Below are positions 1 through 64,000 of a DNA stretch of 64,000 nucleotides, piece after piece. The DNA lies in assembly GCF_902833905.1 (NCBI RefSeq), contig NZ_CADFGP010000001.1, positions 62,001 to 126,000 on the forward strand, given 5' to 3'. The notes under the pieces are model-generated. The model searched no databases, had not been told where the DNA came from, and saw only the letters and a list, made by a program, of their open reading frames with translations. Made by a program: the position numbers and the translations under genes. The DNA is from Paraburkholderia tuberum STM678 (GTDB lineage: Bacteria > Pseudomonadota > Gammaproteobacteria > Burkholderiales > Burkholderiaceae). Within the stretch, counting starts at the first letter, position 1. Each line of letters opens with the position of its first letter.

Positions 1-736
1 CCATTCGTTCGACCAGGGCGTGATCTTCGCGTCGAGACCGAGGTCGCGTGCTTTCTTCGCGAGCTCGAACGCCTTCACGAAACGCGGCGACGTGACGACC
101 GGATTGCCGGCCTTGTCGAAGTACACGCCATCGCCTTCCTTCAGGTCGGCGCGAATGTAGATGTCCTCGATATCGCGCGACGATGCCATCAGGTACGCAC
201 CCGTCGCCTTCTTGATCTTCACGCCGGCCGCCAGGTACGAGTCCCACGACTTCGTCAGGTCGGCTTCGGTCACGCCCGCCTTGTCGAGAAGGTCCTTGCG
301 ATAGAACAGCGTGCCCGGACCGATATCGGCCGGCATGCCGACGATCGTGCCGTCCTGCGTGGTCGCCTGCGCGAACGTGTAGTTGATGAACTGGCTCTTG
401 TACTGGCCCGCGTTATACGGCGCCTTCGACAGATCTTCGAGACCGCCGCCCGAGGCGAAGCGGCCGATAAAGCCGACCTCCACCGCCATCACGTCGGGCA
501 GATTGGAGCTCGTCGCGAGTGCGGTGGTCATTGCGTTGTGGTGATCGGCGATCGCGAGCGACGACACCTTGATGTCGACGTCCGGATGCAGCTTCTTCCA
601 CGCCGGAAGCGCGTCCTTGATTTCCTGATCCAGCTTCGGAAAGACCGCGACCGTCAACGTGGTGTTGGCGTGCGCGCCGACTGCGGCCAGGCTGAGCAGA
701 ACGGCGGCGGCAGAGCCTGAAAAGCGGAATTTCATT
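1..736 (-). CDS. Sugar ABC transporter periplasmic substrate-binding protein (partial, C-terminus cut off by window edge)
   Basis: The reading frame is open from the ATG at 736 to the window edge and gives about 245 residues. It starts with a signal peptide (MKFRFSGSAAAVLLSLAAVGAHA) and continues as a family-1 extracellular solute-binding protein: TLTVAVFPKLDQEIKDALPAWKK, LPDVMAVEVGFIGRFA and the hinge-like PADIGPGTLFYRKDLLDKAG. Such proteins bind a sugar or oligosaccharide in the periplasm and deliver it to an ABC importer, whose permease and ATPase genes would lie to the left, outside the window. A good Shine-Dalgarno (CAGGAGA) precedes the ATG. A perfect LacI-type palindrome (874-887) lies about 140 bp upstream, so the gene is probably controlled by the neighbouring LacI-type regulator. 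The substrate is not visible; the xylanase nearby makes xylo-oligosaccharides or xylose reasonable guesses. Confidence 0.88.
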
Positions 737-873
737 ACTCGTCTCCTGAAGAACCCTGTTTGAATTGCATTCGATGAATACCCGGTTGCTGCGACCTTCT
801 TCCCCTGTTGTCTTTATTGCTGCTTTGCCTGGTGCTGAATGCGCCGCTGAATTTCTGCTTGACTGCCGATACC

Positions 874-887
874 TGAAAGCGCTTTCA
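874..887. promoter_or_regulatory. LacI-family operator (perfect 14-bp palindrome)
   Basis: TGAAAGCGCTTTCA is perfectly palindromic and has the central CG typical of LacI/GalR operators. It sits upstream of the sugar-binding protein gene and just behind the stop of the LacI-type gene. The same sequence recurs at 4658-4671 and, with one change, at 2027-2040. Confidence 0.75.
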
Positions 888-909
888 CGTTGAGGCGAAA
901 AAACAACCG

Positions 910-2004
910 CTACGTAGGCGTATCCCCCCGTTTTACCGGCGGCGGCGTGATTCGCCGCGTGGTTTCACGCGTCACGAGCGTGAGCGGAATCGGGCTTAGC
1001 GCGATCGACTGCTTGCGGATCATCTGCACGATGCCCTGTGCGGCGAGGCGGCCGATTTCGTAAGTCGGCTGGCGGACCGTCGTCAAAGGCGGCGTCATGT
1101 ACGACGATGTCGGCAAATCGTCGAAGCCGACCAGCGACACGTCGTCCGGCACCCGCACGCCGCGGCGGAACATCGCAAGGCGCGCGCCGTACGCGGTTTG
1201 ATCGTTTGCGCAGAACACCGCGCTGAACGATGGATGGCGCGCCATCAGGCGCTCCATCGCGGCGACGCCGCCCGTTTCGAGGTAATCGCCCTGCTCGACG
1301 AGATCGGCATCGAAGCCGATGCCCGCTTCCTCGAGCGCGGTCCGGTAGCCGACGAGGCGCTCGATCGCATCCTCGTGACTTGCCGGCCCGGCGATGAAGG
1401 CGATCTCGCGATGGCCTTGCTCGATCAGATGATGGGTCGCGTCGCGTGCGCCCTGCATGTTGTCGATCGGCAGGCCAGCGAGCGTCGCGCTGTTGTGTAC
1501 CGAGCGGCCGAGTACGAGCATTGGCGCGTACCGCGAGTAGTCGGTCAACGTCGACTCATCGAGTTGCGCGTGCAGCAAGATGATTCCATCGACGCGCCGC
1601 GCGATGAACTGCTCGAGGCGCGCCTTTTCGTCGTCGATGTTCCAGCGGCTGCTCACGAAGATCGGCGTAAAGCCCGGTTCGTATAACGACTCCTCGATGC
1701 CGCGCAGCCACTCGGCGTAAAACGGGCTCGACACCGCCTGCGTCAATACGCCGATCGTTTCGGTCCGCCCGCTCGCGAGACTGCGCGCGAGCACGTTCGG
1801 CCGATAGTTGAAACGCGCGATCGCCGCTTCCACCGCCTGCTGCTTGGCGGGAAGCACGCGCGCAGAACCGTTCAGGATCCGCGATACGGTGCTCGGAGAA
1901 ACACCGGCCGCGCGCGCGATGGCTTCGAGCGTCACGTTGGGCGCAGCGGGTACGTCGGATACCTTGGGCGCGCCGGGTTTATCGTTGGAGCCGTCGTGGG
2001 TCAT
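910..2004 (-). CDS. LacI/GalR-family transcriptional regulator
   Basis: 364 residues. After a short tail there is a LacI-type helix-turn-helix at about residues 23-70 ([23 protein letters not shown], then the hinge helix [20 protein letters not shown]). A periplasmic-binding-protein-like sugar-sensing domain follows ([21 protein letters not shown] near the C-terminus). The family dimerises and usually represses catabolic genes until a sugar binds. Its own promoter region carries a near-perfect copy of the palindrome (2027-2040), and perfect copies precede the sugar-binding protein and the xylanase. It therefore probably represses itself, a sugar importer and the xylanase. The inducer is inferred, not visible. 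Confidence 0.93.
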
Positions 2005-2026
2005 GAGTTCTGCCTGAATCCTGTGA

Positions 2027-2040
2027 TGAAAGCGCTCTCA
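2027..2040. promoter_or_regulatory. LacI-family operator, one mismatch, in front of the lacI-type gene
   Basis: TGAAAGCGCTCTCA differs by one base from the perfect palindromes at 874 and 4658. It lies about 23 bp upstream of the regulator start codon, a position suited to autorepression. Confidence 0.7.
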
Positions 2041-2203
2041 GATATGAAGAGGCGCACTACGTCCGGTGATGAATTCGAAAAAAAGAAAAAGCAGCCGATG
2101 CGACGAGGGTGGAGGAGGCGTCGCACCGGCCTCTCTATGAAAGAGAAATAAACAGTCCTTGAAACAAAGAGATCACTGCGATTGCTGATCAGGCAACCTC
2201 AAC

Positions 2204-3358
2204 TCAGAACGAGGTCATGATCCCGGCGAACACGCCGGTCTGGCTATGACCATAGTTCGGGTTGCTGTTCGACGACGTGCCCGTCACCGCATCGAAGTTG
2301 TTGTTGCCGTACGGCCCGTTGCCGAGGTTCAGGTTCGACGTCGAGCTGTTGTGCACGTAGCCGGCTTCCGTGTACAGGAACGTGCGCTTCGACAGCGCGT
2401 ACGTCGCGGCGAGCGTGAACAGCGTTCCATTGCCGTTGCCGTTGTTCGCGTTCGCGTGGTAGACCGCAGCCGTCAACAGCGTGGGCGACGTGACCTGCCA
2501 TGCAGCGCCGACCCATTCGTGGTTCACACTGGTCGGCGCGCTCACGCCGAGAGGCTGCGACGCATCGGTTACGCCCACGCTCGCGTTGGTCGCGTCAGGC
2601 GCGCTCAGGTGCTGGTAGCCCGCGTACAGCTTGACCGGACCTAGCACGTACGTGCCGCCGACAAGGGCCATCCGCGAAGCAGAGTAGACGTTGTTGAACG
2701 AGCCGTTGGCGCCGCGCACTTCGTCATAGATCACGCGGACGTCGCCGTTGCCCCACGTGTACACACCTTCGACCGCGTTCGTACGACCCTGGCCGGTCGG
2801 CACGCCAGCCGAGTTGACAGGCGCCGAGTTCCAGCTCGTGTTGTTGGTCAGCGAATACTGGCCCTTCAGCACGAGGCCGCCGAACAGCACCGGCGAGTTG
2901 TACTCCGCGCCGTTGCTGGTGCTCGCCCAGTTGCGACCGCGCACCAGTGTCGAGATCGCGTAGCGCTGCATCACCTGCGGGTCGGTGCCCCAGCTGTCCT
3001 GCGAAAGTTCGCCGGCGCCGAGGTTACCGATCTTGAACAAACCCCAGTGGTCGTTCGTCAGCCCCACCGTTGCGTGACGGCCGAACAGATTGCCCGCGGA
3101 TGCACCGGTCATCGTGTTGAGCTGTCCTTCGAGCTGGAAGACCGTCTTCGTGCCGCCGCCGATATCTTCGGCGCCCTGCAGGCCGAACCACGAGCAACCC
3201 CAGTCGCCGCTTTGGGCTGACCATGCGTGGCCGCCCGGGAGGCCGGTTTCAAACTGGATGCCGTTGTCGATACGGCCGTACAACGTGACACTGCTCTGCG
3301 CATGGGCCACCGTCGTCGCGGCTGCCATCACCGACACAGCAATAAGCTTCTTCTTCAT
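2204..3358 (-). CDS. Gram-negative general porin (Burkholderia OmpC/Opc type)
   Basis: 384 residues. The signal peptide is MKKKLIAVSVMAAATTVAHA, followed by the typical porin opening QSSVTLYGRIDNGIQFETG. Many alternating beta strands, the DRWGLFKIGN-like turn (DHWGLFKIGNLG) and a final aromatic residue (MTSF) mark a 16-stranded trimeric outer-membrane channel for small solutes. An AAGGA sequence 8-9 bp before the ATG can serve as ribosome-binding site. The gene lies between the LacI-type regulator and the xylanase, so it may serve as the outer-membrane entry for sugars released by the xylanase. A 16-bp palindrome of the second operator type lies about 170 bp upstream (3528-3543). Confidence 0.93.
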   Translation of the reverse strand: MKKKLIAVSVMAAATTVAHAQSSVTLYGRIDNGIQFETGLPGGHAWSAQSGDWGCSWFGLQGAEDIGGGTKTVFQLEGQLNTMTGASAGNLFGRHATVGLTNDHWGLFKIGNLGAGELSQDSWGTDPQVMQRYAISTLVRGRNWASTSNGAEYNSPVLFGGLVLKGQYSLTNNTSWNSAPVNSAGVPTGQGRTNAVEGVYTWGNGDVRVIYDEVRGANGSFNNVYSASRMALVGGTYVLGPVKLYAGYQHLSAPDATNASVGVTDASQPLGVSAPTSVNHEWVGAAWQVTSPTLLTAAVYHANANNGNGNGTLFTLAATYALSKRTFLYTEAGYVHNSSTSNLNLGNGPYGNNNFDAVTGTSSNSNPNYGHSQTGVFAGIMTSF

Positions 3359-3369
3359 TTAGATATCCT

Positions 3370-3380
3370 TATATATATAT
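3370..3380. repeat. (TA) dinucleotide run next to the porin ribosome-binding site
   Basis: Five and a half TA repeats occur directly upstream of the AAGGA Shine-Dalgarno of the porin gene. Short TA runs can be part of a -10 element or can slip during replication; five units is too few to claim phase variation. Confidence 0.5.
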
Positions 3381-3527
3381 TTTGGCGTCTCCAAGCCGCA
3401 CAGGACGCACGCGTTCTCACACGTTTTCCCTCTTGCCGAAATGTTCGCTACTTATTCGCTTCACATTTCGAGGCGATTATAGGGATGGCCTTGCGCCGCG
3501 CATCAAACTAACTGCTCAGGGAAAACG

Positions 3528-3543
3528 CTGTTATCGATAACAG
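3528..3543. promoter_or_regulatory. Second-type operator palindrome upstream of the porin
   Basis: CTGTTATCGATAACAG is a perfect 16-bp palindrome. It resembles LacI-family operators of the GntR/XylR type with a TTAYCGRTAA core. A related sequence, GTTACCGGTAAC, lies in the xylanase promoter at 4786-4797. The cognate regulator is not obvious in this window. Confidence 0.65.
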
Positions 3544-3578
3544 TTGCGCGCCGGAAGATCCCGCAGTAGCGCCCTGCT

Positions 3579-3604
3579 TTGTGACCATTACGTGATGGTC
3601 ACAA
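3579..3604. repeat. 26-bp dyad with 10-bp perfect arms
   Basis: Arms TTGTGACCAT (3579-3588) and ATGGTCACAA (3595-3604) are perfect complements around a 6-base centre. There is no following T run, so an operator or protein-binding site is more likely than a terminator. It lies between the porin and the BON-domain gene. Confidence 0.6.
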
Positions 3605-4193
3605 GCGTCGGAAATCCGTTTGAACTCATGCACCGAAACGATGGGCGAATCCGTCTCGCGCGTCGCTCAGCGCTTGCTTAACAAGGAAAACACGCTCGAA
3701 CGCAAGCAAAATTTCGCGCTTGATGTTGCGAAGATGCAACGAGCCGTCTCGCTTGCATTGCCGGTTTGGGCTTGACGAACTGGCGCAGGAGCCGCCAGCA
3801 GTGGTGGACATTAGCGACTATCATCAATGCATACGATGTCGGGCAACGAGCCGGGCTCAGCCGCGTAGCAGGCTGAGTGCGGGATTGTCCGCGCATCCGT
3901 CTGGCTCTCGCGCTCCAATACGAACGCTCCAACCAGCTTCCATCCCCGGCTCTCGCTGTTCCCCCGCCACGCCGCACATGCGACGTCCCGCTCGAACACG
4001 CTGCCCTTGCAACTTTTCTGCGGGCGACGGCACGACCGCCCATCGCCCCGACTGGCAAAACCTCGGCGCGCAACCGCGATAACCGCGACGCATGCAGTGG
4101 AAAGAGGATTTTGTCCAGTGCACTTCCGACGCCTCGCATCGAGTCGAACCGGAAGATTTGCCGGCGGATTTTGCCGGCACACCTTGGCACTCT
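3605..4193. other. Gene-free stretch between porin and BON-protein promoter regions
   Basis: Several overlapping open frames exist on both strands, but none has a convincing start, ribosome-binding site or recognisable protein. Apart from the dyad and palindrome to its left I see nothing else in it. Confidence 0.5.
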
Positions 4194-4204
4194 AAGGAGG
4201 TATC

Positions 4205-4513
4205 GTGAAAACAGCCCTTGTTTCTACACTCGCGCTGCTGATTTCAAGCGCAATAGCGCCGGCGGCCCATGCCCAGGATTCGCAAGCCACCGACCAACAA
4301 CTCGCCCATAGCGTGCGGGTCGCGGAGGCGCACAGCGGAGTCGGGATGTCACATGTGTTCGTCTTTGCCCACTCGGGGCGGATCACGCTGGTCGGATGGG
4401 TACCAGAGCGGGACCATGTCGCGCGTGCCGAGCAGAGTGCGATGTCGGTTCCGGGTGTCACCTCGGTGGACAACCGGCTCTCGCCCGACGCTGGCTCGCT
4501 GAACGGGCATTGA
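4205..4513 (+). CDS. Small periplasmic BON-domain protein
   Basis: 102 residues, starting with GTG at 4205, which is set 4 bp after a strong AAGGAGG. The signal peptide is MKTALVSTLALLISSAIAPAAHA. The rest looks like one BON domain: VRVAEAHSGVGMSHVFVFAHSGRITLVGWVPERDHVARAEQSAMSVPGVTSVDNRLSP, ending in the usual GVxxVdNrL. BON domains occur in OsmY-like periplasmic proteins and are thought to bind phospholipid or support the envelope. It stands alone between porin and xylanase, and its link to sugar use is unknown. Confidence 0.8.
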   Translation: MKTALVSTLALLISSAIAPAAHAQDSQATDQQLAHSVRVAEAHSGVGMSHVFVFAHSGRITLVGWVPERDHVARAEQSAMSVPGVTSVDNRLSPDAGSLNGH

Positions 4514-4657
4514 AATCAAACTGAATCGCGGCGCGGACGATTGAAGCAAACCCGCGCGTTGAACGGATTCGGTTTTTCTGTCTCGCCAGTTGGGATTCAG
4601 TGACTGGCGCCCTGTTTCGCGCCGTTAGCCGCGCGGCGGTTTCGTGCAATCCCCATC

Positions 4658-4671
4658 TGAAAGCGCTTTCA
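4658..4671. promoter_or_regulatory. LacI-family operator (perfect 14-bp palindrome) upstream of xylanase
   Basis: TGAAAGCGCTTTCA, identical to the site at 874-887. This connects the xylanase to the LacI-type regulator of this window. Confidence 0.75.
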
Positions 4672-4785
4672 ACCCACGCCGTGTCAAGCCGGTCGACTCA
4701 ACGCTGATTCACCATCCATGTCTCGTCGATATGTCAGGTAAATCCCTCATAGCGGGGCTGACAGAGGCTGCTTAACATCTTCACT

Positions 4786-4797
4786 GTTACCGGTAAC
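4786..4797. promoter_or_regulatory. Second-type operator palindrome in the xylanase promoter
   Basis: GTTACCGGTAAC is a perfect 12-bp palindrome. It shares the TTAYCGRTAA core with the porin site at 3528-3543. Confidence 0.6.
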
Positions 4798-4854
4798 GGC
4801 GGACATAGTTAGAGAAGACATCCGAACCGGCATTCCGTCACAAGGAGACCAGGA

Positions 4855-6036
4855 GTGCGTCCTTTGAGGACTTCAATGCGCATGCTCTGCGCAGCCGTCG
4901 CCGTTTGCGCGCTCGCAACCGCAGGCTGCGCGCACAACCAGGCCGCCGTCGCTCATGACGGCCAGCCGCTCGCCGCGGCGCCCGCTGAGGCGCTGCCGCC
5001 ATTGCGCAGTGTGATGGCCGCGCACTTCAAGGTCGGCGCGGCGATTGAACCTGATTCAATCGACAGTCCCGCCGACGCGGCGCTCGTTGCCGCCCAGTTC
5101 TCGAGCCTGACCGCCGAGAACAAGATGAAGCCGGGCACGATCGGCGTCGCGGAAGGCAAGTACAACTTCGAACCGGCCGACAGGATCGTCGCGTTCGCGC
5201 AAGCGCACGGCATTGCGGTGCGCGGGCACACGCTCTTGTGGCACTTCAAGGCCGGCGACTGGACCGAGGCGCCGGACTGGTTCTTCGCCGGCGATCCGAA
5301 AGATCCGCTCTATCACGACATCGTCGCGAAGCGGCTCAATCGATATGTAACCGACGTCGTCACACACTTCCGAGGCAAGGTCTACGCGTGGGACGTAGTC
5401 AACGAAGTGATCAGCGACGATCCGCATCAGGTGTATCGCGAAGACAGTCCGTGGTATCGGACGCTCGGCAAGGACTACATCGCGATCGCCTTCCGCGCGG
5501 CGCGCGCGGCGGACCCGAACGTGAAGCTCTATATCAACGAGTACAACACCGACGATCCGCGCAAGCGCGCAAAGCTGCTCGCGGTGATTCGCGATTTGCG
5601 CGCGCAGGGCGTGCCGATCGACGGTGTCGGGCATCAGTTGCATATCAGCGTAAATTGGCCACCGCTGCCGAACATCAAGCAGGCGTTCGACGACGTCGCC
5701 GCGCTCGGCCTCGAAAACCAGGTGACCGAGCTCGACGTGAGTCTCTATGCCGATCCCGGTGAATGCTGGAGCGATCCGCATGCATGTCTGCCGGACCTCG
5801 GGCATCCAGTGCCGAACGACATCATGCGCGCGCAGGCCGAGCGTTATCGCGCCGTGTTCGCTCTGTTCGAGCAGGAGCCGAGCATCAAGGCGGTCACGTT
5901 CTGGGGCTATTCGGACAAGCACACGTGGCTGACGTCGACGCCGGTGCCGCGCAACAACCTGCCGCTGCCGTTCGATGCGAACCTGCAGCCGAAAGCGGCG
6001 CTGTGGACGATCGTCGATTCGTCGTATCAGCCGTAA
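4855..6036 (+). CDS. Secreted GH10 endo-1,4-beta-xylanase, probable lipoprotein
   Basis: 393 residues, GTG start with GGAG-type ribosome-binding sequences just upstream. The N-terminus MRMLCAAVAVCALATAGC looks like a lipoprotein signal with Cys25 as lipid site, although the lipobox is weak. The glycoside hydrolase family 10 barrel is clear: SLTAENKMKPG, AVRGHTLLWH, YAWDVVNEVISDD with the acid/base Glu184, INEYNTDD, and VTELDVSLY with the nucleophile Glu292. Such enzymes cut the beta-1,4-xylan backbone to xylo-oligosaccharides. Together with the porin and the sugar-binding protein it makes a plausible xylan-use module, held together by shared operators. Confidence 0.95.
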   Translation: MRPLRTSMRMLCAAVAVCALATAGCAHNQAAVAHDGQPLAAAPAEALPPLRSVMAAHFKVGAAIEPDSIDSPADAALVAAQFSSLTAENKMKPGTIGVAEGKYNFEPADRIVAFAQAHGIAVRGHTLLWHFKAGDWTEAPDWFFAGDPKDPLYHDIVAKRLNRYVTDVVTHFRGKVYAWDVVNEVISDDPHQVYREDSPWYRTLGKDYIAIAFRAARAADPNVKLYINEYNTDDPRKRAKLLAVIRDLRAQGVPIDGVGHQLHISVNWPPLPNIKQAFDDVAALGLENQVTELDVSLYADPGECWSDPHACLPDLGHPVPNDIMRAQAERYRAVFALFEQEPSIKAVTFWGYSDKHTWLTSTPVPRNNLPLPFDANLQPKAALWTIVDSSYQP

Positions 6037-6060
6037 CGTCGATCTTCGAGCCGAAAAGCA

Positions 6061-6087
6061 GGCGGCCCGCGGTAGGTGTGGGCCGTC
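6061..6087. terminator. Possible hairpin between convergent xylanase and hydrolase genes
   Basis: GGCGGCCC (6061-6068) can pair with GGGCCGTC (6080-6087) with one mismatch. There is no T run, so it is at best a weak or Rho-assisted stop. Confidence 0.3.
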
Positions 6088-6152
6088 TGGTCACATCTCG
6101 CGAGGGTGGCAGTGCAATTGCCGTCAGCTTGATTCAAAGCATCGAGATGATT

Positions 6153-7718
6153 TCAAGGCTCGTCCGAGCCGACCTGCTCGAGCGCATTCAGATTTTCGGG
6201 GAAATCGTCGGGCGGACCGTCGGCGGTTTCATGCGTGCGCGGCGGTGACTTGACGACCGGCGGCGGCATCTTGCCGATGCCTTCGTCGATACGCTGCAGC
6301 AGATACGGGAAGAACGGATTCGACGCGATGCGGAACATCGAATCGAGCGTCAGAATCAGTGTGCCGCGTTCGCCGCGCGGCGCGAGCGTGCCGAGGTTCT
6401 CGTTGAAGTTCTCCGAATCGTCCGGCGCGATGCCGTACAGCGCGTCGGTGATCGGGAATGGAATCGCGACGTGCGACAACGAGAAAATATCCTGCGGATA
6501 GTCGATATCCAGCGGCTTGACACGCGTTTGCACTTCGCCCGCATAAACGCTGCGCTCGACAGTATGCGCTGAATCCGGCGACACGTTGGTGATCACCGTC
6601 GTGCGATAGTTCTGCGGACCGATGCGCAGTAGGCGCGAGAGCGCCGTGTACGACGCGGAGCGCAGGAAGGTCCTGAAGCGCACGCTGCGGTTCACGTCGA
6701 ACAGCACGATTTCGCTGCCGTTCTCCGGCAGCTTGTCGTAGAGCGCCGACATCACCGCTGGCGTGCTGACCGTGAAATCCGTCACCGATTGGAACGTGAG
6801 GATAGGCGGCAACTTATCGAGCCGGTTCTCGCGCTCGAGCCGCGCAATCTGATCCTGAATCACGCTCGTGAGGAGAAAGGACTGTCGCGCGCCATTCACC
6901 GGAAACGAGTTGTACTTGAACGGGTTGAACTCCGGCACGATGCCGAGCCAAGCGGCGCGCGCGAAGGCCGGCAGCACCGCGGGTAATCCGGCGAGACCGG
7001 CAAAGCGTGCGTAACGCGTGACGCCGATCATCGGCGAGATCAGCACGACGCGCGTCGGACGCGCGAGCGCGGGATTCTCGATCGCGTCGAGCGCATATTG
7101 CAGTGCGAGCGCGCCGCCGTTCGAAAACCCGACCAGCTCGATCGGCTTGTCCGGCCCCACGCGACGGCGCGCTTCACGCACCGCGAGCCGAGTGGCCGCG
7201 GTCCAGTCCTGCCAGTGCACGTCGACGAGCCCCGCCGGCACCGTGCCATGTCCGGGTAAGCGGATGCCGATCGCGACGAAACCGCGATCACGATATCGAC
7301 GCGCGATATGCCGCATGCTGTACGGCGCATCCGTCATGCCGTGCAGCAGCACGACCGCGCCGACGGGTGGCCCCGACGGCTCGAGAATGTACGAGTGATT
7401 CCAGTTTTCGGCGAAATGCCACGGAAAAATCGGCGAGCCCTCGTAATAGCGGTTCGCCGGAATGCGCTCGGACGGCCGCAGCTTTTCAACGACATTGACG
7501 CGCACGTCGTCGAAAATCCGATTTTCCGCTTTGATGTATGCGTTCCAGTCGGCGGTGTCCATTTCCTCGACGGTCATTTCGCGCGGCACATAGGTGTGCC
7601 ATACCGACAGCTCCGGCCCGCGCTGCGAATACCACGCGCGTAGCCCCAATGCGAGCACCGCCAGCAGCACCAGAACCCATGCACTTATCTTTATCACCTT
7701 CAGTGACGTGCGCAGCAT
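6153..7718 (-). CDS. Membrane-anchored alpha/beta hydrolase (serine hydrolase)
   Basis: 521 residues. An N-terminal membrane segment (about residues 11-28, SAWVLVLLAVLALGLRAW) anchors a periplasmic alpha/beta-hydrolase domain. The oxyanion-hole region is VVLLHGMTDAPYSM and the nucleophile elbow is GFSNGG with Ser199. An acid residue may lie in LTFQSVTDFTVS. The order resembles monoacylglycerol-lipase or lysophospholipase-like enzymes, but the substrate is not evident. The C-terminal 60 residues are proline-rich (MPPPVVKSPPRTHE). It is transcribed alone and converges with the xylanase gene. Confidence 0.82.
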   Translation of the reverse strand: MLRTSLKVIKISAWVLVLLAVLALGLRAWYSQRGPELSVWHTYVPREMTVEEMDTADWNAYIKAENRIFDDVRVNVVEKLRPSERIPANRYYEGSPIFPWHFAENWNHSYILEPSGPPVGAVVLLHGMTDAPYSMRHIARRYRDRGFVAIGIRLPGHGTVPAGLVDVHWQDWTAATRLAVREARRRVGPDKPIELVGFSNGGALALQYALDAIENPALARPTRVVLISPMIGVTRYARFAGLAGLPAVLPAFARAAWLGIVPEFNPFKYNSFPVNGARQSFLLTSVIQDQIARLERENRLDKLPPILTFQSVTDFTVSTPAVMSALYDKLPENGSEIVLFDVNRSVRFRTFLRSASYTALSRLLRIGPQNYRTTVITNVSPDSAHTVERSVYAGEVQTRVKPLDIDYPQDIFSLSHVAIPFPITDALYGIAPDDSENFNENLGTLAPRGERGTLILTLDSMFRIASNPFFPYLLQRIDEGIGKMPPPVVKSPPRTHETADGPPDDFPENLNALEQVGSDEP

Positions 7719-8185
7719 TCGTGTTCTCTTGATGAGATGAAGGTTGCACCGCGCGCAGACTGCTCTCTGCGTGGTGTGCGCATGCCGCCATCGCGGCGGC
7801 TTCCGATGTGGATATCCTAAGGGCTTTTAATCACCGGTTCAAACTTTGTCGGCCGGGAGGGCAACGCGACGTCGACAGCGGCTCGAGTATGAACGGATGA
7901 TTTTCATGACGAACTGGGGATGCGCGATGTCGCGAGCGCGAATGAATTCGCCCCATTCGCTTCGCTACTTGACATTCGACGTGAGGAAAATGGCACGGAA
8001 TGCATACGGCATCGCGGAGAAGGGAGAGGTGCCCCATGGAAGAACGGTCCTTCAGCGACGCCTCGGAAATCGCTTCACTCGACGGCCGTGGAATGCCTGA
8101 TCAAGGCCTGATCGGGCCGTGTGCTTCAGTAACGAAACCGGGACGTGACCCAGGTCGCGCCCCAGCCTTGCCTGCTCGCCGGTAA
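7719..8185. other. Intergenic stretch without a supported gene
   Basis: It should hold the hydrolase promoter (minus strand) and the 3' end of the glycine-zipper transcript. A plus-strand frame at 7846-8100 is open, but it has no ribosome-binding site or recognisable product. Confidence 0.5.
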
Positions 8186-8404
8186 TTACTGACGGCCGCG
8201 GATATTGCCGGCCACGCCGCCCGCCGCGCCGCCGATGATCGCGCCGGTCCACGCATCGCCGCCGGAGATCGCCGCGATGCCCGCACCGGCGCCCGCGCCA
8301 AGTGCCGCGCCGCTCACCGTTCCCTGCGTCTGCGGGCTCATGTCCGTGCAACCGATCATCGCAGCCAGTGCGCCAATACTGACGATCCACCCAAGTCGTT
8401 TCAT
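8186..8404 (-). CDS. Small glycine-zipper lipoprotein
   Basis: 72 residues. A lipoprotein signal MKRLGWIVSIGALAAMIGC puts the lipidated cysteine at residue 19. It is followed by a glycine-rich zipper (GTVSGAALGAGAGAGIAAISGG... IIGGAAGGVAGNIRG) like the YMGG/Gly-zipper family of envelope proteins. These insert into or line membranes; a precise function is unknown. An AGGAGA sequence precedes the ATG. It lies 11 bp after the next gene upstream, so both form one operon. Confidence 0.8.
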   Translation of the reverse strand: MKRLGWIVSIGALAAMIGCTDMSPQTQGTVSGAALGAGAGAGIAAISGGDAWTGAIIGGAAGGVAGNIRGRQ

Positions 8405-8415
8405 GATCGTTCTCC

Positions 8416-8793
8416 TTACTGATTTTTCTTCAGGCCGGGCATGACCATCTGAAACCAGAGGGTCTCGATCACCGGGTGTTGGATCATCGTGGGATTGGCG
8501 GCGTAGTAGCCGTCGAGGCCTTGACGCACGCTGTCCAGTGTCTGGCCTTGCATGCCCTTGCCGAAGCGCTGTGCGATGTCATTGCTGTTCGCCATGTTGC
8601 CGGCATAGGCGCGCTCGACGTCGATCAAATTCGAGATGCCGACCAGATACGCTTTCTTCTGCTCATCGGTCGACTGCATCCATTGCTGGCCTGTGACAAT
8701 TGGAATGCTCTCCGCACGCGCCACGTTGCCCATCATTGCCAGCGATAGAAAAGTCAGAGATAACAGCGTTCGCCATTGTGGTTTGCTTGCCAT
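8416..8793 (-). CDS. Small periplasmic protein of unknown function
   Basis: 125 residues from the ATG at 8793. A longer frame could begin at a TTG at 8805, but that TTGGAG is clearly the ribosome-binding site of the ATG. The signal peptide is about residues 1-27 (ending NVARA). The mature part, IPIVTGQQWMQSTDEQKKAYLVGISNLIDVERAY, is helical and ends in LWFQMVMPGLKKNQ. I recognise no enzyme motif. It precedes the glycine-zipper lipoprotein in a two-gene operon. Confidence 0.72.
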   Translation of the reverse strand: MASKPQWRTLLSLTFLSLAMMGNVARAESIPIVTGQQWMQSTDEQKKAYLVGISNLIDVERAYAGNMANSNDIAQRFGKGMQGQTLDSVRQGLDGYYAANPTMIQHPVIETLWFQMVMPGLKKNQ

Positions 8794-9600
8794 CACATAC
8801 TCCAAAGAAGTTATGTTCTCCAGCGGCCCGCCGGCGACCGCATCCGGCGGCGTCGATCGCGTTATTTGGAAAAATGGTCTGTGTGTCTCGTCGAATCTCC
8901 TTTCAGGTTCACCGGTCGGCGTGGTTCGCCGGTTCGGCTTCTATTGGCGTTGGGTCGTATCAGCGAATAGACACCTTGATGGCAGAAAATCTCATGGCGG
9001 ATTGGAGTGATTTGCACAGATGCTGTAGGCGCGCAACGATTGGACTCGTGTTGGCGTCGCCGCGTAATACACGCTATAGAGTCTACAGCCTTTTCTGTAA
9101 TTTCCAAGCCCGTTTCGGCTCGATGCGCGGCGCGTGACATTTGTGTCAAATTTCATTCAGCGAGCGAAAGGATACGATGCAATGCGCGTCAACACTCGTC
9201 AGTTATCCTGCGCTCGATTTGAGCGCCCGTGATATTGCTAGCGATTCGTTATCGACAACCATTCAGTGTTCTAGCCACGCGATGCGAAAACAGCTTTTGT
9301 TTTGCCTGAATGTTCGGCTTCCTGATTAGATCGTCAATCGAAAACGATTCGGATTTATCTATTTCCGGTCGAGGCGTTGCTTCTTCTGATGACAGCACCA
9401 ACCAGCAGTGAAACAGATGCGATTTTATGGTTGCGTTTGTCCATCATCTTTATTTTCGGTGGATCACATGTTGCCTGCGGCGCAGGGGCTGCGCAGCAGC
9501 GAAGGGGGTGGCGGTGCGCGGTTGACCGTTAGTTGCGTGAGAGTAGCGTGAGGGGACGCCGTTTCCAATGCGTCCGTGCTCGTCATTAACAGTCTCTAGC
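8794..9600. other. Long intergenic region before hipBA
   Basis: About 800 bp with lower GC towards the right. Open frames on both strands lack starts and family features. I see no tRNA, repeat or IS end in it. Confidence 0.5.
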
Positions 9601-9601
9601 T

Positions 9602-9646
9602 TGTATTCGCTAAATACAGAGTATAGACTGTATCTGTTATTTACAG
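9602..9646. promoter_or_regulatory. Inverted repeats in the hipBA promoter (probable HipB operators)
   Basis: Two dyads lie 44-88 bp before hipB: TGTATT (9602-9607) with AATACA (9613-9618), and CTGTA (9628-9632) with TACAG (9642-9646). HipB-type antitoxins bind tandem dyads in their own promoter together with HipA, so these are good operator candidates. Confidence 0.6.
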
Positions 9647-9689
9647 GTTTTGGGCTGTTACGCCGCCGCAGCCGAACCGGAGATCGACC

Positions 9690-10118
9690 GTGGACTACGC
9701 CATCAAGACACTGAGCCAGCTCAGACCGATCCTGCAGGGCTTCAGGAAGGCCGCCGGCCTCACTCAGGCCGCGATGGCCGCGCATCTCGGGGTCACGCAA
9801 CAGACCTACGCGCAACTCGAAGCGAATCCGGCGACCGTCAGCGTCGAACGGCTCTTCAGGGTGTTGCGGGTCTTGCAGGTCGATCTGAAGCTCGCGCAGA
9901 GCGGATCGACGCAAAGCGTGGCCGTGGAAGACGGCGCGCCGGCGCCGAACCGCTCCCGCCGCGCCGGGAGCGGAGCGCCGGTCGACGCAAAAAGCAACGC
10001 TAAACGCGCCACGCGCGTGCCGCTCAAACCGGGACCGTCGGCGCAAAAGCCCAAAGCGGTCAAACTCGCCAAGGCAACCAAAGCGGCCAGCACCAGCAAG
10101 AAACGGGAGGACTGGTAA
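9690..10118 (+). CDS. hipB: HipB-like antitoxin with XRE helix-turn-helix and long basic tail
   Basis: 142 residues, GTG start after CGGAG. Residues 8-68 are an XRE-type DNA-binding domain (LRPILQGFRKAAGLTQAAMAAHLGVTQQTYAQLEANP). The C-terminal half is a lysine-, alanine- and arginine-rich low-complexity tail (for example KPKAVKLAKATKAA), unlike the short tail of E. coli HipB. In the family, HipB neutralises HipA and represses the operon. It is 2 bp from hipA. The tail may add DNA binding or be the part degraded by proteases; that is inference. Confidence 0.87.
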   Translation: MDYAIKTLSQLRPILQGFRKAAGLTQAAMAAHLGVTQQTYAQLEANPATVSVERLFRVLRVLQVDLKLAQSGSTQSVAVEDGAPAPNRSRRAGSGAPVDAKSNAKRATRVPLKPGPSAQKPKAVKLAKATKAASTSKKREDW

Positions 10119-10120
10119 GC

Positions 10121-11446
10121 ATGGCGCGCAGCACACCGAACCGTCTGAATCTGTGGATGAACGGCCTGCGGGTCGGCGCCTGGGAAACGATACGCAGCGG
10201 CGAACGTCTGAGCTATGCCGACGAATGGATCGACGATCCGCAAGGACGTCCGCTATCGCTGTCACTGCCGTTCACACCGGGCAATCAGGCGTATCGCGGT
10301 CAGATCGTCGCCGACTATTTCGACAACCTGCTGCCCGACAGCGAACCGATCCGGCGCCGCATCGCCGCGCGCTACCGGACCGGCAGCGCCGCGCCGTTTG
10401 CGTTGCTCACCGCGCTCGGCCGCGACTGCGTCGGCGCATTGCAACTGCTGTCGCCGGACGAAGAGCCGAGCGATCTGACGAGCATCCACGGTCGCGAACT
10501 CAGCGACAGCGACATCGCGGCGTTGCTACGCGGCACGACGACAGCGCCGCCGCTCGGGCAGCACGATCCGCTCGAAGACCTGCGTCTGTCGATCGCCGGC
10601 GCGCAGGAAAAAACCGCGCTGCTCCGTCATCGCAATCGCTGGCTGCTGCCCGAAGGCAGCACGCCGACCACGCACATCTTCAAGCTGCCGCTTGGGCTCG
10701 TCGGCAACATGCGCGCCGATATGCGCACGTCGGTGGAAAACGAATGGCTGTGCTCGCAGATCGTCGCGGCCTACGGGCTCCCCGTCGCGCGTTGCGAAAT
10801 CGCGCGATTCGATGAGCAGAAGGTATTGATCGTCGAGCGCTTCGATCGCCGTTTGTCGAGCGACGCCACGTGGATCGTGCGTCTGCCGCAAGAGGACATG
10901 TGCCAGGCCACTGGCACGTCGGCGCTGCACAAGTACGAGTCCGACGGCGGTCCGGGCATCGAGGCGATCATGGAAATACTCGCGAGGTCCACACGCGCGA
11001 CGACGGACCGGCGCAACTTCTTCGCGACGCAGCTGGTTTTCTGGCTGCTCGCCGCGACCGATGGCCACGCGAAGAACTTCAGCATTGCGCATCTGCCCGG
11101 CAATCGCTACGAATCCACGCCGCTTTATGACGTGCTGTCCGCGCATCCGATCATCGGCAGCGGCGCGGGGCGCCTCGCGGCGCAAAAAGTGAAACTGGCG
11201 ATGGCGGTTCGCGGCAAGAACGTCCACTACCTGCTCAATCAGATCCAGCGCCGGCATTGGGTGGCCGAAGGACAGCGAGTCGGTTTTTCCGCCGCGGACG
11301 TCGATACGCTGATCGATCAGTTGACCGCGCAAACGGAGACGGTGATCGACACAGTCTCGTCGCAACTGCCCGCCGCCTTTCCGCTGGACGTGGCCGATGC
11401 GGTCTTCGACGGCATGCGCCGGCTGAACCGGAAGCTCGCGCAGTAA
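10121..11446 (+). CDS. hipA: HipA-type toxin, serine/threonine protein kinase
   Basis: 441 residues, the usual HipA length. The N-terminal couple_hipA region (LNLWMNGLRVGAWE... LSLSLPF... FDNLLPD) is followed by the kinase. SIAGAQEKTAL contains Ser157, matching the regulatory autophosphorylated serine of E. coli HipA. LVFWLLAATDGHAKNFSI carries the catalytic Asp314 and the metal-binding Asn319, and YDVLSA stands for the DFG-like motif. HipA kinases phosphorylate aminoacyl-tRNA synthetases (GltX in E. coli), stop translation and give persistence. All key residues are present, so it looks active. Target unknown. Confidence 0.93.
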   Translation: MARSTPNRLNLWMNGLRVGAWETIRSGERLSYADEWIDDPQGRPLSLSLPFTPGNQAYRGQIVADYFDNLLPDSEPIRRRIAARYRTGSAAPFALLTALGRDCVGALQLLSPDEEPSDLTSIHGRELSDSDIAALLRGTTTAPPLGQHDPLEDLRLSIAGAQEKTALLRHRNRWLLPEGSTPTTHIFKLPLGLVGNMRADMRTSVENEWLCSQIVAAYGLPVARCEIARFDEQKVLIVERFDRRLSSDATWIVRLPQEDMCQATGTSALHKYESDGGPGIEAIMEILARSTRATTDRRNFFATQLVFWLLAATDGHAKNFSIAHLPGNRYESTPLYDVLSAHPIIGSGAGRLAAQKVKLAMAVRGKNVHYLLNQIQRRHWVAEGQRVGFSAADVDTLIDQLTAQTETVIDTVSSQLPAAFPLDVADAVFDGMRRLNRKLAQ

Positions 11447-11486
11447 AGCGCCGCCATCCTGACCGACGCGCGGCACCACGGCAACC

Positions 11487-12164
11487 TCACGCCCGCCGCG
11501 CCGCAGCACCATCGGTCTTCGCCGACGCACGCCACTGCACGCTCAGCAGATGCTCGCGCATGCATTGCGCGGCCGCATCCGCATCGCGCGCTTTCAGCGC
11601 ATTGACGATCGCCTGATGCTGTTGCGCGAAAAACTGCCGCGTCCCCTGCGCGGACGTTTTCTCGCGCACCTCCGGCTTCACCCGCATACCGTTGATCACC
11701 TCCATCAACGCAATCAACGCGGGATTACGCGTGGCATGTCCGATCAGCAAATGAAAGCGATGATCCCATTGCTGCCACTCGTCGTCGTTTTTCGCGGCGG
11801 CATTTTTGCGTGCGCATTTCTCCAGCTCCTGCAGATCGTCGCCACTCGCTTTCGTCGCGGCCAGCGCGGCCAGCGCCGGCTCGAACAGCAGCCGCATTTC
11901 GGCGATATCCGCGGGACTGGTGCCGGCGCGCAAGCCGCGCAGCGTCGGCGCAAACTTCAGCGGCCGCGCGCCCAGATAGGTGCCGCGGCCGACGCCGCGC
12001 CACACGCGCCCCGACGCCTCGAGCGAAGCGAGCGCCGCGCGCAGGTCGCGGCGGCTCACGTCCAGTTCCTCGGCGAGCTTTCGTTCGGGCGGCAGCGCGT
12101 CGCCGTCCTTCAACTGATGATCGGCGATGTAGTCGAGCAGCAAATCCAGTACCGGTTTGTCCAT
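11487..12164 (-). CDS. GntR-family regulator, FadR/FCD subfamily
   Basis: 225 residues from the ATG at 12164. The winged helix is at about residues 1-65 (VLDLLLDYIADHQLKDGDALPPERKLAEELDVSRRDLRAALASLEASGRV). The FCD ligand domain follows, with the metal- and ligand-binding residues of helices such as DHRFHLLIGHATRN and QQHQAIVNALKARDADAA. Such regulators usually respond to a carboxylic or amino acid. It is divergent from the gamma-glutamyltransferase-family gene, and both promoters contain the ACCAWT-N4-ATTGGT dyad, so it probably controls itself and the transport/hydrolase operon. Confidence 0.9.
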   Translation of the reverse strand: MDKPVLDLLLDYIADHQLKDGDALPPERKLAEELDVSRRDLRAALASLEASGRVWRGVGRGTYLGARPLKFAPTLRGLRAGTSPADIAEMRLLFEPALAALAATKASGDDLQELEKCARKNAAAKNDDEWQQWDHRFHLLIGHATRNPALIALMEVINGMRVKPEVREKTSAQGTRQFFAQQHQAIVNALKARDADAAAQCMREHLLSVQWRASAKTDGAAARRA

Positions 12165-12176
12165 GTTATCCACTGA

Positions 12177-12192
12177 ACCAATTTGTATTGGT
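12177..12192. promoter_or_regulatory. Operator of the GntR/FCD regulator, copy 1
   Basis: ACCAAT-TTGT-ATTGGT is a perfect 16-bp inverted repeat, 12 bp upstream of the regulator start. A near copy lies in front of the divergent gene at 12333-12348. Confidence 0.7.
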
Positions 12193-12332
12193 CCCAACGA
12201 TACCAGAATCGCGGCGGCATGACATAGCAGCACCCGGTGATTTTTGATTCGCTATACTGGGTCGCATGTTGATGGTTAACACCGGGTGCAACCCGGCTTC
12301 GTTAGTTTTACGCTTTCATTTTCTCTAATTGA

Positions 12333-12348
12333 ACCATTCCATATTGGT
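12333..12348. promoter_or_regulatory. Operator of the GntR/FCD regulator, copy 2
   Basis: ACCATT-CCAT-ATTGGT shares 12 of 16 positions with copy 1 and has one mismatch between its arms. It is part of a wider GAACCA...TGGTTC dyad (12331-12350) that ends 34 bp before the GGT-family start codon. Confidence 0.65.
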
Positions 12349-12384
12349 TCTGCCATTCGGACCGTCGTCGCCAAGGAGTCGCGC

Positions 12385-14169
12385 ATGTCGTTTACAACCC
12401 GTCCAGAACTGATCGGCACCTTCGGCATGGTGGCCTCGACGCACTGGCTCGCGAGCGCATCGGCGATGGCGGTCCTCGAAAAAGGCGGCAATGCGTTCGA
12501 CGCCGCCGCCGCGGCCGGCTTCGTCCTGCAGATCGTCGAGCCGCATCTGAACGGTCCGGGTGGCGAGCTGCCGGTGGTGTTCTACAGCGCGCGCGAAGAA
12601 CGCGTGCGCGTGCTGTGCGGACAAGGCGTGACGCCCGCGCGCATGACGATCGAGCGGATGCGCAAGATGGGGCTCGACGTGGTGCCGGGCACGGGCCTGC
12701 TGCCCGCGGTCGTGCCGGGCGCATTCGGCGCGTGGATGGCGCTGCTGCGCGACTATGGCCAGTTGCCGCTCGAAGAAGTGCTGAGCTATGCGATCGGCTA
12801 CGCGGAAAACGGCTATCCGGTGCTGCCACGCATGGCATCGTCGATTCTCGCGATTCAGGACTTCTTCCGCACCGAATGGACGACCTCGGCCGAGCAATGG
12901 CTGCGCAACGGCGAGGCGCCGATGCCGAACCAGTTATTCGCGAATCCCGCGATCGCCGAAACCTACAAGCGCATCCTGCGCGAGGCAAATACGCGCAGCG
13001 ATCGCGCCGAGCAGTGCGAACGCGCGCGTGATGTCTTCTATCGCGGCTTCGTCGCCGACGCGATCGACCAGTACTTCCGTTCGACCGCCGTGCTCGACAC
13101 CTCGGGCCTGCGCAACAGCGGTCTGCTCGATGCGGGCGATCTCGCGCGCTGGGAGCCAACCTACGAAGACCCGGTGTCTTACGACTACGCGGGCATGCGC
13201 GTGCACAAAACCGGCCCGTGGGGCCAGGGCCCGATGTTCCTGCAACAGCTCGCGCTGCTGAAGGGTTTCGATCTCGGCGCGATGGACCCCCTCGGGCCCG
13301 ATTTCGTGCACACGGTGATCGAGTGCTCGAAGCTCGCATTCGCCGATCGCGAAGTGTTCTACGGCGACCCGGCGTTTTCGCATGTGCCGATGGACGTGCT
13401 GCTCGGCGACGCGTACAACGACGAGCGGCGCCGCCTCATCGATCCGCGCCGCGCGTCGTTCGAATTCCGCCCCGGGCTGCTCGGCGACAGCGAGCAACGC
13501 GCCGCGCGCATCGTCGCGAATGCCGGGCGCGAGCAGGCCGGCGGCTTTGGCCAGGGTGAGCCGACCTTCGCGCCGCTGCCCGAATTGCGCGGCGATACCG
13601 TGCATCTCGACGTGGTCGACCGCTGGGGCAACATGGTGTCGGCTACGCCGTCGGGCGGCTGGCTGCAGGCGTCGCCGGCGGTGCCGGGCCTTGGCTTCAA
13701 CGTCACCACGCGCGCGCAGATGTTCTGGATGGAAGAAGGCCTGCCTTCGTCACTCGGCCCGGGCCGCCGGCCGCGCACCACGCTGTCGCCGACGCTCGTC
13801 ACGCGCGACGGCAAACCGTACGCGGCCTTCGGCACGCCGGGTGGCGACCAGCAGGATCAGTGGTCGCTGCAGCTGTTCCTTAAGCACGTGCATGGCGGCA
13901 TGAACTTCCAGGCCGCCGCCGATGCGCCCTCGTTCCAGACTGCGCACTTCCCCGGCTCGTTCTATCCGCGCGCAATGCAGCTCGGCAAGATGTCGGCCGA
14001 GTCGCGCTTTCCGGACAGCACGCTCGCCGAACTGCACGCGCGGGGCCACGACCTCACCGTCGCGGAACCGTGGGCGCTCGGCCGGGTCTGCGCGGTCGCG
14101 ATCCGCAACGGTTTGATGCGAGGCGCCGCTACACCGCGTCAGATGCAGGCCTACGCAATCGGCCGATAA
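12385..14169 (+). CDS. Gamma-glutamyltransferase-family Ntn hydrolase
   Basis: 594 residues from the ATG at 12385, 6 bp after AAGGAG. An upstream in-frame codon at 12286 would include the operator and is rejected. The fold is that of gamma-glutamyltranspeptidase: FGMVASTHWLASASAMAVLEKGGNAFDAAAAAGFVL at the N-terminus, and GDTVHLDVVDRWGNMVSATPSGGW with Thr405 as the probable autocatalytic cleavage site and nucleophile. No signal peptide is seen, so it is cytoplasmic. Cytoplasmic relatives include oxamate and other amide hydrolases. Together with the MFS carriers it may take up and hydrolyse a glutamyl or amide compound; the substrate is open. Confidence 0.88.
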   Translation: MSFTTRPELIGTFGMVASTHWLASASAMAVLEKGGNAFDAAAAAGFVLQIVEPHLNGPGGELPVVFYSAREERVRVLCGQGVTPARMTIERMRKMGLDVVPGTGLLPAVVPGAFGAWMALLRDYGQLPLEEVLSYAIGYAENGYPVLPRMASSILAIQDFFRTEWTTSAEQWLRNGEAPMPNQLFANPAIAETYKRILREANTRSDRAEQCERARDVFYRGFVADAIDQYFRSTAVLDTSGLRNSGLLDAGDLARWEPTYEDPVSYDYAGMRVHKTGPWGQGPMFLQQLALLKGFDLGAMDPLGPDFVHTVIECSKLAFADREVFYGDPAFSHVPMDVLLGDAYNDERRRLIDPRRASFEFRPGLLGDSEQRAARIVANAGREQAGGFGQGEPTFAPLPELRGDTVHLDVVDRWGNMVSATPSGGWLQASPAVPGLGFNVTTRAQMFWMEEGLPSSLGPGRRPRTTLSPTLVTRDGKPYAAFGTPGGDQQDQWSLQLFLKHVHGGMNFQAAADAPSFQTAHFPGSFYPRAMQLGKMSAESRFPDSTLAELHARGHDLTVAEPWALGRVCAVAIRNGLMRGAATPRQMQAYAIGR

Positions 14170-14238
14170 GCGGCCCGAAGCATCCATCAGCGCAGAACGC
14201 GCGGCCTCGCTGCGCCATTTCCTTCAGGAGAAGTTGCC

Positions 14239-15666
14239 GTGTCCGCCGTCGCCGCCCGTCTTGAAAGACTTCCCCTGTCGAGCTTTCACCGCAGACTGCT
14301 GCTGATCGGCGGGCTCGGGTACATGTTCGACGGGCTCGATTCGTCGTCGCTCGCGTTCCTGCTGCCGGTCGTCAGCAAGCTGTGGCAATTGACAAGCGCT
14401 GAGACCGGGCTCGTCGCGAGCAGCACCTATATCGGCTACTTTTTCGGCGCGTTCCTGTCGGGTGTGCTCGCCGACGTGATCGGCCGACGCCGCATCATGA
14501 TGAGCGCGCTCGCCATCTATTGCGTCGCGTCTCTCGCGAGCGCGACCGCGCACGACTGGCACACGTTCTTCGCGCTGCGCGTCGTCGCGGGCTTCGGTTC
14601 GGGCGCGGAGACGGTCGTGATCGCGCCGTTTCTCGCCGAGTTCGTGCCGCGCCGCTATCGCGGCATTTTCTGCGGCGCGTTGGTCGGCTTCATGTCGTTC
14701 GGCTATCTGACCTCGTCGATTCTCGGCTTCGCGGTGGTGCGCAACTTCGTCGACGGCTGGCGCTATCTGGCCGTGATCACGTCGCTGCCCGTCGTGATGC
14801 TGCTGTGGTGGCGCCGGACGCTGCCGGAATCGCCGCGCTGGCTCGAAAGCCAGGGCCGCGCGGCCGAAGCGAACGGCATCGTCGGCCGCATCGAAGCGGC
14901 GTTCGTCGAGCGCGGCATTGCGCTTGCGCCCGTGACTGCGAACCACGCGCTTCACGCGCTGCCCACGCCGGCCTGGACGCCGGCGCGCGGCAACGCGTGG
15001 CGCAACGTGCTCACGCTGTGGTCGCCGCGACTCGCGCGCACGACCGCGGTCAGCTGGCTGATGTGGTTCTCGGTCGCGTTCGCGTACTACTCGTTCTTCG
15101 CGTGGATCCCGAGCCTGCTCGTCAAGGAAGGGCTGACGATGACGAAGAGCTTCGGCTATTCGATTGCAATCTATGGCGCGCAGATTCCCGGTTACTTCTC
15201 GGCGGCGTGGCTCAACGAAAAGATCGGCCGCAAGGCGGTGGTCGCTTCCTACATGCTGTTCGGCGGCATCGCCGCGATCACGCTCGCGTTTTCTCACACC
15301 GGCATACAGATCATGACCGCGGGCATCGCGCTGTCGTTCTTCATGAACGGCGCATTCGCCGGCGTCTACGCTTACACGCCGGAAGTGTTTCCCACCGCGG
15401 TACGCACGACGGGCACGGGCTCGTCGTCATCGTTCGGCCGCATCGGCTCGGTCAGCGCACCGATCCTCGTCGGCCTCGTTTATCCGCTGTCCGGTTTCCT
15501 CGGTGTATTCGCGATGACCACGACGGTGCTGGTGATCGGCGCATGCGTGGTGTTCTTCTTCGGCATCGAAACGCGCAACCGCTCGCTCGAAGATATCGAG
15601 GCGAGCGAACTCGAACCGGCTCGCGACGCGCAAGCCCAGTTGAACTCCACCCGCATGCACGGCTAA
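14239..15666 (+). CDS. MFS transporter (organic acid / aromatic acid type)
   Basis: 475 residues, GTG start 5 bp after TCAGGAGAAG. Twelve predicted membrane segments are visible, with MFS signatures GVLADVIGRRRIMM between TM2 and TM3, LPESPRWLESQGR after TM6, and AWLNEKIGRKAVV in the second half. The family is a proton symporter for sugars or carboxylates. It follows the GGT-family gene by 69 bp and is probably in the same operon, importing the substrate or exporting a product. Confidence 0.9.
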   Translation: MSAVAARLERLPLSSFHRRLLLIGGLGYMFDGLDSSSLAFLLPVVSKLWQLTSAETGLVASSTYIGYFFGAFLSGVLADVIGRRRIMMSALAIYCVASLASATAHDWHTFFALRVVAGFGSGAETVVIAPFLAEFVPRRYRGIFCGALVGFMSFGYLTSSILGFAVVRNFVDGWRYLAVITSLPVVMLLWWRRTLPESPRWLESQGRAAEANGIVGRIEAAFVERGIALAPVTANHALHALPTPAWTPARGNAWRNVLTLWSPRLARTTAVSWLMWFSVAFAYYSFFAWIPSLLVKEGLTMTKSFGYSIAIYGAQIPGYFSAAWLNEKIGRKAVVASYMLFGGIAAITLAFSHTGIQIMTAGIALSFFMNGAFAGVYAYTPEVFPTAVRTTGTGSSSSFGRIGSVSAPILVGLVYPLSGFLGVFAMTTTVLVIGACVVFFFGIETRNRSLEDIEASELEPARDAQAQLNSTRMHG

Positions 15667-15704
15667 ACGCACTGCGACTTTTCACACTTTCCGATGCAAA
15701 CGCG

Positions 15705-16268
15705 ATGCAAATGATGCAAGGCAACCTGACCGAACCCGCACCGCACGATACGCAGATGCTGGATATCGCAGACCTCGAGCGTCTCGCGCTGGCGATGCGC
15801 CTGAAGAACCAACCGCTCGAGCTGTTCCGCGCGGTTCACAGGGTGGCGGCAAAGGCGATAGGCCTAAGCCTATTCACGATCATGTCCTACGATGCGCGGC
15901 GTCACGAGGTCGAACGGGTCTACACGAACCTGCCGGACATCTATCCACTGGGCGGCCGCAAAAAGAAGCAAGGCACCGCGTGGTCGCGACAGATACTTCA
16001 GGATCTGAAGCCGTTTCGTGCCGCCACGTCGCAAGGCATTCGCGAGGCCTTCGACGATCATGCGGTGATGACAGGTATCGGTCTCGGCTCGATCCTCAAC
16101 ATTCCGATCGCCTATGATGGCGTGTGCATCGGTACGATGAACCTGACCCACAAGGAAGGCTGGTACACCAGCCGTCATGAAAGCATAGGCCTCCTGATCG
16201 GCGCCTTCCTTGTCCCCGCTCTGCTCAAGCAGAATACGGCATCCCCCGCTTGCGCCGCCCGTTCATGA
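15705..16268 (+). CDS. GAF-domain protein
   Basis: 187 residues from the ATG at 15705; ATGs at 15711 and 15714 are alternatives and no strong ribosome-binding site decides. Residues about 20-170 form one GAF domain (LELFRAVHRVAAKAIGLSLFTIMSYDARRHEVERVYTNLPDIYP... LGSILNIPIAYDGVCIGTMNLTHKEGWYTSRHESIGLLIGAFLVPAL). There is no output domain, so it acts alone as a small-molecule sensor or binding protein. Its stop overlaps the next start (ATGA), so it is translationally coupled to the second MFS gene. Confidence 0.82.
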   Translation: MQMMQGNLTEPAPHDTQMLDIADLERLALAMRLKNQPLELFRAVHRVAAKAIGLSLFTIMSYDARRHEVERVYTNLPDIYPLGGRKKKQGTAWSRQILQDLKPFRAATSQGIREAFDDHAVMTGIGLGSILNIPIAYDGVCIGTMNLTHKEGWYTSRHESIGLLIGAFLVPALLKQNTASPACAARS

Positions 16269-17521
16269 AAACACCATCCGAGCTGCAAAACTATCGAGCG
16301 GTGACCCATTCCGCCGTCTCGCAAGGCCGCTGGGTGCTGGTCTTCGTGCTCGCCTACCTCGCGCTGATCGCCGATGGCGCCGACGTGATGATGTACGGCC
16401 TCACCCTGTCGCGCATCAAGGACGACTTCGGGCTGACCAATGTCGAAGCGGGCGCGCTCGGCAGTCTGACCTTGCTCGGCATGGCGATCGGCGGCATTGT
16501 CGGCGGCTGGGCGAGCGATCGTCTCGGTCGCGTGCGGGTCATCGCATGGGCGCTCGCGCTGTTCTCGCTCGGCGCGGGGATGCTCGGGTTCACGCACAGC
16601 TTCGTCGAATTCGCGGCGGTGCGCTTTATCAGTTCGCTCGGCATTGGCTGCATGGTGCTGGTCACCACGCTCGTAGCCGAATATGTGCCGACAGAACGGC
16701 GCTCGCTGGTACTCGGCATGCTGCAAACCGGCATTTCGGCCGGCTATATCGTCGTGATCGCACTCAGCAACTGGATCCTGCCGCAGTACGGCTGGCGCAC
16801 GCTGTACTACGTGTCTGCCGTGCCGGTGCTGCTCGCATTCGTGATCAAGTTCGCGGTGCCCGAACCGGCGGCATGGCTCGCGAGCCGGGCTGCCGACCGT
16901 GCGAGCAAAACGCGGCTCGTCGACAATCGCTACGCGCAGATTTTCCGCGACCGCCAGGCGCGCACGATGTTCATCCTGTGGACCTTCGCGTCGACCTTCG
17001 TGCTGTCCGGCTTTTACGGCCTGAACAACTGGCTGCCGACGTATCTCGAGAAGGAATTGCACATCAAATTCAGCTCGCTGACCGGCTATATGATCGGCAC
17101 ATACGTGGTCGCCTTCATCGGCAAGATCTTCGCGGGCTGGCTCGGTGACCGCTGGAGCCGGCGCGGCGTGTACGTGCTCGGCTGCATCGGTGCGGCACTC
17201 TTTCTGCCCGTGATCATTTTCTGGCACACCCACGACAACATTTCCACGCTGATGCTTGTCTTCGGCTTTCTGTACGGCGTGCCACTCGGCACGATCGGCA
17301 CATTCATGTCGGAGAGTTTTGCGACGTCGGTGCGCGGCACCGCGGTGGGCGGCTCGTATAATCTCGGGCGCTTCTGTTCGGGGGCGGCGCCAATCGTCAT
17401 CGGTTTTATCGCGACGCAGTTCTCGATCGGACTTGGCTTTCTCGTGGTCGGCGCGGTGTTCTTTTTGAGCGGCGTGACTGCATTGTTCGTTCCCGACCGG
17501 CTATACGACACGCAGCATTAA
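16265..17521 (+). CDS. MFS transporter, aromatic-acid:H+ symporter (AAHS) type
   Basis: 418 residues from the ATG that overlaps the GAF stop codon. Twelve membrane segments are visible. AAHS-like signatures are DGADVMMYGLTLSRIKDDFGLTN in TM1, GGWASDRLGRVRVIAW, LVAEYVPTERRSLV and AGWLGDRWSRRGVYV. These carriers import aromatic or related organic acids with protons. Two different MFS proteins in one operon suggest uptake of two related compounds or paired uptake and efflux. Confidence 0.9.
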   Translation: MKTPSELQNYRAVTHSAVSQGRWVLVFVLAYLALIADGADVMMYGLTLSRIKDDFGLTNVEAGALGSLTLLGMAIGGIVGGWASDRLGRVRVIAWALALFSLGAGMLGFTHSFVEFAAVRFISSLGIGCMVLVTTLVAEYVPTERRSLVLGMLQTGISAGYIVVIALSNWILPQYGWRTLYYVSAVPVLLAFVIKFAVPEPAAWLASRAADRASKTRLVDNRYAQIFRDRQARTMFILWTFASTFVLSGFYGLNNWLPTYLEKELHIKFSSLTGYMIGTYVVAFIGKIFAGWLGDRWSRRGVYVLGCIGAALFLPVIIFWHTHDNISTLMLVFGFLYGVPLGTIGTFMSESFATSVRGTAVGGSYNLGRFCSGAAPIVIGFIATQFSIGLGFLVVGAVFFLSGVTALFVPDRLYDTQH

Positions 17522-17619
17522 ATCGACGCGAAAATGACGAAATCATGTCGTGTCGATGAATGGCCCAGGTTCCGGCGCTAAAACTGGTCGCCGGATAGCC
17601 CGGGCCCCACGAGGAAGCA

Positions 17620-17955
17620 TTACTGGGTTCCGGCGACAATGTCTGAAATGGTCCAGTTGTTCGTCGTTACGAGCACATAGTCGCCATTGATACCCAGCCA
17701 TTTGTGCCCGCGCGGCGGCGCATTGAGGCCATGTCCGCGCCAGTCGTCCATCATGAAGTTGTAGTTACGGTATTCGGCCGGCACACGTTGACCTTTATGC
17801 CAGTCACGGTGCGGAATCGTCGGCATCACCTGCTGACGGCCCGTACCGGCCATCTGGCCGCCGCCCTGGTCCTTCATGGGCCCAGCCGCAATCGCGAGCG
17901 CGGACATACCGGCAAACGACAAGGCGACGAGTTGCGCAACAAAGCGATTATTCAT
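17620..17955 (-). CDS. RcnB-family small periplasmic protein
   Basis: 111 residues from the ATG at 17955, which follows a CGGAGGTTCGAAT ribosome-binding region. The longer frame to 17997 is unlikely. The signal peptide ends ALAIAAG. The conserved RcnB core is present: DWHKGQRVPAEYR, FMMDDWRGHGLNAPPRGHKWLGINGDYVLV and a final TISDIV. RcnB proteins sit in the periplasm and affect nickel and cobalt balance in E. coli; most homologues are uncharacterised. Confidence 0.85.
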   Translation of the reverse strand: MNNRFVAQLVALSFAGMSALAIAAGPMKDQGGGQMAGTGRQQVMPTIPHRDWHKGQRVPAEYRNYNFMMDDWRGHGLNAPPRGHKWLGINGDYVLVTTNNWTISDIVAGTQ

Positions 17956-18291
17956 ATTCGAACCTCCGTGCGGTGGATGAAAGCTCCGAGCATTCACGCG
18001 ATTGACGTGAAAAGTGATCGTCCAGCTACTCGCAGATTCATTAACTCGAACTTCATTGCAGCGATCGCTGGTCTATCGAATGTAATCCTTGCAAATCGCG
18101 AGATATCAAATTCGATAATTCAGGCGCGAAGTCGTTAAAAAGTATAGTAAAAGGAAGTTCGACTTCAAGCCGGACCTGCCCACCACTACCGCGTGCGTCA
18201 ACCCGGCGATTAACGGGGCGATTCGATTCGTCGCGTCGATCATCTGGACGGATCGCGCCGTTCCTGGCGGCGGCGGGCGCGCGCGCGGCGC
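17956..18291. other. Intergenic region upstream of the RcnB-like gene
   Basis: It contains the RcnB-like promoter and otherwise nothing I can assign. The part near 18010-18150 is AT-richer than its surroundings. Confidence 0.5.
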
Positions 18292-18326
18292 TGTCGCCCG
18301 CTCGCCACTTCAGCGAGCGGGCGACA
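18292..18326. terminator. Strong hairpin, 14-bp perfect stem, behind the arcA remnant
   Basis: TGTCGCCCGCTCGC (18292-18305) pairs perfectly with GCGAGCGGGCGACA (18313-18326) around a 7-base loop. It lies 39 bp past the stop of the arginine deiminase remnant and is probably the original terminator of that operon. No long T run follows. Confidence 0.65.
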
Positions 18327-18364
18327 CTTTGCCAGTCACCGGCCAGATTGATTCGCTTGACTGA

Positions 18365-18622
18365 TCAATAGTCGACCGCATCGCGGATGATCGGGCAGGT
18401 CATGCAGTGACCGCCGCCACGTCCACGGCCCAGCTCCGCACCGACGATCGTAATCACCTCGATGCCCTGCTTGCGCAACAGCGTGTTCGTGTACGTGTTG
18501 CGGTCGTATGCATAGACGACGCCCGGCGACGCGCACACGAGGTTCGCACCGCTATCCCACTGCGTGCGCTCGCGTTGATAGTCCCCCCGCGTCACAATGG
18601 TTGTCGCCTGGATAAAATTGGA
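18365..18622 (-). pseudogene. arcA: Arginine deiminase, C-terminal remnant
   Basis: The minus-strand frame encodes the last roughly 75-85 residues of arginine deiminase. It contains REREQWD-like [32 protein letters not shown] and the C-terminal active-site motif [17 protein letters not shown], with the catalytic cysteine. The full enzyme has about 410 residues, so at least three quarters is missing. The break near 18600 coincides with the start of an IS fragment. It cannot be a functional deiminase. Confidence 0.88.
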
Positions 18623-18785
18623 ATCTGGGGGCGATAAAGAGAGAACAAGTTGGCGCGTTACGGAAAGACATTCAAGGACAGAGCGGTGGCGCGGTTGCTG
18701 CCGCCGGAGAGCGCATCAGTGGAAGCGGTTGCGCGAGAGATCGGTGTGGGCGCGCAGACGCTGGAGCGCTGGCGCAGTGATGCGC
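18601..18785 (+). mobile_element. IS3-type transposase OrfA, 5' remnant
   Basis: A frame opening with TTG at 18650 encodes [20 protein letters not shown] and EAVAREIGVGAQTLERWRSDA, the N-terminal helix-turn-helix of IS3-family OrfA proteins. It breaks off after about 45 residues and continues in frame into a permease fragment. OrfB and the right IS end are absent. The non-coding left part (18601-18649) is probably the IS end. Confidence 0.75.
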
Positions 18786-19015
18786 GGTGCCGCGTCGTCG
18801 CGATCGTCGTTGCATCGATCGGCATCTGGCTATTTCATTTCATGATCCTGAAGGGCGTGCAGCAGGCGGCCTTTATCAACAGTATCGTCACGGTCGCCAA
18901 GATCATTCCGATTCTGGTGTTCATCGTGATCCTGATCTTCGGCTTCCGGTTGGACCTGTTCCAGGCCAACCTCTACGGCGGAGGACTCGCCGCGCCGCAA
19001 GAGGTCCAACTATGA
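18786..19015 (+). pseudogene. arcD: ArcD-like arginine/ornithine antiporter, internal remnant
   Basis: The frame GIWLFHFMILKGVQQAAFINSIVTVAKIIPILVFIVIL... DLFQANLY is an internal piece of an APA-family antiporter, about two thirds identical to the intact gene at 40015. It is fused in frame to the OrfA remnant and ends where the sensor kinase gene ends. It lies opposite in direction to the arcA remnant, so the locus was inverted as well as deleted. Confidence 0.82.
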
Positions 19016-20353
19016 CTCGCGCAACTTCCTCAACGTCAGCCGCGCTTCGAGACCGCCGCCGACACGGTTGTGCAGCGTGAGCGTCGCATCCATCGCGAGC
19101 GCGAGTTGCCGCGCGATCGCGAGCCCCAGCCCCGTGCCGCCCGTTTGACGATTGCGCGACCCTTCGAGCCGCACGAACGGCTCGAACACCGTCTCCAGCG
19201 ACTCGACCGGAATGCCGGGACCGCGATCGAGCACCGACACGGTAGCCTCGCCATCGTGCAACGCCCCGATATCGATCTGCGCGGCGCCGCCGTACCTCAG
19301 CGCGTTATCGACCAGATTGCCAACGATGCGCTTCAACGCCTGCGGACGCATCGTCAGCGACTGGCCGAAGTGGCCCTGCAGTGACACTTGCTGACCCGCG
19401 TCGACGTAATCGCACACCAGGCTGTCGAACAGCGCATCGGGATCGATGCGGCGCGGCACCTCGGTCGTGCCATGCATCGTGCGCGCATAGGTGACCCCTT
19501 CCTTGACCAGCGCCTCCATTTCCTGCAGATCCTGGCGCAGCTTTGCGGCCTCGCTGTCGTTGTCCATCGTGTCGACACGCAGACGCATGCGCGTGATCGG
19601 CGTCTGCAAATCGTGCGAAATCGCCGCAAGAATCTGCATGCGCTCGGTCATGTACGTGGCGATCCGGTCCTGCATCGCGTTGAACGCGCGCGCGGCGCGC
19701 GCCACTTCGGACGGACCGGCTTCGCGCAGACGCGCGGCCTTCAGGTCGGGGCCGAGCGTGTCGGCCGCGACTGCGAGCTGATTGAGCGGGCGCGTCGCGA
19801 GCCGTACCGCCAGCCAGCAGCAGGCCGCGAGCACGAGCAGTTGCAGCGTCAGCACGAGCGGCAGCCAGCGCGACAACGGGGCGCCGGGCATCGGCCGCAG
19901 GTCGATGGTGAGCGGCGTGCCGTCGCTCAGTTTCAGGTGCACCTGCAGACGCTCGCGATCGCCCGGCACTGCGTTGACGGTCAACGGATAACGCGTGCCG
20001 ATGCCATCGCCGATCGACTGCGCGACGCGCGCCGACAGGCTCGCGTCGACCGGGGTACCTGGCACGCCCGGGCCGAGCACGAACTCATAGCTACGCCGCG
20101 CGAGCCGCGGCAGCCACTGGGCGCGCTCGTCGGGCGGCAGATGATCGAGCAGCGCGACCGAGCTCGCCACCTCGCGCTCGATGTAGCCCATCATGATGTT
20201 GGTCATCGTCTGGTCGCGCTCGGTCATCGTGAGCCAGAACGACAGCGCCTGCGCGAGCGCGAGCCCGACGAACAAAATCACCGCGAGCCGCGCGAACAGC
20301 GTGCGCGGCCAATGCGGCCAGCGCAGCAACGACGGTGATGGAGATGCGCTCAT
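19010..20353 (-). CDS. Sensor histidine kinase (EnvZ/OmpR-type system)
   Basis: 447 residues from the ATG at 20353, which overlaps the response-regulator stop (ATGA). A first membrane segment (about residues 20-42), a periplasmic loop of about 110 residues and a second segment (LPLVLTLQLLVLAACCWLAVRLA) are followed by HAMP. The phosphoacceptor is in AAISHDLQTPITRMRLRVD. The ATPase has NLVDNALRYG, DRGPGIP and GTGLGLAI. It senses an unknown periplasmic signal and phosphorylates the coupled regulator. Confidence 0.93.
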   Translation of the reverse strand: MSASPSPSLLRWPHWPRTLFARLAVILFVGLALAQALSFWLTMTERDQTMTNIMMGYIEREVASSVALLDHLPPDERAQWLPRLARRSYEFVLGPGVPGTPVDASLSARVAQSIGDGIGTRYPLTVNAVPGDRERLQVHLKLSDGTPLTIDLRPMPGAPLSRWLPLVLTLQLLVLAACCWLAVRLATRPLNQLAVAADTLGPDLKAARLREAGPSEVARAARAFNAMQDRIATYMTERMQILAAISHDLQTPITRMRLRVDTMDNDSEAAKLRQDLQEMEALVKEGVTYARTMHGTTEVPRRIDPDALFDSLVCDYVDAGQQVSLQGHFGQSLTMRPQALKRIVGNLVDNALRYGGAAQIDIGALHDGEATVSVLDRGPGIPVESLETVFEPFVRLEGSRNRQTGGTGLGLAIARQLALAMDATLTLHNRVGGGLEARLTLRKLRES

Positions 20354-21090
20354 TGCGGATCTCCGATCGCGGTCACGGCCGCTGAAAACACATAGCCCTC
20401 GCTGCGCAGCGTCTTGATGTAGCGCGGCTCGCGCGCGCCGTCCCGCAGGCGTTGACGCAGGCGGCTCACCATCAGATCGATCGAGCGGTCGAACGGATCG
20501 GCCTGGCGTCCCTGGGTGAGGTTCAGCAACTGATCGCGCGTGAGCACGCGCTGCGGATGATCGAGAAACACACGCAACAGACGGTACTCCGCGCCGCTCA
20601 ACGCCACCTCGGTTCCGTCCGCGTCGAGCAGATGGCGCGCGGTCGTGTCGAGCCGCCAGTCGCCGAAGCACAGCATCGGCGCCGACTCCGTCACCTCCAT
20701 GCCGGGCGGCAGCATGCGCGCGCGGCGCAGCACCGAACGGATTCGCGCGAGCAACTCGCGTGCGGCGAACGGTTTGGTCAGGTAATCGTCGGCGCCCATT
20801 TCGAGGCCGACGATCCGGTCCGCTTCCTCGCTGCGCGCCGTCAGCATCAGGATCGGCACCGTGCGGAACTTGCCCGCGCGCAACTCACGGCACAGCACGA
20901 GGCCGTCTTCGCCGGGCAGCATCAGGTCGAGCACGATCAGGTCGGGCGCGCCGTTCTCGAGCGCGGCGCGCATCTGGCGGCCGTTGGCCGCGAGCGAGAC
21001 ACGCACGCCGTTTTTCTCGAGGTATCCCGCGAGCAGTTCACGGATACCGCGATCGTCATCGACGATCAGTACGTGGTCGGAGGTTTCCAT
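20350..21090 (-). CDS. OmpR-family response regulator
   Basis: 246 residues. The receiver domain has the acidic pocket VDDDRG, the phosphoacceptor Asp in LIVLDLMLPGEDG, and Lys in YLTKPF. A winged-helix output domain follows (VALSGAEYRLLRVFLDHPQRVLTRDQLL... VSRLRQRLRDG). It overlaps the kinase by 4 bp and sits downstream of the GFA-type gene and a tiny ORF, all on the minus strand. Target genes are unknown; autoregulation is common in such operons. Confidence 0.94.
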   Translation of the reverse strand: METSDHVLIVDDDRGIRELLAGYLEKNGVRVSLAANGRQMRAALENGAPDLIVLDLMLPGEDGLVLCRELRAGKFRTVPILMLTARSEEADRIVGLEMGADDYLTKPFAARELLARIRSVLRRARMLPPGMEVTESAPMLCFGDWRLDTTARHLLDADGTEVALSGAEYRLLRVFLDHPQRVLTRDQLLNLTQGRQADPFDRSIDLMVSRLRQRLRDGAREPRYIKTLRSEGYVFSAAVTAIGDPQ

Positions 21091-21097
21091 CGACGGA

Positions 21098-21220
21098 TCA
21101 TCTGCTGCGGCGTTTGAGTTGCACGCCGCTCGACTGGATCAATGAACACTGCAACGGATGCGCGAGTTCGGCCGCGAAGCCGCCCGCCACGAACACAGCG
21201 ATGGCAAACAGGCGTTTCAT
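21098..21220 (-). CDS. Tiny membrane or exported peptide (40 residues)
   Basis: The ATG at 21220 overlaps the stop of the GFA-type gene (ATGA) and is preceded by GGAGG at the right distance. The peptide starts MKRLFAIAVFVAGGFAAELA, a signal-peptide-like or membrane segment, and ends with the basic tail LKRRSR. The next gene, the response regulator, begins 7 bp after it. Coupling and the ribosome-binding site argue that it is translated. No family is recognised; it might be a small partner of the two-component system. Confidence 0.5.
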   Translation of the reverse strand: MKRLFAIAVFVAGGFAAELAHPLQCSLIQSSGVQLKRRSR

Positions 21221-21588
21221 GCGTCCTCCAGCACGGAAAGACTCGCGCCATCGGCCACGCCGGCTTCGAGCGCGTAAGGATCGACCCCGTCGAGGCAGCC
21301 AATATTGACGCGCCATTGCTGCGGATCCTTGCGCGTCTGATGAAAAGGATAGATGCCGCAATGCTTGCAGAAGTAGTGTTTCGCGACCTTCGTGTTGAAC
21401 TGGTATAGCGTCAGCGAATCCTCGCCACTCAGAATCTTCAACTGACTGGCGGGAAAGAGCGGTGTCATCAGCGCGCCCTTGCGGCGGCACAGGCTGCAGT
21501 TGCAACGACCAGCCGGAACGATTTCGGTGCGAACTTCGAACTTGACGGCCCCGCAGTGACAGGACCCTTGCAGCAACCCGGCGTTCAT
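21217..21588 (-). CDS. GFA/CENP-V-type zinc protein
   Basis: 123 residues. The glutathione-dependent formaldehyde-activating (GFA) fold is shown by its zinc ligands: GSCHCGAVKFEV (CxC), RCNCSLCRRKGAL (CxC and CxxC) and YFCKHCGIYPFH (CxxC). Family members are described as glutathione S-hydroxymethyl lyases, but many have no known activity. It is first in an operon with a tiny ORF and a two-component system, with a 10-bp inverted repeat in its promoter. Confidence 0.88.
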   Translation of the reverse strand: MNAGLLQGSCHCGAVKFEVRTEIVPAGRCNCSLCRRKGALMTPLFPASQLKILSGEDSLTLYQFNTKVAKHYFCKHCGIYPFHQTRKDPQQWRVNIGCLDGVDPYALEAGVADGASLSVLEDA

Positions 21589-21649
21589 GATGCTCTCCGT
21601 GATTTGACGATGCCTGCTTTATAGCCCGGTTCATCAGTCGAATTATGTC

Positions 21650-21682
21650 GTAATGTATCCGGCGGCCGAGACGATACATTAC
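21650..21682. promoter_or_regulatory. Inverted repeat in the GFA/two-component operon promoter
   Basis: GTAATGTATC (21650-21659) and GATACATTAC (21673-21682) are perfect 10-bp arms separated by 13 bp. The dyad is 62 bp upstream of the first gene, where an operator would be expected. Confidence 0.65.
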
Positions 21683-22147
21683 ATTGCAATACGCCGCGGC
21701 GATTAGCGCAAGGCGAAACAGCGAAGATATACACGCGAGTTAGCATTTAAGCGGCACGCGCAAACGGATAACGCAGATTGCATGATTGCCACCGCATTAT
21801 CGCGCTCAACCGTGCAAAGATACTCCGCCTATCCATGATTATGTGAGCGGCTTATGTAAGCGGCGCGCCGGCCGGCCTCCCTACACGCTGTTTTTGACCT
21901 CGGCGTGACCAGCAAGCGGGCGATGACGGCCACGAGCCGGTTGCCCGCAAGCTCTGTGAATCAAGTTGAATGCGCTTGACTTTTAGTCACCGGCCACTTC
22001 CAATACCAATGGTGCAGTGCGATGTTTCGCCTTTGAAACACGCCTCACCTCATTCGGTAGTTCACAGCATTGGCCAGCAGTTCATTCGTCCGCCGTGCAT
22101 GCGGCGTCAGCTCGCGAAATGGAGCACTCCTCACTACCGGAGTCGTC
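21683..22147. other. Intergenic region before the patatin gene
   Basis: No supported gene. It must contain the promoter of the patatin/permease pair. I see no clear -10/-35 pair or terminator. Confidence 0.45.
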
Positions 22148-23191
22148 TTGGCTGCAACAAAAAACCAACCCACCCACCGCGAACCCGCCCTTATCGACCT
22201 CGCATTGCAAGGCGGCGGATCGCACGGTGCTTTTACATGGGGCGTCCTCGACCGTTTGCTCGAAGAGTCGTGGCTGCGGATCGAAGGAATATCGGGTACG
22301 TCGGCTGGCGCGATGAACGCCGCGGTGCTGGTGAGCGGCTATCAGGCAGACGGCGCGGCCGGCGCGCGCGCCGCGCTCGAAGCCTTCTGGCGGCGAGTAT
22401 TCGAAGCATCGGTGTACAGCCCGTTTCGCCGTACCCCGTTCGACGTGTTGATGGGCCGCTGGACGCTCGACTACTCGCCGCTCTTCATCGCGATGGACCT
22501 CGCGGCGCGCGTGTTTTCTCCATACGACCTGAACCCGCGCGGCGTACATCCGCTGGCGAAGATTCTGCAGGACTCGATCGATTTCGCGCATCTGCGCGAC
22601 GCGCCGATCAAGCTGTTCATCACCGCGACGCGCGTGCGCACGGGCCAGGCGCGTGTGTTTCGCAATGCCGACCTGACGCCTGACGTGCTGCTCGCCTCCG
22701 GCTGCCTGCCCACGCTGTTTCAGGCCGTGCAGATCGACGGTGAAGACTACTGGGACGGCGGCTATGCCGGTAATCCGACCATGACGCCGCTGGTACGCGA
22801 ATGCACGTCGAGCGACACGCTGCTGATCCAGGTCAATCCCGTCGTGCGGGACGAAACCCCGCGCACCGCGCGCGACATCATCAGTCGCCTGAACGAAGTT
22901 GCCTTCAACGCGCCACTGCTGAAAGAGCTGCGCATGATCGCGCTGCTGCGCCGCGCGGCGGACCCCGGCAGCGACGAAGGCCGCCATTGGGCGGCGATGC
23001 GCATCCATCGGATCGCGAGCGAGCTGATGACCGAACTCGGCTACTCGTCGAAGCTGAACGCCGAGTGGAGCTTTCTGACGATGCTGCGCGACGAAGGCCG
23101 GCGTGCCGCCGACGCGTTCCTCGCCGAGCACGGCGATTCGATCGGCGTGCGCTCCTCGCTGGATCTCGACGCGTTGCTCGACGGAGTCTGA
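22148..23191 (+). CDS. Patatin-like phospholipase
   Basis: 347 residues if started at the TTG at 22148, which follows CCGGAG at a good distance; a TTG at 22070 is the longer alternative. The patatin domain is complete: ALQGGGSHGAF (oxyanion hole), GTSAGAMNA with nucleophile Ser52, and DGGYAGNP with Asp203 of the catalytic dyad. Such enzymes cut acyl esters of lipids; some act on intracellular polyhydroxybutyrate. The permease starts 2 bp downstream and belongs to a family with 3-hydroxybutyrate carriers, so a role in hydroxybutyrate or PHB use is possible. Confidence 0.87.
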   Translation: MAATKNQPTHREPALIDLALQGGGSHGAFTWGVLDRLLEESWLRIEGISGTSAGAMNAAVLVSGYQADGAAGARAALEAFWRRVFEASVYSPFRRTPFDVLMGRWTLDYSPLFIAMDLAARVFSPYDLNPRGVHPLAKILQDSIDFAHLRDAPIKLFITATRVRTGQARVFRNADLTPDVLLASGCLPTLFQAVQIDGEDYWDGGYAGNPTMTPLVRECTSSDTLLIQVNPVVRDETPRTARDIISRLNEVAFNAPLLKELRMIALLRRAADPGSDEGRHWAAMRIHRIASELMTELGYSSKLNAEWSFLTMLRDEGRRAADAFLAEHGDSIGVRSSLDLDALLDGV

Positions 23192-23193
23192 CC

Positions 23194-24690
23194 ATGGAAG
23201 TCATCACCCTGTCACCGCTCGCGATCGGTCTAGGGCTTTTCGGCATGCTCGCGAGTCTCGCGCTGCTGATCGGCTTCGCGTACCGCGGCTGGACCGTGCT
23301 GCTGCTCGCGCCGTTCGCCGCGATGCTGGCCGCCGCGATTTCGGGCGAACCGATTCTCGCGCATTGGACCCAGACCTTCATGCTCAGCGCCGCGCGCTTT
23401 CTCGCGCAGTTCTTTCCGTTGTTCCTGCTCGGCGCGCTGTTCGGCAAGCTGATGGAAGACAGCGGCTCCGTGAAGGCGATCGCCAGTTACATGACGGAGA
23501 AGCTTGGCGCGCATCGGGCGATTCTCGCGGTCGTGATCGGTGGCGCACTCGTCACCTATGGCGGCGTCAGCCTCTTCGTGGCGTTCTTCGTGCTCGCGCC
23601 GATGGCCACCGCCCTCTTCCAGGCCGCCAATATTCCGCGCCGTCTGATGCCGGCCGCGATCGCGCTCGGCACGTCGACGTTCACGATGTCCGCGCTGCCC
23701 GGCACACCGGCTATCCAGAACGCGATCCCGATGCCGTTCTTTGGTACGACGCCGTTTGCGGCACCTGGGCTTGGCATCATCGCAAGTATCGTGATGGTGG
23801 TGTTCGGGCTCTGGTGGTTGTCCTTGCAGCAATCGCGCGCGAAGGCGGCCAATGAAGGATTCGACGGACTCGAGGCAGCGGTGAAATCCACCGGGGCGCC
23901 GGCCAGCGACAACCTCGTGCGCGAGCGCGCAAGCGTATCGCAGAGTTTCGATCCGGAGGAAGCGAAGCGCGGACATGTCAGCGAGAGTCTGCCCTCGTTC
24001 GGCGTCGCGCTCACGCCGCTCGTGCTCGTCGTGCTGACGAACTTCGTGATGAACGTGATCGTGCTGCCGCGCATCGACGCCGACTATCTGGCCGAGGTCC
24101 GTTGGGGCGAGACGTCGCTTGCGGCGGTCGGCGGTGTGTGGGGCGTGTGCGTGGCGCTCACCGTCGCGATCGTCGTGCTCGTGCTGCTCAATCGGCATCG
24201 CCTGCCAGCGCTGCGCGAGACGATCGATGCGGGCGCGAATGCATCGGTGCTGCCGGTGCTGAGCGTCGGCAGTCTGGTCGGCTATGGCGCGGTGATCGCC
24301 GCGCTGCCAGCGTTCGCGCTCGTGCGCGAATGGGTGCTGGGTATCGGCGGTGGTCCGCTCGTATCGCTCGCGGTCGCCACCAATCTGCTCGCGGCGCTGA
24401 CCGGCTCGGCCTCGGGCGGTCTCACCATTGCGCTCGACGCGCTCGGCAGCACCTATCTGCAACTGGCTGCGCAATACGGCATCGACCCGGCGCTGCTGCA
24501 TCGGGTCGCCGTGATTTCCTCAGGCACACTCGACAGCCTGCCGCATAACGGCGCGGTCGTGACGCTGCTTGCCGTGTGTGGGTCGAACCACCGCGAAAGC
24601 TATCGCGACATCGTGATCGTCGGGATTCTCGGCGCGTTACTCGCGCTGGTGGTGGTGATCGTGCTGGGCTCGCTGTTCGGGTCGTTCTGA
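23194..24690 (+). CDS. GntP-family permease (possible 3-hydroxybutyrate or gluconate carrier)
   Basis: 498 residues from the ATG at 23194. The open frame continues upstream inside the patatin gene, but only as a shadow. About 12 membrane segments are visible, with GntP signatures: GALVTYGGVSLFVAFFVLAPMA, the LPGTPAIQNAIPMPFFGTTPFAAPG hairpin and, near the end, SSGTLDSLPHNGAVVTLLAVCG. This last motif is typical of the D-beta-hydroxybutyrate permease branch. A hydrophilic loop lies at about residues 215-270. It is cotranscribed with the patatin gene. Confidence 0.88.
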   Translation: MEVITLSPLAIGLGLFGMLASLALLIGFAYRGWTVLLLAPFAAMLAAAISGEPILAHWTQTFMLSAARFLAQFFPLFLLGALFGKLMEDSGSVKAIASYMTEKLGAHRAILAVVIGGALVTYGGVSLFVAFFVLAPMATALFQAANIPRRLMPAAIALGTSTFTMSALPGTPAIQNAIPMPFFGTTPFAAPGLGIIASIVMVVFGLWWLSLQQSRAKAANEGFDGLEAAVKSTGAPASDNLVRERASVSQSFDPEEAKRGHVSESLPSFGVALTPLVLVVLTNFVMNVIVLPRIDADYLAEVRWGETSLAAVGGVWGVCVALTVAIVVLVLLNRHRLPALRETIDAGANASVLPVLSVGSLVGYGAVIAALPAFALVREWVLGIGGGPLVSLAVATNLLAALTGSASGGLTIALDALGSTYLQLAAQYGIDPALLHRVAVISSGTLDSLPHNGAVVTLLAVCGSNHRESYRDIVIVGILGALLALVVVIVLGSLFGSF

Positions 24691-24746
24691 GCGTTCTGAG
24701 CGTCTGAAGTAGCAAGGGCTGCTTTGCAGCCGATTTCCGGCTCACT

Positions 24747-26159
24747 TCACGCCGCCGCGCGCGCCGCATTCATCCGGCCGAACACGAACTGCCCCAGATA
24801 CCAGACCAGCTCGGTATTCGCGAAAATCGCATCTTCGGTGACCGTCGACGGTTCGAGCTTCATCCGACGCAGCATCAGCTTGCCTTCGCGCGACGTCGTC
24901 CACGCATGCATGAGTTCCTTGCGCGTCTTCGCATCGGCGGCGTTGAAATGGTCGCGGCCCTTGCGCGAATCCTCGTTCATGCGCGCGCGCACTTCTTCTT
25001 CGCGCGTCGCGATGCTGTGCGCCACGGTCTTTCTCGTTTCGGTCTTGACCGCCTGTTCCTGCGTTTCGTCGGCGAGCAGTTTGGCCTGTACGTCGACCAT
25101 CGTGCGCTCGGCGTCGGAGATCTTCCAGTTGTCGCGTAGCGCGCGCATCAGGTAGCCCGCGGGGCTCTTCTTGACCTGGCCGCGCTTGACCCTGAAGCGC
25201 GTGTATTCGACGGCCTGCTGGATACGTTCGTCGGTCCAGAGTTCGCGGTTCTCCGAAATCTCGCTGAACTGCTTGGTCGAGAGCCCGAATTCGTCGGTGA
25301 GAATCTTGTACAGATGGCTCGCGTCGGCGAGGCTCGCGAGTACCGCGTCGGCTGTGTCCTTGCGCTTGAGCAGGAAGCGGATGCGGTCGATTTTCTTCGA
25401 CGTCGTGGATGCAGTCCGCGTCTCATAGGACATCTCGACGTCCGACACTTCGTTGATCTCGCGCACCGCCGGCTCGAGCCAATCGCGCTTGAAGTATTTG
25501 AAGATGGCGGCATTCGCGCCCATTTTGCCGGGCCAGTTGCGCATTTCCTCGAGCTGGATCCAGTCGGTGCGTCCCGCGGGCACGTTGGGCAAAACTTTGT
25601 CGTAGATCGCGCGCGCGAGACTGCGCGTGAACGCGGTGGAAATGCGCAAGCTCAGCCAATGCGATTTCTGCGGATCGCGGATATGCGGCACGAGCCGCGG
25701 ATGGACGTCGAAACGCATACGTCCGCGATGAAAGCCGACCATGCCGATCAACTGAACCTGCACCCACAGATCGTTTTCGTTGGGATCGCGGTCCGCGGGC
25801 GTATTCGTCACGCGAACTTTCGCGTTCTGAGCTTCGTCGGCGATCGTGCGCAAGTGCTTCAGGTTGCGGCTGTCGTAACGCATCAGCCACTTGAAGTAGT
25901 TGAGTTCGACGTCGTACTGATCGCGCTGCTCGGGCTCCTGCGCGACGATGAAGTACGCGGCATCGAGAAAGCGCCGCGCCGGCAGCCCCATATTGACGAT
26001 TTCGGTGAAGAAATCGTTGCGCTGATAACCGATCTCGCGATTGGCCTCGTTGATGCGCAATCCCTGATCGAACATGTCTTCGAACAGCGCGAGCGCCATC
26101 TGGCGTGACGTCGCTTTCGACCTGCCCTCTTCCGGATTGTCCGCGGCCATGTTCTTCAT
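24747..26159 (-). CDS. Replication initiator protein of a secondary replicon
   Basis: 470 residues from the ATG at 26159. Upstream ATGs at 26189 and 26228 are in frame, but they lie inside or before a consensus promoter (TTGACA-N17-TACAGT) and so cannot be on its transcript. The protein is charged and helical with a winged-helix (Rep_3/RepB-like) layout: LNYFKWLMRYDSRNLKHLRTIADEA, ISTAFTRSLARAIYDKVLP, WIQLEEMRNW and FKRDWLEPAVREINE. It has the position, length and neighbours of the initiators of Burkholderia secondary chromosomes, next to iterons and parAB. It should bind the iterons, open the origin and repress itself. Confidence 0.85.
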   Translation of the reverse strand: MKNMAADNPEEGRSKATSRQMALALFEDMFDQGLRINEANREIGYQRNDFFTEIVNMGLPARRFLDAAYFIVAQEPEQRDQYDVELNYFKWLMRYDSRNLKHLRTIADEAQNAKVRVTNTPADRDPNENDLWVQVQLIGMVGFHRGRMRFDVHPRLVPHIRDPQKSHWLSLRISTAFTRSLARAIYDKVLPNVPAGRTDWIQLEEMRNWPGKMGANAAIFKYFKRDWLEPAVREINEVSDVEMSYETRTASTTSKKIDRIRFLLKRKDTADAVLASLADASHLYKILTDEFGLSTKQFSEISENRELWTDERIQQAVEYTRFRVKRGQVKKSPAGYLMRALRDNWKISDAERTMVDVQAKLLADETQEQAVKTETRKTVAHSIATREEEVRARMNEDSRKGRDHFNAADAKTRKELMHAWTTSREGKLMLRRMKLEPSTVTEDAIFANTELVWYLGQFVFGRMNAARAAA

Positions 26160-26178
26160 CCACTTTTTCGCTCCCGGG

Positions 26179-26207
26179 ACTGTAAGCATGCGGTGGTGAG
26201 CTGTCAA
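26179..26207 (-). promoter_or_regulatory. Sigma-70 promoter of the rep gene, abutting an iteron
   Basis: Read on the minus strand: -35 TTGACA (26207-26202), a 17-bp spacer and -10 TACAGT (26184-26179). The first iteron (26207-26223) touches the -35 box, so Rep bound there would block RNA polymerase. Transcription would start near 26172. Confidence 0.75.
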
Positions 26208-26519
26208 CACACAGAACCTCACCATCAAACGACCGCAACGGAGGCCGTTTCGGCGTCCCTTCCGCGTTTCGGCACACAGAACCTCACCATGTTCACAAAG
26301 AACCTCACCTTGCGGGCGGGCGTTCGCGCGGCAAGGCCTTATGCGACGGCCCTTTCAACCTCGTTCCCAGTAGCTGCACAACCCACCTCACCTTTGTGAT
26401 TTCACGCAGTGGCAAACACATCGAACCGCACCTTGGTGGGGAATCGGTCTCACCTTGCTGCACAACCAACCGCACCTCTGAGCACAGCGAACCTCACCTT
26501 CGACACAACGCACCTCACC
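26207..26519 (+). repeat. Left iteron array, eight direct copies
   Basis: Copies start at 26207, 26272, 26293, 26376, 26416, 26460, 26482 and 26503, each 17 bp. The right half AACCTCACC is nearly constant; two copies have CCGCACC and two have CACCTCACC. The start-to-start distances 65, 21, 83, 40, 44, 22 and 21 are mostly close to multiples of a helical turn. Confidence 0.88.
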
Positions 26520-26640
26520 TTTTGGAACTTAAGTGCTTGAATGGATTGAATAGTGTTTGGTTGCGTTGGTTTGTGGGTTTGTTCTCGGGTTTAAAAAAAA
26601 CCTACCAACCCGGCACACACAAATAAATGCGGCTGAAGAT
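26520..26640. other. AT-richer strip between the iteron arrays (candidate DNA unwinding element)
   Basis: Strand-asymmetric, T/G-rich DNA with runs such as GTTTAAAAAAAACC, much less GC-rich than its surroundings. It lies directly beside the last direct iteron. Confidence 0.5.
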
Positions 26641-26655
26641 TGCGCGATGCAGCAT

Positions 26656-27021
26656 GGTGAGGTTGATTGTGCGAAACGTTGAGCGGGTTCGGAAGAGCTG
26701 TTGCCAAGGTGAGGTTGGTTGTGCTGCTACGGTGATTGGCAAAGCTTGGTGATGAGCTGAACCTCTGGCTGACGGCCTGGCCCCGGTGTATCGCCGCTTC
26801 TGTGGGTGAGGTTGATTGTGCATTTGGGTTCTATGCGCGGGGAGCACTCGCAGGGAGGTGGCGAAAATCTAACAATGGTGAGGTCGGTTGTGCAGAAGAT
26901 CGCCGGACCGGTCTTTCAGGAAATGAGAAAGTGCACAAATGACCTCACCCAGTGCCTAAGTCTCGAGCAGGAGTGCCGACTCCGCTACCCAGATTGCGAA
27001 GAAAGGTGAGGTCATTTGTGC
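26656..27021 (-). repeat. Right iteron array, mostly inverted
   Basis: GGTGAGGTTGATTGTGC-type copies at 26656, 26708, 26805, 26877 and 27005 face the left array; a copy at 26933 is in plus orientation. Opposed iteron sets often serve in origin handcuffing and copy control. Confidence 0.85.
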
Positions 27022-27159
27022 CTTTGAGGACGCAGTGTTTCGAGGCTCGTTTAGTTTCCACGGCGATTCCGCGACCGAAAACGGTCTGGAAATACAGAAA
27101 TTTGCAGAAAATCCGCATAAAAACAGTAATTTAAAAAGCTATTTTCAAGTATTTCCTGT

Positions 27160-27199
27160 ATTCTGAGGTTTCTGGAATTTTATGGAAAAACCTCAGAAT
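27160..27199. promoter_or_regulatory. Inverted repeat over the parA start (probable ParA operator)
   Basis: ATTCTGAGGTTT (27160-27171) and AAACCTCAGAAT (27188-27199) are perfect 12-bp arms with a 16-bp spacer. The right arm includes the first two bases of the parA start codon. ParA proteins with an N-terminal helix-turn-helix repress their own operon at such dyads. Confidence 0.65.
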
Positions 27200-28409
27200 G
27201 GTCAGAACGAGCCAACTTCCTGCCGTAGACCGAACCGTTCACTTTGAGCAGATCAGTGAGTTCGCAGAAAAAGTCACCATTTTCACTAATGAGCTGCGTG
27301 ACACGATTCTGGCTCCGCGTCCTCGAAAAACGGCTCCCGTTTTCAAGACCGGCGAGATTGCCGAGATGTGCAACGTCTCACACTCGCAGGTTCAGTATCT
27401 CGCGACAAAAGGCGACGGAGAACTGCCTTCGGGCACGGCGGCAGGCACGGGCCGTACCCGGACCTTCACGCTGGAGGAGGCGCGGATCTGGGTACAAAAG
27501 ATTTCCGACATCTACCAGACTCCACTGGTCACGCGCCTGAAGGAGCCAGACGGGAAGATCATTATCACCGCGCAGCTCAAAGGTGGCTCCGCCAAGACGA
27601 CGACGACGATGTGCCTCGCCCAGGGGCTGTCGCTGCGGGGACGCAAAGTGTTGGTGGTTGATCTCGACCCGCAGGCGTCGCTTTCGGAACTGTGTGGACT
27701 GTACGCGGAAAAAGACGTGACGCCTGAAGACACAGTATTGCCGTACGTCTACGACCAGGACATCGAAGGTGGCCTCGAGGGGCGGGTCCAGTCGACGTAC
27801 TGGGATGGCATCGACGTGATTCCTGCGCACACGGAACTGATTGGAGCAGAGTTCCATCTGCCGGCGATGCAAAAGATGCGACCGGGTTTTCGCTTCTGGA
27901 CCGTGCTTCGTCAAGGGCTCGAGCCGCTGCGCAAGAAGTACGACTACATTCTCATGGATACGTCGCCGTCGCTGTCGTACCTCAATCTGAACGCGCTGAT
28001 GGCCGCGGATGCCATGGTGATGCCGATGGTGCCAGAAAACCTGGACTTCATCAGCTCGCTGTCGTTCTGGCGACTTTTCTCGGACGTGTCCAAAAGCTTT
28101 ATCAAATTCGAGACGGACAAGAAGTACGACTTCGTGTCGCTGGTGTTGTCGCGGGTCGATTATGGGCGGAACTCATCGGCGCCGATCGTGCGCGCGTGGG
28201 CGCAAAGCGCGTACGAAAACTGGCTGCATTCGATCGAGGTACCGGCGAGCTCGGTGATGAGCACCGGGGCGTTGGCGTTCTCGACCGTCTTCGACATCAG
28301 CAGCAATCACAGCGCGGCCAAGTCGTTGCAACGCGTGCGGCAACCTCTCGTCGACTACTGTCGCTGGATCGACGAGATCTATTCGGAAAAATGGAGGAAC
28401 GCGCAATGA
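27198..28409 (+). CDS. parA: ParA-type partition ATPase (type Ia, with N-terminal HTH)
   Basis: 403 residues. Residues about 50-110 form a MerR-like helix-turn-helix (TGEIAEMCNVSHSQVQYLATKG... RTFTLEEARIWV), as in P1 ParA and SopA. The ATPase core has the deviant Walker A LKGGSAKTTTT, the A' motif VLVVDLDPQASLS and Walker B YILMDTSPSLSYLNLNAL. Type Ia ParA proteins move ParB-bound DNA along the nucleoid and repress parAB. The ATG at 27198 lies inside the operator dyad and lacks a clear ribosome-binding site. It overlaps parB by 4 bp. Confidence 0.93.
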   Translation: MVRTSQLPAVDRTVHFEQISEFAEKVTIFTNELRDTILAPRPRKTAPVFKTGEIAEMCNVSHSQVQYLATKGDGELPSGTAAGTGRTRTFTLEEARIWVQKISDIYQTPLVTRLKEPDGKIIITAQLKGGSAKTTTTMCLAQGLSLRGRKVLVVDLDPQASLSELCGLYAEKDVTPEDTVLPYVYDQDIEGGLEGRVQSTYWDGIDVIPAHTELIGAEFHLPAMQKMRPGFRFWTVLRQGLEPLRKKYDYILMDTSPSLSYLNLNALMAADAMVMPMVPENLDFISSLSFWRLFSDVSKSFIKFETDKKYDFVSLVLSRVDYGRNSSAPIVRAWAQSAYENWLHSIEVPASSVMSTGALAFSTVFDISSNHSAAKSLQRVRQPLVDYCRWIDEIYSEKWRNAQ

Positions 28410-29380
28410 GCAATATGCGAGAACAGTTGCTGGCCAAGACGTCGGGCATTCGCAAAACTTCGTCGATCAACGAGGACGAGGTGAAGCGCAGCAACCGCAC
28501 GCAAACGGCGCCCGGCCTTGCCGGCGCGCTGGCCGTTGCGCAACTTCGCGTGCAGGAACTGGAATCGACTGGCGTCGCATCGCAACTGGCGGTTGCAGGC
28601 ATCTTGCCGAACCCTTGGCAGCCGCGTCGCGTGTTCAACGAAGCAAAGTTAGCCGAGCTCGCGGAGTCGATCCGCGAAGTTGGACTGATGCAGCCGATCG
28701 TGGTCCGTCGTGTCGCGGACGACTATCAGATCGTCGCCGGGGAACGACGCTGGCGTGCGCACAAAATGTTGGGGCTGGACACGATCAAGGCCGTGGTTGC
28801 GGATTGCTCCGACTCGGATATGGCCGTGCTCGCAATGGTCGAAAACATTAGCCGCGACGACCTTGCTGACTATGAAATAGGCGTGGCGATTCGTCGATCG
28901 GAAACAGAGTTCCCGAATCGCAAGCGACTGGCGGAAGCGATGGGATTGTCGCGGGCAGGTCTGTATCAGTTCTTGTCGTTCGACAATCTGCCGGACTTCA
29001 TCAAGAAAGATCTCGATATTCAACCGCGACTATTGGGCGGGACTGCGGCGCAAGCAATTGCAGCGGCTATCAAAAAGCATGGCGAGGATGGCGTTAAAGC
29101 CGCTCGCGAAATTTGGCCTCTGTTGGTGAGAGGCGAAATGGATCAGGGCAAGGTCGCGGCGGGAATCACCGCCCTGGCGACCCGGCAGACGACGTCGGGT
29201 GGTACCAGCGGACGCAGCATCGAGAAATTTTTCGCGGGACGAGAGCACGCTGGGAGCATCACCAAGGATGTGAGTAACTTCACGATCAAGATCAAGACCG
29301 GAGTGATCACCGAGGCGCAAGAAGTTCAGATACGACAGTTGATGGGACAGATGTTCCAATCGCAGCCGAAGACGAGCTAA
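28406..29380 (+). CDS. parB: ParB-type partition protein
   Basis: 324 residues from the ATG overlapping the parA stop; an AGGA sequence lies upstream. The N-terminal region is followed by the ParB CTPase domain (LPNPWQPRRVFNEAKLAELAESIREVGLMQPIVVRR, IVAGERRWRAHKMLG, VENISRDDLADYEI), then the DNA-binding HTH (RKRLAEAMGLSRAGLYQFLSFDNLP) and a C-terminal dimer region. It binds a centromere site parS and loads onto DNA. Two palindromes 82-150 bp downstream are candidates for that site. Confidence 0.94.
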   Translation: MSNMREQLLAKTSGIRKTSSINEDEVKRSNRTQTAPGLAGALAVAQLRVQELESTGVASQLAVAGILPNPWQPRRVFNEAKLAELAESIREVGLMQPIVVRRVADDYQIVAGERRWRAHKMLGLDTIKAVVADCSDSDMAVLAMVENISRDDLADYEIGVAIRRSETEFPNRKRLAEAMGLSRAGLYQFLSFDNLPDFIKKDLDIQPRLLGGTAAQAIAAAIKKHGEDGVKAAREIWPLLVRGEMDQGKVAAGITALATRQTTSGGTSGRSIEKFFAGREHAGSITKDVSNFTIKIKTGVITEAQEVQIRQLMGQMFQSQPKTS

Positions 29381-29402
29381 TCGGTGGTTCGGTTGTAGTG
29401 TT

Positions 29403-29431
29403 AAAAGGCCCGCTTAGTGCGGGCTTTTTTT
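29403..29431 (+). terminator. Rho-independent terminator of parAB
   Basis: GCCCGC (29408-29413), loop TTAGT, GCGGGC (29419-29424), followed by seven T. The hairpin is flanked by an A run on the left and could also work in the other direction. Confidence 0.92.
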
Positions 29432-29461
29432 GGGGTCAATCAAATCGGTCCACCTCGAAGC

Positions 29462-29480
29462 GTGTCTAGAGTCTAGACAC
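29462..29480. repeat. Candidate parS centromere palindrome, copy 1
   Basis: GTGTCTAGAGTCTAGACAC is perfectly symmetric around a central G. It lies just behind the parAB terminator, where P1-type centromeres are found. It differs from the published Burkholderia cenocepacia parS sequences that I recall. Confidence 0.55.
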
Positions 29481-29511
29481 TCACCCCGCAGCCCTACCTT
29501 TGCGCCATCCG

Positions 29512-29530
29512 GTGTCTAGACTCTAGACAT
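29512..29530. repeat. Candidate parS centromere palindrome, copy 2
   Basis: GTGTCTAGACTCTAGACAT matches copy 1 in 17 of 19 positions, or 18 of 19 when read on the opposite strand. The centres of the two copies are 50 bp apart. Confidence 0.55.
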
Positions 29531-30929
29531 TCTTGACGACGCACCCCTGATGCCGATGAAAGCGTGCCGCGTCCGCGCGAACGCACATCCTTCGTGCCTT
29601 GCACGACCCGTGGAGCGATTCACGCAGTATTGCGTTCGCAGCGATCTCGCAGGCACCTGCGGCGGGTCAGCCGCTCGCCATGAGCGAGACAGCCAATGAC
29701 TGGGGATTTCTGATGCATCCATTGAGCCGGGTTCGGCTGCTTCGTTGACGGTCGCATTACCCGGAGCACATACAAAATCGCACAGGCGACATATGACGGA
29801 CGGGATAGAGGGCCAGCCCTCTGTCCTATAAACGTAAACTCTATTCCGGCAGGCCATCCACGGTCATTCTCAACCCAACGCCGCATCAGCGCGTTTCCCC
29901 GACGACTCGACTCCGCTATCGTCGGTTCCAATCTTCTCAATGAGAAAGGCCGCGGCACCTTAGTGCGCGACGTGCATTGCACATGGTTGTCCATGAACAG
30001 CTGTGTTCATGATGGCGCTGTCGGCCGCAGCAAACCTCGGCGAAGATCGTCGACGTCCCGCAAGAATGCTTCACTCTCCCGGTGTACCTCAGGCAATGAA
30101 CGCGCGCAGCGTTGAGGCCACCGCTTATCGACCGCAAAGTCGGTAGTCGTTCTGCTGGAAAAGCTGTTCCGTACGATTAGCAATGAAAGCGGCACGAACA
30201 AACGCGCAAAGGAAGGGCTGTGAATGGGGCTTGCCTCAGCGAACAGACGACATGCTTCAAGATCCGGCGGGAGCCAGTTATTACTGGAACGTCGCGTTAA
30301 GGGACCCCGAATCATGTATCGCGCGTTCTCTCAAACCATGCATCGTCGTTCTGCAAACGGGTGTTCGATCGACGACCTGGAAGTCAATCGCGAACGCCTG
30401 CCGCCGCGATGAATTGGCCGTAATCGCGTTGAACCAACATCCCACCGTCGTCAAGAGAGGACACTCTAAAGATAGTTGATGTCGGTCGTCACGCCTACCG
30501 ATCTACCCACCCGCCGGGGAGACACCCAGATAGAAGTATTCGAAGGGATGCATCGCGACCGCGCCGATCATTTTTGGGCAAGCATCGGAGTAGTGAGTGA
30601 CTCGACCGCAACGAATGATCTCCGTCCGATCGTATGTCACGCCACCCGGATGGGCCTGCGTCAGACCACTCGTTCAGCGCGAAATCAACATCGCTGCTCC
30701 CAGATCATCCGCAAGAAATCTGTCGGACGATGGACGGCAGGATAGGTGAGGGCAAGCGCGGAAATCTCGCGAACGTAAAGAGTCTCTCCCGGCCCGCCCT
30801 GTGATAAAGACGATCGCGCGTCGGCAATGCGAGCGACTGTCAGTCGCCACGCGTGTGGTCAACTTGAACTTCAGCAGATGCAGCGGTCGCGCATCGGCGG
30901 CCTAACAATATACGGGGACTGAACATACG
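29531..30929. other. Gene-free DNA right of parAB
   Basis: About 1.4 kb with overlapping open frames on both strands (for example 29620-29994 minus, 30183-30479 plus, 30476-30745 plus). None has a ribosome-binding site, a plausible product or the GC-rich third codon positions of real genes here. It may be decayed DNA or a structural region of the replicon. Confidence 0.55.
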
Positions 30930-31196
30930 GCCAACTTTGGCGAACTAAATATCGAAAAATGAGTGACTCTTAGCCAATACGAGCGAGAATTTTCAATTCT
31001 TCGGCCAATCTCGCCAACCGACACGGCGTGAAACATAACAAACCGTCTTTTATTCGTGCCAACCTATTGTTTTAAAAGACTTTTTTAGCCAATACACGCC
31101 ATTGTTTCACGCCAATCAGTCAAATTGGTGCACGATACCCCATCACTCCCACCAAACGGCGACAACACGCCAGAATGAACACACGTGCCCCGCCAA
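30930..31196 (+). repeat. Cluster of eight direct GCCAA repeats in AT-richer DNA
   Basis: GCCAA occurs on the plus strand at 30930, 30973, 31004, 31013, 31058, 31088, 31111 and 31192, most often as GCCAAT. The first is part of a dyad GCCAA-CT-TTGGC. TTAGCCAATAC appears twice (30971 and 31086). About 0.3 would be expected by chance in 267 bp. The region has clearly lower GC than its surroundings and no gene. Confidence 0.7.
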
Positions 31197-31356
31197 TCCG
31201 TAACATTCAATACGTAATTTGTAGCGAAAGAATTTCGAGCGTTCCGCTGACCTGACCGCTCATTCAAACCAATCTTCCGCGCCTGCCTCGATCACGCTGG
31301 CTTGATTCGGAACGCTGTACCAGTGATTCGAACGGAGCCCAGCAACAGCAAGCTCG

Positions 31357-33237
31357 TCAACCCCGAGCCCAAGTCCGAGCCGCCGCGAAAGACAGCTGGC
31401 CCCGCCGCCATCGCTTCGCTATCCGAGCCTCCCCGCAAACCTCCCCGCGCTGATCGATCTGCGCAATATCCTCATGCAAGATCCGCCGAATCTCGAGGAT
31501 CGCCCGCGGCGTCTCCTGCACACTGTGTCCAGCAACAATCACCTTCTCCGACAGCGCGCCCACGAGATGCGCGCTGCGATAAGGGACCACGCCATCATCG
31601 GAATCTTCGAGCGGCCCGTTTTCGCGCAGCTGTTCAATGCTGTCAGGCACATGGAAGGTCCGTCCCTGCGGTTCGATGTTCGTCGCCGTCTGCATCACTT
31701 CCTCGATCTCGTTCAGCAGGGCAAGCGGCAGACGCACGAGGTTGGCCGCCCAGCGCGACAGCCGGTTGCTCGCGAACGGCGTGCCTCGATTGGGGGGCCG
31801 CGATAAATATGGCGCGCTCGATTTGCGGCATCGGCGTGAAGTTCAGTAGCCGATCGAGCCGCTCGTCCTCGCGATCGATATCGGTGCCCTCGGGCACGTA
31901 CTTGTCCTCGAACGTCGCCCAAAGCGCGTCGCCGGAAGTCGACACGAGCAGCCGCGCCAGAACGCCGCCCATGCTATGACCAATCAACGCCATGCCATGC
32001 GACGCCGGCACCGTACCGTCTGGATCGAAGTGCGCGAGCGTCTGTTGCGTGGCGCGGCGGATGCGCGCGAGGTTGACCAGAATCGGCACGTTGGTCGGGT
32101 AGTAGACCTGCCACACGTGGAAATGCTGGCGAAGCACTTCATCGCCCTGAATATCGTCGGCGACGTTGACCCATGTCTCGGGGCTGCTCGCGAGGCCGTG
32201 CAGCATCAGAATGATCCGTCGATTGGGATCGAACGGTTGCATCATGTAGATGCGGGGCGTATCGATACCGTGTGCGCGTCCAAACAGCGTGCGCAACGAT
32301 TGCCCGGCGAAGCCCGAGCGCGCGAGCCAGATGCCGTAGCCCGCGCTGAGGTTGGCCGAAAGTGGCACAGTCTGGCCGTGTCGCTCGACACTGTCTTCGC
32401 GATACGGATCATAGACGGACAGCACGACCTCATGCGAGGCAAGCACCTGTTCGAGCGTGCCCTGGCTGAACCGGATCGACGCGGTCACGTTCGGCGACGG
32501 CATCTCGCGGAAAAAGCGCGACGCCGGCCTTTCGCCCCCAAACCATCGCGTCGATAAATGCTACGTATCCCCGCGAACGACAGCCGCGACGCCGGGATGA
32601 CTTCGCGCGGTTCGCGCACGCCTTCGGGTAGCCGCGTTCGGCTCAGGTCGAGATGAATGGACCAGCCTGCGATGTACTGCGTGCCCGGCACGCCGTTGCC
32701 GGCATCGGCAGCGAGCGCGCCACGCAGAAGCAGCGCGTGGGCAAGTTCCTGCACCGCGTAGTTGTAGTAGTCACGGACCTGGGTCTGACGATCTTCGAAT
32801 GCACGTTCGCCAGCAGTGCGTTCACCGAGGAACAGAAATGCATACGCGAATCGCGCGGCCCCGAGCCACAGATCGAATTGCGCGTCGCTCCAATCGCTGG
32901 CGTTGGCCGGCGTGTTGGTGATGGCGATCTGCAACGACAGTTCGGCGAGGCTCGACAATCGCCGGTCGGTATTGATTCCGTCGACGGTCGAGATCGTATT
33001 GATGCAATCGAGCGGCTCACGTTGGCAGGTGTTCCCATCGAGTGCCGCGATGTGCAGGGTGTCTCGCGTCGCGGCGCTCAGACGGCCGGTCGATAGAATG
33101 TCGCCGCGGCGCATCGCGATGTACTGCTCCGGGCCTTGTGAGCTGACGGTGACCATCGCGCAACCGCACAGAAGACCGCCAGTGAGCAGCGCGAGTGCCG
33201 CGCACCGCGATGTCCACGATGCGAGCGAGCGCGTCAT
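31357..33237 (-). pseudogene. Lipoprotein alpha/beta hydrolase, broken by two frameshifts
   Basis: Three consecutive minus-strand frames together make one protein of about 625 residues. The first part (from the ATG at 33237) has the lipoprotein signal LALLTGGLLCGC and runs to GIRSIYRRDG. A one-base loss in the run at 32535-32544 moves the frame. The second part has the hydrolase motifs ILMLHGLASSPETW and IGHSMGGVLARLL with the nucleophile Ser. An extra base in the G6 run at 31792-31797 shifts the frame back, and the third part gives NLVRLPLALLNEIEEVMQT and DGVVPYRSAHL with the catalytic His in GHSVQE. Both changes are in homopolymers, so sequencing error is possible. Confidence 0.82.
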
Positions 33238-34188
33238 GATGCGTCGAACCGGTTCGTGCGAGAGGGCAGCCGCGCTACGCCGATGCAAGCGATGAACGCT
33301 GGCGGCGGCCCGCGACGTTGCAATTGCCAACTTTCTTTTCACGCAGAGTTGCGTCACCCATCGGCGAAACAAAAATTCCTTGAAACCTATAGCGTTTTTT
33401 CCCCATGGCATTTCGTCACCAGTACAGCAGAATAGCCATGCGTATATTTCATCAACAGAAGCCGAAGCAACCATAGAACGAGTCGGTATGACCGTAGCAA
33501 GTCGCGAATCGATTGACGGCTTGCGCATTGTTCGGCCATGATGCCTGTGACGAACTGAAAGGGGCCAATGACGCACGCATGACACGGGCAAACCACCAGT
33601 GAACTGCGCGAAGTCATGAACGCCTATGACGGCTTTGATATACCGCTTAAGGTAAGCAATCGATACGATCGTGCTGCGCCTGTGAGGCTCTTGACAGCGA
33701 ATTGTTTGGGAACTTTAATAATTTTGCAGCAAGGTTCAATCGAAGGGATCTGATTCAACGCTGCAATCCGCCCGCATATTCATTCGTCTTCAGGTTTTGC
33801 GGAATCGTCGTGCATTCCATACAGGGCGGATTCGTCAAGTTCCTCAGTCTTGCTTCGGCATGGCGAAGCAGTTTGGCAGTTCGACAGGATGCCTGATGAA
33901 CGGAGCCGGAATGACGACACATCGGTCGCGGCTGTAGTCCTGACGGCCACAACACAGTTGTCGCCGATAGACTGGTTTGAACGACGTTGCCGGTCCGACA
34001 GAAGGGATGCCGCTGTTCCTCGAGTCTGACCTGGCCGTGGAAGTCGAAGCGGATGCACCCATCGGTCCACTGTCATGGGCCCCTATGAATTGCTGAGCAA
34101 CCTGTAGGGTCTCGTATTCGCCGGCCCGTGAGCTACGTTGCCGCTGGGCTTACGACATGGGTTGCGCCAGCAGTCAGCCGAGAACGTC
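33238..34188. other. Long intergenic region before the efflux operon
   Basis: About 950 bp without a supported gene. Small frames at 33387-33617 and 33755-33955 (minus) look random. It should hold the divergent promoters of the hydrolase and of the RND operon; no regulator gene is present. Confidence 0.5.
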
Positions 34189-35319
34189 ATGAATGCAAAC
34201 CGCTCCGATGCACCGCGGCCTCGCCGATCAGGCGGAATCGCACTGACCGGCGCAGTGTCGTGCGCGTTGACCTGCGCGCTTGTCGTTTCACTGTCGGGCT
34301 GCCAACGGCAGACCGAAACACAGAGTGGCGATACGAGGCCAGCCGTGCAGCTCGCTCGGGTCGAACCGGCCGACGCTTCCGCCATTCGCATTTTTACCGG
34401 GCGGGTCGAGCAGACCAGCATCTCGCCGCTCGCCTTCGAAGTATCGGGCCGCGTCGTGCAGATCGCGGTGCTCGAAGGCGCGTCGGTGAAACGCGGGCAA
34501 CTGATCGCGCGGATCGACGAGGAACCCTACAAGCTGCAACTGCAACGCGCGAACGCGCAGTATCAGCAGCTGAGCGACAACCTGAAGCGCCAGGCGGTGC
34601 TGCGCAAGGACGGGATTCTGTCTCAGGCTGCCTATGAGCAGTTGTCGGCTTCCACCGATGCCGCACGCGCGGCACGCGACCTGGCGAGCCGCGACCTGCG
34701 CAATACCCAGCTCGTCGCGCCATTCGACGGCCGGATCGCTCGCCGCAACATCGAGATCCAGCAGGTCGTGCAGGCTGGGGCGCCCGCGTTCAATCTGGAA
34801 AACATCGGCCGTGCCGATGTCGGCGTCGATCTGCCTCAGAGCATTGCCGAACGGCTGTTCGTCGACAAGACGCTGAGAGCCGAGGCGTGGCTGCCCGGGC
34901 GGCCGCAGAACCGCTTCCCGCTCGTGTTCCGCGAACGGACCACGCAGACCTCGCCGACTTCGGCGGCCTACCGGCTCGTGTTCTCGATCGAAGGACCGCA
35001 AAGCGCGATGCTGTTCCCCGGCATGGCGATGCGCGTACAGATTTCCGAAACGGCGCGTCAGGTCGCGCAAAACGGCAACAAAGGGTACTTCGCGATTCCG
35101 ATCGCCGCAGTGTCGATCGGCGCGGACGGTCAGCGCAGTCTGTGGCGCTACGACGCCGCGTCCGGCCGTGTGCATGCGGTGCCGGTCAGCGTGCGCGAAA
35201 TTCGCAATGACGATGTGGTCGTCGCGGGGGCGGTTGCGGCGGGCGACCGCGTGGTGGCCGGCGGCTCGCAGTTCATGAAAGAGGGAATGGCGGTCCGTCC
35301 AATGGATGCGCCTCAATGA
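34189..35319 (+). CDS. RND efflux periplasmic adaptor (membrane fusion protein)
   Basis: 376 residues from the ATG at 34189. A lipoprotein signal ends in VVSLSGC. Barrel-sandwich halves are visible (FEVSGRVVQIAVLEGASVKRGQLIARID and NTQLVAPFDGRIARRNIEIQQVVQAG), with an alpha-hairpin between them (LQLQRANAQYQQLSDNLKRQAVLRKDGILSQAAYEQLSAS). Beta-barrel and membrane-proximal domains follow. It links the inner-membrane pump to the outer-membrane channel. It overlaps the pump gene by 4 bp, and all three efflux genes form one operon. Confidence 0.93.
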   Translation: MNANRSDAPRPRRSGGIALTGAVSCALTCALVVSLSGCQRQTETQSGDTRPAVQLARVEPADASAIRIFTGRVEQTSISPLAFEVSGRVVQIAVLEGASVKRGQLIARIDEEPYKLQLQRANAQYQQLSDNLKRQAVLRKDGILSQAAYEQLSASTDAARAARDLASRDLRNTQLVAPFDGRIARRNIEIQQVVQAGAPAFNLENIGRADVGVDLPQSIAERLFVDKTLRAEAWLPGRPQNRFPLVFRERTTQTSPTSAAYRLVFSIEGPQSAMLFPGMAMRVQISETARQVAQNGNKGYFAIPIAAVSIGADGQRSLWRYDAASGRVHAVPVSVREIRNDDVVVAGAVAAGDRVVAGGSQFMKEGMAVRPMDAPQ

Positions 35320-38300
35320 ATCTCGCGCGCCCCCTTATCGAAAAGCCGCTGATCGCGTGGGTTCTGACGCTCATCTCGCTGTTGGGCGGGATCTTCGCGT
35401 ACTACAACATCGGGCGGCTCGAAGACCCGAAGTTCACGATCAAGACCGCGGTCGTCGTGACGCTGTATCCGGGCGCGAGTGCGCACGAGGTCGAGCAGGA
35501 AGTGACGGACCGGCTCGAAAGCGCGATCCAGCAGATGCCGCAGGTCGACAGGCTGACCTCGCGTTCCACACCGGGCTACTCTGAAGTCCGCGTCGAGATT
35601 CGCGACCAGTACACGTCGGCGCAATTGCCGCAGGTGTGGGACGAGCTGCGCAAGTCGGTATCGGATGCACAGCCCCGGCTTCCGCCGGGCGCGGGACCGT
35701 CACTCGTGCTCGACCGTTTCGGCGACGTCTACGGGATGTTCTACGCGCTGACCGGCGAGGGCTACACGCAGGCGCAACTGTATGAGTACGCGCGCGAACT
35801 GCGCCGCCAACTGCTGACACTCGGCGACGTGTCCGACATCGTGATCGCCGGTGAGCAGCAGGAGCAGATCTCGGTCGACGTCGACCAGTCGCAACTGATC
35901 GCCAACGATCTGTCCACCGACGATCTTGCGCAGACGCTGTTCGTGCAGAACGAGGTTCGGCCCGCGGGCCGCGAACGTGTCGGCGACCTGTCGTTGCGGA
36001 TTGCGCCGTCCGGCTCGCTCGATTCGTTGCAGGCCATTCGTTCGCTGCCTGTCAACAATACGCCCGCCCCGCTGCTGCTCGGCGACATCGCGCGGGTAAG
36101 CCACGGCTACGCGACGATTCCGAACCAGGTCATTCACTATAACGGCCAGCCCGCGGTTACGATCGGTATCAGCGCGCGGCCGCGCGTCAATGTGGTGAGG
36201 GTCGGCGAGGAGCTCAAGGCGAGGCTCGCCGAACTCGAGCGTGACCTCCCGATCGGCATCAAGCTGCACTCGCTTTACGATCAGCCGCAGGTCGTCGACG
36301 AGAGCGTGCGCGGCTTTATCTTCGACGTGTTCCTGTCCGTGGCGATCGTCGGTGTCGCGCTGGGCATTGCGCTCGGCTGGCGCGCGGGCGTCGTGCTGGG
36401 CGTCGAGCTGTTCCTGTCGATCCTCGGCACGCTGCTGGTGATGTACGCGGCAGGCATCGAACTGCAGCGTATCTCACTCGGCGCGCTGATCATCGTGATG
36501 GGCATGCTGACCGACAACAGCATCGTGGTGGTCGAGGGGATGCTCGTGAAGGTTCAACGAGGCATGTCGCATCTCCAGGCGGCGACCGAGATTCTCAAAC
36601 AAAGCCAATGGCTTCTGCTCGCGTCGACCATTGTGGGGATTCTGGCTTTCTCGGGCATCGGCCTGTCGCCGGATTCGGTCGGCGAATTCTGTGCGTCGTT
36701 GTTCGCCGTCGCTGCGATTTCGCTGCTATTCAGCTGGGTGATCGCCATTGCCCTGACACCGCTGTTCGGCACGTATCTTTTCAAGCCCGCGGACATCATC
36801 GATGACGACCCGTTCAAGTCGAAGCTGTACAAGCGTTACGGCGAGCTGTTGTCATGGGTCACCCGACAGCGCGTGCTCGTGGTCATCGGCCTCGTCGCGC
36901 TGACCGTGCTGGCCGGGTGGGCGTTCCGTTTCGTCGAGCGGAGCTTCTTCCCCGCGTCGACCACGCCGATCTTCTATGTCGACATGCGTTTGCCGCGCGG
37001 CGCCGATATTCGCGCGGTGGTCGAAAAGAGCCGCGCGGTGGAGAAGGTGCTGCTCAAGCATGCGGACGTCACCAACGTGCAGACGTATATTGGCTCGGGC
37101 GCGACGCGCTTCTCCCTCGTCTACGATCCGGAAACGCGCAATCCGTCGTACGCGCAGTTCATCGTCGGCGCGAAGGACCAGAGCCTGATCGACGACATGA
37201 TTCCGGACATCGAAGCGGACCTGAAGAGGCGCTTCCCAGAACAGCAATGGACGGTCACGCGGCCGAAGTTCGGTCCCGGCGGTGGCGCGGCCATTCAGGC
37301 ACGCTTCTCCGGACCCGATCCGGCCGTGCTGCGCCGCTTGTCTCAAGAAGCACAGAATGTGCTGAAGGCGGACGGCCGCATCATCGCGATTCGCGACGAC
37401 TGGGAGGACCCGATCAGCATCGTGCGGCCGGAATTCGACGAATCGCGGGCGCGCTCGCTCGGTGTGACGCGCCGTCAGGTTAGCGACACGATGGCTTATG
37501 CAAGCGAAGGCCTGCGGGTGGGCATCTATCGCGAAGGCGATCAGCTACTGCCGATCGTGCTGCGTTCGCCCGACTACACGCGTGGCGTCGCGGGTCTGCA
37601 GGACCTGCAGGTGTTCAGCGCGGGGCTGCGCCGTTACGTGCCGCTCGGCGACGTGGTCAACGGCTTCGCGGTCGGTACCGAGGAAGGCCAGATCGCGCGC
37701 GAAAACCGGATTCGCACGCTGACGGTTTCGGCCAACCCGATCTATGGGCAGAACAGTGTCGACGCGTTCAACCGCATACGCTCCAGCATCGAGAACATCA
37801 AGCTGCCACCGGGCTATAGCTTCGAATGGGGCGGCGAGCACGAATCGTCGACGCGCGCGCAGCAGAGCCTGTTCCGTCAACTGCCGCTCGGCTTCATCGG
37901 CATGGCGCTGCTCGTGCTGATGATGTTCGGACGCCTGAAGCCGGCGCTCGTCGTGCTGCTCGTCGTGCCGATGTCGATCGTCGGCGTCACGCTCGGTCTG
38001 CTGCTATTTCGCGGCGCGTTCGGCTTCATGGCGTTGCTCGGTCTATTGAGTCTGATCGGCATGCTGATCAAGAATGGCGTGGTGCTCGTCGAAGAGATGG
38101 ATTCGCAGATCGCCGCGGGCGTGCCGCGCATGCAGGCGGTGACCCACGGCGCGATGAACCGTCTGCGGCCGGTGATACTGGGGGGCGGTACGACGGCGCT
38201 CGGCATGGCGCCGTTGTTGTGGGATCCTTTCTTCAAGGACATGGCGATCACGATTATGGCGGGCCTCGTTTTTGCCACCGTGCTGACGTTGGTCGCCGTG

Positions 38301-38375
38301 CCGGCGCTGTATGCGATGCTGTTCTCGATCAGGCAGGCGGAATGGGAGCCGGGTCGACACCCGGAAGCAAAATGA
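35316..38375 (+). CDS. RND efflux pump, inner-membrane permease
   Basis: 1019 residues with the AcrB-like repeat of six membrane helices and a large porter domain in each half. TM1 is LIEKPLIAWVLTLISLLGGIFAYYNIG. TM4 has GMLTDNSIVVVEGM, where Asp400 keeps the first proton-relay Asp but Asn401 replaces the second (AcrB has DD). TM10 has GMLIKNGVVLVEEM with the conserved Lys. Such pumps export drugs or metabolites by proton exchange. The DN variant marks a less studied HAE-1 branch. It overlaps its neighbours at both ends by 4 bp. Confidence 0.93.
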   Translation: MNLARPLIEKPLIAWVLTLISLLGGIFAYYNIGRLEDPKFTIKTAVVVTLYPGASAHEVEQEVTDRLESAIQQMPQVDRLTSRSTPGYSEVRVEIRDQYTSAQLPQVWDELRKSVSDAQPRLPPGAGPSLVLDRFGDVYGMFYALTGEGYTQAQLYEYARELRRQLLTLGDVSDIVIAGEQQEQISVDVDQSQLIANDLSTDDLAQTLFVQNEVRPAGRERVGDLSLRIAPSGSLDSLQAIRSLPVNNTPAPLLLGDIARVSHGYATIPNQVIHYNGQPAVTIGISARPRVNVVRVGEELKARLAELERDLPIGIKLHSLYDQPQVVDESVRGFIFDVFLSVAIVGVALGIALGWRAGVVLGVELFLSILGTLLVMYAAGIELQRISLGALIIVMGMLTDNSIVVVEGMLVKVQRGMSHLQAATEILKQSQWLLLASTIVGILAFSGIGLSPDSVGEFCASLFAVAAISLLFSWVIAIALTPLFGTYLFKPADIIDDDPFKSKLYKRYGELLSWVTRQRVLVVIGLVALTVLAGWAFRFVERSFFPASTTPIFYVDMRLPRGADIRAVVEKSRAVEKVLLKHADVTNVQTYIGSGATRFSLVYDPETRNPSYAQFIVGAKDQSLIDDMIPDIEADLKRRFPEQQWTVTRPKFGPGGGAAIQARFSGPDPAVLRRLSQEAQNVLKADGRIIAIRDDWEDPISIVRPEFDESRARSLGVTRRQVSDTMAYASEGLRVGIYREGDQLLPIVLRSPDYTRGVAGLQDLQVFSAGLRRYVPLGDVVNGFAVGTEEGQIARENRIRTLTVSANPIYGQNSVDAFNRIRSSIENIKLPPGYSFEWGGEHESSTRAQQSLFRQLPLGFIGMALLVLMMFGRLKPALVVLLVVPMSIVGVTLGLLLFRGAFGFMALLGLLSLIGMLIKNGVVLVEEMDSQIAAGVPRMQAVTHGAMNRLRPVILGGGTTALGMAPLLWDPFFKDMAITIMAGLVFATVLTLVAVPALYAMLFSIRQAEWEPGRHPEAK

Positions 38376-39874
38376 TCCGCGCGCGCCCTTATCTTCTCGC
38401 CGTCGCGGCCCTGCTGCTCGAAGCCGGCTGTACGGGTTCATTGCAGCTGCAAAAGCCCGCCGCGTTTCCGCCGCAGTATTCGGAGGCGCAACCGGGCGTG
38501 GCGACACCGATGTCCGAGCAGCAGCTCGCGGCATGGTGGACCCAGTACAACGACCCGACGCTGAATAAACTGATCGATCTCGCGCTCGCGCACAACTTCG
38601 ACATCGCGACCGCTTACGCACGCGTCGATCAGGTGCAGGCCGGGATCCGGCTGGCTCGCTCGCAACTGCTGCCGTCGGTCGGTGCTGGCGTGAGCGCCGC
38701 GAAGTATCACGGCGGCGAGACGCAGCTCGAGTTCGAGGAAGTGCTCGGCATCAACAATACCGATGCGCAGTTCTGGCGTGTCGGCTTGCAGGCGCAATGG
38801 GAGATCGACCTGTTCGGTCAGGGACGCGCAAGGCTCTCGGCGGCACGCGAACAGGCACGCGCGGCCGCGGGCGATGCGGAGGCGGTACGCCTGAGCGTGG
38901 TGTCGGGCGTTGCGGATCTGTATGTGACGTATCGCGGGCTGCTGCGTCAGCGCGCGATTTTGCTGCAGAGCCGCGCGATCGCGGACGACTTCGTCAACAT
39001 CGCCGAGAAGAGCTTTAACGCGGGTCTCGTGCTGAGTACGGACATCGAAGCAGCGCGCGCCGGCCGCGCGCAGGTCGATGCGCGTTTGCAGGACGTGGAG
39101 AACGGCATCGCGCAGGCACGACTCAATTTGCAGAATCTATGCGGCGTGCAGCCCGCGGAATTTGCGGGGATTCTCGATGAAAGCGACACGCTGATGACCG
39201 CGCTGCCGCATATCGAGCCCGGCCAGCCGGTCGACCTGCTGATGCGGCGCCCGGATCTGATCGCGGCGCAGGCACGCGTGAATGCGGCGCTCAGGCAGTC
39301 GGATGTCGCGCGGCTCAACTACTGGCCGACCATGTCGTTGAGCGGTTTGCTTGCACGCAATGGTTGGGAGATCGCGGGTCAAAGCCTCGGGGCCAGCACG
39401 TTCTGGCTATTCGGCGCGGCGATGGCGCTGCCGCTGATCGACTTTGGCGCGCGGCGCTCGCAGGTGGAGTCATCGGATGCGCAGGCGCAGCAGGCCATGT
39501 TGAACTATGAAAAGACCGCGCTCGGCGCGTTCTATGACGTCGACCGTGCACTGGCGCGTTTGAACCGGCAGGACGAGTTGTTCAAGGCACGCAATGAAGA
39601 AGTCACGCGTCGCACCACGCAGTTGAGCCAGGTGCGACGTCGCTACGAACTCGGCGATACCGGCCGCGTCGATATCGATCAGGTGCGGGTTGCGCTGCTC
39701 GAAAGCCAGTCGTCGCAGGCGAGGGAAGAGGTCGGCGAACTGCAGGCACAGTTCGCGCTGTTCAGGGCGATGGGAGGCGGCTGGTTGGCCAATCCGCCAG
39801 TGGCCTCGAATACACGAGCGCCGACGGAAGCCGCGCCCGCCACCGCGAGGGCACCGGCGCCGGCCTCACAGTGA
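38372..39874 (+). CDS. Outer-membrane efflux channel (NodT/OprM-type lipoprotein)
   Basis: 500 residues from the ATG overlapping the pump stop; the open frame upstream is a shadow. The lipoprotein signal is PYLLAVAALLLEAGC. Two TolC-like repeats are visible (WWTQYNDPTLNKLIDLALAHNFDIATAYARVDQ... and RRPDLIAAQARVNAALRQSDVARLNYWPTMSLSG). The C-terminus is a Pro/Ala-rich tail. It forms a trimeric channel across the outer membrane and completes the tripartite pump. No regulator is found within the operon. Confidence 0.93.
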   Translation: MIRARPYLLAVAALLLEAGCTGSLQLQKPAAFPPQYSEAQPGVATPMSEQQLAAWWTQYNDPTLNKLIDLALAHNFDIATAYARVDQVQAGIRLARSQLLPSVGAGVSAAKYHGGETQLEFEEVLGINNTDAQFWRVGLQAQWEIDLFGQGRARLSAAREQARAAAGDAEAVRLSVVSGVADLYVTYRGLLRQRAILLQSRAIADDFVNIAEKSFNAGLVLSTDIEAARAGRAQVDARLQDVENGIAQARLNLQNLCGVQPAEFAGILDESDTLMTALPHIEPGQPVDLLMRRPDLIAAQARVNAALRQSDVARLNYWPTMSLSGLLARNGWEIAGQSLGASTFWLFGAAMALPLIDFGARRSQVESSDAQAQQAMLNYEKTALGAFYDVDRALARLNRQDELFKARNEEVTRRTTQLSQVRRRYELGDTGRVDIDQVRVALLESQSSQAREEVGELQAQFALFRAMGGGWLANPPVASNTRAPTEAAPATARAPAPASQ

Positions 39875-40014
39875 ACGACCAGGAGGAGTGCGGTCCGGTA
39901 CTCGCAAGGCCGTTGGCTTCAGTCGCGAGAACTGACAGGAGATGCGCAATGCACGCGTACCTGCTCCGCGTAAGCCCATTTCTGGAGGAAATCAGCTTCT
40001 CTGAAGGGTGGACG

Positions 40015-41451
40015 ATGGCAACCCAGGTCGAGACGAAACTGTCGTTGCCCGCATTGACCGCGATGGTCGTCGGCTCAATGGTGGGCGCAGGGATTTTCTC
40101 GTTGCCGCGCAATTTCGCGCGCGCGACCGGACCGTTCGGCGCGGTCATTGCATGGTGCGTGGCGGGCATCGGCATGTATGCGCTGGCGCGCGTCTTTCAG
40201 GCGCTCGCGCAGCGACGGCCCGAGCTCGATGCGGGCGTGTTCGCATACGCGCGAGCGGGCTACGGCGATTATGCGGGCTTTCTATCCGCATTCGGCTACT
40301 GGATGGCCGGCTGCTTCGGCAACGTGTCGTACTGGGTGCCGATCAAATCGACGCTTGGCGCTTTCGTGCCGGCTTTCGGCAACGGCAATACGGCGAGCGC
40401 GATCATCGTGTCGTCGGTGGGCATCTGGCTGTTTCATCTGGTGATGCTGCGCGGCGTCCAGCAGGCCACGATGATCAACACGATCGTCACGGTCGCGAAG
40501 TTGATTCCAATCGTGCTGTTCATCGTGATGCTGATCGCGTTGTTTCGCGCCGACATGTTTCGCGCGAATCTGTGGGAACGCAGCGATCAGATCGGCAAGG
40601 GCTTGTTCTCGCAGGTTCGCGCGACGATGCTCGTCACCGTCTTCGTGTTCGTCGGTATCGAAGGTGCGAGCGTGTACTCGCGCTATGCGAAAAAGCGCTC
40701 GGACGTCGGCGCCGCGACGATCACCGGCTTCGTCGCCGTGCTGTGTCTGCTGGTGCTGGTGACGCTGCTGCCTTACGCGACCTTGCCGCGCGCCGATATC
40801 GCGGTGATGCGCCAGCCGTCGATGGCCGCGGTACTCGGCGCGCTGCTCGGCCCATTCGGTGTCGTGTTCGTCAGCGCCGGTCTGATCATTTCGATTCTCG
40901 GCGCGTACCTCGCATGGTCGCTGATCTGTGCCGAGGTGCTGTTCGCCGCCGCGCGTCTCGAGACGATGCCGCGTATCTTCGCGCGACAAAACGAGCGCAA
41001 GCTGCCGGTCGCCGCGATCTGGCTCACGAGTACCGTGGTGCAGTGTTTCGTAATCAGCACGTACTGGTCGACCGATGCGTTTGCGCTGATGCTCAATCTC
41101 ACGAGCTCGATGGTGCTGATTCCTTATTTTCTCGTGGCCGCATACGGCATCAAGGCCGCGCGTGACGATAGTGGGCAGAATGGCGGTACCTTGAGCGGCG
41201 CGTTGCGCACCGAGTATTTCGTCGCGATGTTCGCGACGTTGTATACGGCCTTTCTGCTGTTCGCGGGCGGCCTGAAGTTCCTGATGCTATCGGCGCTGCT
41301 TTATGCGCCCGGTACGGTGCTGTATGTGGTGGCCAAACGCGAGCGCGGCCATCGGGTGTTTTCGAAAGTCGAGTGGGTCATCTTTGCCGTCGCGGCCTGC
41401 GGCGCGATTGGCGCGCTGATCGGCCTCGCGACTGGCACGATCGTCATCTGA
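40015..41451 (+). CDS. APA-family amino-acid antiporter, ArcD-like (first of a tandem pair)
   Basis: 478 residues from the ATG at 40015 (MATQVETKLSLP). An in-frame ATG at 39949 has a better Shine-Dalgarno (AGGAG) but would add 22 residues not usual in the family. Thirteen or so membrane segments are visible, with the APA signature GSMVGAGIFSLP in TM1 and FVGIEGASVYSRYAKKRSDVG. The family includes arginine/ornithine and basic amino-acid antiporters. The internal arcD remnant at 18786-19015 is a close relative of this gene. Confidence 0.88.
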   Translation: MATQVETKLSLPALTAMVVGSMVGAGIFSLPRNFARATGPFGAVIAWCVAGIGMYALARVFQALAQRRPELDAGVFAYARAGYGDYAGFLSAFGYWMAGCFGNVSYWVPIKSTLGAFVPAFGNGNTASAIIVSSVGIWLFHLVMLRGVQQATMINTIVTVAKLIPIVLFIVMLIALFRADMFRANLWERSDQIGKGLFSQVRATMLVTVFVFVGIEGASVYSRYAKKRSDVGAATITGFVAVLCLLVLVTLLPYATLPRADIAVMRQPSMAAVLGALLGPFGVVFVSAGLIISILGAYLAWSLICAEVLFAAARLETMPRIFARQNERKLPVAAIWLTSTVVQCFVISTYWSTDAFALMLNLTSSMVLIPYFLVAAYGIKAARDDSGQNGGTLSGALRTEYFVAMFATLYTAFLLFAGGLKFLMLSALLYAPGTVLYVVAKRERGHRVFSKVEWVIFAVAACGAIGALIGLATGTIVI

Positions 41452-41520
41452 GCGGTCGATCATCGTAGTCGCACGAGCGCGGCTCGATCGGAACGTGTTC
41501 GCGGGAGAGCGATCGCAGCA

Positions 41521-42948
41521 ATGGACAAGCGCGTCAGACTTTCAGCGCCGGGCCTGATGGCGATGGTGATCGGCTCGATGGTCGGGGTGGGCGTCTTTTC
41601 GCTGCCGCAGGCGCTCGGCAAATATACCGGCGTAGTCGGTTCGTTGATCAGCTGGACCATCACCGGCTCCGGCATGCTGATACTCGCGCTGATCTTTCAA
41701 CGGCTCGCATGGCGCAAGCCGGAACTCGACGCTGGCGTCTACACGTATGCGCGCGTCGGGTTTGGACGCTACACGGGATTTCTGTCGGCGTTCGGCTACT
41801 GGTGCGCCAGCTGTCTCGGCAACGTGGCGTATCTCGTGCTGATCAAGTCCGCGCTCGCGATCGTCGCGCCTTCATTCGGCGCTGGCAATACGTTTAGCGC
41901 GATCGTCAGTTCCTCGCTGATGATCTGGGTGTTTCACTTTCTGATACTGCGCGGCGTGAAGGGCTCGTCGGTAGTGAATGCGTCGATGACGGCCGCCAAG
42001 TTGTTCGGGCTTGGACTGTTCGCGGTGCTCGTGCTATCGAGTGTCAAGTGGCAGTTGTTCCTCGCGAACCTGTGGACCGTTCCCGAGCCGTCGGCGAGCG
42101 GTCTGTTCGGCGAGGTGCGCAAGACGATGTTGGGCACGGTATTCGTGTTTCTCGGCGTCGAAGGCGCGAGTGTCTATTCACGGCATGCACGCGAACGGCG
42201 CGGCGTCGGGGTCGCGACCGTACTCGGCTTTCTCTGCGTGCTTGCGTTGATGGTCATGGTCACGTTGTTGTCGTATGGCGTGTTGCCGCTCGAGCAGTTG
42301 GGCACGCTGAAAAATCCGTCGATGGCTGGCGTGCTGAGCGCCGCGGTCGGCGCCTGGGGCGCGGTCGCGGTCAAGCTCGGCCTGTTGATATCGGTACTCG
42401 GTTCTTATCTTGCATGGACGTTGCTCGCCGCCGAAATTCTGCACGCGGCGGGCAAGAGCCGCACGATGCCCGCGTTTCTCGGGCGAGAAAACCGCAACCA
42501 CGTACCGGTCGCCGCACTGTGGATGACGAGCCTCGTGATTCAGGCCTTTCTGATCGTGACGCTGTTTTCGAAAGAAGCGTTCACGCTGGCCAAGGAGTTC
42601 ACGACGTCGATGAGCCTGATCCCGTATCTGCTCGTCGCCGGCTATGGGTTGAAGCTCGCAGCGAGCGGCGAATCGTATGCGGGGCAGCCGTGGTCACGGC
42701 GCATCGATTTCATGCTCGCGCTGCTGGGCTGCGGCTACGCGCTCTTTCTCGTGTACGCGGGCGGCCTGCATTATCTGTTGATGTCGACCGTGCTTTATAC
42801 GGCGGCGACCGTGTGGTTTTACATCGCCGAGCGTCGCAAGGGGAAACGGCCTGTGTTTACGCTGCTCGAACGCTGGCTGTTCATCGTGGTTCTGCTTACC
42901 GGGCTGGTCGCGTTCGTCGATCTCGTGCGCAATCATTTTGCGGCTTAA
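41521..42948 (+). CDS. APA-family amino-acid antiporter, ArcD-like (second of a tandem pair)
   Basis: 475 residues. The same layout as the preceding gene is seen: GSMVGVGVFSLPQALGK in TM1, ELDAGVYTYARVGFGRYTGFLSAFGYW and FLGVEGASVYSRHARERRGVG. It lies 69 bp after the first copy and is clearly its paralogue, though well diverged. No deiminase, carbamoyltransferase or carbamate kinase gene follows, so the substrate link to the arginine deiminase pathway is only by family. Confidence 0.88.
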   Translation: MDKRVRLSAPGLMAMVIGSMVGVGVFSLPQALGKYTGVVGSLISWTITGSGMLILALIFQRLAWRKPELDAGVYTYARVGFGRYTGFLSAFGYWCASCLGNVAYLVLIKSALAIVAPSFGAGNTFSAIVSSSLMIWVFHFLILRGVKGSSVVNASMTAAKLFGLGLFAVLVLSSVKWQLFLANLWTVPEPSASGLFGEVRKTMLGTVFVFLGVEGASVYSRHARERRGVGVATVLGFLCVLALMVMVTLLSYGVLPLEQLGTLKNPSMAGVLSAAVGAWGAVAVKLGLLISVLGSYLAWTLLAAEILHAAGKSRTMPAFLGRENRNHVPVAALWMTSLVIQAFLIVTLFSKEAFTLAKEFTTSMSLIPYLLVAGYGLKLAASGESYAGQPWSRRIDFMLALLGCGYALFLVYAGGLHYLLMSTVLYTAATVWFYIAERRKGKRPVFTLLERWLFIVVLLTGLVAFVDLVRNHFAA

Positions 42949-42986
42949 GGCTCCCGCTCCTGCTTCCGCTCGCGCGCCGCGCGGCT

Positions 42987-43096
42987 CACATGATCGCGGC
43001 CTGGCGAATGCAGCGGATGAAATAGTCGGCCGGGCGCGTGTGAATCGCGCCTTCGCGCTGCATCAGATGCAGTCTCGCCGTGCGCGACGTTTCAAT
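42987..43096 (-). pseudogene. Probable C-terminal fragment of a regulator gene
   Basis: A minus-strand frame ends with ARLHLMQREGAIHTRPADYF and IRCIRQA before a stop at about 42987. This looks like the C-terminus of a LysR-type or similar protein, but it is short and opens into non-homologous sequence. Low certainty. Confidence 0.35.
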
Positions 43097-43188
43097 GAAA
43101 CCCAGCTTTTTCATCTTCAACGATCAGGCACTGCCGATCGGCTCCGCCTACTGGGCCACGCTCGTCGAGCAATACCTTACAGCCTGAC
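43096..43188 (+). pseudogene. Short unidentified gene fragment
   Basis: A frame of 30 codons, MKPSFFIFNDQALPIGSAYW and ATLVEQYLTA, has protein-like composition and a natural end, but no start signal. It lies among other fragments and is probably the tail of a lost gene. I do not recognise the family. Confidence 0.3.
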
Positions 43189-43513
43189 CTTCGCCAATTC
43201 GCGTTTCGCCGACCCGGCGTGCTGCCTGGCCGGCGGCCAGACTACGTCCATATCGGAAATCGGCCTGTGGGTGCTCGGCAATCCGGCTGGCTTTCTGCTG
43301 CTGCTCGAAGGATTCCCGCGCGAAATGCGCGGGCGATCGCTCGGGATCATCTATAGCGTCGGCGTGACGTTGTTCGGCGGTTTCGCGCCGTTCGTCGTGA
43401 CGTGGCTAATTGGCGTGACGGGCAGCGCCTATGCGCCGGCCTGGTACATGAGCGCGTGCTGTCTCGTCAGTCTCGCCGCGCTGACCGTATTCGACGAGCG
43501 CATTACCGATTAG
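43189..43513 (+). pseudogene. MFS (metabolite:H+ symporter type) C-terminal remnant
   Basis: The frame encodes the last three membrane segments of an MFS carrier: AGFLLLLEGFPREMRGRSLG, IIYSVGVTLFGGFAPFVVTWL and APAWYMSACCLVSLAALTVF. The EGFPREMRG motif matches the conserved loop of the MHS family of proline/betaine and organic-acid carriers. The first three quarters of the gene is missing. Confidence 0.75.
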
Positions 43514-44296
43514 TGACCGGAGTCACCGTCGATGTCATCCGGCCATACACAACAGGAGAACGAAATGAACGCACAGAAATGGCTGAAGCAAATAGGCCCG
43601 CGACCGCGGACCTGCTGTCGCGCGGTCCGCTAGAAGAAACACGGCCGTGACGCCGGCGGCGATGGGGCATTGCGACGGACCGACTGGGCTGGATGTTGAA
43701 AGCACTTCTTGCACCTAGGACGCATATAGGACTCTGCTGACTTTTTTCTTGTTAGCGCATTGTACAATCCGCCTCTGCGCAAGGCGAAGATGTTTTAATT
43801 CCTCGCCGACGAGTTGGGGTGCGTTGCGCTATCCCATCTTCATGATTGATCCATGCCAGGTTGCATGCCCAAAAATTGCTTTATCTTTACCAAAGCACAC
43901 CGACTTCTCACCGATTTTGCATCGTTTTAAAAAACACTGGTTCGAAAACTTCTATTTGCGTGGTGCCAAAATGCTTTTGTGGAACGATCAAGACAATTTG
44001 ATATGCGCTATCTGGACTGCACCGCCTGGTGCGCTTAGATGATAGGCGTTCCCGACGCCGTTCGCTTCATTAGAAGCAGGAAGGTTGCGGCTCTCGATCT
44101 TGCTGCTGAGGTGTGCGGCTAGGCCCACGCAAACGCAGCGTCCCGTGGCGACACACAGGATCAGGGAAGTCGACGAGTGGATGGGACGAGATGCCCTGCG
44201 CCTTTCTCATCATGTAACGGCGTGAAATGACATGGTACTTTGGTGACAAATCATGCAGGGTGTTTCGGCAAGGAAAAGGTATTCACCTGCGTGGTA
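43514..44296. other. Intergenic region with decayed sequence and lower GC
   Basis: At 43565 an ATG with a good AGGAG opens a frame (MNAQKWLKQIGPRP) that stops after 22 codons; a second frame from 43579 gives MAEANRPATADLLSRGPLEE before a stop. Both look like the start of one gene broken by a frameshift. From 43740 on GC drops. A 97-codon frame at 43749-44042 has no ribosome-binding site and is not accepted. Confidence 0.5.
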
Positions 44297-44306
44297 TGGA
44301 GTGTGA

Positions 44307-44957
44307 GTGAACAAAATAAGAGTGGGTATCGCCGACGATCATCCATTTATTCTCCTCGGCGTCGAGCATCTTCTTCAGCGTTGTCCTGACATCCAGGTCT
44401 GCTTCAAAAGCGACAGTATTGGCCTGCTTCTCCAGCGGTTGGTTGAAGTGCCAGTCGATGTTCTTGTGTGCGACTACGAATTCGAAGGCGATCCGTATGC
44501 CGACGGTCTCAATCTTCTTGACCGGATCCGGCGTGTCGCCCCAGCCATACGAGTAGTTTTCCTGAGCACGCATTCTTCCACGCACATCATTTCAGCTGCG
44601 CTCAACGCGGGGGCGGCCGGCTTCGTCGGCAAGGGTCCCGAGGGCTTTGTCAGCCTTACCGCTGCCGTTCGCGTTGCCAAAAATAAAAGCGTGTTTCTGC
44701 CTGATTCCATTGCGGACAAGATGTTGCGCGCAACGGGGCGCGCAGCGCAAGGCGGATCTTCTCTCAATTTGCTATCTGAAAAAGAATCGACGGTCGTGCG
44801 AATGATCTGCGACGGGATGTCGATCGCAACAATTGCCGAGCGGCTCAATCGCAGTCCGAAGACCGTGAGCAATCAGAAGAACGCTGGCATGAAGAAGCTC
44901 GGTGCCAGAAACGACGTAGAACTCGTCACAATCGTGCGCGAGTGGTCCTGCTCGTAG
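44307..44957 (+). CDS. LuxR/FixJ-type (RcsB-like) response regulator, orphan
   Basis: 216 residues, GTG start with GGAG 6 bp upstream. The receiver domain has ADDHPF, the phosphoacceptor Asp in VLVCDYEFEGD, Thr/Ser in FLSTHSS and Lys in VGKGPEG. A LuxR-type helix-turn-helix follows (LLSEKESTVVRMICDGMSIATIAERLNRSPKTVSNQKNAGMKKLGA). No histidine kinase is adjacent. Its place directly before a fimbrial operon and its RcsB/FimZ-like look suggest that it controls fimbriae. Confidence 0.9.
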   Translation: MNKIRVGIADDHPFILLGVEHLLQRCPDIQVCFKSDSIGLLLQRLVEVPVDVLVCDYEFEGDPYADGLNLLDRIRRVAPAIRVVFLSTHSSTHIISAALNAGAAGFVGKGPEGFVSLTAAVRVAKNKSVFLPDSIADKMLRATGRAAQGGSSLNLLSEKESTVVRMICDGMSIATIAERLNRSPKTVSNQKNAGMKKLGARNDVELVTIVREWSCS

Positions 44958-45212
44958 CAATTGCCGCGATTCTCAGGCGGATTCTGTCGTTCTCGTGGCG
45001 CCTTCTCCCTATCGTAGGGTGGTCCTGTGACCTGTTCAGTTCGAGGAATCGACACGCCGTTTCTCGACTGACCTATTTTGGTCTTTCATTTTGGGTATTG
45101 GCCCATTAACACCGATCTTCTTCAATGAGATCATTCCTCTGCCTTGACGATCGCTGGACGTCCCGGCTTTACAAGGGTTTGTAGTTCTGAAATGGCAACA
45201 AAGAGGAATCTC

Positions 45213-45761
45213 ATGAAAAAACAAGTAACGCAACTCATGATCGCGCTGATGGGCCTGTCCGTCGCGCCGATGGTTTTCGCTCAAGCTGTACCGGGCACAG
45301 GTCAGGTAACGTTCAATGGAGAACTGTATGACGACACCTGTGTGATCAACTCGGGTGACGAGGACCAAACGGTCACGCTGCCTCGGGTGTCTTCGCAGAC
45401 GCTGCCTGCGGCTGGCGTAGTCGGCGGGTCCACGCCGTTCAACATTTCGGTGTCGCAGTGCCCGGCAACGCTGACCCATGTCGCGGCGCATTTCGAGACC
45501 ACGAACATGGACCCGGTTACGCGTAATGCCATTAACCAGGCAACTACCTCGCCGGCCGCGAACGTCGAAGTGCAATTGCTTGACCACAATTTCACGAATG
45601 GCGCGGCGCAGGTGCTTCCGCTGGGCAGCACGGGCGAGTTCGTTGCTGTTGGGAACGACGGTACGGCAACGATGTACTACGCCGGCCAGTACTATGCAAC
45701 AGACAGAGCCACGGCCGGTAACGTGACGGCTGTTGTTCGCTACACGTTGGCATACCAGTAA
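45213..45761 (+). CDS. Fimbrial major subunit (type 1 fimbrial protein)
   Basis: 182 residues from the ATG at 45213 after AAGAGGAA. The signal peptide is MKKQVTQLMIALMGLSVAPMVFA. The mature protein has the subunit pattern GQVTFNGELYDDTCVINSGD, a second Cys in ISVSQCP, and the C-terminal beta strand VTAVVRYTLAYQ used in donor-strand exchange. It is the first gene of a chaperone-usher operon. Confidence 0.9.
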   Translation: MKKQVTQLMIALMGLSVAPMVFAQAVPGTGQVTFNGELYDDTCVINSGDEDQTVTLPRVSSQTLPAAGVVGGSTPFNISVSQCPATLTHVAAHFETTNMDPVTRNAINQATTSPAANVEVQLLDHNFTNGAAQVLPLGSTGEFVAVGNDGTATMYYAGQYYATDRATAGNVTAVVRYTLAYQ

Positions 45762-45851
45762 GCGAATCTAAGCCGAATGGCATCGGGTTGCTCTTCTAGT
45801 TCGAAGGCAACCCGAAGTGGCATTCCGCTTATCTGTCGCGTGGAGGAGCGA

Positions 45852-46625
45852 GTGTCTTCAATGAAGTTTCCAATGTTGTTCGCCGCAGCTGTCGCCTTAA
45901 GTGTGACCTCGTTTGCTGCACAAGCTGCTATCACCATTACCGGTACCCGAGTTATTTATCCGGCGCAAAACCGCGAAGTCAATGTTCGTTTGAACAATGT
46001 TGACAGCCGTCCGGTTTTGGTCCAGGCATGGCTGGACGACGGCGATGCGGCCGCTGCCCCGAATGAAATCAAGGTGCCGTTCACGTTACTGCCGGCGGTA
46101 TTTCGGGTCGAGCCTCACAGAGGGCAGGCTTTGCGCATCCTGTTCACAGGCGGCGACATGCCGAAGGACCGTGAGGCTGTCTATTGGCTGAACGTTCTCG
46201 AAATTCCGCCGAAGCCTAAGGACGCTGATGACCGGAACATGATTCAGCTCGCGTTCCGAACGCGTATCAAGATGTTCTACCGGCCGGTATCGTTGCTCGA
46301 TGACCCAACGGCGGGGCGGGCACAGCTGAAGTGGCATCTCGAGGCAAATGACAAAGGTCAGAGCATCGTTCGTCTGGACAACCCATCGCCCTACTACATT
46401 TCCCTCGGCACGGCAGAGGTAGAAACGGCAGGCAGGAAAGTCGCTCTTTTGCCCGATATGGCACCGCCGTTCGGGCACGTCGATCTCCGTCCACAAGATG
46501 GAAAGCTGGATATCAAAGCTCCTGCCACTGTTTCCTATACGGTTCTGAACGACTTCGGTACAGCGATCAAGGACTCGGCGGAAGTGACAGGTGCGCAAAG
46601 CGCGGAAGCGCAAAAGAATCAATAA
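45852..46625 (+). CDS. Periplasmic fimbrial chaperone
   Basis: 257 residues from the GTG at 45852, which has GGAGG at good distance; the ATG at 45861 is an alternative. The signal peptide ends SFAAQA. A PapD-like double immunoglobulin fold is shown by GTRVIYPAQNREVNVRLNN, FRVEPHRGQALRI and REAVYWLNVLEIPPKP, with Arg/Lys of the subunit-binding cleft in FRTRIKMFYRP. It holds subunits before delivery to the usher. Confidence 0.92.
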   Translation: MSSMKFPMLFAAAVALSVTSFAAQAAITITGTRVIYPAQNREVNVRLNNVDSRPVLVQAWLDDGDAAAAPNEIKVPFTLLPAVFRVEPHRGQALRILFTGGDMPKDREAVYWLNVLEIPPKPKDADDRNMIQLAFRTRIKMFYRPVSLLDDPTAGRAQLKWHLEANDKGQSIVRLDNPSPYYISLGTAEVETAGRKVALLPDMAPPFGHVDLRPQDGKLDIKAPATVSYTVLNDFGTAIKDSAEVTGAQSAEAQKNQ

Positions 46626-46637
46626 TTGAAATACGGG

Positions 46638-49475
46638 ATGTCGGGCGTGCGGAATAGTAAGACGGCGGTTGAAAGAGTATTCAGTAATGTCCCTTTCCGG
46701 TTTCATCCACTGGCTTGGGCGGCAATCATAGCGTCGGGCTGGGTCTTTTGCTCAAATTCCGCGGTCGCCGCGTGCGCGCCGGACTCAGCGGCGACGCCAT
46801 CCAGCGAATGCTCGGCGTCCGAGTTGCCGCAACAGGAAGCCGGTGTCGACGGAGAAGCTGCGCGTACGGATGCGTCATCTACCACGGCGACATCAAATGC
46901 GCCCGCTGCGGAAGTTCCGCAAGAAGTCGAGTTCAATCCAGCATTCTTTACGGGCAATGTCGCCGATTTGTCACGCTATACGCGAGGCAATCCTGTTGCT
47001 CCCGGTGTTTATCCGCTCGAACTGCTCGTCAATGGTAAGAAGCGTGGACGCTTCGATGTCCTGTTTCAGGCAGTGCCGGGCTCGGATATCGCAACGCCCT
47101 GTTTCACGATGCCTGGCCTCGACCGCGCTGGCGTAGATACCGAGCGCGTGGCCCAGCGGTTGAAGGAAGCAGGAAAGGGCGACTTCGACGATACGGATGC
47201 GTCAGTGCAATGCGTCCCGCTGGTTGAAGCCGTACCGGGATCGGTTGCATCGTTCAACACCGCCGATCTGCAACTCGATCTGTCGATTCCACAGATCGAA
47301 TTGCGCAAGGAGGCTGCCGGTTACGTTGATCCGTCCCGTTGGGACAACGGGATCAACGCAGGCTTCGTGCAATACAGTCTCGCCGGCTATATGACCCACC
47401 AGAACAATGGTAGCGGAGACTTCAGCAGTGTCTACCTCGGTCTGCAAAGCGGATTCAACGTGAACGGCTGGCGTTTCCGCCAGTGGTCCACGGTAAGCTC
47501 GCAGAACCGGGGTTCCGGCACGCATTGGCAAAGTGTCGCGCTGTTTGCGCAACACGATGTCACGGCGCTTAAGAGCCAACTGACGATCGGCGACAGCTCG
47601 ACGAGCGGCGACGTCTTCGACTCATTCAACGTGCGTGGCGTCCAGCTTTCGAGCGACGACCGCATGTTGCCGGATTCCATGCGCTCCTACGCGCCGGTTG
47701 TGCGTGGCGTGGCTGATACCAATGCACGCATCATCGTGCGTCAGAACAACATCATCGTGGCCGAGACCAGCGTGCCGCCGGGGCCGTTTGAACTGAACGA
47801 CCTGCCGGCTACGGGTTATGGCGGCGACCTTCAGGTCACTATTACAGAATCCGACGGCCGTCAGCGGACTTTTCTGGTGCCGTTCGCGTCCGTCCCGCAG
47901 TTGCTGCGGCCTGGTGTTGCACGTTTCAATCTGACGACCGGTGTCTATCGCGATACCGTGCTGAATAACCATCCGTGGGTGGCGCAGGCGGTTTATCAGC
48001 GCGGCCTGACAAACCTGTTGACCGCCTACACCGGTGCACAGTTTGCGGAAGGTTACTGGGCTGGCCTGATGGGTGTCGCGCTCAATACGCCGCTCGGCGC
48101 ATTCGCGTTTGACGTAACGGCGGCGGGAACGAATATCCCCGGCGTGTCTGGTGGTCGTCCCGGTTACAGTACCCGGATCAGCTACAGCAAGCTCCTTCCA
48201 GGGCCCAACACGAATTTTTCGGTTGCGGCTTACCGATACTCGACCTCACGCTTCTATAGCCTGCATGACGCGATGTACGCGCGATATGGCTCCCGAGACA
48301 CCACGGGTCAGTATGACTACCGCACGCGCAGCCGTCTGCAGCTGAATATCAACCAGCCAATCGGCGAGTCGAGTTCTTTTTATATCGCCGGCAGTTCGCA
48401 GAACTACTGGGGCGCGTCGAAGGGCTACGACCTGCAATATCAGGTTGGTTTCAACAGCGCGTACAAGCGGGTGTCCTACTCGCTATATGCGCAACGCACG
48501 CGCCTGCAAAACTCGAAGATCAGCACGCAGGTCGGTTTGAACCTGACGATTCCGCTCGGCAAGGTCGACTCGAACGAGCATCATATGTTCGACTATCTGA
48601 CCACCAACGTTTCGCGCGGCTCGAACGGGGATAGCACAATTCAGGCCACTGCGTCGGGCAACACGAGCGGAGCCACGCCGATCACCTACGGTGTCAACGC
48701 GTCACGGATCGTCGCCGGCGACAATCGGACCGTTTCCGCGGGTGGTTACGCGATGTATCGCGCGCCGTTCGCTACTTACAACGTCAATGCATCGATCAGC
48801 AATCAGACCCGTCAAGCCGCGTTCAACGCCGACGGCGCGGTCGTCGTTCACAGTGGCGGCATGACGCTGAGCCCGCCGCTTGGGCAGGCGTTCGCGCTCG
48901 TCGAAGCGAAAGGCGCGGAAGGCGGCCGGATCATCAATGGCCAGGGTGCAAGGATTGACGCTAACGGCTATGCGGTGGTGTCTTCGCTGATGCCATACCG
49001 GGTCAACACGGTCGCGCTGGATCCGAGCGACGTGTCGCTCGACGTTGAACTGGGCAACACGAGTGAGGAAGTCGTGCCGCGCGCGAGTTCGCTCGTCAAG
49101 GTGAAGATTGCGACCACGCAGGGCACGCCGATTTTCGCCGAGGTTTTGGATCGGGAAGGCAAAGCCATGCCGATGGGCACCGAGCTATTCGACGAGTCCG
49201 AGAAATCGGTGGGCATCGTCGGTCAGGGGGGCCTCGCGTACCTGCGCGGCCTCGAGCACGAAGGCAAGCTGCTGGTGCGCTGGGGCAATCGCGCAGCGGA
49301 GCAGTGCGTGATGCCCTACACGGTGCCGGACGACGACAAGGCGGACAGCGGTCAGCGCGCGGGGATCGTTGCGCGCATCAAGCTGAGCTGTGATCCAGCG
49401 CTAGTCTGGTCTCCGCCGGCAAAGTCCGTAGCGCGACGTTCAGCGGGCGCGGCGCTTGTCAGTTCGCTTCGCTGA
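46638..49475 (+). CDS. Outer-membrane fimbrial usher with an extended N-terminal linker
   Basis: 945 residues from the ATG at 46638; a TTG at 46626 is also in frame. The signal peptide ends NSAVAA. About 50 residues rich in Ser, Ala, Thr and Pro come before the usual mature start VEFNPAFFTGN, which is unusual. The N-terminal chaperone-binding domain, the 24-strand barrel with its plug (VVRGVADTNARIIVRQNNIIVAETSVPPGPFELNDL) and two C-terminal domains with a Cys pair follow. It secretes and assembles the fimbria. Confidence 0.93.
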   Translation: MSGVRNSKTAVERVFSNVPFRFHPLAWAAIIASGWVFCSNSAVAACAPDSAATPSSECSASELPQQEAGVDGEAARTDASSTTATSNAPAAEVPQEVEFNPAFFTGNVADLSRYTRGNPVAPGVYPLELLVNGKKRGRFDVLFQAVPGSDIATPCFTMPGLDRAGVDTERVAQRLKEAGKGDFDDTDASVQCVPLVEAVPGSVASFNTADLQLDLSIPQIELRKEAAGYVDPSRWDNGINAGFVQYSLAGYMTHQNNGSGDFSSVYLGLQSGFNVNGWRFRQWSTVSSQNRGSGTHWQSVALFAQHDVTALKSQLTIGDSSTSGDVFDSFNVRGVQLSSDDRMLPDSMRSYAPVVRGVADTNARIIVRQNNIIVAETSVPPGPFELNDLPATGYGGDLQVTITESDGRQRTFLVPFASVPQLLRPGVARFNLTTGVYRDTVLNNHPWVAQAVYQRGLTNLLTAYTGAQFAEGYWAGLMGVALNTPLGAFAFDVTAAGTNIPGVSGGRPGYSTRISYSKLLPGPNTNFSVAAYRYSTSRFYSLHDAMYARYGSRDTTGQYDYRTRSRLQLNINQPIGESSSFYIAGSSQNYWGASKGYDLQYQVGFNSAYKRVSYSLYAQRTRLQNSKISTQVGLNLTIPLGKVDSNEHHMFDYLTTNVSRGSNGDSTIQATASGNTSGATPITYGVNASRIVAGDNRTVSAGGYAMYRAPFATYNVNASISNQTRQAAFNADGAVVVHSGGMTLSPPLGQAFALVEAKGAEGGRIINGQGARIDANGYAVVSSLMPYRVNTVALDPSDVSLDVELGNTSEEVVPRASSLVKVKIATTQGTPIFAEVLDREGKAMPMGTELFDESEKSVGIVGQGGLAYLRGLEHEGKLLVRWGNRAAEQCVMPYTVPDDDKADSGQRAGIVARIKLSCDPALVWSPPAKSVARRSAGAALVSSLR

Positions 49476-49548
49476 AGTGCGAAGGTCGATACCCGGTCAG
49501 CGCCAGCGCTGCGGCTTAGATGATTCCGCCGACAGTAGAGGTCAGAAA

Positions 49549-50112
49549 ATGAAAAATATTTGTAGATACTTTCGGATTGCCGGACTAATTTCCGGATTGA
49601 TCGCAGGTGCACTGTTGGGATCGGTTTGCGTACATGCGCAAGGCTCGCCTTCGGTCACGCTCAATTTTAGTGGCACCTATAACGCGACGACGTGTGCGCT
49701 GGTGAGTTCGCCCGACATGACGGTCACGTTGCCGACGCTTTCGACGCAATCGCTGCCGACGGCCGGAGCTATAGATCGCGGCTCAAAGTTCTTTACCATC
49801 ACGATCCAATGTCCAAGCGGTGTAACGGGGGCGCGCGTGTATTTCGAGAGCGGTTCGTCGACCGATCCCAACACCGGGAATCTGGACCTGCAGAATGCGA
49901 GCGGGGCGGCGTCGGCAACGAATGTACAGGTCATGCTGGCCAATGAGGACGGATCGCGGATCAAGGTCGGCGACCGGTCTACGATGAGAGTCGTTCCGAT
50001 CACGTCCACGGATCCAACGCCGGTGAAGTTCATTGCCAGCTACTATGCAACCGGTCGGGCCACGGCTGGCACCGTCAATACATTCGTCACCTATGTCGTC
50101 GAAATGCCCTGA
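49549..50112 (+). CDS. Fimbrial subunit (second)
   Basis: 187 residues after AGAGG. The signal peptide ends GSVCVHA. Subunit features include VTLNFSGTYNATTCALVSSPD, Cys in ITIQCPSG and the final strand VNTFVTYVVEMP. It resembles the first subunit (same TLP-L-TQSLPTAG segment), so it is more likely a second pilin or a terminator subunit than a two-domain adhesin. No lectin-bearing tip gene is visible in the operon. Confidence 0.88.
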   Translation: MKNICRYFRIAGLISGLIAGALLGSVCVHAQGSPSVTLNFSGTYNATTCALVSSPDMTVTLPTLSTQSLPTAGAIDRGSKFFTITIQCPSGVTGARVYFESGSSTDPNTGNLDLQNASGAASATNVQVMLANEDGSRIKVGDRSTMRVVPITSTDPTPVKFIASYYATGRATAGTVNTFVTYVVEMP

Positions 50113-50140
50113 GGGTGCCGGCGCGAATACGTTTCTTATT

Positions 50141-50848
50141 ATGTTTGACTCAACAGTCGCGCTCATGCGAGCGACTGCGTTGCATGCAGCACTGCTGTCC
50201 GACGGCGCGGAGCTGCCGGCTATTCCTTTTTGGCGCGCGCGTTGCAGTACGTTGGTCGAGACGCTACAGCAGCAAATGCTGGATCGAACTTTTCCGGCAA
50301 CGGACATCCGGGAAGTCAGCCTCGCACAATGCGTTCTGCTAGATGAACTGACGTTGCATGCATTGCCGTCCAGGCAGCGCGAGGAATGGTTGCGTGACCC
50401 GCTGCAGATGCGTTTTCATGGCGTGCGCGATGGCGCCGCATGGGTATGGCACCGGATCGAGGCGGTGGTGGACGGCGGCGATCCGGACCCCGCCGGACTT
50501 GAGTTCTACACCATGTTGCTGGGGCTGGGCTTCGACGGCGGACGCGAAAACGCCAACGCATATCTGGAGCGTGCGAAATCGGCGTTGAACGGGCATCCGC
50601 GTAATAAGGCGGCGTTCTCCATACCCGACGCACCGGATAACGCCATGCCACCGACCAATTCGCTTCGGCCGTCGGACGTGTCACGCATCTCACATTCACG
50701 CAGAATCGCCGGCGGGGTGATTGCTGGTGCGGTTGCCATCGCGTCACTATGGACGGCGATGGATCTTAGTCTGGACGTTGCGACGCGCGGTCTACTTCAA
50801 ACGTCGTCGCCGCAGAGTAGTCCTATGCAGACGGAGCGTTCGCAATGA
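50141..50848 (+). CDS. TssL/DotU-like T6SS protein, short form without OmpA domain
   Basis: 235 residues, first gene of the T6SS block. The cytoplasmic DotU fold is visible: LLDELTLHALPSR, DPLQMRFHGVRDGAAWVWHRIE and LEFYTMLLGLGFDGG. It ends with one membrane segment (GGVIAGAVAIASLWTAM) and a short periplasmic tail. TssL normally forms the inner-membrane base of the T6SS complex with TssM. It overlaps the next gene by 4 bp (ATGA). A second, OmpA-bearing TssL lies at 57442, so this copy is extra. Confidence 0.85.
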   Translation: MFDSTVALMRATALHAALLSDGAELPAIPFWRARCSTLVETLQQQMLDRTFPATDIREVSLAQCVLLDELTLHALPSRQREEWLRDPLQMRFHGVRDGAAWVWHRIEAVVDGGDPDPAGLEFYTMLLGLGFDGGRENANAYLERAKSALNGHPRNKAAFSIPDAPDNAMPPTNSLRPSDVSRISHSRRIAGGVIAGAVAIASLWTAMDLSLDVATRGLLQTSSPQSSPMQTERSQ

Positions 50849-52524
50849 TTTCCGGAAACAGCTACCGGGCGGCGCTGATCTGGATCGCTGTCTCCGTAGT
50901 TGGACTGATATGGCTATGTTTGCCGCTTGCTCTCCAACCATCGTGGCTTGTTGTGCTCAGTCTTGTTCTGTTGACGGGGGTGGGCGCCGCCGTTTTGCCA
51001 GCTTACGGGCGATCGCATCCGACTCACGAGGATCAGGATTTTCAGCTCGGGAACGTGCGTCAGTTATCGATCGTTCTCGTCGTCGGGCCGCATGCCGGCG
51101 CGTTGTTTGCACGCGATGGCCAGACATCCGCACTGCGACGTAACGGTGATGCGCTGTGGTTGCGTGTCCGGTCCCCGCAGCAGTTGTCCAGCGTGTTGGC
51201 CACGGTGATGGAGTCGCATCAACGTCCGCCGGATGCCGTGTTGATGCCCGTTGTTCCCGACGGTGAGTGCGACGATGCTGTGATTCGCCGCGAATTTTCC
51301 CGCTGGAAGCATCAAATCGACGCTTGCATCGGTCCCCGGGCGTTCGTATTACCCTGCTATATCGCGATCTACGCGTACCTCGGCTCGAATAGCGACCGCG
51401 CAGTGGAACCGGTCTGGTTCGGCGATGCCATGAGTATCTCGACGATGCAACCCGCGACCGCAACCGCGCGGCAACATGTGCAAGCGCTCAGGCAACAGCT
51501 GGATCAGGCCTGGCTCGCTGTCGCCCACCCGGAACGTGCGTCGCGCGCGGGTCTGGGGCATGCAGTGTTCGACTGGCTAGAAGATGAGGCGCTGCTATCG
51601 ATACTTTCATCGCTCGCGAACACCGCGCCGTTCTCGCTGCGCGGCTTGCTGTTGGCCGACATAGGACACCCACCGATGCGTCCAGGCGCATGGACGCGAT
51701 GGCTCACCGGCAAGACCGCGCTGCGGCCGCTGCTGACGAGGCCGAGGGCTCAACCGAAGCCGCTGTCTCTGCCTTTACTTACGACCATCGCGCGGAACGA
51801 CAGATTCCGGGTTTCGAAGAGCGAGTGGGCCCGGTCGTATTCCGGAAGCTTGCACGCGTTGGCTGCGTCAGCGGTCGTCCTGATGGTGTCGATTGGTGTC
51901 TCCGCATGGTCGAACAGCAGGTTGGTCACGCGAGTCGCCGACGACCTCGAGGCTTACACGCATATACCCACAGCCCGCGCGGATACGAAGCGTGAGCGAT
52001 TCGAATCGTTGCGCAGACAATCCGCCGAGCTGGCTCGTTATGCGAGCAACGGTGTGCCGACCGGGCTCGGCTGGGGACTGTATCGGGGCAAGCAGTTGCA
52101 AGTCGCGCTTGAACGCGTGACCGCGACATCGCATTCCCCGACGATCGCCGCGCATTCCCCGCCCCTTGCTGTGACGATCGACAGCCTCTTGTTATTCGAC
52201 AGCGGCAAGACGACGCTCAAGTCAGGTGCAGAGCCAAGGCTCCACACGGTTCTCGATCTGATTCGCGCGAATCCCGACAAGCGAATTCTCATCGCGGGTC
52301 ATACTGACAACGTGGGTGCCAGCGTCGCGAATCATAAGCTCTCCGAGGCACGCGCGCGGGCCATCCGCGATTGGTTCGTCAACACGGCTACGTTGCCCGT
52401 CACACGTTTCGCAATTCAGGGGTATGGCGATACCCGGCCGATCGCCGGCAACGAAACTAGTCAGGGGCGCGAAATGAATCGTCGTGTCGAAATCACCGTT
52501 GTTCCCGATTCAGGCACGCACTGA
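50845..52524 (+). CDS. TssM-like membrane protein fused to an OmpA peptidoglycan-binding domain
   Basis: 559 residues. Two membrane helices at the N-terminus (IWIAVSVVGLIWLCLPLAL and LVVLSLVLLTGVGAAVLPAYG) are followed by a cytoplasmic part of about 280 residues without a Walker A motif. A third helix (about residue 335, ALAASAVVLMVSIGVSAW) leads to a TssM-like stretch (RFESLRRQSAELARYASN... WGLYRGKQLQVAL) and a C-terminal OmpA domain (IDSLLLFDSGKTTL, ILIAGHTDNVGA, NRRVEITVVP). It looks like a TssM that lost its GTPase and long periplasmic part and gained a cell-wall anchor. Confidence 0.8.
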   Translation: MISGNSYRAALIWIAVSVVGLIWLCLPLALQPSWLVVLSLVLLTGVGAAVLPAYGRSHPTHEDQDFQLGNVRQLSIVLVVGPHAGALFARDGQTSALRRNGDALWLRVRSPQQLSSVLATVMESHQRPPDAVLMPVVPDGECDDAVIRREFSRWKHQIDACIGPRAFVLPCYIAIYAYLGSNSDRAVEPVWFGDAMSISTMQPATATARQHVQALRQQLDQAWLAVAHPERASRAGLGHAVFDWLEDEALLSILSSLANTAPFSLRGLLLADIGHPPMRPGAWTRWLTGKTALRPLLTRPRAQPKPLSLPLLTTIARNDRFRVSKSEWARSYSGSLHALAASAVVLMVSIGVSAWSNSRLVTRVADDLEAYTHIPTARADTKRERFESLRRQSAELARYASNGVPTGLGWGLYRGKQLQVALERVTATSHSPTIAAHSPPLAVTIDSLLLFDSGKTTLKSGAEPRLHTVLDLIRANPDKRILIAGHTDNVGASVANHKLSEARARAIRDWFVNTATLPVTRFAIQGYGDTRPIAGNETSQGREMNRRVEITVVPDSGTH

Positions 52525-52729
52525 AAGTACTCGTCGCGGGTAGCCCTCTGGGAGCCTGCGTTCGCGCACGCCAACCCGGCCTCGCTTTTGCGAACGGGAC
52601 AGACTTTTGGGCAACCGCCCATATCGCCGCGCTGTTCCGAGACATAACATCTTCAGCTTGCGGATTTCATACGAAAGCGAGCGGTGTCGCCGCTCCTTCT
52701 TTTATTTGAGCGAACAACCTCAGAGCACT

Positions 52730-53263
52730 ATGTCGGCTTCTACCAGTTCTCAAAAATTCATCGCACGTAATCGTGCCCCCCGCGTCCAGATTGAATACGA
52801 CGTCGAAATTTACGGTTCGGAAAAGAGAGTCGAACTCCCGTTCGTGATGGGCGTCCTCGCCGACTTGTCGGGCAAGCCGCTCGAACCGTTGCCCGCCGTC
52901 GGCGATCGTAAGTTCTTCGATATCGACATCGAGAACTTCGATGAGCGAATGAAGGCCATGAAACCGCGTGTCGCGTTCGCGGTGCCCAACACGCTGACGA
53001 ACGAAGGTCATCTGATGGTCGATATCACGTTCGAAAGCATGGACGACTTCTCGCCCGCAACCGTCGCAAAGAAGGTTGACGCGCTTGCGCAGCTACTCGA
53101 GGCGCGTACGCAACTCGCCAATCTGCAAACGTATATGGATGGCAAAAGTGGCGCGGAAAACCTGGTCAGCAAGGTGTTGAGAGACCCAGCGTTACTCGAA
53201 GCGCTCGCAAAGGCGCCAAAGCCGGAAGCGGCATCCACCGGCGAACCGGTGACCAACGAATGA
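52730..53263 (+). CDS. tssB: T6SS contractile sheath small subunit TssB (VipA)
   Basis: 177 residues from the ATG at 52730. Family features include APRVQIEYDVEIYGSEKRVELPFVMGVLADLSG, FFDIDIENFDERMKAMKPRVAFAVPN and the helical C-terminus. With TssC it forms the contractile sheath around the Hcp tube. It lies 43 bp before tssC. Confidence 0.96.
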   Translation: MSASTSSQKFIARNRAPRVQIEYDVEIYGSEKRVELPFVMGVLADLSGKPLEPLPAVGDRKFFDIDIENFDERMKAMKPRVAFAVPNTLTNEGHLMVDITFESMDDFSPATVAKKVDALAQLLEARTQLANLQTYMDGKSGAENLVSKVLRDPALLEALAKAPKPEAASTGEPVTNE

Positions 53264-53306
53264 TTTTTGCTTTCCGCACGAAAGCACAGCCTGAAACAAT
53301 GGGGAA

Positions 53307-54812
53307 ATGATGGCCGAACTTCAAGCGAACACGCGCGCCAAGGCAACGGCGAGCGTGACCAATCAGTCCGATTTCAACGCACTCCTATCGCGCGAATTCA
53401 AGCCCAAAACGGAGCGCGCGCGCGAGGCTGTCGAGGGGGCTGTCCGGACGCTTGCTCAACAAGCACTGCTTACATCGGCAACGGTGTCCGACGACGCGTA
53501 CAAAAACATAGAGTCAATTATTGGGGAGATCGATCGCAAATTATCCGAACAGATCAACCTGATTCTCCACCATGAAGATTTTCAGAGTCTTGAGAGTGCA
53601 TGGCGGGGGCTTCATCACCTCGTCGCGAACACGGAAACGGATGAGAAGCTGAAGATCCGCTTTATGGATGTGTCGAAGGACGACCTGCGTCGCACGATGA
53701 AGCGCTATAAAGGGATTGCGTGGGACCAGAGTCCGTTCTTCAAGCAAATTTACGAGGAAGAATACGGGCAGTTGGGTGGCGAGCCGTACGGCTGTCTCGT
53801 CGCCGACTACTACTTCGATCACACGCCCGCCGACGTCGACCTACTGGGCTCGATTGCAAAGGTGGCGGCAGCGTCGCATGCGCCGTTCATTACGGGCGCG
53901 GCACCGTCCGTGCTGCAGATGGACTCGTGGCAGGAACTCGCCAACCCGCGCGACCTGACGAAGATTTTTACGCAAAACCTCGAGTACGCACTTTGGAACT
54001 CGCTGCGTAGTTCGGAAGACGCGCGCTACATCGGCCTTGCAATGCCGCGTTTCCTTGCACGTCTGCCGTATGGCGTCAAGACGAATCCGGTCGACGAATT
54101 CAATTTCGAAGAGGCGACCGCCGGCGCGGATCATCAACGCTATGTATGGTCGAACGCGGCCTACGCAATGGCGGTGAACATCAACCGTTCGTTCAAGAAC
54201 TACGGTTGGTGCACGCTGATTCGCGGCGTGGAAAGCGGTGGGGTAGTTGAAAACCTGCCGTGTCACACGTTCCCGACGGATGACGGTGGCATCGACATGA
54301 AGTGCCCGACGGAAATTGCGATCTCCGACCGCCGCGAAGCGGAATTGTCGAAGAGTGGTTTCATACCGCTCATTCACCGCAAGAACACTGACTACGCGGC
54401 GTTCATCGGCGCGCAATCGTTGCAGAAGCCGATCGAGTACCACGATCCCGACGCAACTGCGAACGCGAATCTATCGGCCCGTCTTCCGTATCTGTTCGCG
54501 TGCTCGCGCTTTGCGCATTACCTGAAGTGCATCGTGCGCGACAAGATCGGCGCATTCAAGGAGCGGGACGAAATGCAGCAATGGCTCAACGAATGGGTCA
54601 TGAACTACGTTGACGCCGATCCCGCTAATTCGTCGCAGGAAACCAAGGCACGTCGACCGCTGGCCGCGGCCGAAGTGGTCGTCGAGGACGTCGAGGGAAA
54701 TCCGGGATATTACCAGGCGAAGTTCTTCCTGCGTCCGCATTTCCAACTTGAAGGTCTGACGGTTTCTTTGCGTCTCGTCGCGAAGCTGCCGCTCGTGAAG
54801 GATGCAGCCTGA
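53307..54812 (+). CDS. tssC: T6SS contractile sheath large subunit TssC (VipB)
   Basis: 501 residues; the start could also be the next ATG (53310). Hallmarks are LHHEDFQSLESAWRGLHHLV, FFKQIYEEEYGQLGGEPYGCLVADYYFDH, the conserved GWCTLIRGVESGGVVENLPCH and the C-terminal FFLRPHFQLEGLTVSLRLVAKLP. It pairs with TssB in the sheath and is recycled by ClpV, which is not in the window. Confidence 0.97.
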   Translation: MMAELQANTRAKATASVTNQSDFNALLSREFKPKTERAREAVEGAVRTLAQQALLTSATVSDDAYKNIESIIGEIDRKLSEQINLILHHEDFQSLESAWRGLHHLVANTETDEKLKIRFMDVSKDDLRRTMKRYKGIAWDQSPFFKQIYEEEYGQLGGEPYGCLVADYYFDHTPADVDLLGSIAKVAAASHAPFITGAAPSVLQMDSWQELANPRDLTKIFTQNLEYALWNSLRSSEDARYIGLAMPRFLARLPYGVKTNPVDEFNFEEATAGADHQRYVWSNAAYAMAVNINRSFKNYGWCTLIRGVESGGVVENLPCHTFPTDDGGIDMKCPTEIAISDRREAELSKSGFIPLIHRKNTDYAAFIGAQSLQKPIEYHDPDATANANLSARLPYLFACSRFAHYLKCIVRDKIGAFKERDEMQQWLNEWVMNYVDADPANSSQETKARRPLAAAEVVVEDVEGNPGYYQAKFFLRPHFQLEGLTVSLRLVAKLPLVKDAA

Positions 54813-54921
54813 CCTGACGTCTACCGTTCATTCGGTGATTGAGCGACGGACAGGCGCTCACTAAATATGCCTGACTTTCATTGAGCATCTTTAAAACTAA
54901 TCGGTATCAAGGAGTACTTTT

Positions 54922-55404
54922 ATGGCGCAAGACATCTTTCTCAAGATTAACGGGATCGATGGTGAGTCGGCAGACGCTAACCACAAGGACGAAATCGATG
55001 TTCTGAGCTGGGCGTGGGGCGTTACGCAGCAATCGAATATGCACGTTGGTTCCGGTGGTGGCGCTGGCCGAGCCACGGTCGACGACTTCACGTTTGAGCA
55101 TTTCATCGATCGTGCAACGCCCAACCTGACGCAATACTGCCTGACCGGTAAGCACATCGACGAAGCCAAACTCGTCGTGCGCAAGGCTGGCGGTAATCCG
55201 CTCGAATACATCAAATTCACGATGAACGACGTGCTGGTTACCTCGGTGCAGCCGTCCGGCGTCAGCGACAGTGAATCGCGTCCGTGCGAAACGGTGCGTC
55301 TGTCCTTTGCTCGCCTGAAGCAGGAATATGTGGTGCAGAACGCGCAAGGCGGTAGCGGCGGTGCGATCACGGCGACCTTCGATATCAAGAAGAACACAGC
55401 CTAA
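54922..55404 (+). CDS. hcp: T6SS tube protein Hcp (TssD)
   Basis: 160 residues with an AAGGAGT ribosome-binding site. The Hcp fold is clear: QDIFLKINGIDGESADANHKDEIDVLSWAWGV, DDFTFEHFIDRATPNLTQYCLTGKHIDEAKLVVRKAGG and YIKFTMNDVLVTSV. Hexamers stack to the inner tube that is fired and secreted. A structured RNA region follows it and may lower expression of the genes beyond. Confidence 0.97.
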   Translation: MAQDIFLKINGIDGESADANHKDEIDVLSWAWGVTQQSNMHVGSGGGAGRATVDDFTFEHFIDRATPNLTQYCLTGKHIDEAKLVVRKAGGNPLEYIKFTMNDVLVTSVQPSGVSDSESRPCETVRLSFARLKQEYVVQNAQGGSGGAITATFDIKKNTA

Positions 55405-55423
55405 ATCGCACATTTTCCTGAAT

Positions 55424-55500
55424 CTTGGCACGACGACCCTTTTGTCCGGGAAGCCGTGTCAAGGTTGTTAACCGGGATGCCCGGCTGGATGCAGGCATCC
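55424..55500 (+). terminator. Structured hcp-tssJ intergenic region, possible attenuator
   Basis: CTTGGCACG (55424-55432) can pair with CGTGTCAAG (55455-55463). After that GGATGCC (55475-55481) pairs with GGCATCC (55494-55500), or alternatively CCGGG-ATG-CCCGG (55472-55484) forms. No T run follows. Such hairpins could give much hcp message and less downstream message. Confidence 0.45.
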
Positions 55501-55544
55501 TGGTTCATTCAGGGCGATGTGCGAGATCACCTTGATACCGTCAG

Positions 55545-56090
55545 ATGGTTTCGATCTTTTTTTCCCGCTTCGCGATATGGCTGCGTATCGGAGGCTGGCT
55601 AGCCCTAAGCGGGGCGAGCGCATGGCTGTCCGGGTGCGCTACCGCGTCGGCTCCCGTTGTCAAGGAGCGAACGACCCTCCGGCTTCAGATCGCGGCAAAC
55701 GAGAACGTCAATCCGAACGAGTGGGGAACGGCGGCGCCGATCCTCGTGCGGGTCTACGAACTGAAGTCGCCGACGGCGTTTCAAACCGGCGACTTTTTCA
55801 CGCTGCAAAGCGACGACAAAAAAATCCTTGGCGACGACGTGCTGGTCGTTGACGAATTTATTCTGCGTCCCGGCGATACACGCGAGATCGTCCGGAAGTC
55901 GAACCCCGCCTCTACCGCAATTGGCGTGCTGGCCGGCTACCGGGATCTCGGGAAATCGGTCTGGCGCGCGGTTTACCGGTTGCCAATCGCGCCCGACGCC
56001 GCATGGTACAGGATGGCTCTTCCAGACAAGGAACAGAAGCTGACGATCCAGCTCGATCAACGCACTGTTTCGATTTCAAAGTCAGACTAA
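55545..56090 (+). CDS. tssJ: T6SS outer-membrane lipoprotein TssJ
   Basis: 181 residues. The lipoprotein signal ends LSGC. The TssJ transthyretin-like fold is shown by TTLRLQIAANENVNPNEWGTAAPILVRVYELKSPTAFQTGDFFTL, VVDEFILRPGDTREI and GVLAGYRDLGKSVWRAVYRLP. It anchors the TssJLM complex at the outer membrane by binding TssM. tssK starts 5 bp later. Confidence 0.95.
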   Translation: MVSIFFSRFAIWLRIGGWLALSGASAWLSGCATASAPVVKERTTLRLQIAANENVNPNEWGTAAPILVRVYELKSPTAFQTGDFFTLQSDDKKILGDDVLVVDEFILRPGDTREIVRKSNPASTAIGVLAGYRDLGKSVWRAVYRLPIAPDAAWYRMALPDKEQKLTIQLDQRTVSISKSD

Positions 56091-56095
56091 TTTCG

Positions 56096-57445
56096 ATGAG
56101 TTGGTATAGCAAAGTTGTTTGGAGCGAAGGACTCTTCCTGCGCCCGCAATTGTTTCAGCAGCAGGAGCGGTATTTCGAGTCGTTCGCGCATCGCCGGAGC
56201 GCGCCGCTGAGCCCGTTTTTCTGGGGCTTCAGCCGTTATGAAATCGATCAGGAATCGCTCGCGTTCGGCAAGCTGGTGTTCAAGAGCGGGCTCGGCGTAT
56301 TTCCAGACGGCACACCGTTCGAGGTGCCTGGCCTGACGCTGCCCCCGCCCCCACTGACGATCGGACCGGAACATCAGGAGCAGGTGATTTACCTGGCGGT
56401 CCCGCTTCGCTTGCCTAACACCGAGGAAACCGCCTTCACCGAGCAGAGCGGATCGCTGGCCCGTTACCATGCGTACGACGCCGAACTGCGCGACAGCAAC
56501 GCGATCGGCCAAGGTCCGAAGCCCGTCCAACTCTCGAATCTGCGCTTGCGGCTGTTGCCCGAGAAAGAGCTGACGCAGTCGTGGATCGGGCTTGCGCTGA
56601 CGCGCGTGAAGGCGCTGCACGCCGACGGCGCCGTGTCGCTGCACAGCGCCGACCACATTCCGCCCGTGACCGGTTACGGCGCGAATCCACTGCTGCGCGA
56701 ATGGGCGATGCAGCTGCACGGCCTCGCGCGACTACGCGCCGACGCGCTCGCCGCCCGTCTGTCAGGTGCTGATGGCCGTACGGGCGCGGCGGCCGAAGTG
56801 GCCGACTATCTGCTGCTCCAGGTGCTCAATCGCTATGAGCCGCTGCTGGAGTATATTTGCCAACTCGAGGAGACCGCGCCGGTGACCCTGTATCGCGAGC
56901 TCGCGCTTTTCGCGGGCGAGCTTTCGACCTTCGTGCGTCCGCAAACGCGGCGTCCGCGGGCGGCGCCGGGCTATGACCATGCGCAGCTCTACCGCAGTAT
57001 CAGGCCCCTCGTCGAGGAGGTTCACTATCTGTTGAACCAGGTGTTGATTCGTGGTGCGCAGCCCATTCCGCTTACGGAGCAGGCGCATGGCATCCGTACG
57101 GCCGCCATGCTGCCGAACGAATTGGCCGGCTATTCGAGCCTCGTGCTCGCCGTGGGCGCGCAGATGCCTTCCGAATTGCTGCAGCAGCAGTTTCTTGCCC
57201 AAACGAAGATCAGTCATCCGCAGCGCTTGCCGGAGTTGATCCGTTCGCACCTGCCGGGTCTGACAGTAGCGGCGCTGCCGGTTCCTCCGCGCCAGATTCC
57301 GTTCAACTCGGGCTTTATCTATTTCGAACTGTCGCGTACCGGACCGTTCTGGGAACAGATTGCGCGGCACGGAGGGCTTGCCATGCATGTCGCCGGGCAC
57401 TTCCCGGAACTCAAGCTTGAGCTGTGGGGCGTGCGTCAAAAATGA
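56096..57445 (+). CDS. tssK: T6SS baseplate protein TssK
   Basis: 449 residues from the ATG at 56096. The conserved N-terminus KVVWSEGLFLRPQLFQQQERYFE, the middle YHAYDAELRD and the C-terminal FIYFELSRTGPFWEQI are present. TssK connects the baseplate to the TssL/TssM membrane complex. It overlaps tssL by 4 bp. Confidence 0.96.
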   Translation: MSWYSKVVWSEGLFLRPQLFQQQERYFESFAHRRSAPLSPFFWGFSRYEIDQESLAFGKLVFKSGLGVFPDGTPFEVPGLTLPPPPLTIGPEHQEQVIYLAVPLRLPNTEETAFTEQSGSLARYHAYDAELRDSNAIGQGPKPVQLSNLRLRLLPEKELTQSWIGLALTRVKALHADGAVSLHSADHIPPVTGYGANPLLREWAMQLHGLARLRADALAARLSGADGRTGAAAEVADYLLLQVLNRYEPLLEYICQLEETAPVTLYRELALFAGELSTFVRPQTRRPRAAPGYDHAQLYRSIRPLVEEVHYLLNQVLIRGAQPIPLTEQAHGIRTAAMLPNELAGYSSLVLAVGAQMPSELLQQQFLAQTKISHPQRLPELIRSHLPGLTVAALPVPPRQIPFNSGFIYFELSRTGPFWEQIARHGGLAMHVAGHFPELKLELWGVRQK

Positions 57446-58776
57446 GTACCGGTGCATACGGGGACGACGCGTTCGAGTTTCTGTTGAACCCCGACAACTC
57501 TGCTTCTGGCCAGAGCCAGCCGTCTGCCAGTCCCGCTGGGCGTCCCACAACCGCGGGTGTCGCCAATCAGGAACCGGTGGTCGATGCGGCCGCGTTCGAT
57601 CCGCCGGAACAAGTGCAGACGCGTCTGGAGCGCATGAAGGCTGCGCGCAATCCGTTGTGTGAAGCCGCGCAGCCTTTGTTGCGCATGCTGGCGGACATGC
57701 CGGCTTCGCTCGATTCGTTGGCTGCGGTCGCGAGCTTGCGCTCGCTGCTGGTGCGTGAGGTCGCCGCATTCCAGAAGGTCTGCGACAAAGCGAGTTTGCC
57801 GTGGAAGCACGTGGCGGCTGTCCGTTACGCGCTGTGCACCGCGCTCGACGAAGCCGCCAACCGCACGCGTTGGGGAAGCGGCGGAATTTGGGCCGCGGGG
57901 GGGCTGCTGCTCAAGTTCGAAGGAGAAGTGGACGGCGGCGAGAAGTTCTTCCTGCTGATCGGCCGCATGGCAACGGATCCCCAGGAGTACATCGACGTCC
58001 TCGAGGTGTTGTATCGCATTCTCAGCCTTGGATTCGAAGGACGCTACAGCGTTGCCGCGGACGGTCCACGTCATCTGGAGCAGATCCGGCAGCGAATGCT
58101 GACGCTTATCAGCGGCACGCGGGACACGATGCGGCTCGAACTGTCGCCGCACTGGCGCGGCGAGGAGCCGGGCAGGATGCGGCTGCTGAAAAGCGTGCCG
58201 GTCTGGGCGACGGCGGGCGTCGCTGCGCTATGTGTGTTCTCGCTGTTCGCCTGGTACAAGTATCGGCTTCTGGCGCAAAGCAATGCGCTGGAAGCGAAGA
58301 TTCTCGCGATCGGAGAGCCGGTCAAGGTCGCGGCTCCGGTCGTTCACGAGCGCTTGCGCCTGTCGATTTTGCTGAAAGACGAGATCGCTCGCGGCCTGCT
58401 CTCCGTCGAAGAGACCGCGAGCAGCAGCCGGGTCGTGTTCCGTGGCGACTACGTGTTCCTGCCGGGGCAAAGCCGCATTCGACCGGAACTGGATCCGGTG
58501 TTGACCAAGGTCGCGCAGGAGGTCGTCCGGGTCGGCGGCAATGTCACGGTGACCGGGCACACCGACAACCAGCCGATTCATACGGCGGAGTTTCCTGACA
58601 ACCTGGTGCTATCGGAAAGGCGCGCCGCGTTCGTCGCCGACGTATTGAAGGCGCACGGCATGCCCGGCAATCGCATCGAGGCTGTCGGCAAGGGCGATAC
58701 ACAACCTGTCGCGGACAACAGTACAGCGGAAGGTCGTTCCCGCAATCGACGCGTGGAAGTCTTCGTCACGCATTAA
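57442..58776 (+). CDS. tssL: T6SS inner-membrane protein TssL with C-terminal OmpA domain
   Basis: 444 residues. The DotU domain is at about residues 60-230 (ARNPLCEAAQPLLRMLADMP, VRYALCTALDEAANRTRWG, KFFLLIGRMATDPQEYIDVLEVLYRILSLGFEGRY), followed by one membrane helix (VWATAGVAALCVFSLFAWY). The periplasmic OmpA-type domain ends it (VFLPGQSRIRPELDPVL, VTGHTDNQPI, NRRVEVFVTH). This is the 'evolved' form of TssL that grips peptidoglycan. It overlaps tssK and precedes tssM. Confidence 0.96.
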   Translation: MSTGAYGDDAFEFLLNPDNSASGQSQPSASPAGRPTTAGVANQEPVVDAAAFDPPEQVQTRLERMKAARNPLCEAAQPLLRMLADMPASLDSLAAVASLRSLLVREVAAFQKVCDKASLPWKHVAAVRYALCTALDEAANRTRWGSGGIWAAGGLLLKFEGEVDGGEKFFLLIGRMATDPQEYIDVLEVLYRILSLGFEGRYSVAADGPRHLEQIRQRMLTLISGTRDTMRLELSPHWRGEEPGRMRLLKSVPVWATAGVAALCVFSLFAWYKYRLLAQSNALEAKILAIGEPVKVAAPVVHERLRLSILLKDEIARGLLSVEETASSSRVVFRGDYVFLPGQSRIRPELDPVLTKVAQEVVRVGGNVTVTGHTDNQPIHTAEFPDNLVLSERRAAFVADVLKAHGMPGNRIEAVGKGDTQPVADNSTAEGRSRNRRVEVFVTH

Positions 58777-58789
58777 CGGGAAAGCCTTG

Positions 58790-61700
58790 ATGTCTTATTT
58801 GAACCGCTTATCGAAACTTGTGCTCACGCGCCAGACGCTGGTGCTCGCCGCGATCCTCGTGACGGCTGTGGCCGTCTGGTTCGTGGGACCTCTGATTGCA
58901 TTTGGCGACTACCGCCCACTCGAGAGCGTGCTCTCGCGCACGCTGTCGATCGTCGTGCTGTTATTGCTGCTGCTGTTCTGGCTGCTCGGCTGGTCGCCTG
59001 GCGTCATCGGCGTCGCGTTGCTGTGTCTCGCGCTCTGGTATTTCGGACCGATACTCGCGTTCGGCCAAACGCATCCACTCGGCACCACATGGTCCCGCGT
59101 GCTGCTGATCTCGGTGCTGCTTGCCTGCTACGCGATCTATGGGCTGTATCGTCTGTGGCGGGCAGTGCGCAGCGATGACGTGCTGCTGCAGCGCGTTCTG
59201 AACCCGTTCACGAAGAAGTCGGCCGCGACCCCTGTCGCACGAGACGAAATCCGCGCGCTTCACGCGGTCGTCGCGAAGGCCATCGACAAGCTCAAACGCA
59301 TGCGCGGCGGACCGGCAGGGCTGCGTCGTCTGCTCGAAAGCCAGCGCTATCTGTACGAACTCCCGTGGTACATGGTGGTGGGCTCGCCAGGCGCCGGCAA
59401 GACGACGTTGGTCCTGAACTCGGGTCTGGATTTTCCGGAGGCGGATCAGATGGTCGCGGCGTCGCTGAGAAGCCGCGTCGAAACGGCGAACTGCGACTGG
59501 TGGTTCGCGAACGACGCGGTGCTGATCGACACCGCTGGCCGCTATACGGTTCAGGACGCAACGTCGCAAGACGCCGCGAAGGTTGACGTCCATCCGGAAG
59601 ACCTGCAGAGCGTGAACGAGGCCGAGTGGCGCGGCCTTCTGGGGCTGCTTCGCAAGCGGCGCCCGCGCGCGCCGATCAACGGTGCGTTGCTGGTCGTTTC
59701 AATCGAAGAGTTGTTGACGCGCCCAGCGCCCGAACGAAAGGCGCTCGCCGCGTCGATGCGCGCTCGGCTCGGCGAGTTGCGCCAGCAGTTGGGGATTCGA
59801 TTCCCCGTCTACGTGCTCGTCACGAAGCTCGATCTGCTGCCCGGCTTCGGGGAGTATTTCCAGTCGTTGACGGCGGAAAGCCGCGCGCAGATTTTCGGCT
59901 TCACACTGCCTTATCAGGAAGCGGCGGAACAACACGGGCGCGACACACTGCGCCTGAACTGCGCGGCCGAAATGCGTGAGCTGGAGCAGGGACTCGAAGA
60001 CGGCGTCAACACGAGGCTGCAAGAGGTGTACGAGGTCGATCTGCGCAAGAAACTTTATGCGCTGCCGTCAGAATTTCGTAGCCTGTGCGCGGAACTCAAT
60101 GAATTGCTCGCGCTGGTGTTTCTCGATTCGAAATACGACGACACGCAGTTGAACAGCACGCTGCGCGGCGTCTATTTCACGAGCGCGGCGCAAACTCACG
60201 AGGCCGTGTCCGCCGACAGCTCCACGCTCTTGCAGCGGCTGCGTCGCGGGCTCGCGGGTTTATTTGGTGCCGCGCCGAATACGGTCTCGCCGTCGTCCGG
60301 CGACGCGACGCCTACCGGCTATCGCGGCTATTTCTTGCGCAATCTGTTTCAGCGCGTGATCCTGGCCGAAGCGCATCTGGTGCGGCCGAACCTGTACTGG
60401 GAAGTCCGCTTCCGCGCGTTGCGTCTTATCGGACATCTGCTCGCGATCGTCGTGGCGGTGTGGCTGATTGGTGCGCTCGTCGTGAGCTTCGGCAACAACC
60501 GCGAGTATCTCGCCGCGATCGATGGCAAGGCCAATGCGCTCGCCGCGCGGGTCTTGTCGCAACGGAAGGCGCCACAGCCCGGGACGATGGGGACGCTTCT
60601 GTCGGCGTCGCGTGACCTGCCTCAGTTCGACGGCATGGACCTCGACAGTCCCGGTGTTGCATGGCACTACGGGCTCTACACGGCGCCCGCCATCCGCGCC
60701 GCGGCCGGCGAGACTTACAACAATCTGCTGAAACAGATGCTGCTGCCGCAAGTCGTCGGCCGGCTCGAAACGGTGCTCGATACGCAAATCGGCGTACAGG
60801 ACGCGGACGGCGTTTATCGCACGCTGATGGTCTACCTGATGCTGTTCGATGGCTCGCACTACGACGCGAAAGCGGTCAAGGCATGGGTGCTCGGCGACTG
60901 GGAACACGCCAACAGCGTCGCATCGCTCGGCGAGCGCAACGTGATGGCGCGTCACCTCGATGCGTTGATCGTGGAAGGGGTGCCCGCGGTGCCGGCAAGA
61001 CCGGTGAATGCACGGCTCGTGCGCCGCGCGCGCGAGTTCCTTGGCCGCAATCCGGCGTCCGGACGGCTCTACGAACGTGCGATGAACGCCATGGCTCCCG
61101 AGGCGCCCGAGAACGTCACGCTGCTGAGCGCCGCGGGTCCGCAGGCCACTACCGTGTTCCTGCTGGCCGGCGGTTCGACGCTCGCGCGAGGTATCCCCGG
61201 TCTCTATACCTACGACGGCTATCACGCCGTTTTTAACAAGCGCCTCCCTGATTTTCTCGAGCAGGCGCGAAAACAGGACGCCTGGGTGATGGGCGAGGCC
61301 GATGCATCGGCGCGGCGGCGGCGGATGGCAAACGGCAACGCACCGCGCAAGGACAGGCTCGCCGACGATATCCGTCGCCAATACCTGACCGACTATGGCA
61401 ATTACTGGAGCCAGTTTCTCGACGACGTGAGACCGGTGTCCGGCAGCGAAGGCACCCTGGCGCCCGATTTGCAGACGCTGCGTACGCTGGCTGCGCCGGA
61501 TTCGCCGCTGGCGAGACTCGCGCGAACGGCCGCGCGCGAGACGTCGCTGTCGATCGTTGATGGCGCGGACGAGCCGTCGGCCGCCGGTAGTGCCATCAAC
61601 GTGATCATGCGTCGCTCGCAGGCGGCGCGCGCAGCGAGCGCCGTGGCCGCAACCGCCACGATCGGTCAGCTCGCGCAACAGAAGATGGAACGTGAACTGG

Positions 61701-62755
61701 TCGACAGACGCTTTGCCGCGCTGCGCGAAGTCGTGACCGGCCAGGCCGATAGCGGGAGCCCGCTGCCTGGCGGCAGCGGCGTGCTGCAGCTGGGCGGCGT
61801 CATCGGGCTGATCAACGAGCAGTACACGCGATTGATGACGGCCGGCGACGTGCTCGCCACCAACAGCATGCCGCCCACGGACGACCTCGGCTCCACGATG
61901 CAGCTCGAGGCGCAGAAGCTTCCGCCGCCGTTTCGGGCCGTGCTCGCGGGCCTCGCGTCGCAGTCGATGCGTAAGGTGGACCGCAATGTCGGCTCCCTGC
62001 TCACGATGCAGGTCGAATCGAGCGTTGGCGCGCAATGCCGCCGTGCTGTCGAAGGCAAATATCCGTTTGCCGCGAGCGCCCAGGAAGTCGACATCGACGA
62101 TTTCAATCGCGTGTTCGCGGCCGGCGGCCTGCTCGACGACTTTTTCCACAAGACGCTCGCCAGCCGCGTCGATACGAGCATGCGGCCATGGCGCTATAAG
62201 CCGGTCAGCCCCGGCATGCCGCCCATGCAGGGACCGGGCCTCGAACCGTTCGAGCGCGCCGCGGCGATCCGTCAGACATTTTTCCGCGATCCCGGCGCGA
62301 CCCGGATGTCGTGGAACGCGGGCCTCAAGGTCGTGTCGCTGGACCCCGAGATTACCGATCTGCTCATTGACGTCGACGGGCAAAACCTGCGCTATGCGCA
62401 TGGTCCGGTCACGACGTCCCCGATCACCTGGCCGGGGCCGCGCGGCGGTTCGATGGCCGGCCTCACCGCGAATCCGCGCGTGCGTCCGGACACGTCGACC
62501 GTCATGACCGAAGGTCCGTGGGCGCTGTTCCGTCTGATCGACCGGGGCCGCGTGACGTCGACGTTGTCGTCGAGCCGCTCGGCGGTGGACTTCAATTTCG
62601 ACGACCGGCACGCGGTCATCGAACTGACATCGGGCGGACAGTCAGGACCGCAACTCACGGCGTTGCTGCGCGATTTTCGTTGTCCCGGTAGCGGACACGC
62701 GATGGGACGGCGAGCGGACGCGTCGTCAGGCTCCGCATTCGCCGACGAGCTGTAG
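58790..62755 (+). CDS. tssM: T6SS inner-membrane protein TssM (IcmF) with doubled N-terminal membrane unit
   Basis: 1321 residues from the ATG at 58790. The N-terminus has about four membrane helices built from two similar units (AVWFVGPLIAFGDYRPLESV... and ALWYFGPILAFGQTHPLGTT...). The cytoplasmic NTPase has Walker A GSPGAGKTTLV (from Gly198) and VLIDTAGRYTVQ. A further helix near residue 550 (LLAIVVAVWLIGALVVSF) leads to the long periplasmic part, which spans to TssJ. It is the core of the T6SS envelope complex. Most TssM proteins have only one such N-terminal unit. Confidence 0.95.
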   Translation: MSYLNRLSKLVLTRQTLVLAAILVTAVAVWFVGPLIAFGDYRPLESVLSRTLSIVVLLLLLLFWLLGWSPGVIGVALLCLALWYFGPILAFGQTHPLGTTWSRVLLISVLLACYAIYGLYRLWRAVRSDDVLLQRVLNPFTKKSAATPVARDEIRALHAVVAKAIDKLKRMRGGPAGLRRLLESQRYLYELPWYMVVGSPGAGKTTLVLNSGLDFPEADQMVAASLRSRVETANCDWWFANDAVLIDTAGRYTVQDATSQDAAKVDVHPEDLQSVNEAEWRGLLGLLRKRRPRAPINGALLVVSIEELLTRPAPERKALAASMRARLGELRQQLGIRFPVYVLVTKLDLLPGFGEYFQSLTAESRAQIFGFTLPYQEAAEQHGRDTLRLNCAAEMRELEQGLEDGVNTRLQEVYEVDLRKKLYALPSEFRSLCAELNELLALVFLDSKYDDTQLNSTLRGVYFTSAAQTHEAVSADSSTLLQRLRRGLAGLFGAAPNTVSPSSGDATPTGYRGYFLRNLFQRVILAEAHLVRPNLYWEVRFRALRLIGHLLAIVVAVWLIGALVVSFGNNREYLAAIDGKANALAARVLSQRKAPQPGTMGTLLSASRDLPQFDGMDLDSPGVAWHYGLYTAPAIRAAAGETYNNLLKQMLLPQVVGRLETVLDTQIGVQDADGVYRTLMVYLMLFDGSHYDAKAVKAWVLGDWEHANSVASLGERNVMARHLDALIVEGVPAVPARPVNARLVRRAREFLGRNPASGRLYERAMNAMAPEAPENVTLLSAAGPQATTVFLLAGGSTLARGIPGLYTYDGYHAVFNKRLPDFLEQARKQDAWVMGEADASARRRRMANGNAPRKDRLADDIRRQYLTDYGNYWSQFLDDVRPVSGSEGTLAPDLQTLRTLAAPDSPLARLARTAARETSLSIVDGADEPSAAGSAINVIMRRSQAARAASAVAATATIGQLAQQKMERELVDRRFAALREVVTGQADSGSPLPGGSGVLQLGGVIGLINEQYTRLMTAGDVLATNSMPPTDDLGSTMQLEAQKLPPPFRAVLAGLASQSMRKVDRNVGSLLTMQVESSVGAQCRRAVEGKYPFAASAQEVDIDDFNRVFAAGGLLDDFFHKTLASRVDTSMRPWRYKPVSPGMPPMQGPGLEPFERAAAIRQTFFRDPGATRMSWNAGLKVVSLDPEITDLLIDVDGQNLRYAHGPVTTSPITWPGPRGGSMAGLTANPRVRPDTSTVMTEGPWALFRLIDRGRVTSTLSSSRSAVDFNFDDRHAVIELTSGGQSGPQLTALLRDFRCPGSGHAMGRRADASSGSAFADEL

Positions 62756-62788
62756 CGTCTTTTCGATATAGAGAATTTAGAGGAGTGC

Positions 62789-64000
62789 ATGTCAAGTAAT
62801 CCCTTGAACGCGATAAGTGTGCAAAGCCGCGCAGTGACCGTATCCAGCGCGGCGATACCGCGGTGGCCGGGGCAGACCGCGGACGGACAGACGCAGCCGG
62901 CGCTGGAGTTCATGTCACTGAACGGCGACGAGCATCTCGGCAAGCTGTTTGAGTACGAACTGCTGTTGCGCACGCCTGACGATTACACGGTACCGCTTGC
63001 CGTCAGTGCCAACCTCGACCTGAAGGCACTGCTAGGCAAGGAAATGACCGTCGCGATCGACCTCCAGCCGAGCGCCGACACCGAGGCATGTCAGCGCGAA
63101 ATCACCGGACTCGTCGTCGCCGCGCAATACCTGCGTCGGGAAGGCCGCTACAACGTCTATCGTGTCGTGCTGAAGCCGTGGCTGTGGCTGGCGACCCTGA
63201 CGACCGACTACAAGATTTTCCAGAACAGGACGGTCATCGAGATCATCGACGAGGTGCTGAAGGACTATCCGTACCCGGTCGAAAAGCGCCTCGACGTGAG
63301 CCGCTATGCGCTCGAGGGTGAGAGTCCGACCAACGAACCGCGCACGTTCCAGGTCCAGTACGGCGAGACCGATTACGACTTCATTCATCGCCTGATGGAA
63401 GAGTGGGGCATCTACTGGTTTTTCGAGCATGCCGACGGCAAGCACCGGCTCGTGCTGTGCGACCACATTGGCGCGCACCGCCACTCGCCGAACCCGTCAT
63501 ACCGGACGCTGGCGTTCCAACCGCAGGGCGGCAAGACCGACACCGAATACATCAGCGCGTTTTCGACGGCCGAAGTCTTGTGCACCGGTCACTACGTGAC
63601 GAGCGACTTCGACTTCACGCGTTCGCGCGCCGACATGCGGGCGATCAATCAGCAACCGCGCGACACCAGTTGGAACCTGCTCGAGCGCTACGACTGGCCG
63701 GGAGACTACACCGACAGCAGCCACGGTGAACTGCTGGCGCGTACGCGCATGGAAGCACTGCGCGCGCCGGGTACGCGAGCGCAAGGCGAAGGTAACGTAC
63801 GGGGACTCGCGTGCGGGCAGACGTTCGTGTTGACCAACTACGACTATACGGCCGCGAACTGCGAATACCTCGTCATCGGTACGAAGCTCGACCTGACCGG
63901 TACGCCGGACGAATCGGGTAGCGGCTACGAATACACCTGCAGCAACAAGTTCGACGTGCAACCGACAAGCGAAGTTTTCAGACTGCCGCGGGAGACCTCG
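62789..64000 (+). CDS. vgrG: T6SS spike protein VgrG (TssI), partial
   Basis: 404 codons are visible from the ATG at 62789, with AGGAG 4 bp upstream; the 3' end lies outside the window. The gp27-like part is recognised by FMSLNGDEHLGKLFEYELLLRTPDD, CQREITGLVVAAQYLRREGRYNVYRVVLKPWLWLATLTTDYKIFQNRTVIEIIDEVL and YGETDYDFIHRLMEEWGIYWFFEH. VgrG trimers tip the Hcp tube and may carry effectors at the C-terminus. Effector and immunity genes are expected just to the right. Confidence 0.96.
   Translation, partial: MSSNPLNAISVQSRAVTVSSAAIPRWPGQTADGQTQPALEFMSLNGDEHLGKLFEYELLLRTPDDYTVPLAVSANLDLKALLGKEMTVAIDLQPSADTEACQREITGLVVAAQYLRREGRYNVYRVVLKPWLWLATLTTDYKIFQNRTVIEIIDEVLKDYPYPVEKRLDVSRYALEGESPTNEPRTFQVQYGETDYDFIHRLMEEWGIYWFFEHADGKHRLVLCDHIGAHRHSPNPSYRTLAFQPQGGKTDTEYISAFSTAEVLCTGHYVTSDFDFTRSRADMRAINQQPRDTSWNLLERYDWPGDYTDSSHGELLARTRMEALRAPGTRAQGEGNVRGLACGQTFVLTNYDYTAANCEYLVIGTKLDLTGTPDESGSGYEYTCSNKFDVQPTSEVFRLPRETS

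Follow-up and report, generated by a model that had tools for sequence, protein, structure and literature searches.

The window analysed here, a 64,000-nucleotide stretch of Paraburkholderia tuberum STM678 DNA (contig C1, positions 62001-126000), carries a rep gene and a parA-parB pair on opposite strands, with repeated sites between them. The locus raises the question of what kind of origin this is, to which replicon it belongs and how two facing arrays of repeats might share the work of starting and limiting replication. The reading favoured here, to which a probability of roughly 0.78 is given, is that of a third, megaplasmid-type origin in which Rep would initiate at the rep-side repeats, melt the strip next to them, be titrated or handcuffed at the parA-side repeats and repress its own gene.

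The replicon and its initiator

An earlier note, made from the sequence of this DNA, had taken the locus for a secondary-replicon origin, and this is supported. With respect to chromid status, rep and parAB are present, orthologues of Rep are found on chromosome 3 of P. xenovorans LB400 (L050, 92% identical) and on the 974-kb plasmid pl1 of P. sprentiae (98% identical), and the contig (352 kb of an 8.79-Mb assembly in 216 contigs) is not closed. In pl1, rep is followed by genes for GntP-permease, patatin-family, GFA-family and response-regulator proteins, the counterparts of which, recognised by eye, occur in the same order among the open reading frames of the window; the identity between P. 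sprentiae and the window is 98% for Rep and 73% for the 1-kb origin DNA. Chromosome 2 of the genome is probably represented by contig C2, since its iterons (AGGTGAGGNTTTTCGGG) match both the c2 iteron of B. cenocepacia given in the available part of PMC4948915 and those carried by LB400 chromosome 2. The C2 Rep is 25% identical to that of the window over 135 residues, and contigs C47 and C43 each carry a further Rep relative. Because the orthologues lie on LB400 chromosome 3 and pl1, and chromosome 2 is taken to be C2, the origin likely belongs to a third, megaplasmid-type replicon.

Two side observations concern the other contigs. On C2, in the 70-110 kb region (L210, L211), c2-type iterons form the origin (104084-105449) and a second group (72290-72765); a second c2 iteron cluster is mentioned for B. 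cenocepacia in the part of Du et al. 2016 (PMC4948915) that was available. Upstream of rep on C47 (L163) lies a clade C origin in which a long inverted repeat, GGATTGCGCACAAAAAC...GTTTTTGTGCGCAATCC, contains two iterons.

A switch in GC skew had been set beforehand as a test of the locus, and one was found nearby. Over the 340 of 352 kb read on C1, the cumulative skew is lowest in the 5-kb bin that ends at 85000, next to the origin (88208-89020 in contig coordinates); the skew left of the minimum is noisy (11 of 17 bins negative), while to the right 42 of 51 bins are positive. On LB400 chromosome 3, sampled in 40 pieces of 20 kb each (800 of 1472 kb), the skew is positive from 0 to ∼695 kb and then negative save for weak positives at 1350 and 1410 kb. 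The origin there, at ∼1443 of 1472 kb, lies roughly opposite the second skew switch, and just beyond it, at 1447-1467 kb, the skew is still weakly negative; because of such weak stretches nearby, the skew places this origin only within ∼30 kb, or some tens of kb.

The comparison comprised 75 loci, namely 47 orthologues (at least 74% identical in Rep), L080 (58%), 26 members of clade B (52-54%) and L110 (37%); the 47 orthologues and the window are referred to below as the 48 origins. The true Rep start had been put at 26159, which was not borne out by the alignment. At the place of ATG 26150, every one of the 47 orthologues has methionine, whereas the position corresponding to 26159 is an in-frame stop in LB400, which excludes that start there; judged by this comparison, the conserved rep start is ATG 26150.

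In Pfam, Rep3_C scores above its cut-off and Rep3_N just under its own (21.3 vs 22.4). A sequence search of solved structures with Rep returned no RepE match and one weak, apparently unrelated match. The top fold matches of the Rep model are RepE complexes, the dimer-operator complex ranking first in Foldseek, with a TM-score to RepE of 0.39 (target length) and an rmsd of 12.6 (VIA rmsd 7.6) for a model of modest quality (pLDDT 70, pTM 0.36). On the basis of this model, a double winged-helix fold of the RepE/pi type is predicted for Rep.

Iterons, promoter and predicted operator

The iteron is the 16-mer GGTG[A/C]GGTNNNNTGTG, or 17 bp if the next base, mostly C or T, is counted, and 14 copies lie between rep (minus strand) and parA-parB (plus strand) at 26208-27020 (Table 1). 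All 14 follow the pattern GGTG[A/C]GGT-N4-TGTG. The eight on the rep side (26208-26519) are all on the minus strand and point toward rep; the six on the parA side (26656-27020) have the strand order +,+,+,+,-,+, five of them being inverted relative to the rep-side eight, and iterons 13 and 14 make up a 17-nt perfect inverted pair. Between 26160 and 27200, 14 matches to GGTGAGGTNNNNTGTG (at most one mismatch) were counted, against a mean of 0.006 and a maximum of 1 in 500 dinucleotide shuffles, and the fourteen iterons in two opposed arrays described earlier are thus confirmed. A genome-wide scan for the iteron, which the earlier note had proposed, found 10 perfect GGTGAGGTYNNNTGTG matches in the 8.79-Mb assembly, every one inside the origin; the 16 one-mismatch places divide into 4 in the origin and 12 elsewhere in the assembly, none of the 12 with a perfect core. 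Rep presumably binds the 14 iterons.

Table 1. Features of the origin region, in window coordinates. "Pattern match" refers to GGTG[A/C]GGT-N4-TGTG.
Feature	Position	Strand	Remarks
rep, Rep_3-type initiator	24747..26150	-	467 aa from ATG 26150 (470 aa from 26159)
rep promoter	26179..26207	-	-35 TTGACA 26207-26202, -10 TACAGT 26184-26179, spacer 17; abuts iteron 1
Predicted Rep operator around -35	26195..26223	-	GGTGAG 26223-26218 and mirrored CTCACC 26200-26195, 17 bp between
Iteron 1, promoter-proximal	26208..26223	-	perfect core in 47/48 origins
Iteron 2	26273..26288	-	pattern match
Iteron 3	26294..26309	-	pattern match
Iteron 4	26377..26392	-	pattern match
Iteron 5, weak slot	26417..26432	-	here GGTGCGGT; perfect core in 16/48 origins
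Half-iteron GGTGAGAC	26447..26454	-	lies between iterons 5 and 6, in register; retained by close relatives
Iteron 6, weak slot	26461..26476	-	here GGTGCGGT; perfect core in 6/48 origins
Iteron 7	26483..26498	-	pattern match
Iteron 8	26504..26519	-	pattern match
AT-richer strip between arrays, candidate DNA-unwinding element	26520..26655		least stable 60-mer from 26545, 63% A+T
Iteron 9, parA-side	26656..26671	+	pattern match
Iteron 10, parA-side	26708..26723	+	pattern match
Iteron 11, parA-side	26805..26820	+	pattern match
Iteron 12, parA-side	26877..26892	+	pattern match
Iteron 13, sole parA-side copy toward rep	26934..26949	-	pattern match
Iteron 14, parA-side	27005..27020	+	pattern match
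Most AT-rich stretch, by parA	27090..27183		likely parA promoter region; rival unwinding-element candidate
Inverted repeat TTCTGAGGTTT...AAACCTCAGAA, likely parA operator	27161..27198		ends on first base of parA ATG
parA	27198..28409	+	403 aa, N-terminal extension before ATPase domain; Pfam AAA_31 118 bits, residues 120-284
parB	28406..29380	+	324 aa; Pfam ParB_N 106.6 bits

The TTGACA-N17-TACAGT promoter is found in the window sequence as previously reported, directly abutting iteron 1, and the iteron-TTGA junction is free of any gap in all 47 orthologues, with TTGAG in place of TTGAC in five. In addition, a mirrored CTCACC arm follows the -35 element in the 47 orthologues and the window (48/48), where GGTGAG...CTCACC forms an operator-like inverted repeat around -35; a candidate inverted-repeat operator sharing iteron sequence, as looked for in an iteron replicon, is accordingly seen in each of these sequences. 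Autorepression had been deduced from the contact between iteron and promoter and is kept as the likely logic. It rests on more than the abutting iteron, because the mirrored half-iteron (26195-26200) completes the inverted repeat in 48/48 origins; iteron 1 and this half-iteron together likely let Rep repress its own promoter and, by analogy with RepE, a Rep dimer may hold the predicted operator.

The mirrored arm also tracks iterons that diverge, as GGTGAGA/TCTCACC in L080, AGGTGTAAT/ATTACACCT in L228 and AAAGTGAG/CTCACTTT in L226. Among the 11 other plasmid Reps with the helix motif KYFKRD (see below), the exact CTCACC arm accompanies seven (L214, read by eye and with no clear TTGAC, L216, L217, L220, L222, L223 and L225) and an inexact one four (L218, L219, L221 and L224). 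In clade B, the iteron is fused to TTGAC in 25 of 26 loci, but none of the 26 has the mirrored arm, and by eye no arm was seen in the three clade C promoters. The operator architecture is hence not uniform, given that clades B and C are without the arm and that it is inexact in 4/11 KYFKRD plasmids.

At the other end of the region, the inverted repeat at the parA start has other arms in relatives, e.g. TTCTGCGCTTC in L227. No near-palindrome core of the window was seen more than twice, and no parS was assigned. The only perfect 16-nt palindrome of the window, CTGTTATCGATAACAG at 3528-3543, occurs once in the 340 kb read on C1.

A proposed division of labour between the two arrays

The motif and the two-array layout are kept in all 47 orthologues, and the 48 origins contain 609 sites with at most one mismatch. 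The size and symmetry of the arrays, thought unusual in the earlier note, are instead common to the orthologue clade. Each origin has 6-8 rep-side sites, which all point toward rep (356/356) and are spaced near multiples of 10.5 bp (R 0.60), and 2-10 parA-side sites, which are mostly inverted (195/253) and have unphased spacings (R 0.10). Among 18 close relatives, iteron columns are 0.94 identical vs 0.53 for other columns.

The mean score of the parA-side sites exceeds that of the rep-side sites in 48/48 origins, which are not 48 independent events because relatives share ancestry, and likewise in 25/25 of the clade B loci compared (26 less the truncated locus L102); the scores derive from leave-one-out, class-balanced matrices, and a matrix score is not an affinity. 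Perfect cores make up 243 of 253 parA-side sites vs 267 of 356 on the rep side, where the deviations cluster in the fixed slots of iterons 5 and 6 (Table 1). In the half-iteron between these two, each base of AAGGTGAG is kept in at least 88% of the 18 close relatives; in the wider set, its place holds a site within 3 mismatches in 14/48 origins.

In the mechanism proposed here, Rep monomers would fill the eight phased rep-side iterons, the graded sites being filled late, and the strip at 26520-26655 would melt. Excess Rep would be tied up at the near-perfect parA-side iterons, or paired with them (titration or handcuffing), and Rep dimers would repress rep via the operator made of iteron 1 and the mirrored half-iteron. 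The parA-side array would in this case be a negative control locus, and the whole is most likely an iteron origin like that of F or P1, with the control array between ori and parA.

The site of melting is the weakest step of this mechanism, since the strip is more stable than the DNA that begins at 27124, next to parA. The AT-rich strip noted earlier between the arrays is present: its 60-mer from 26545 stands at the 99.2nd percentile of the 60-mers of the window, and the gap between the arrays is more AT-rich than the rep array in 46/48 origins. It is, however, not the richest part of the region, reaching 63% A+T at most vs 73-75% in the parA-proximal stretch, in which the least stable 60-mer of 26100-27260 begins (27124). 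Melting might therefore begin at 27090-27183 instead, the parA-side array being the one for initiation and the rep-side array mainly regulating rep. This is considered unlikely. The conservation of 27120-27200 (∼95% among the 18 close relatives, 0.94-0.96 from 27120 on) speaks for it as well, but the stretch overlaps the likely parA promoter and the inverted repeat at the parA start, and this overlap would account for that conservation. Moreover, known initiation arrays have parallel phased iterons, which here sit on the rep side, and the parA side holds only two iterons in 6/48 origins.

Lying between ori and parA, near the parA promoter region, the parA-side iterons might chiefly serve Rep control of parAB transcription or a link between origin and partition. 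Yet parA carries a separate inverted repeat at its start, which is also not favoured as a Rep site because its arms are unlike the iteron in clade C (L227), and the drift in the number of parA-side iterons (2 to 10) is easier to reconcile with titration than with a promoter switch; such a role as their main one appears improbable. A single bidirectional initiation array made up of all 14 iterons, with no distinct control function, is very improbable. The two arrays do share one motif and lie opposite each other on either side of the strip, but strand order and closeness to consensus separate them consistently in both clade A and clade B, as does phasing in clade A. Initiation at the rep side with control at the parA side is accordingly retained as the preferred reading.

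Two further candidates were considered. As stated in the earlier note, no perfect TTATNCACA DnaA box is present in 26160-27200, where a single match with 1 mismatch, from 26889, overlaps iteron 12. Perfect boxes occur in 10/48 origins and none is conserved in position, no position bin having more than 9 matches over the 48 origins (1 mismatch allowed); on these grounds, DnaA dependence was dismissed. DnaA boxes are found at the origins of F, P1, RK2 and pSC101 and are not required of all iteron replicons.

The other candidate, a crtS-like remote site, was searched for in six genomes with the 17-mer (at most one mismatch). Five remote places were inspected, out of a larger number that included seven others in these genomes and 11 more in the window's own. 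Each of the five falls within an open reading frame or at the beginning of one, and three of them, in G000 C111, G002 C235 and LB400 chromosome 1, represent one conserved gene start. A sixth place, in LB400, is the iteron just downstream of rep. Since the inspected places sit in or at open reading frames, chance or coding conservation is the likelier explanation of these five.

Known systems and a possible half-site code

From sequence comparison, the origin reads as a RepE-type iteron origin with a variant arrangement, well conserved and well bounded by its relatives. It resembles the ori2-repE-incC region of F in its Rep_3 initiator with two predicted winged-helix domains, in the direct iterons upstream of rep and in the predicted inverted-repeat operator at the rep promoter. 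According to the available part of PMC13028717, in F a RepE dimer binds the rep-promoter operator, and a second set of iterons limits copy number. Unlike in F, where the second array is downstream of repE, the one found here is upstream, between ori and parA, and faces the first; F has two DnaA boxes, whereas no perfect box is present here, and the 467-aa Rep has a C-terminal part (∼270-467) beyond the RepE-like region. P1 (oriR-repA-incA) likewise combines origin iterons with a control array near parA, but incA is downstream of repA, while both arrays of the window lie on one side of rep. One perfect extra iteron occurs downstream of rep in 4/47 orthologues (L045, L049, L050 and L078), ∼1.5-1.7 kb after the rep start, i.e. 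on the side of the F and P1 control iterons.

Closer relatives include the c2 and c3 origins of B. cenocepacia, described in the available part of Du et al. 2016 (PMC4948915) as rep-parAB regions with 19-21 bp iterons. The c2 iteron given there shares the CTCACCT core with the left half of the window iteron but has a different right half, and the c2-type origin of the present genome is on contig C2. LB400 chromosome 3 (L050) has the same iterons, mirrored arm and opposed arrays as the window, from which it differs in the extra iteron downstream of rep and in having 12 upstream sites (at most one mismatch) vs 14. No description of this origin family was found in the accessible portions of the open-access literature searched.

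The helix comparison included 94 Reps, i.e. those of the window, the 75 loci, 15 plasmids (taken from the 60 matches listed, of 221 in all), C2, C43 and C47. A six-residue motif, chosen after the alignment was seen, lies in the predicted WH2 helix (model residues 220-238); in L099, where the regular expression did not catch it, the motif was read separately. KYFKRD accompanies the left half GGTGAG in 61 Reps (window, 47 orthologues, L080, 11 plasmids and C2), KHFR[PQ]K accompanies GGTAACG in 27 (26 of clade B and L215), and KEFKK[RH] accompanies GGGRCGG in 3. Motif and left half thus agree in 91/91 Reps of the three multi-member classes; KYIKRD (GTGAG), KHFSAE (GGTCATGG) and KQFKRL (AGGTGTAA) are single cases. 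Midpoint rooting of the drawn tree puts clades B and C within the KYFKRD Reps. The chromosome-2 Rep is far more distant, and its place is unsure owing to long branches; it too combines KYFKRD with GGTGAG, the iterons of the co-resident chromosome 2 and of the window having their left half in common.

The pairing of KYFKRD with GGTGAG fits the contacts of WH2 with GAG in pi and with GTG in RepE, as given in the available part of a review (PMC4980987), and the WH2 helix of Rep may well read the GGTGAG left half. The agreement of helix, half-site and operator arm is the most interesting part of these results. A wider scheme, which would combine a modular half-site code in secondary replicons of the Burkholderiaceae, a cross-touch with chromosome 2 and a graded-affinity initiation switch, is put forward only tentatively and is rather doubtful as a whole. 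Under such a code, the WH2 motif would set the left half of the iteron, together with the mirrored arm where present, and a separate part of Rep would set the right half. Because the window replicon and chromosome 2 share both the left half and KYFKRD, each Rep could touch the half-sites of the other; if so, an operator consisting of left halves only could couple the expression of rep in both replicons. Similarly, weak core slots together with near-perfect control sites would amount to a graded-affinity initiation switch for Rep proteins. The graded sites are a testable addition, as the 2016 review (PMC4980987), in its available part, reported no evidence for strong and weak Rep sites within plasmid origins.

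Taken together, iteron, operator and array polarity provide a clear anatomical definition of a replicon family found on LB400 chromosome 3 and on large plasmids of Paraburkholderia, Caballeronia and Cupriavidus. Candidate strong and weak Rep sites are offered within one origin, and the recognition code leading from Rep sequence to iteron is testable and would help to predict whether given large replicons can share a cell.
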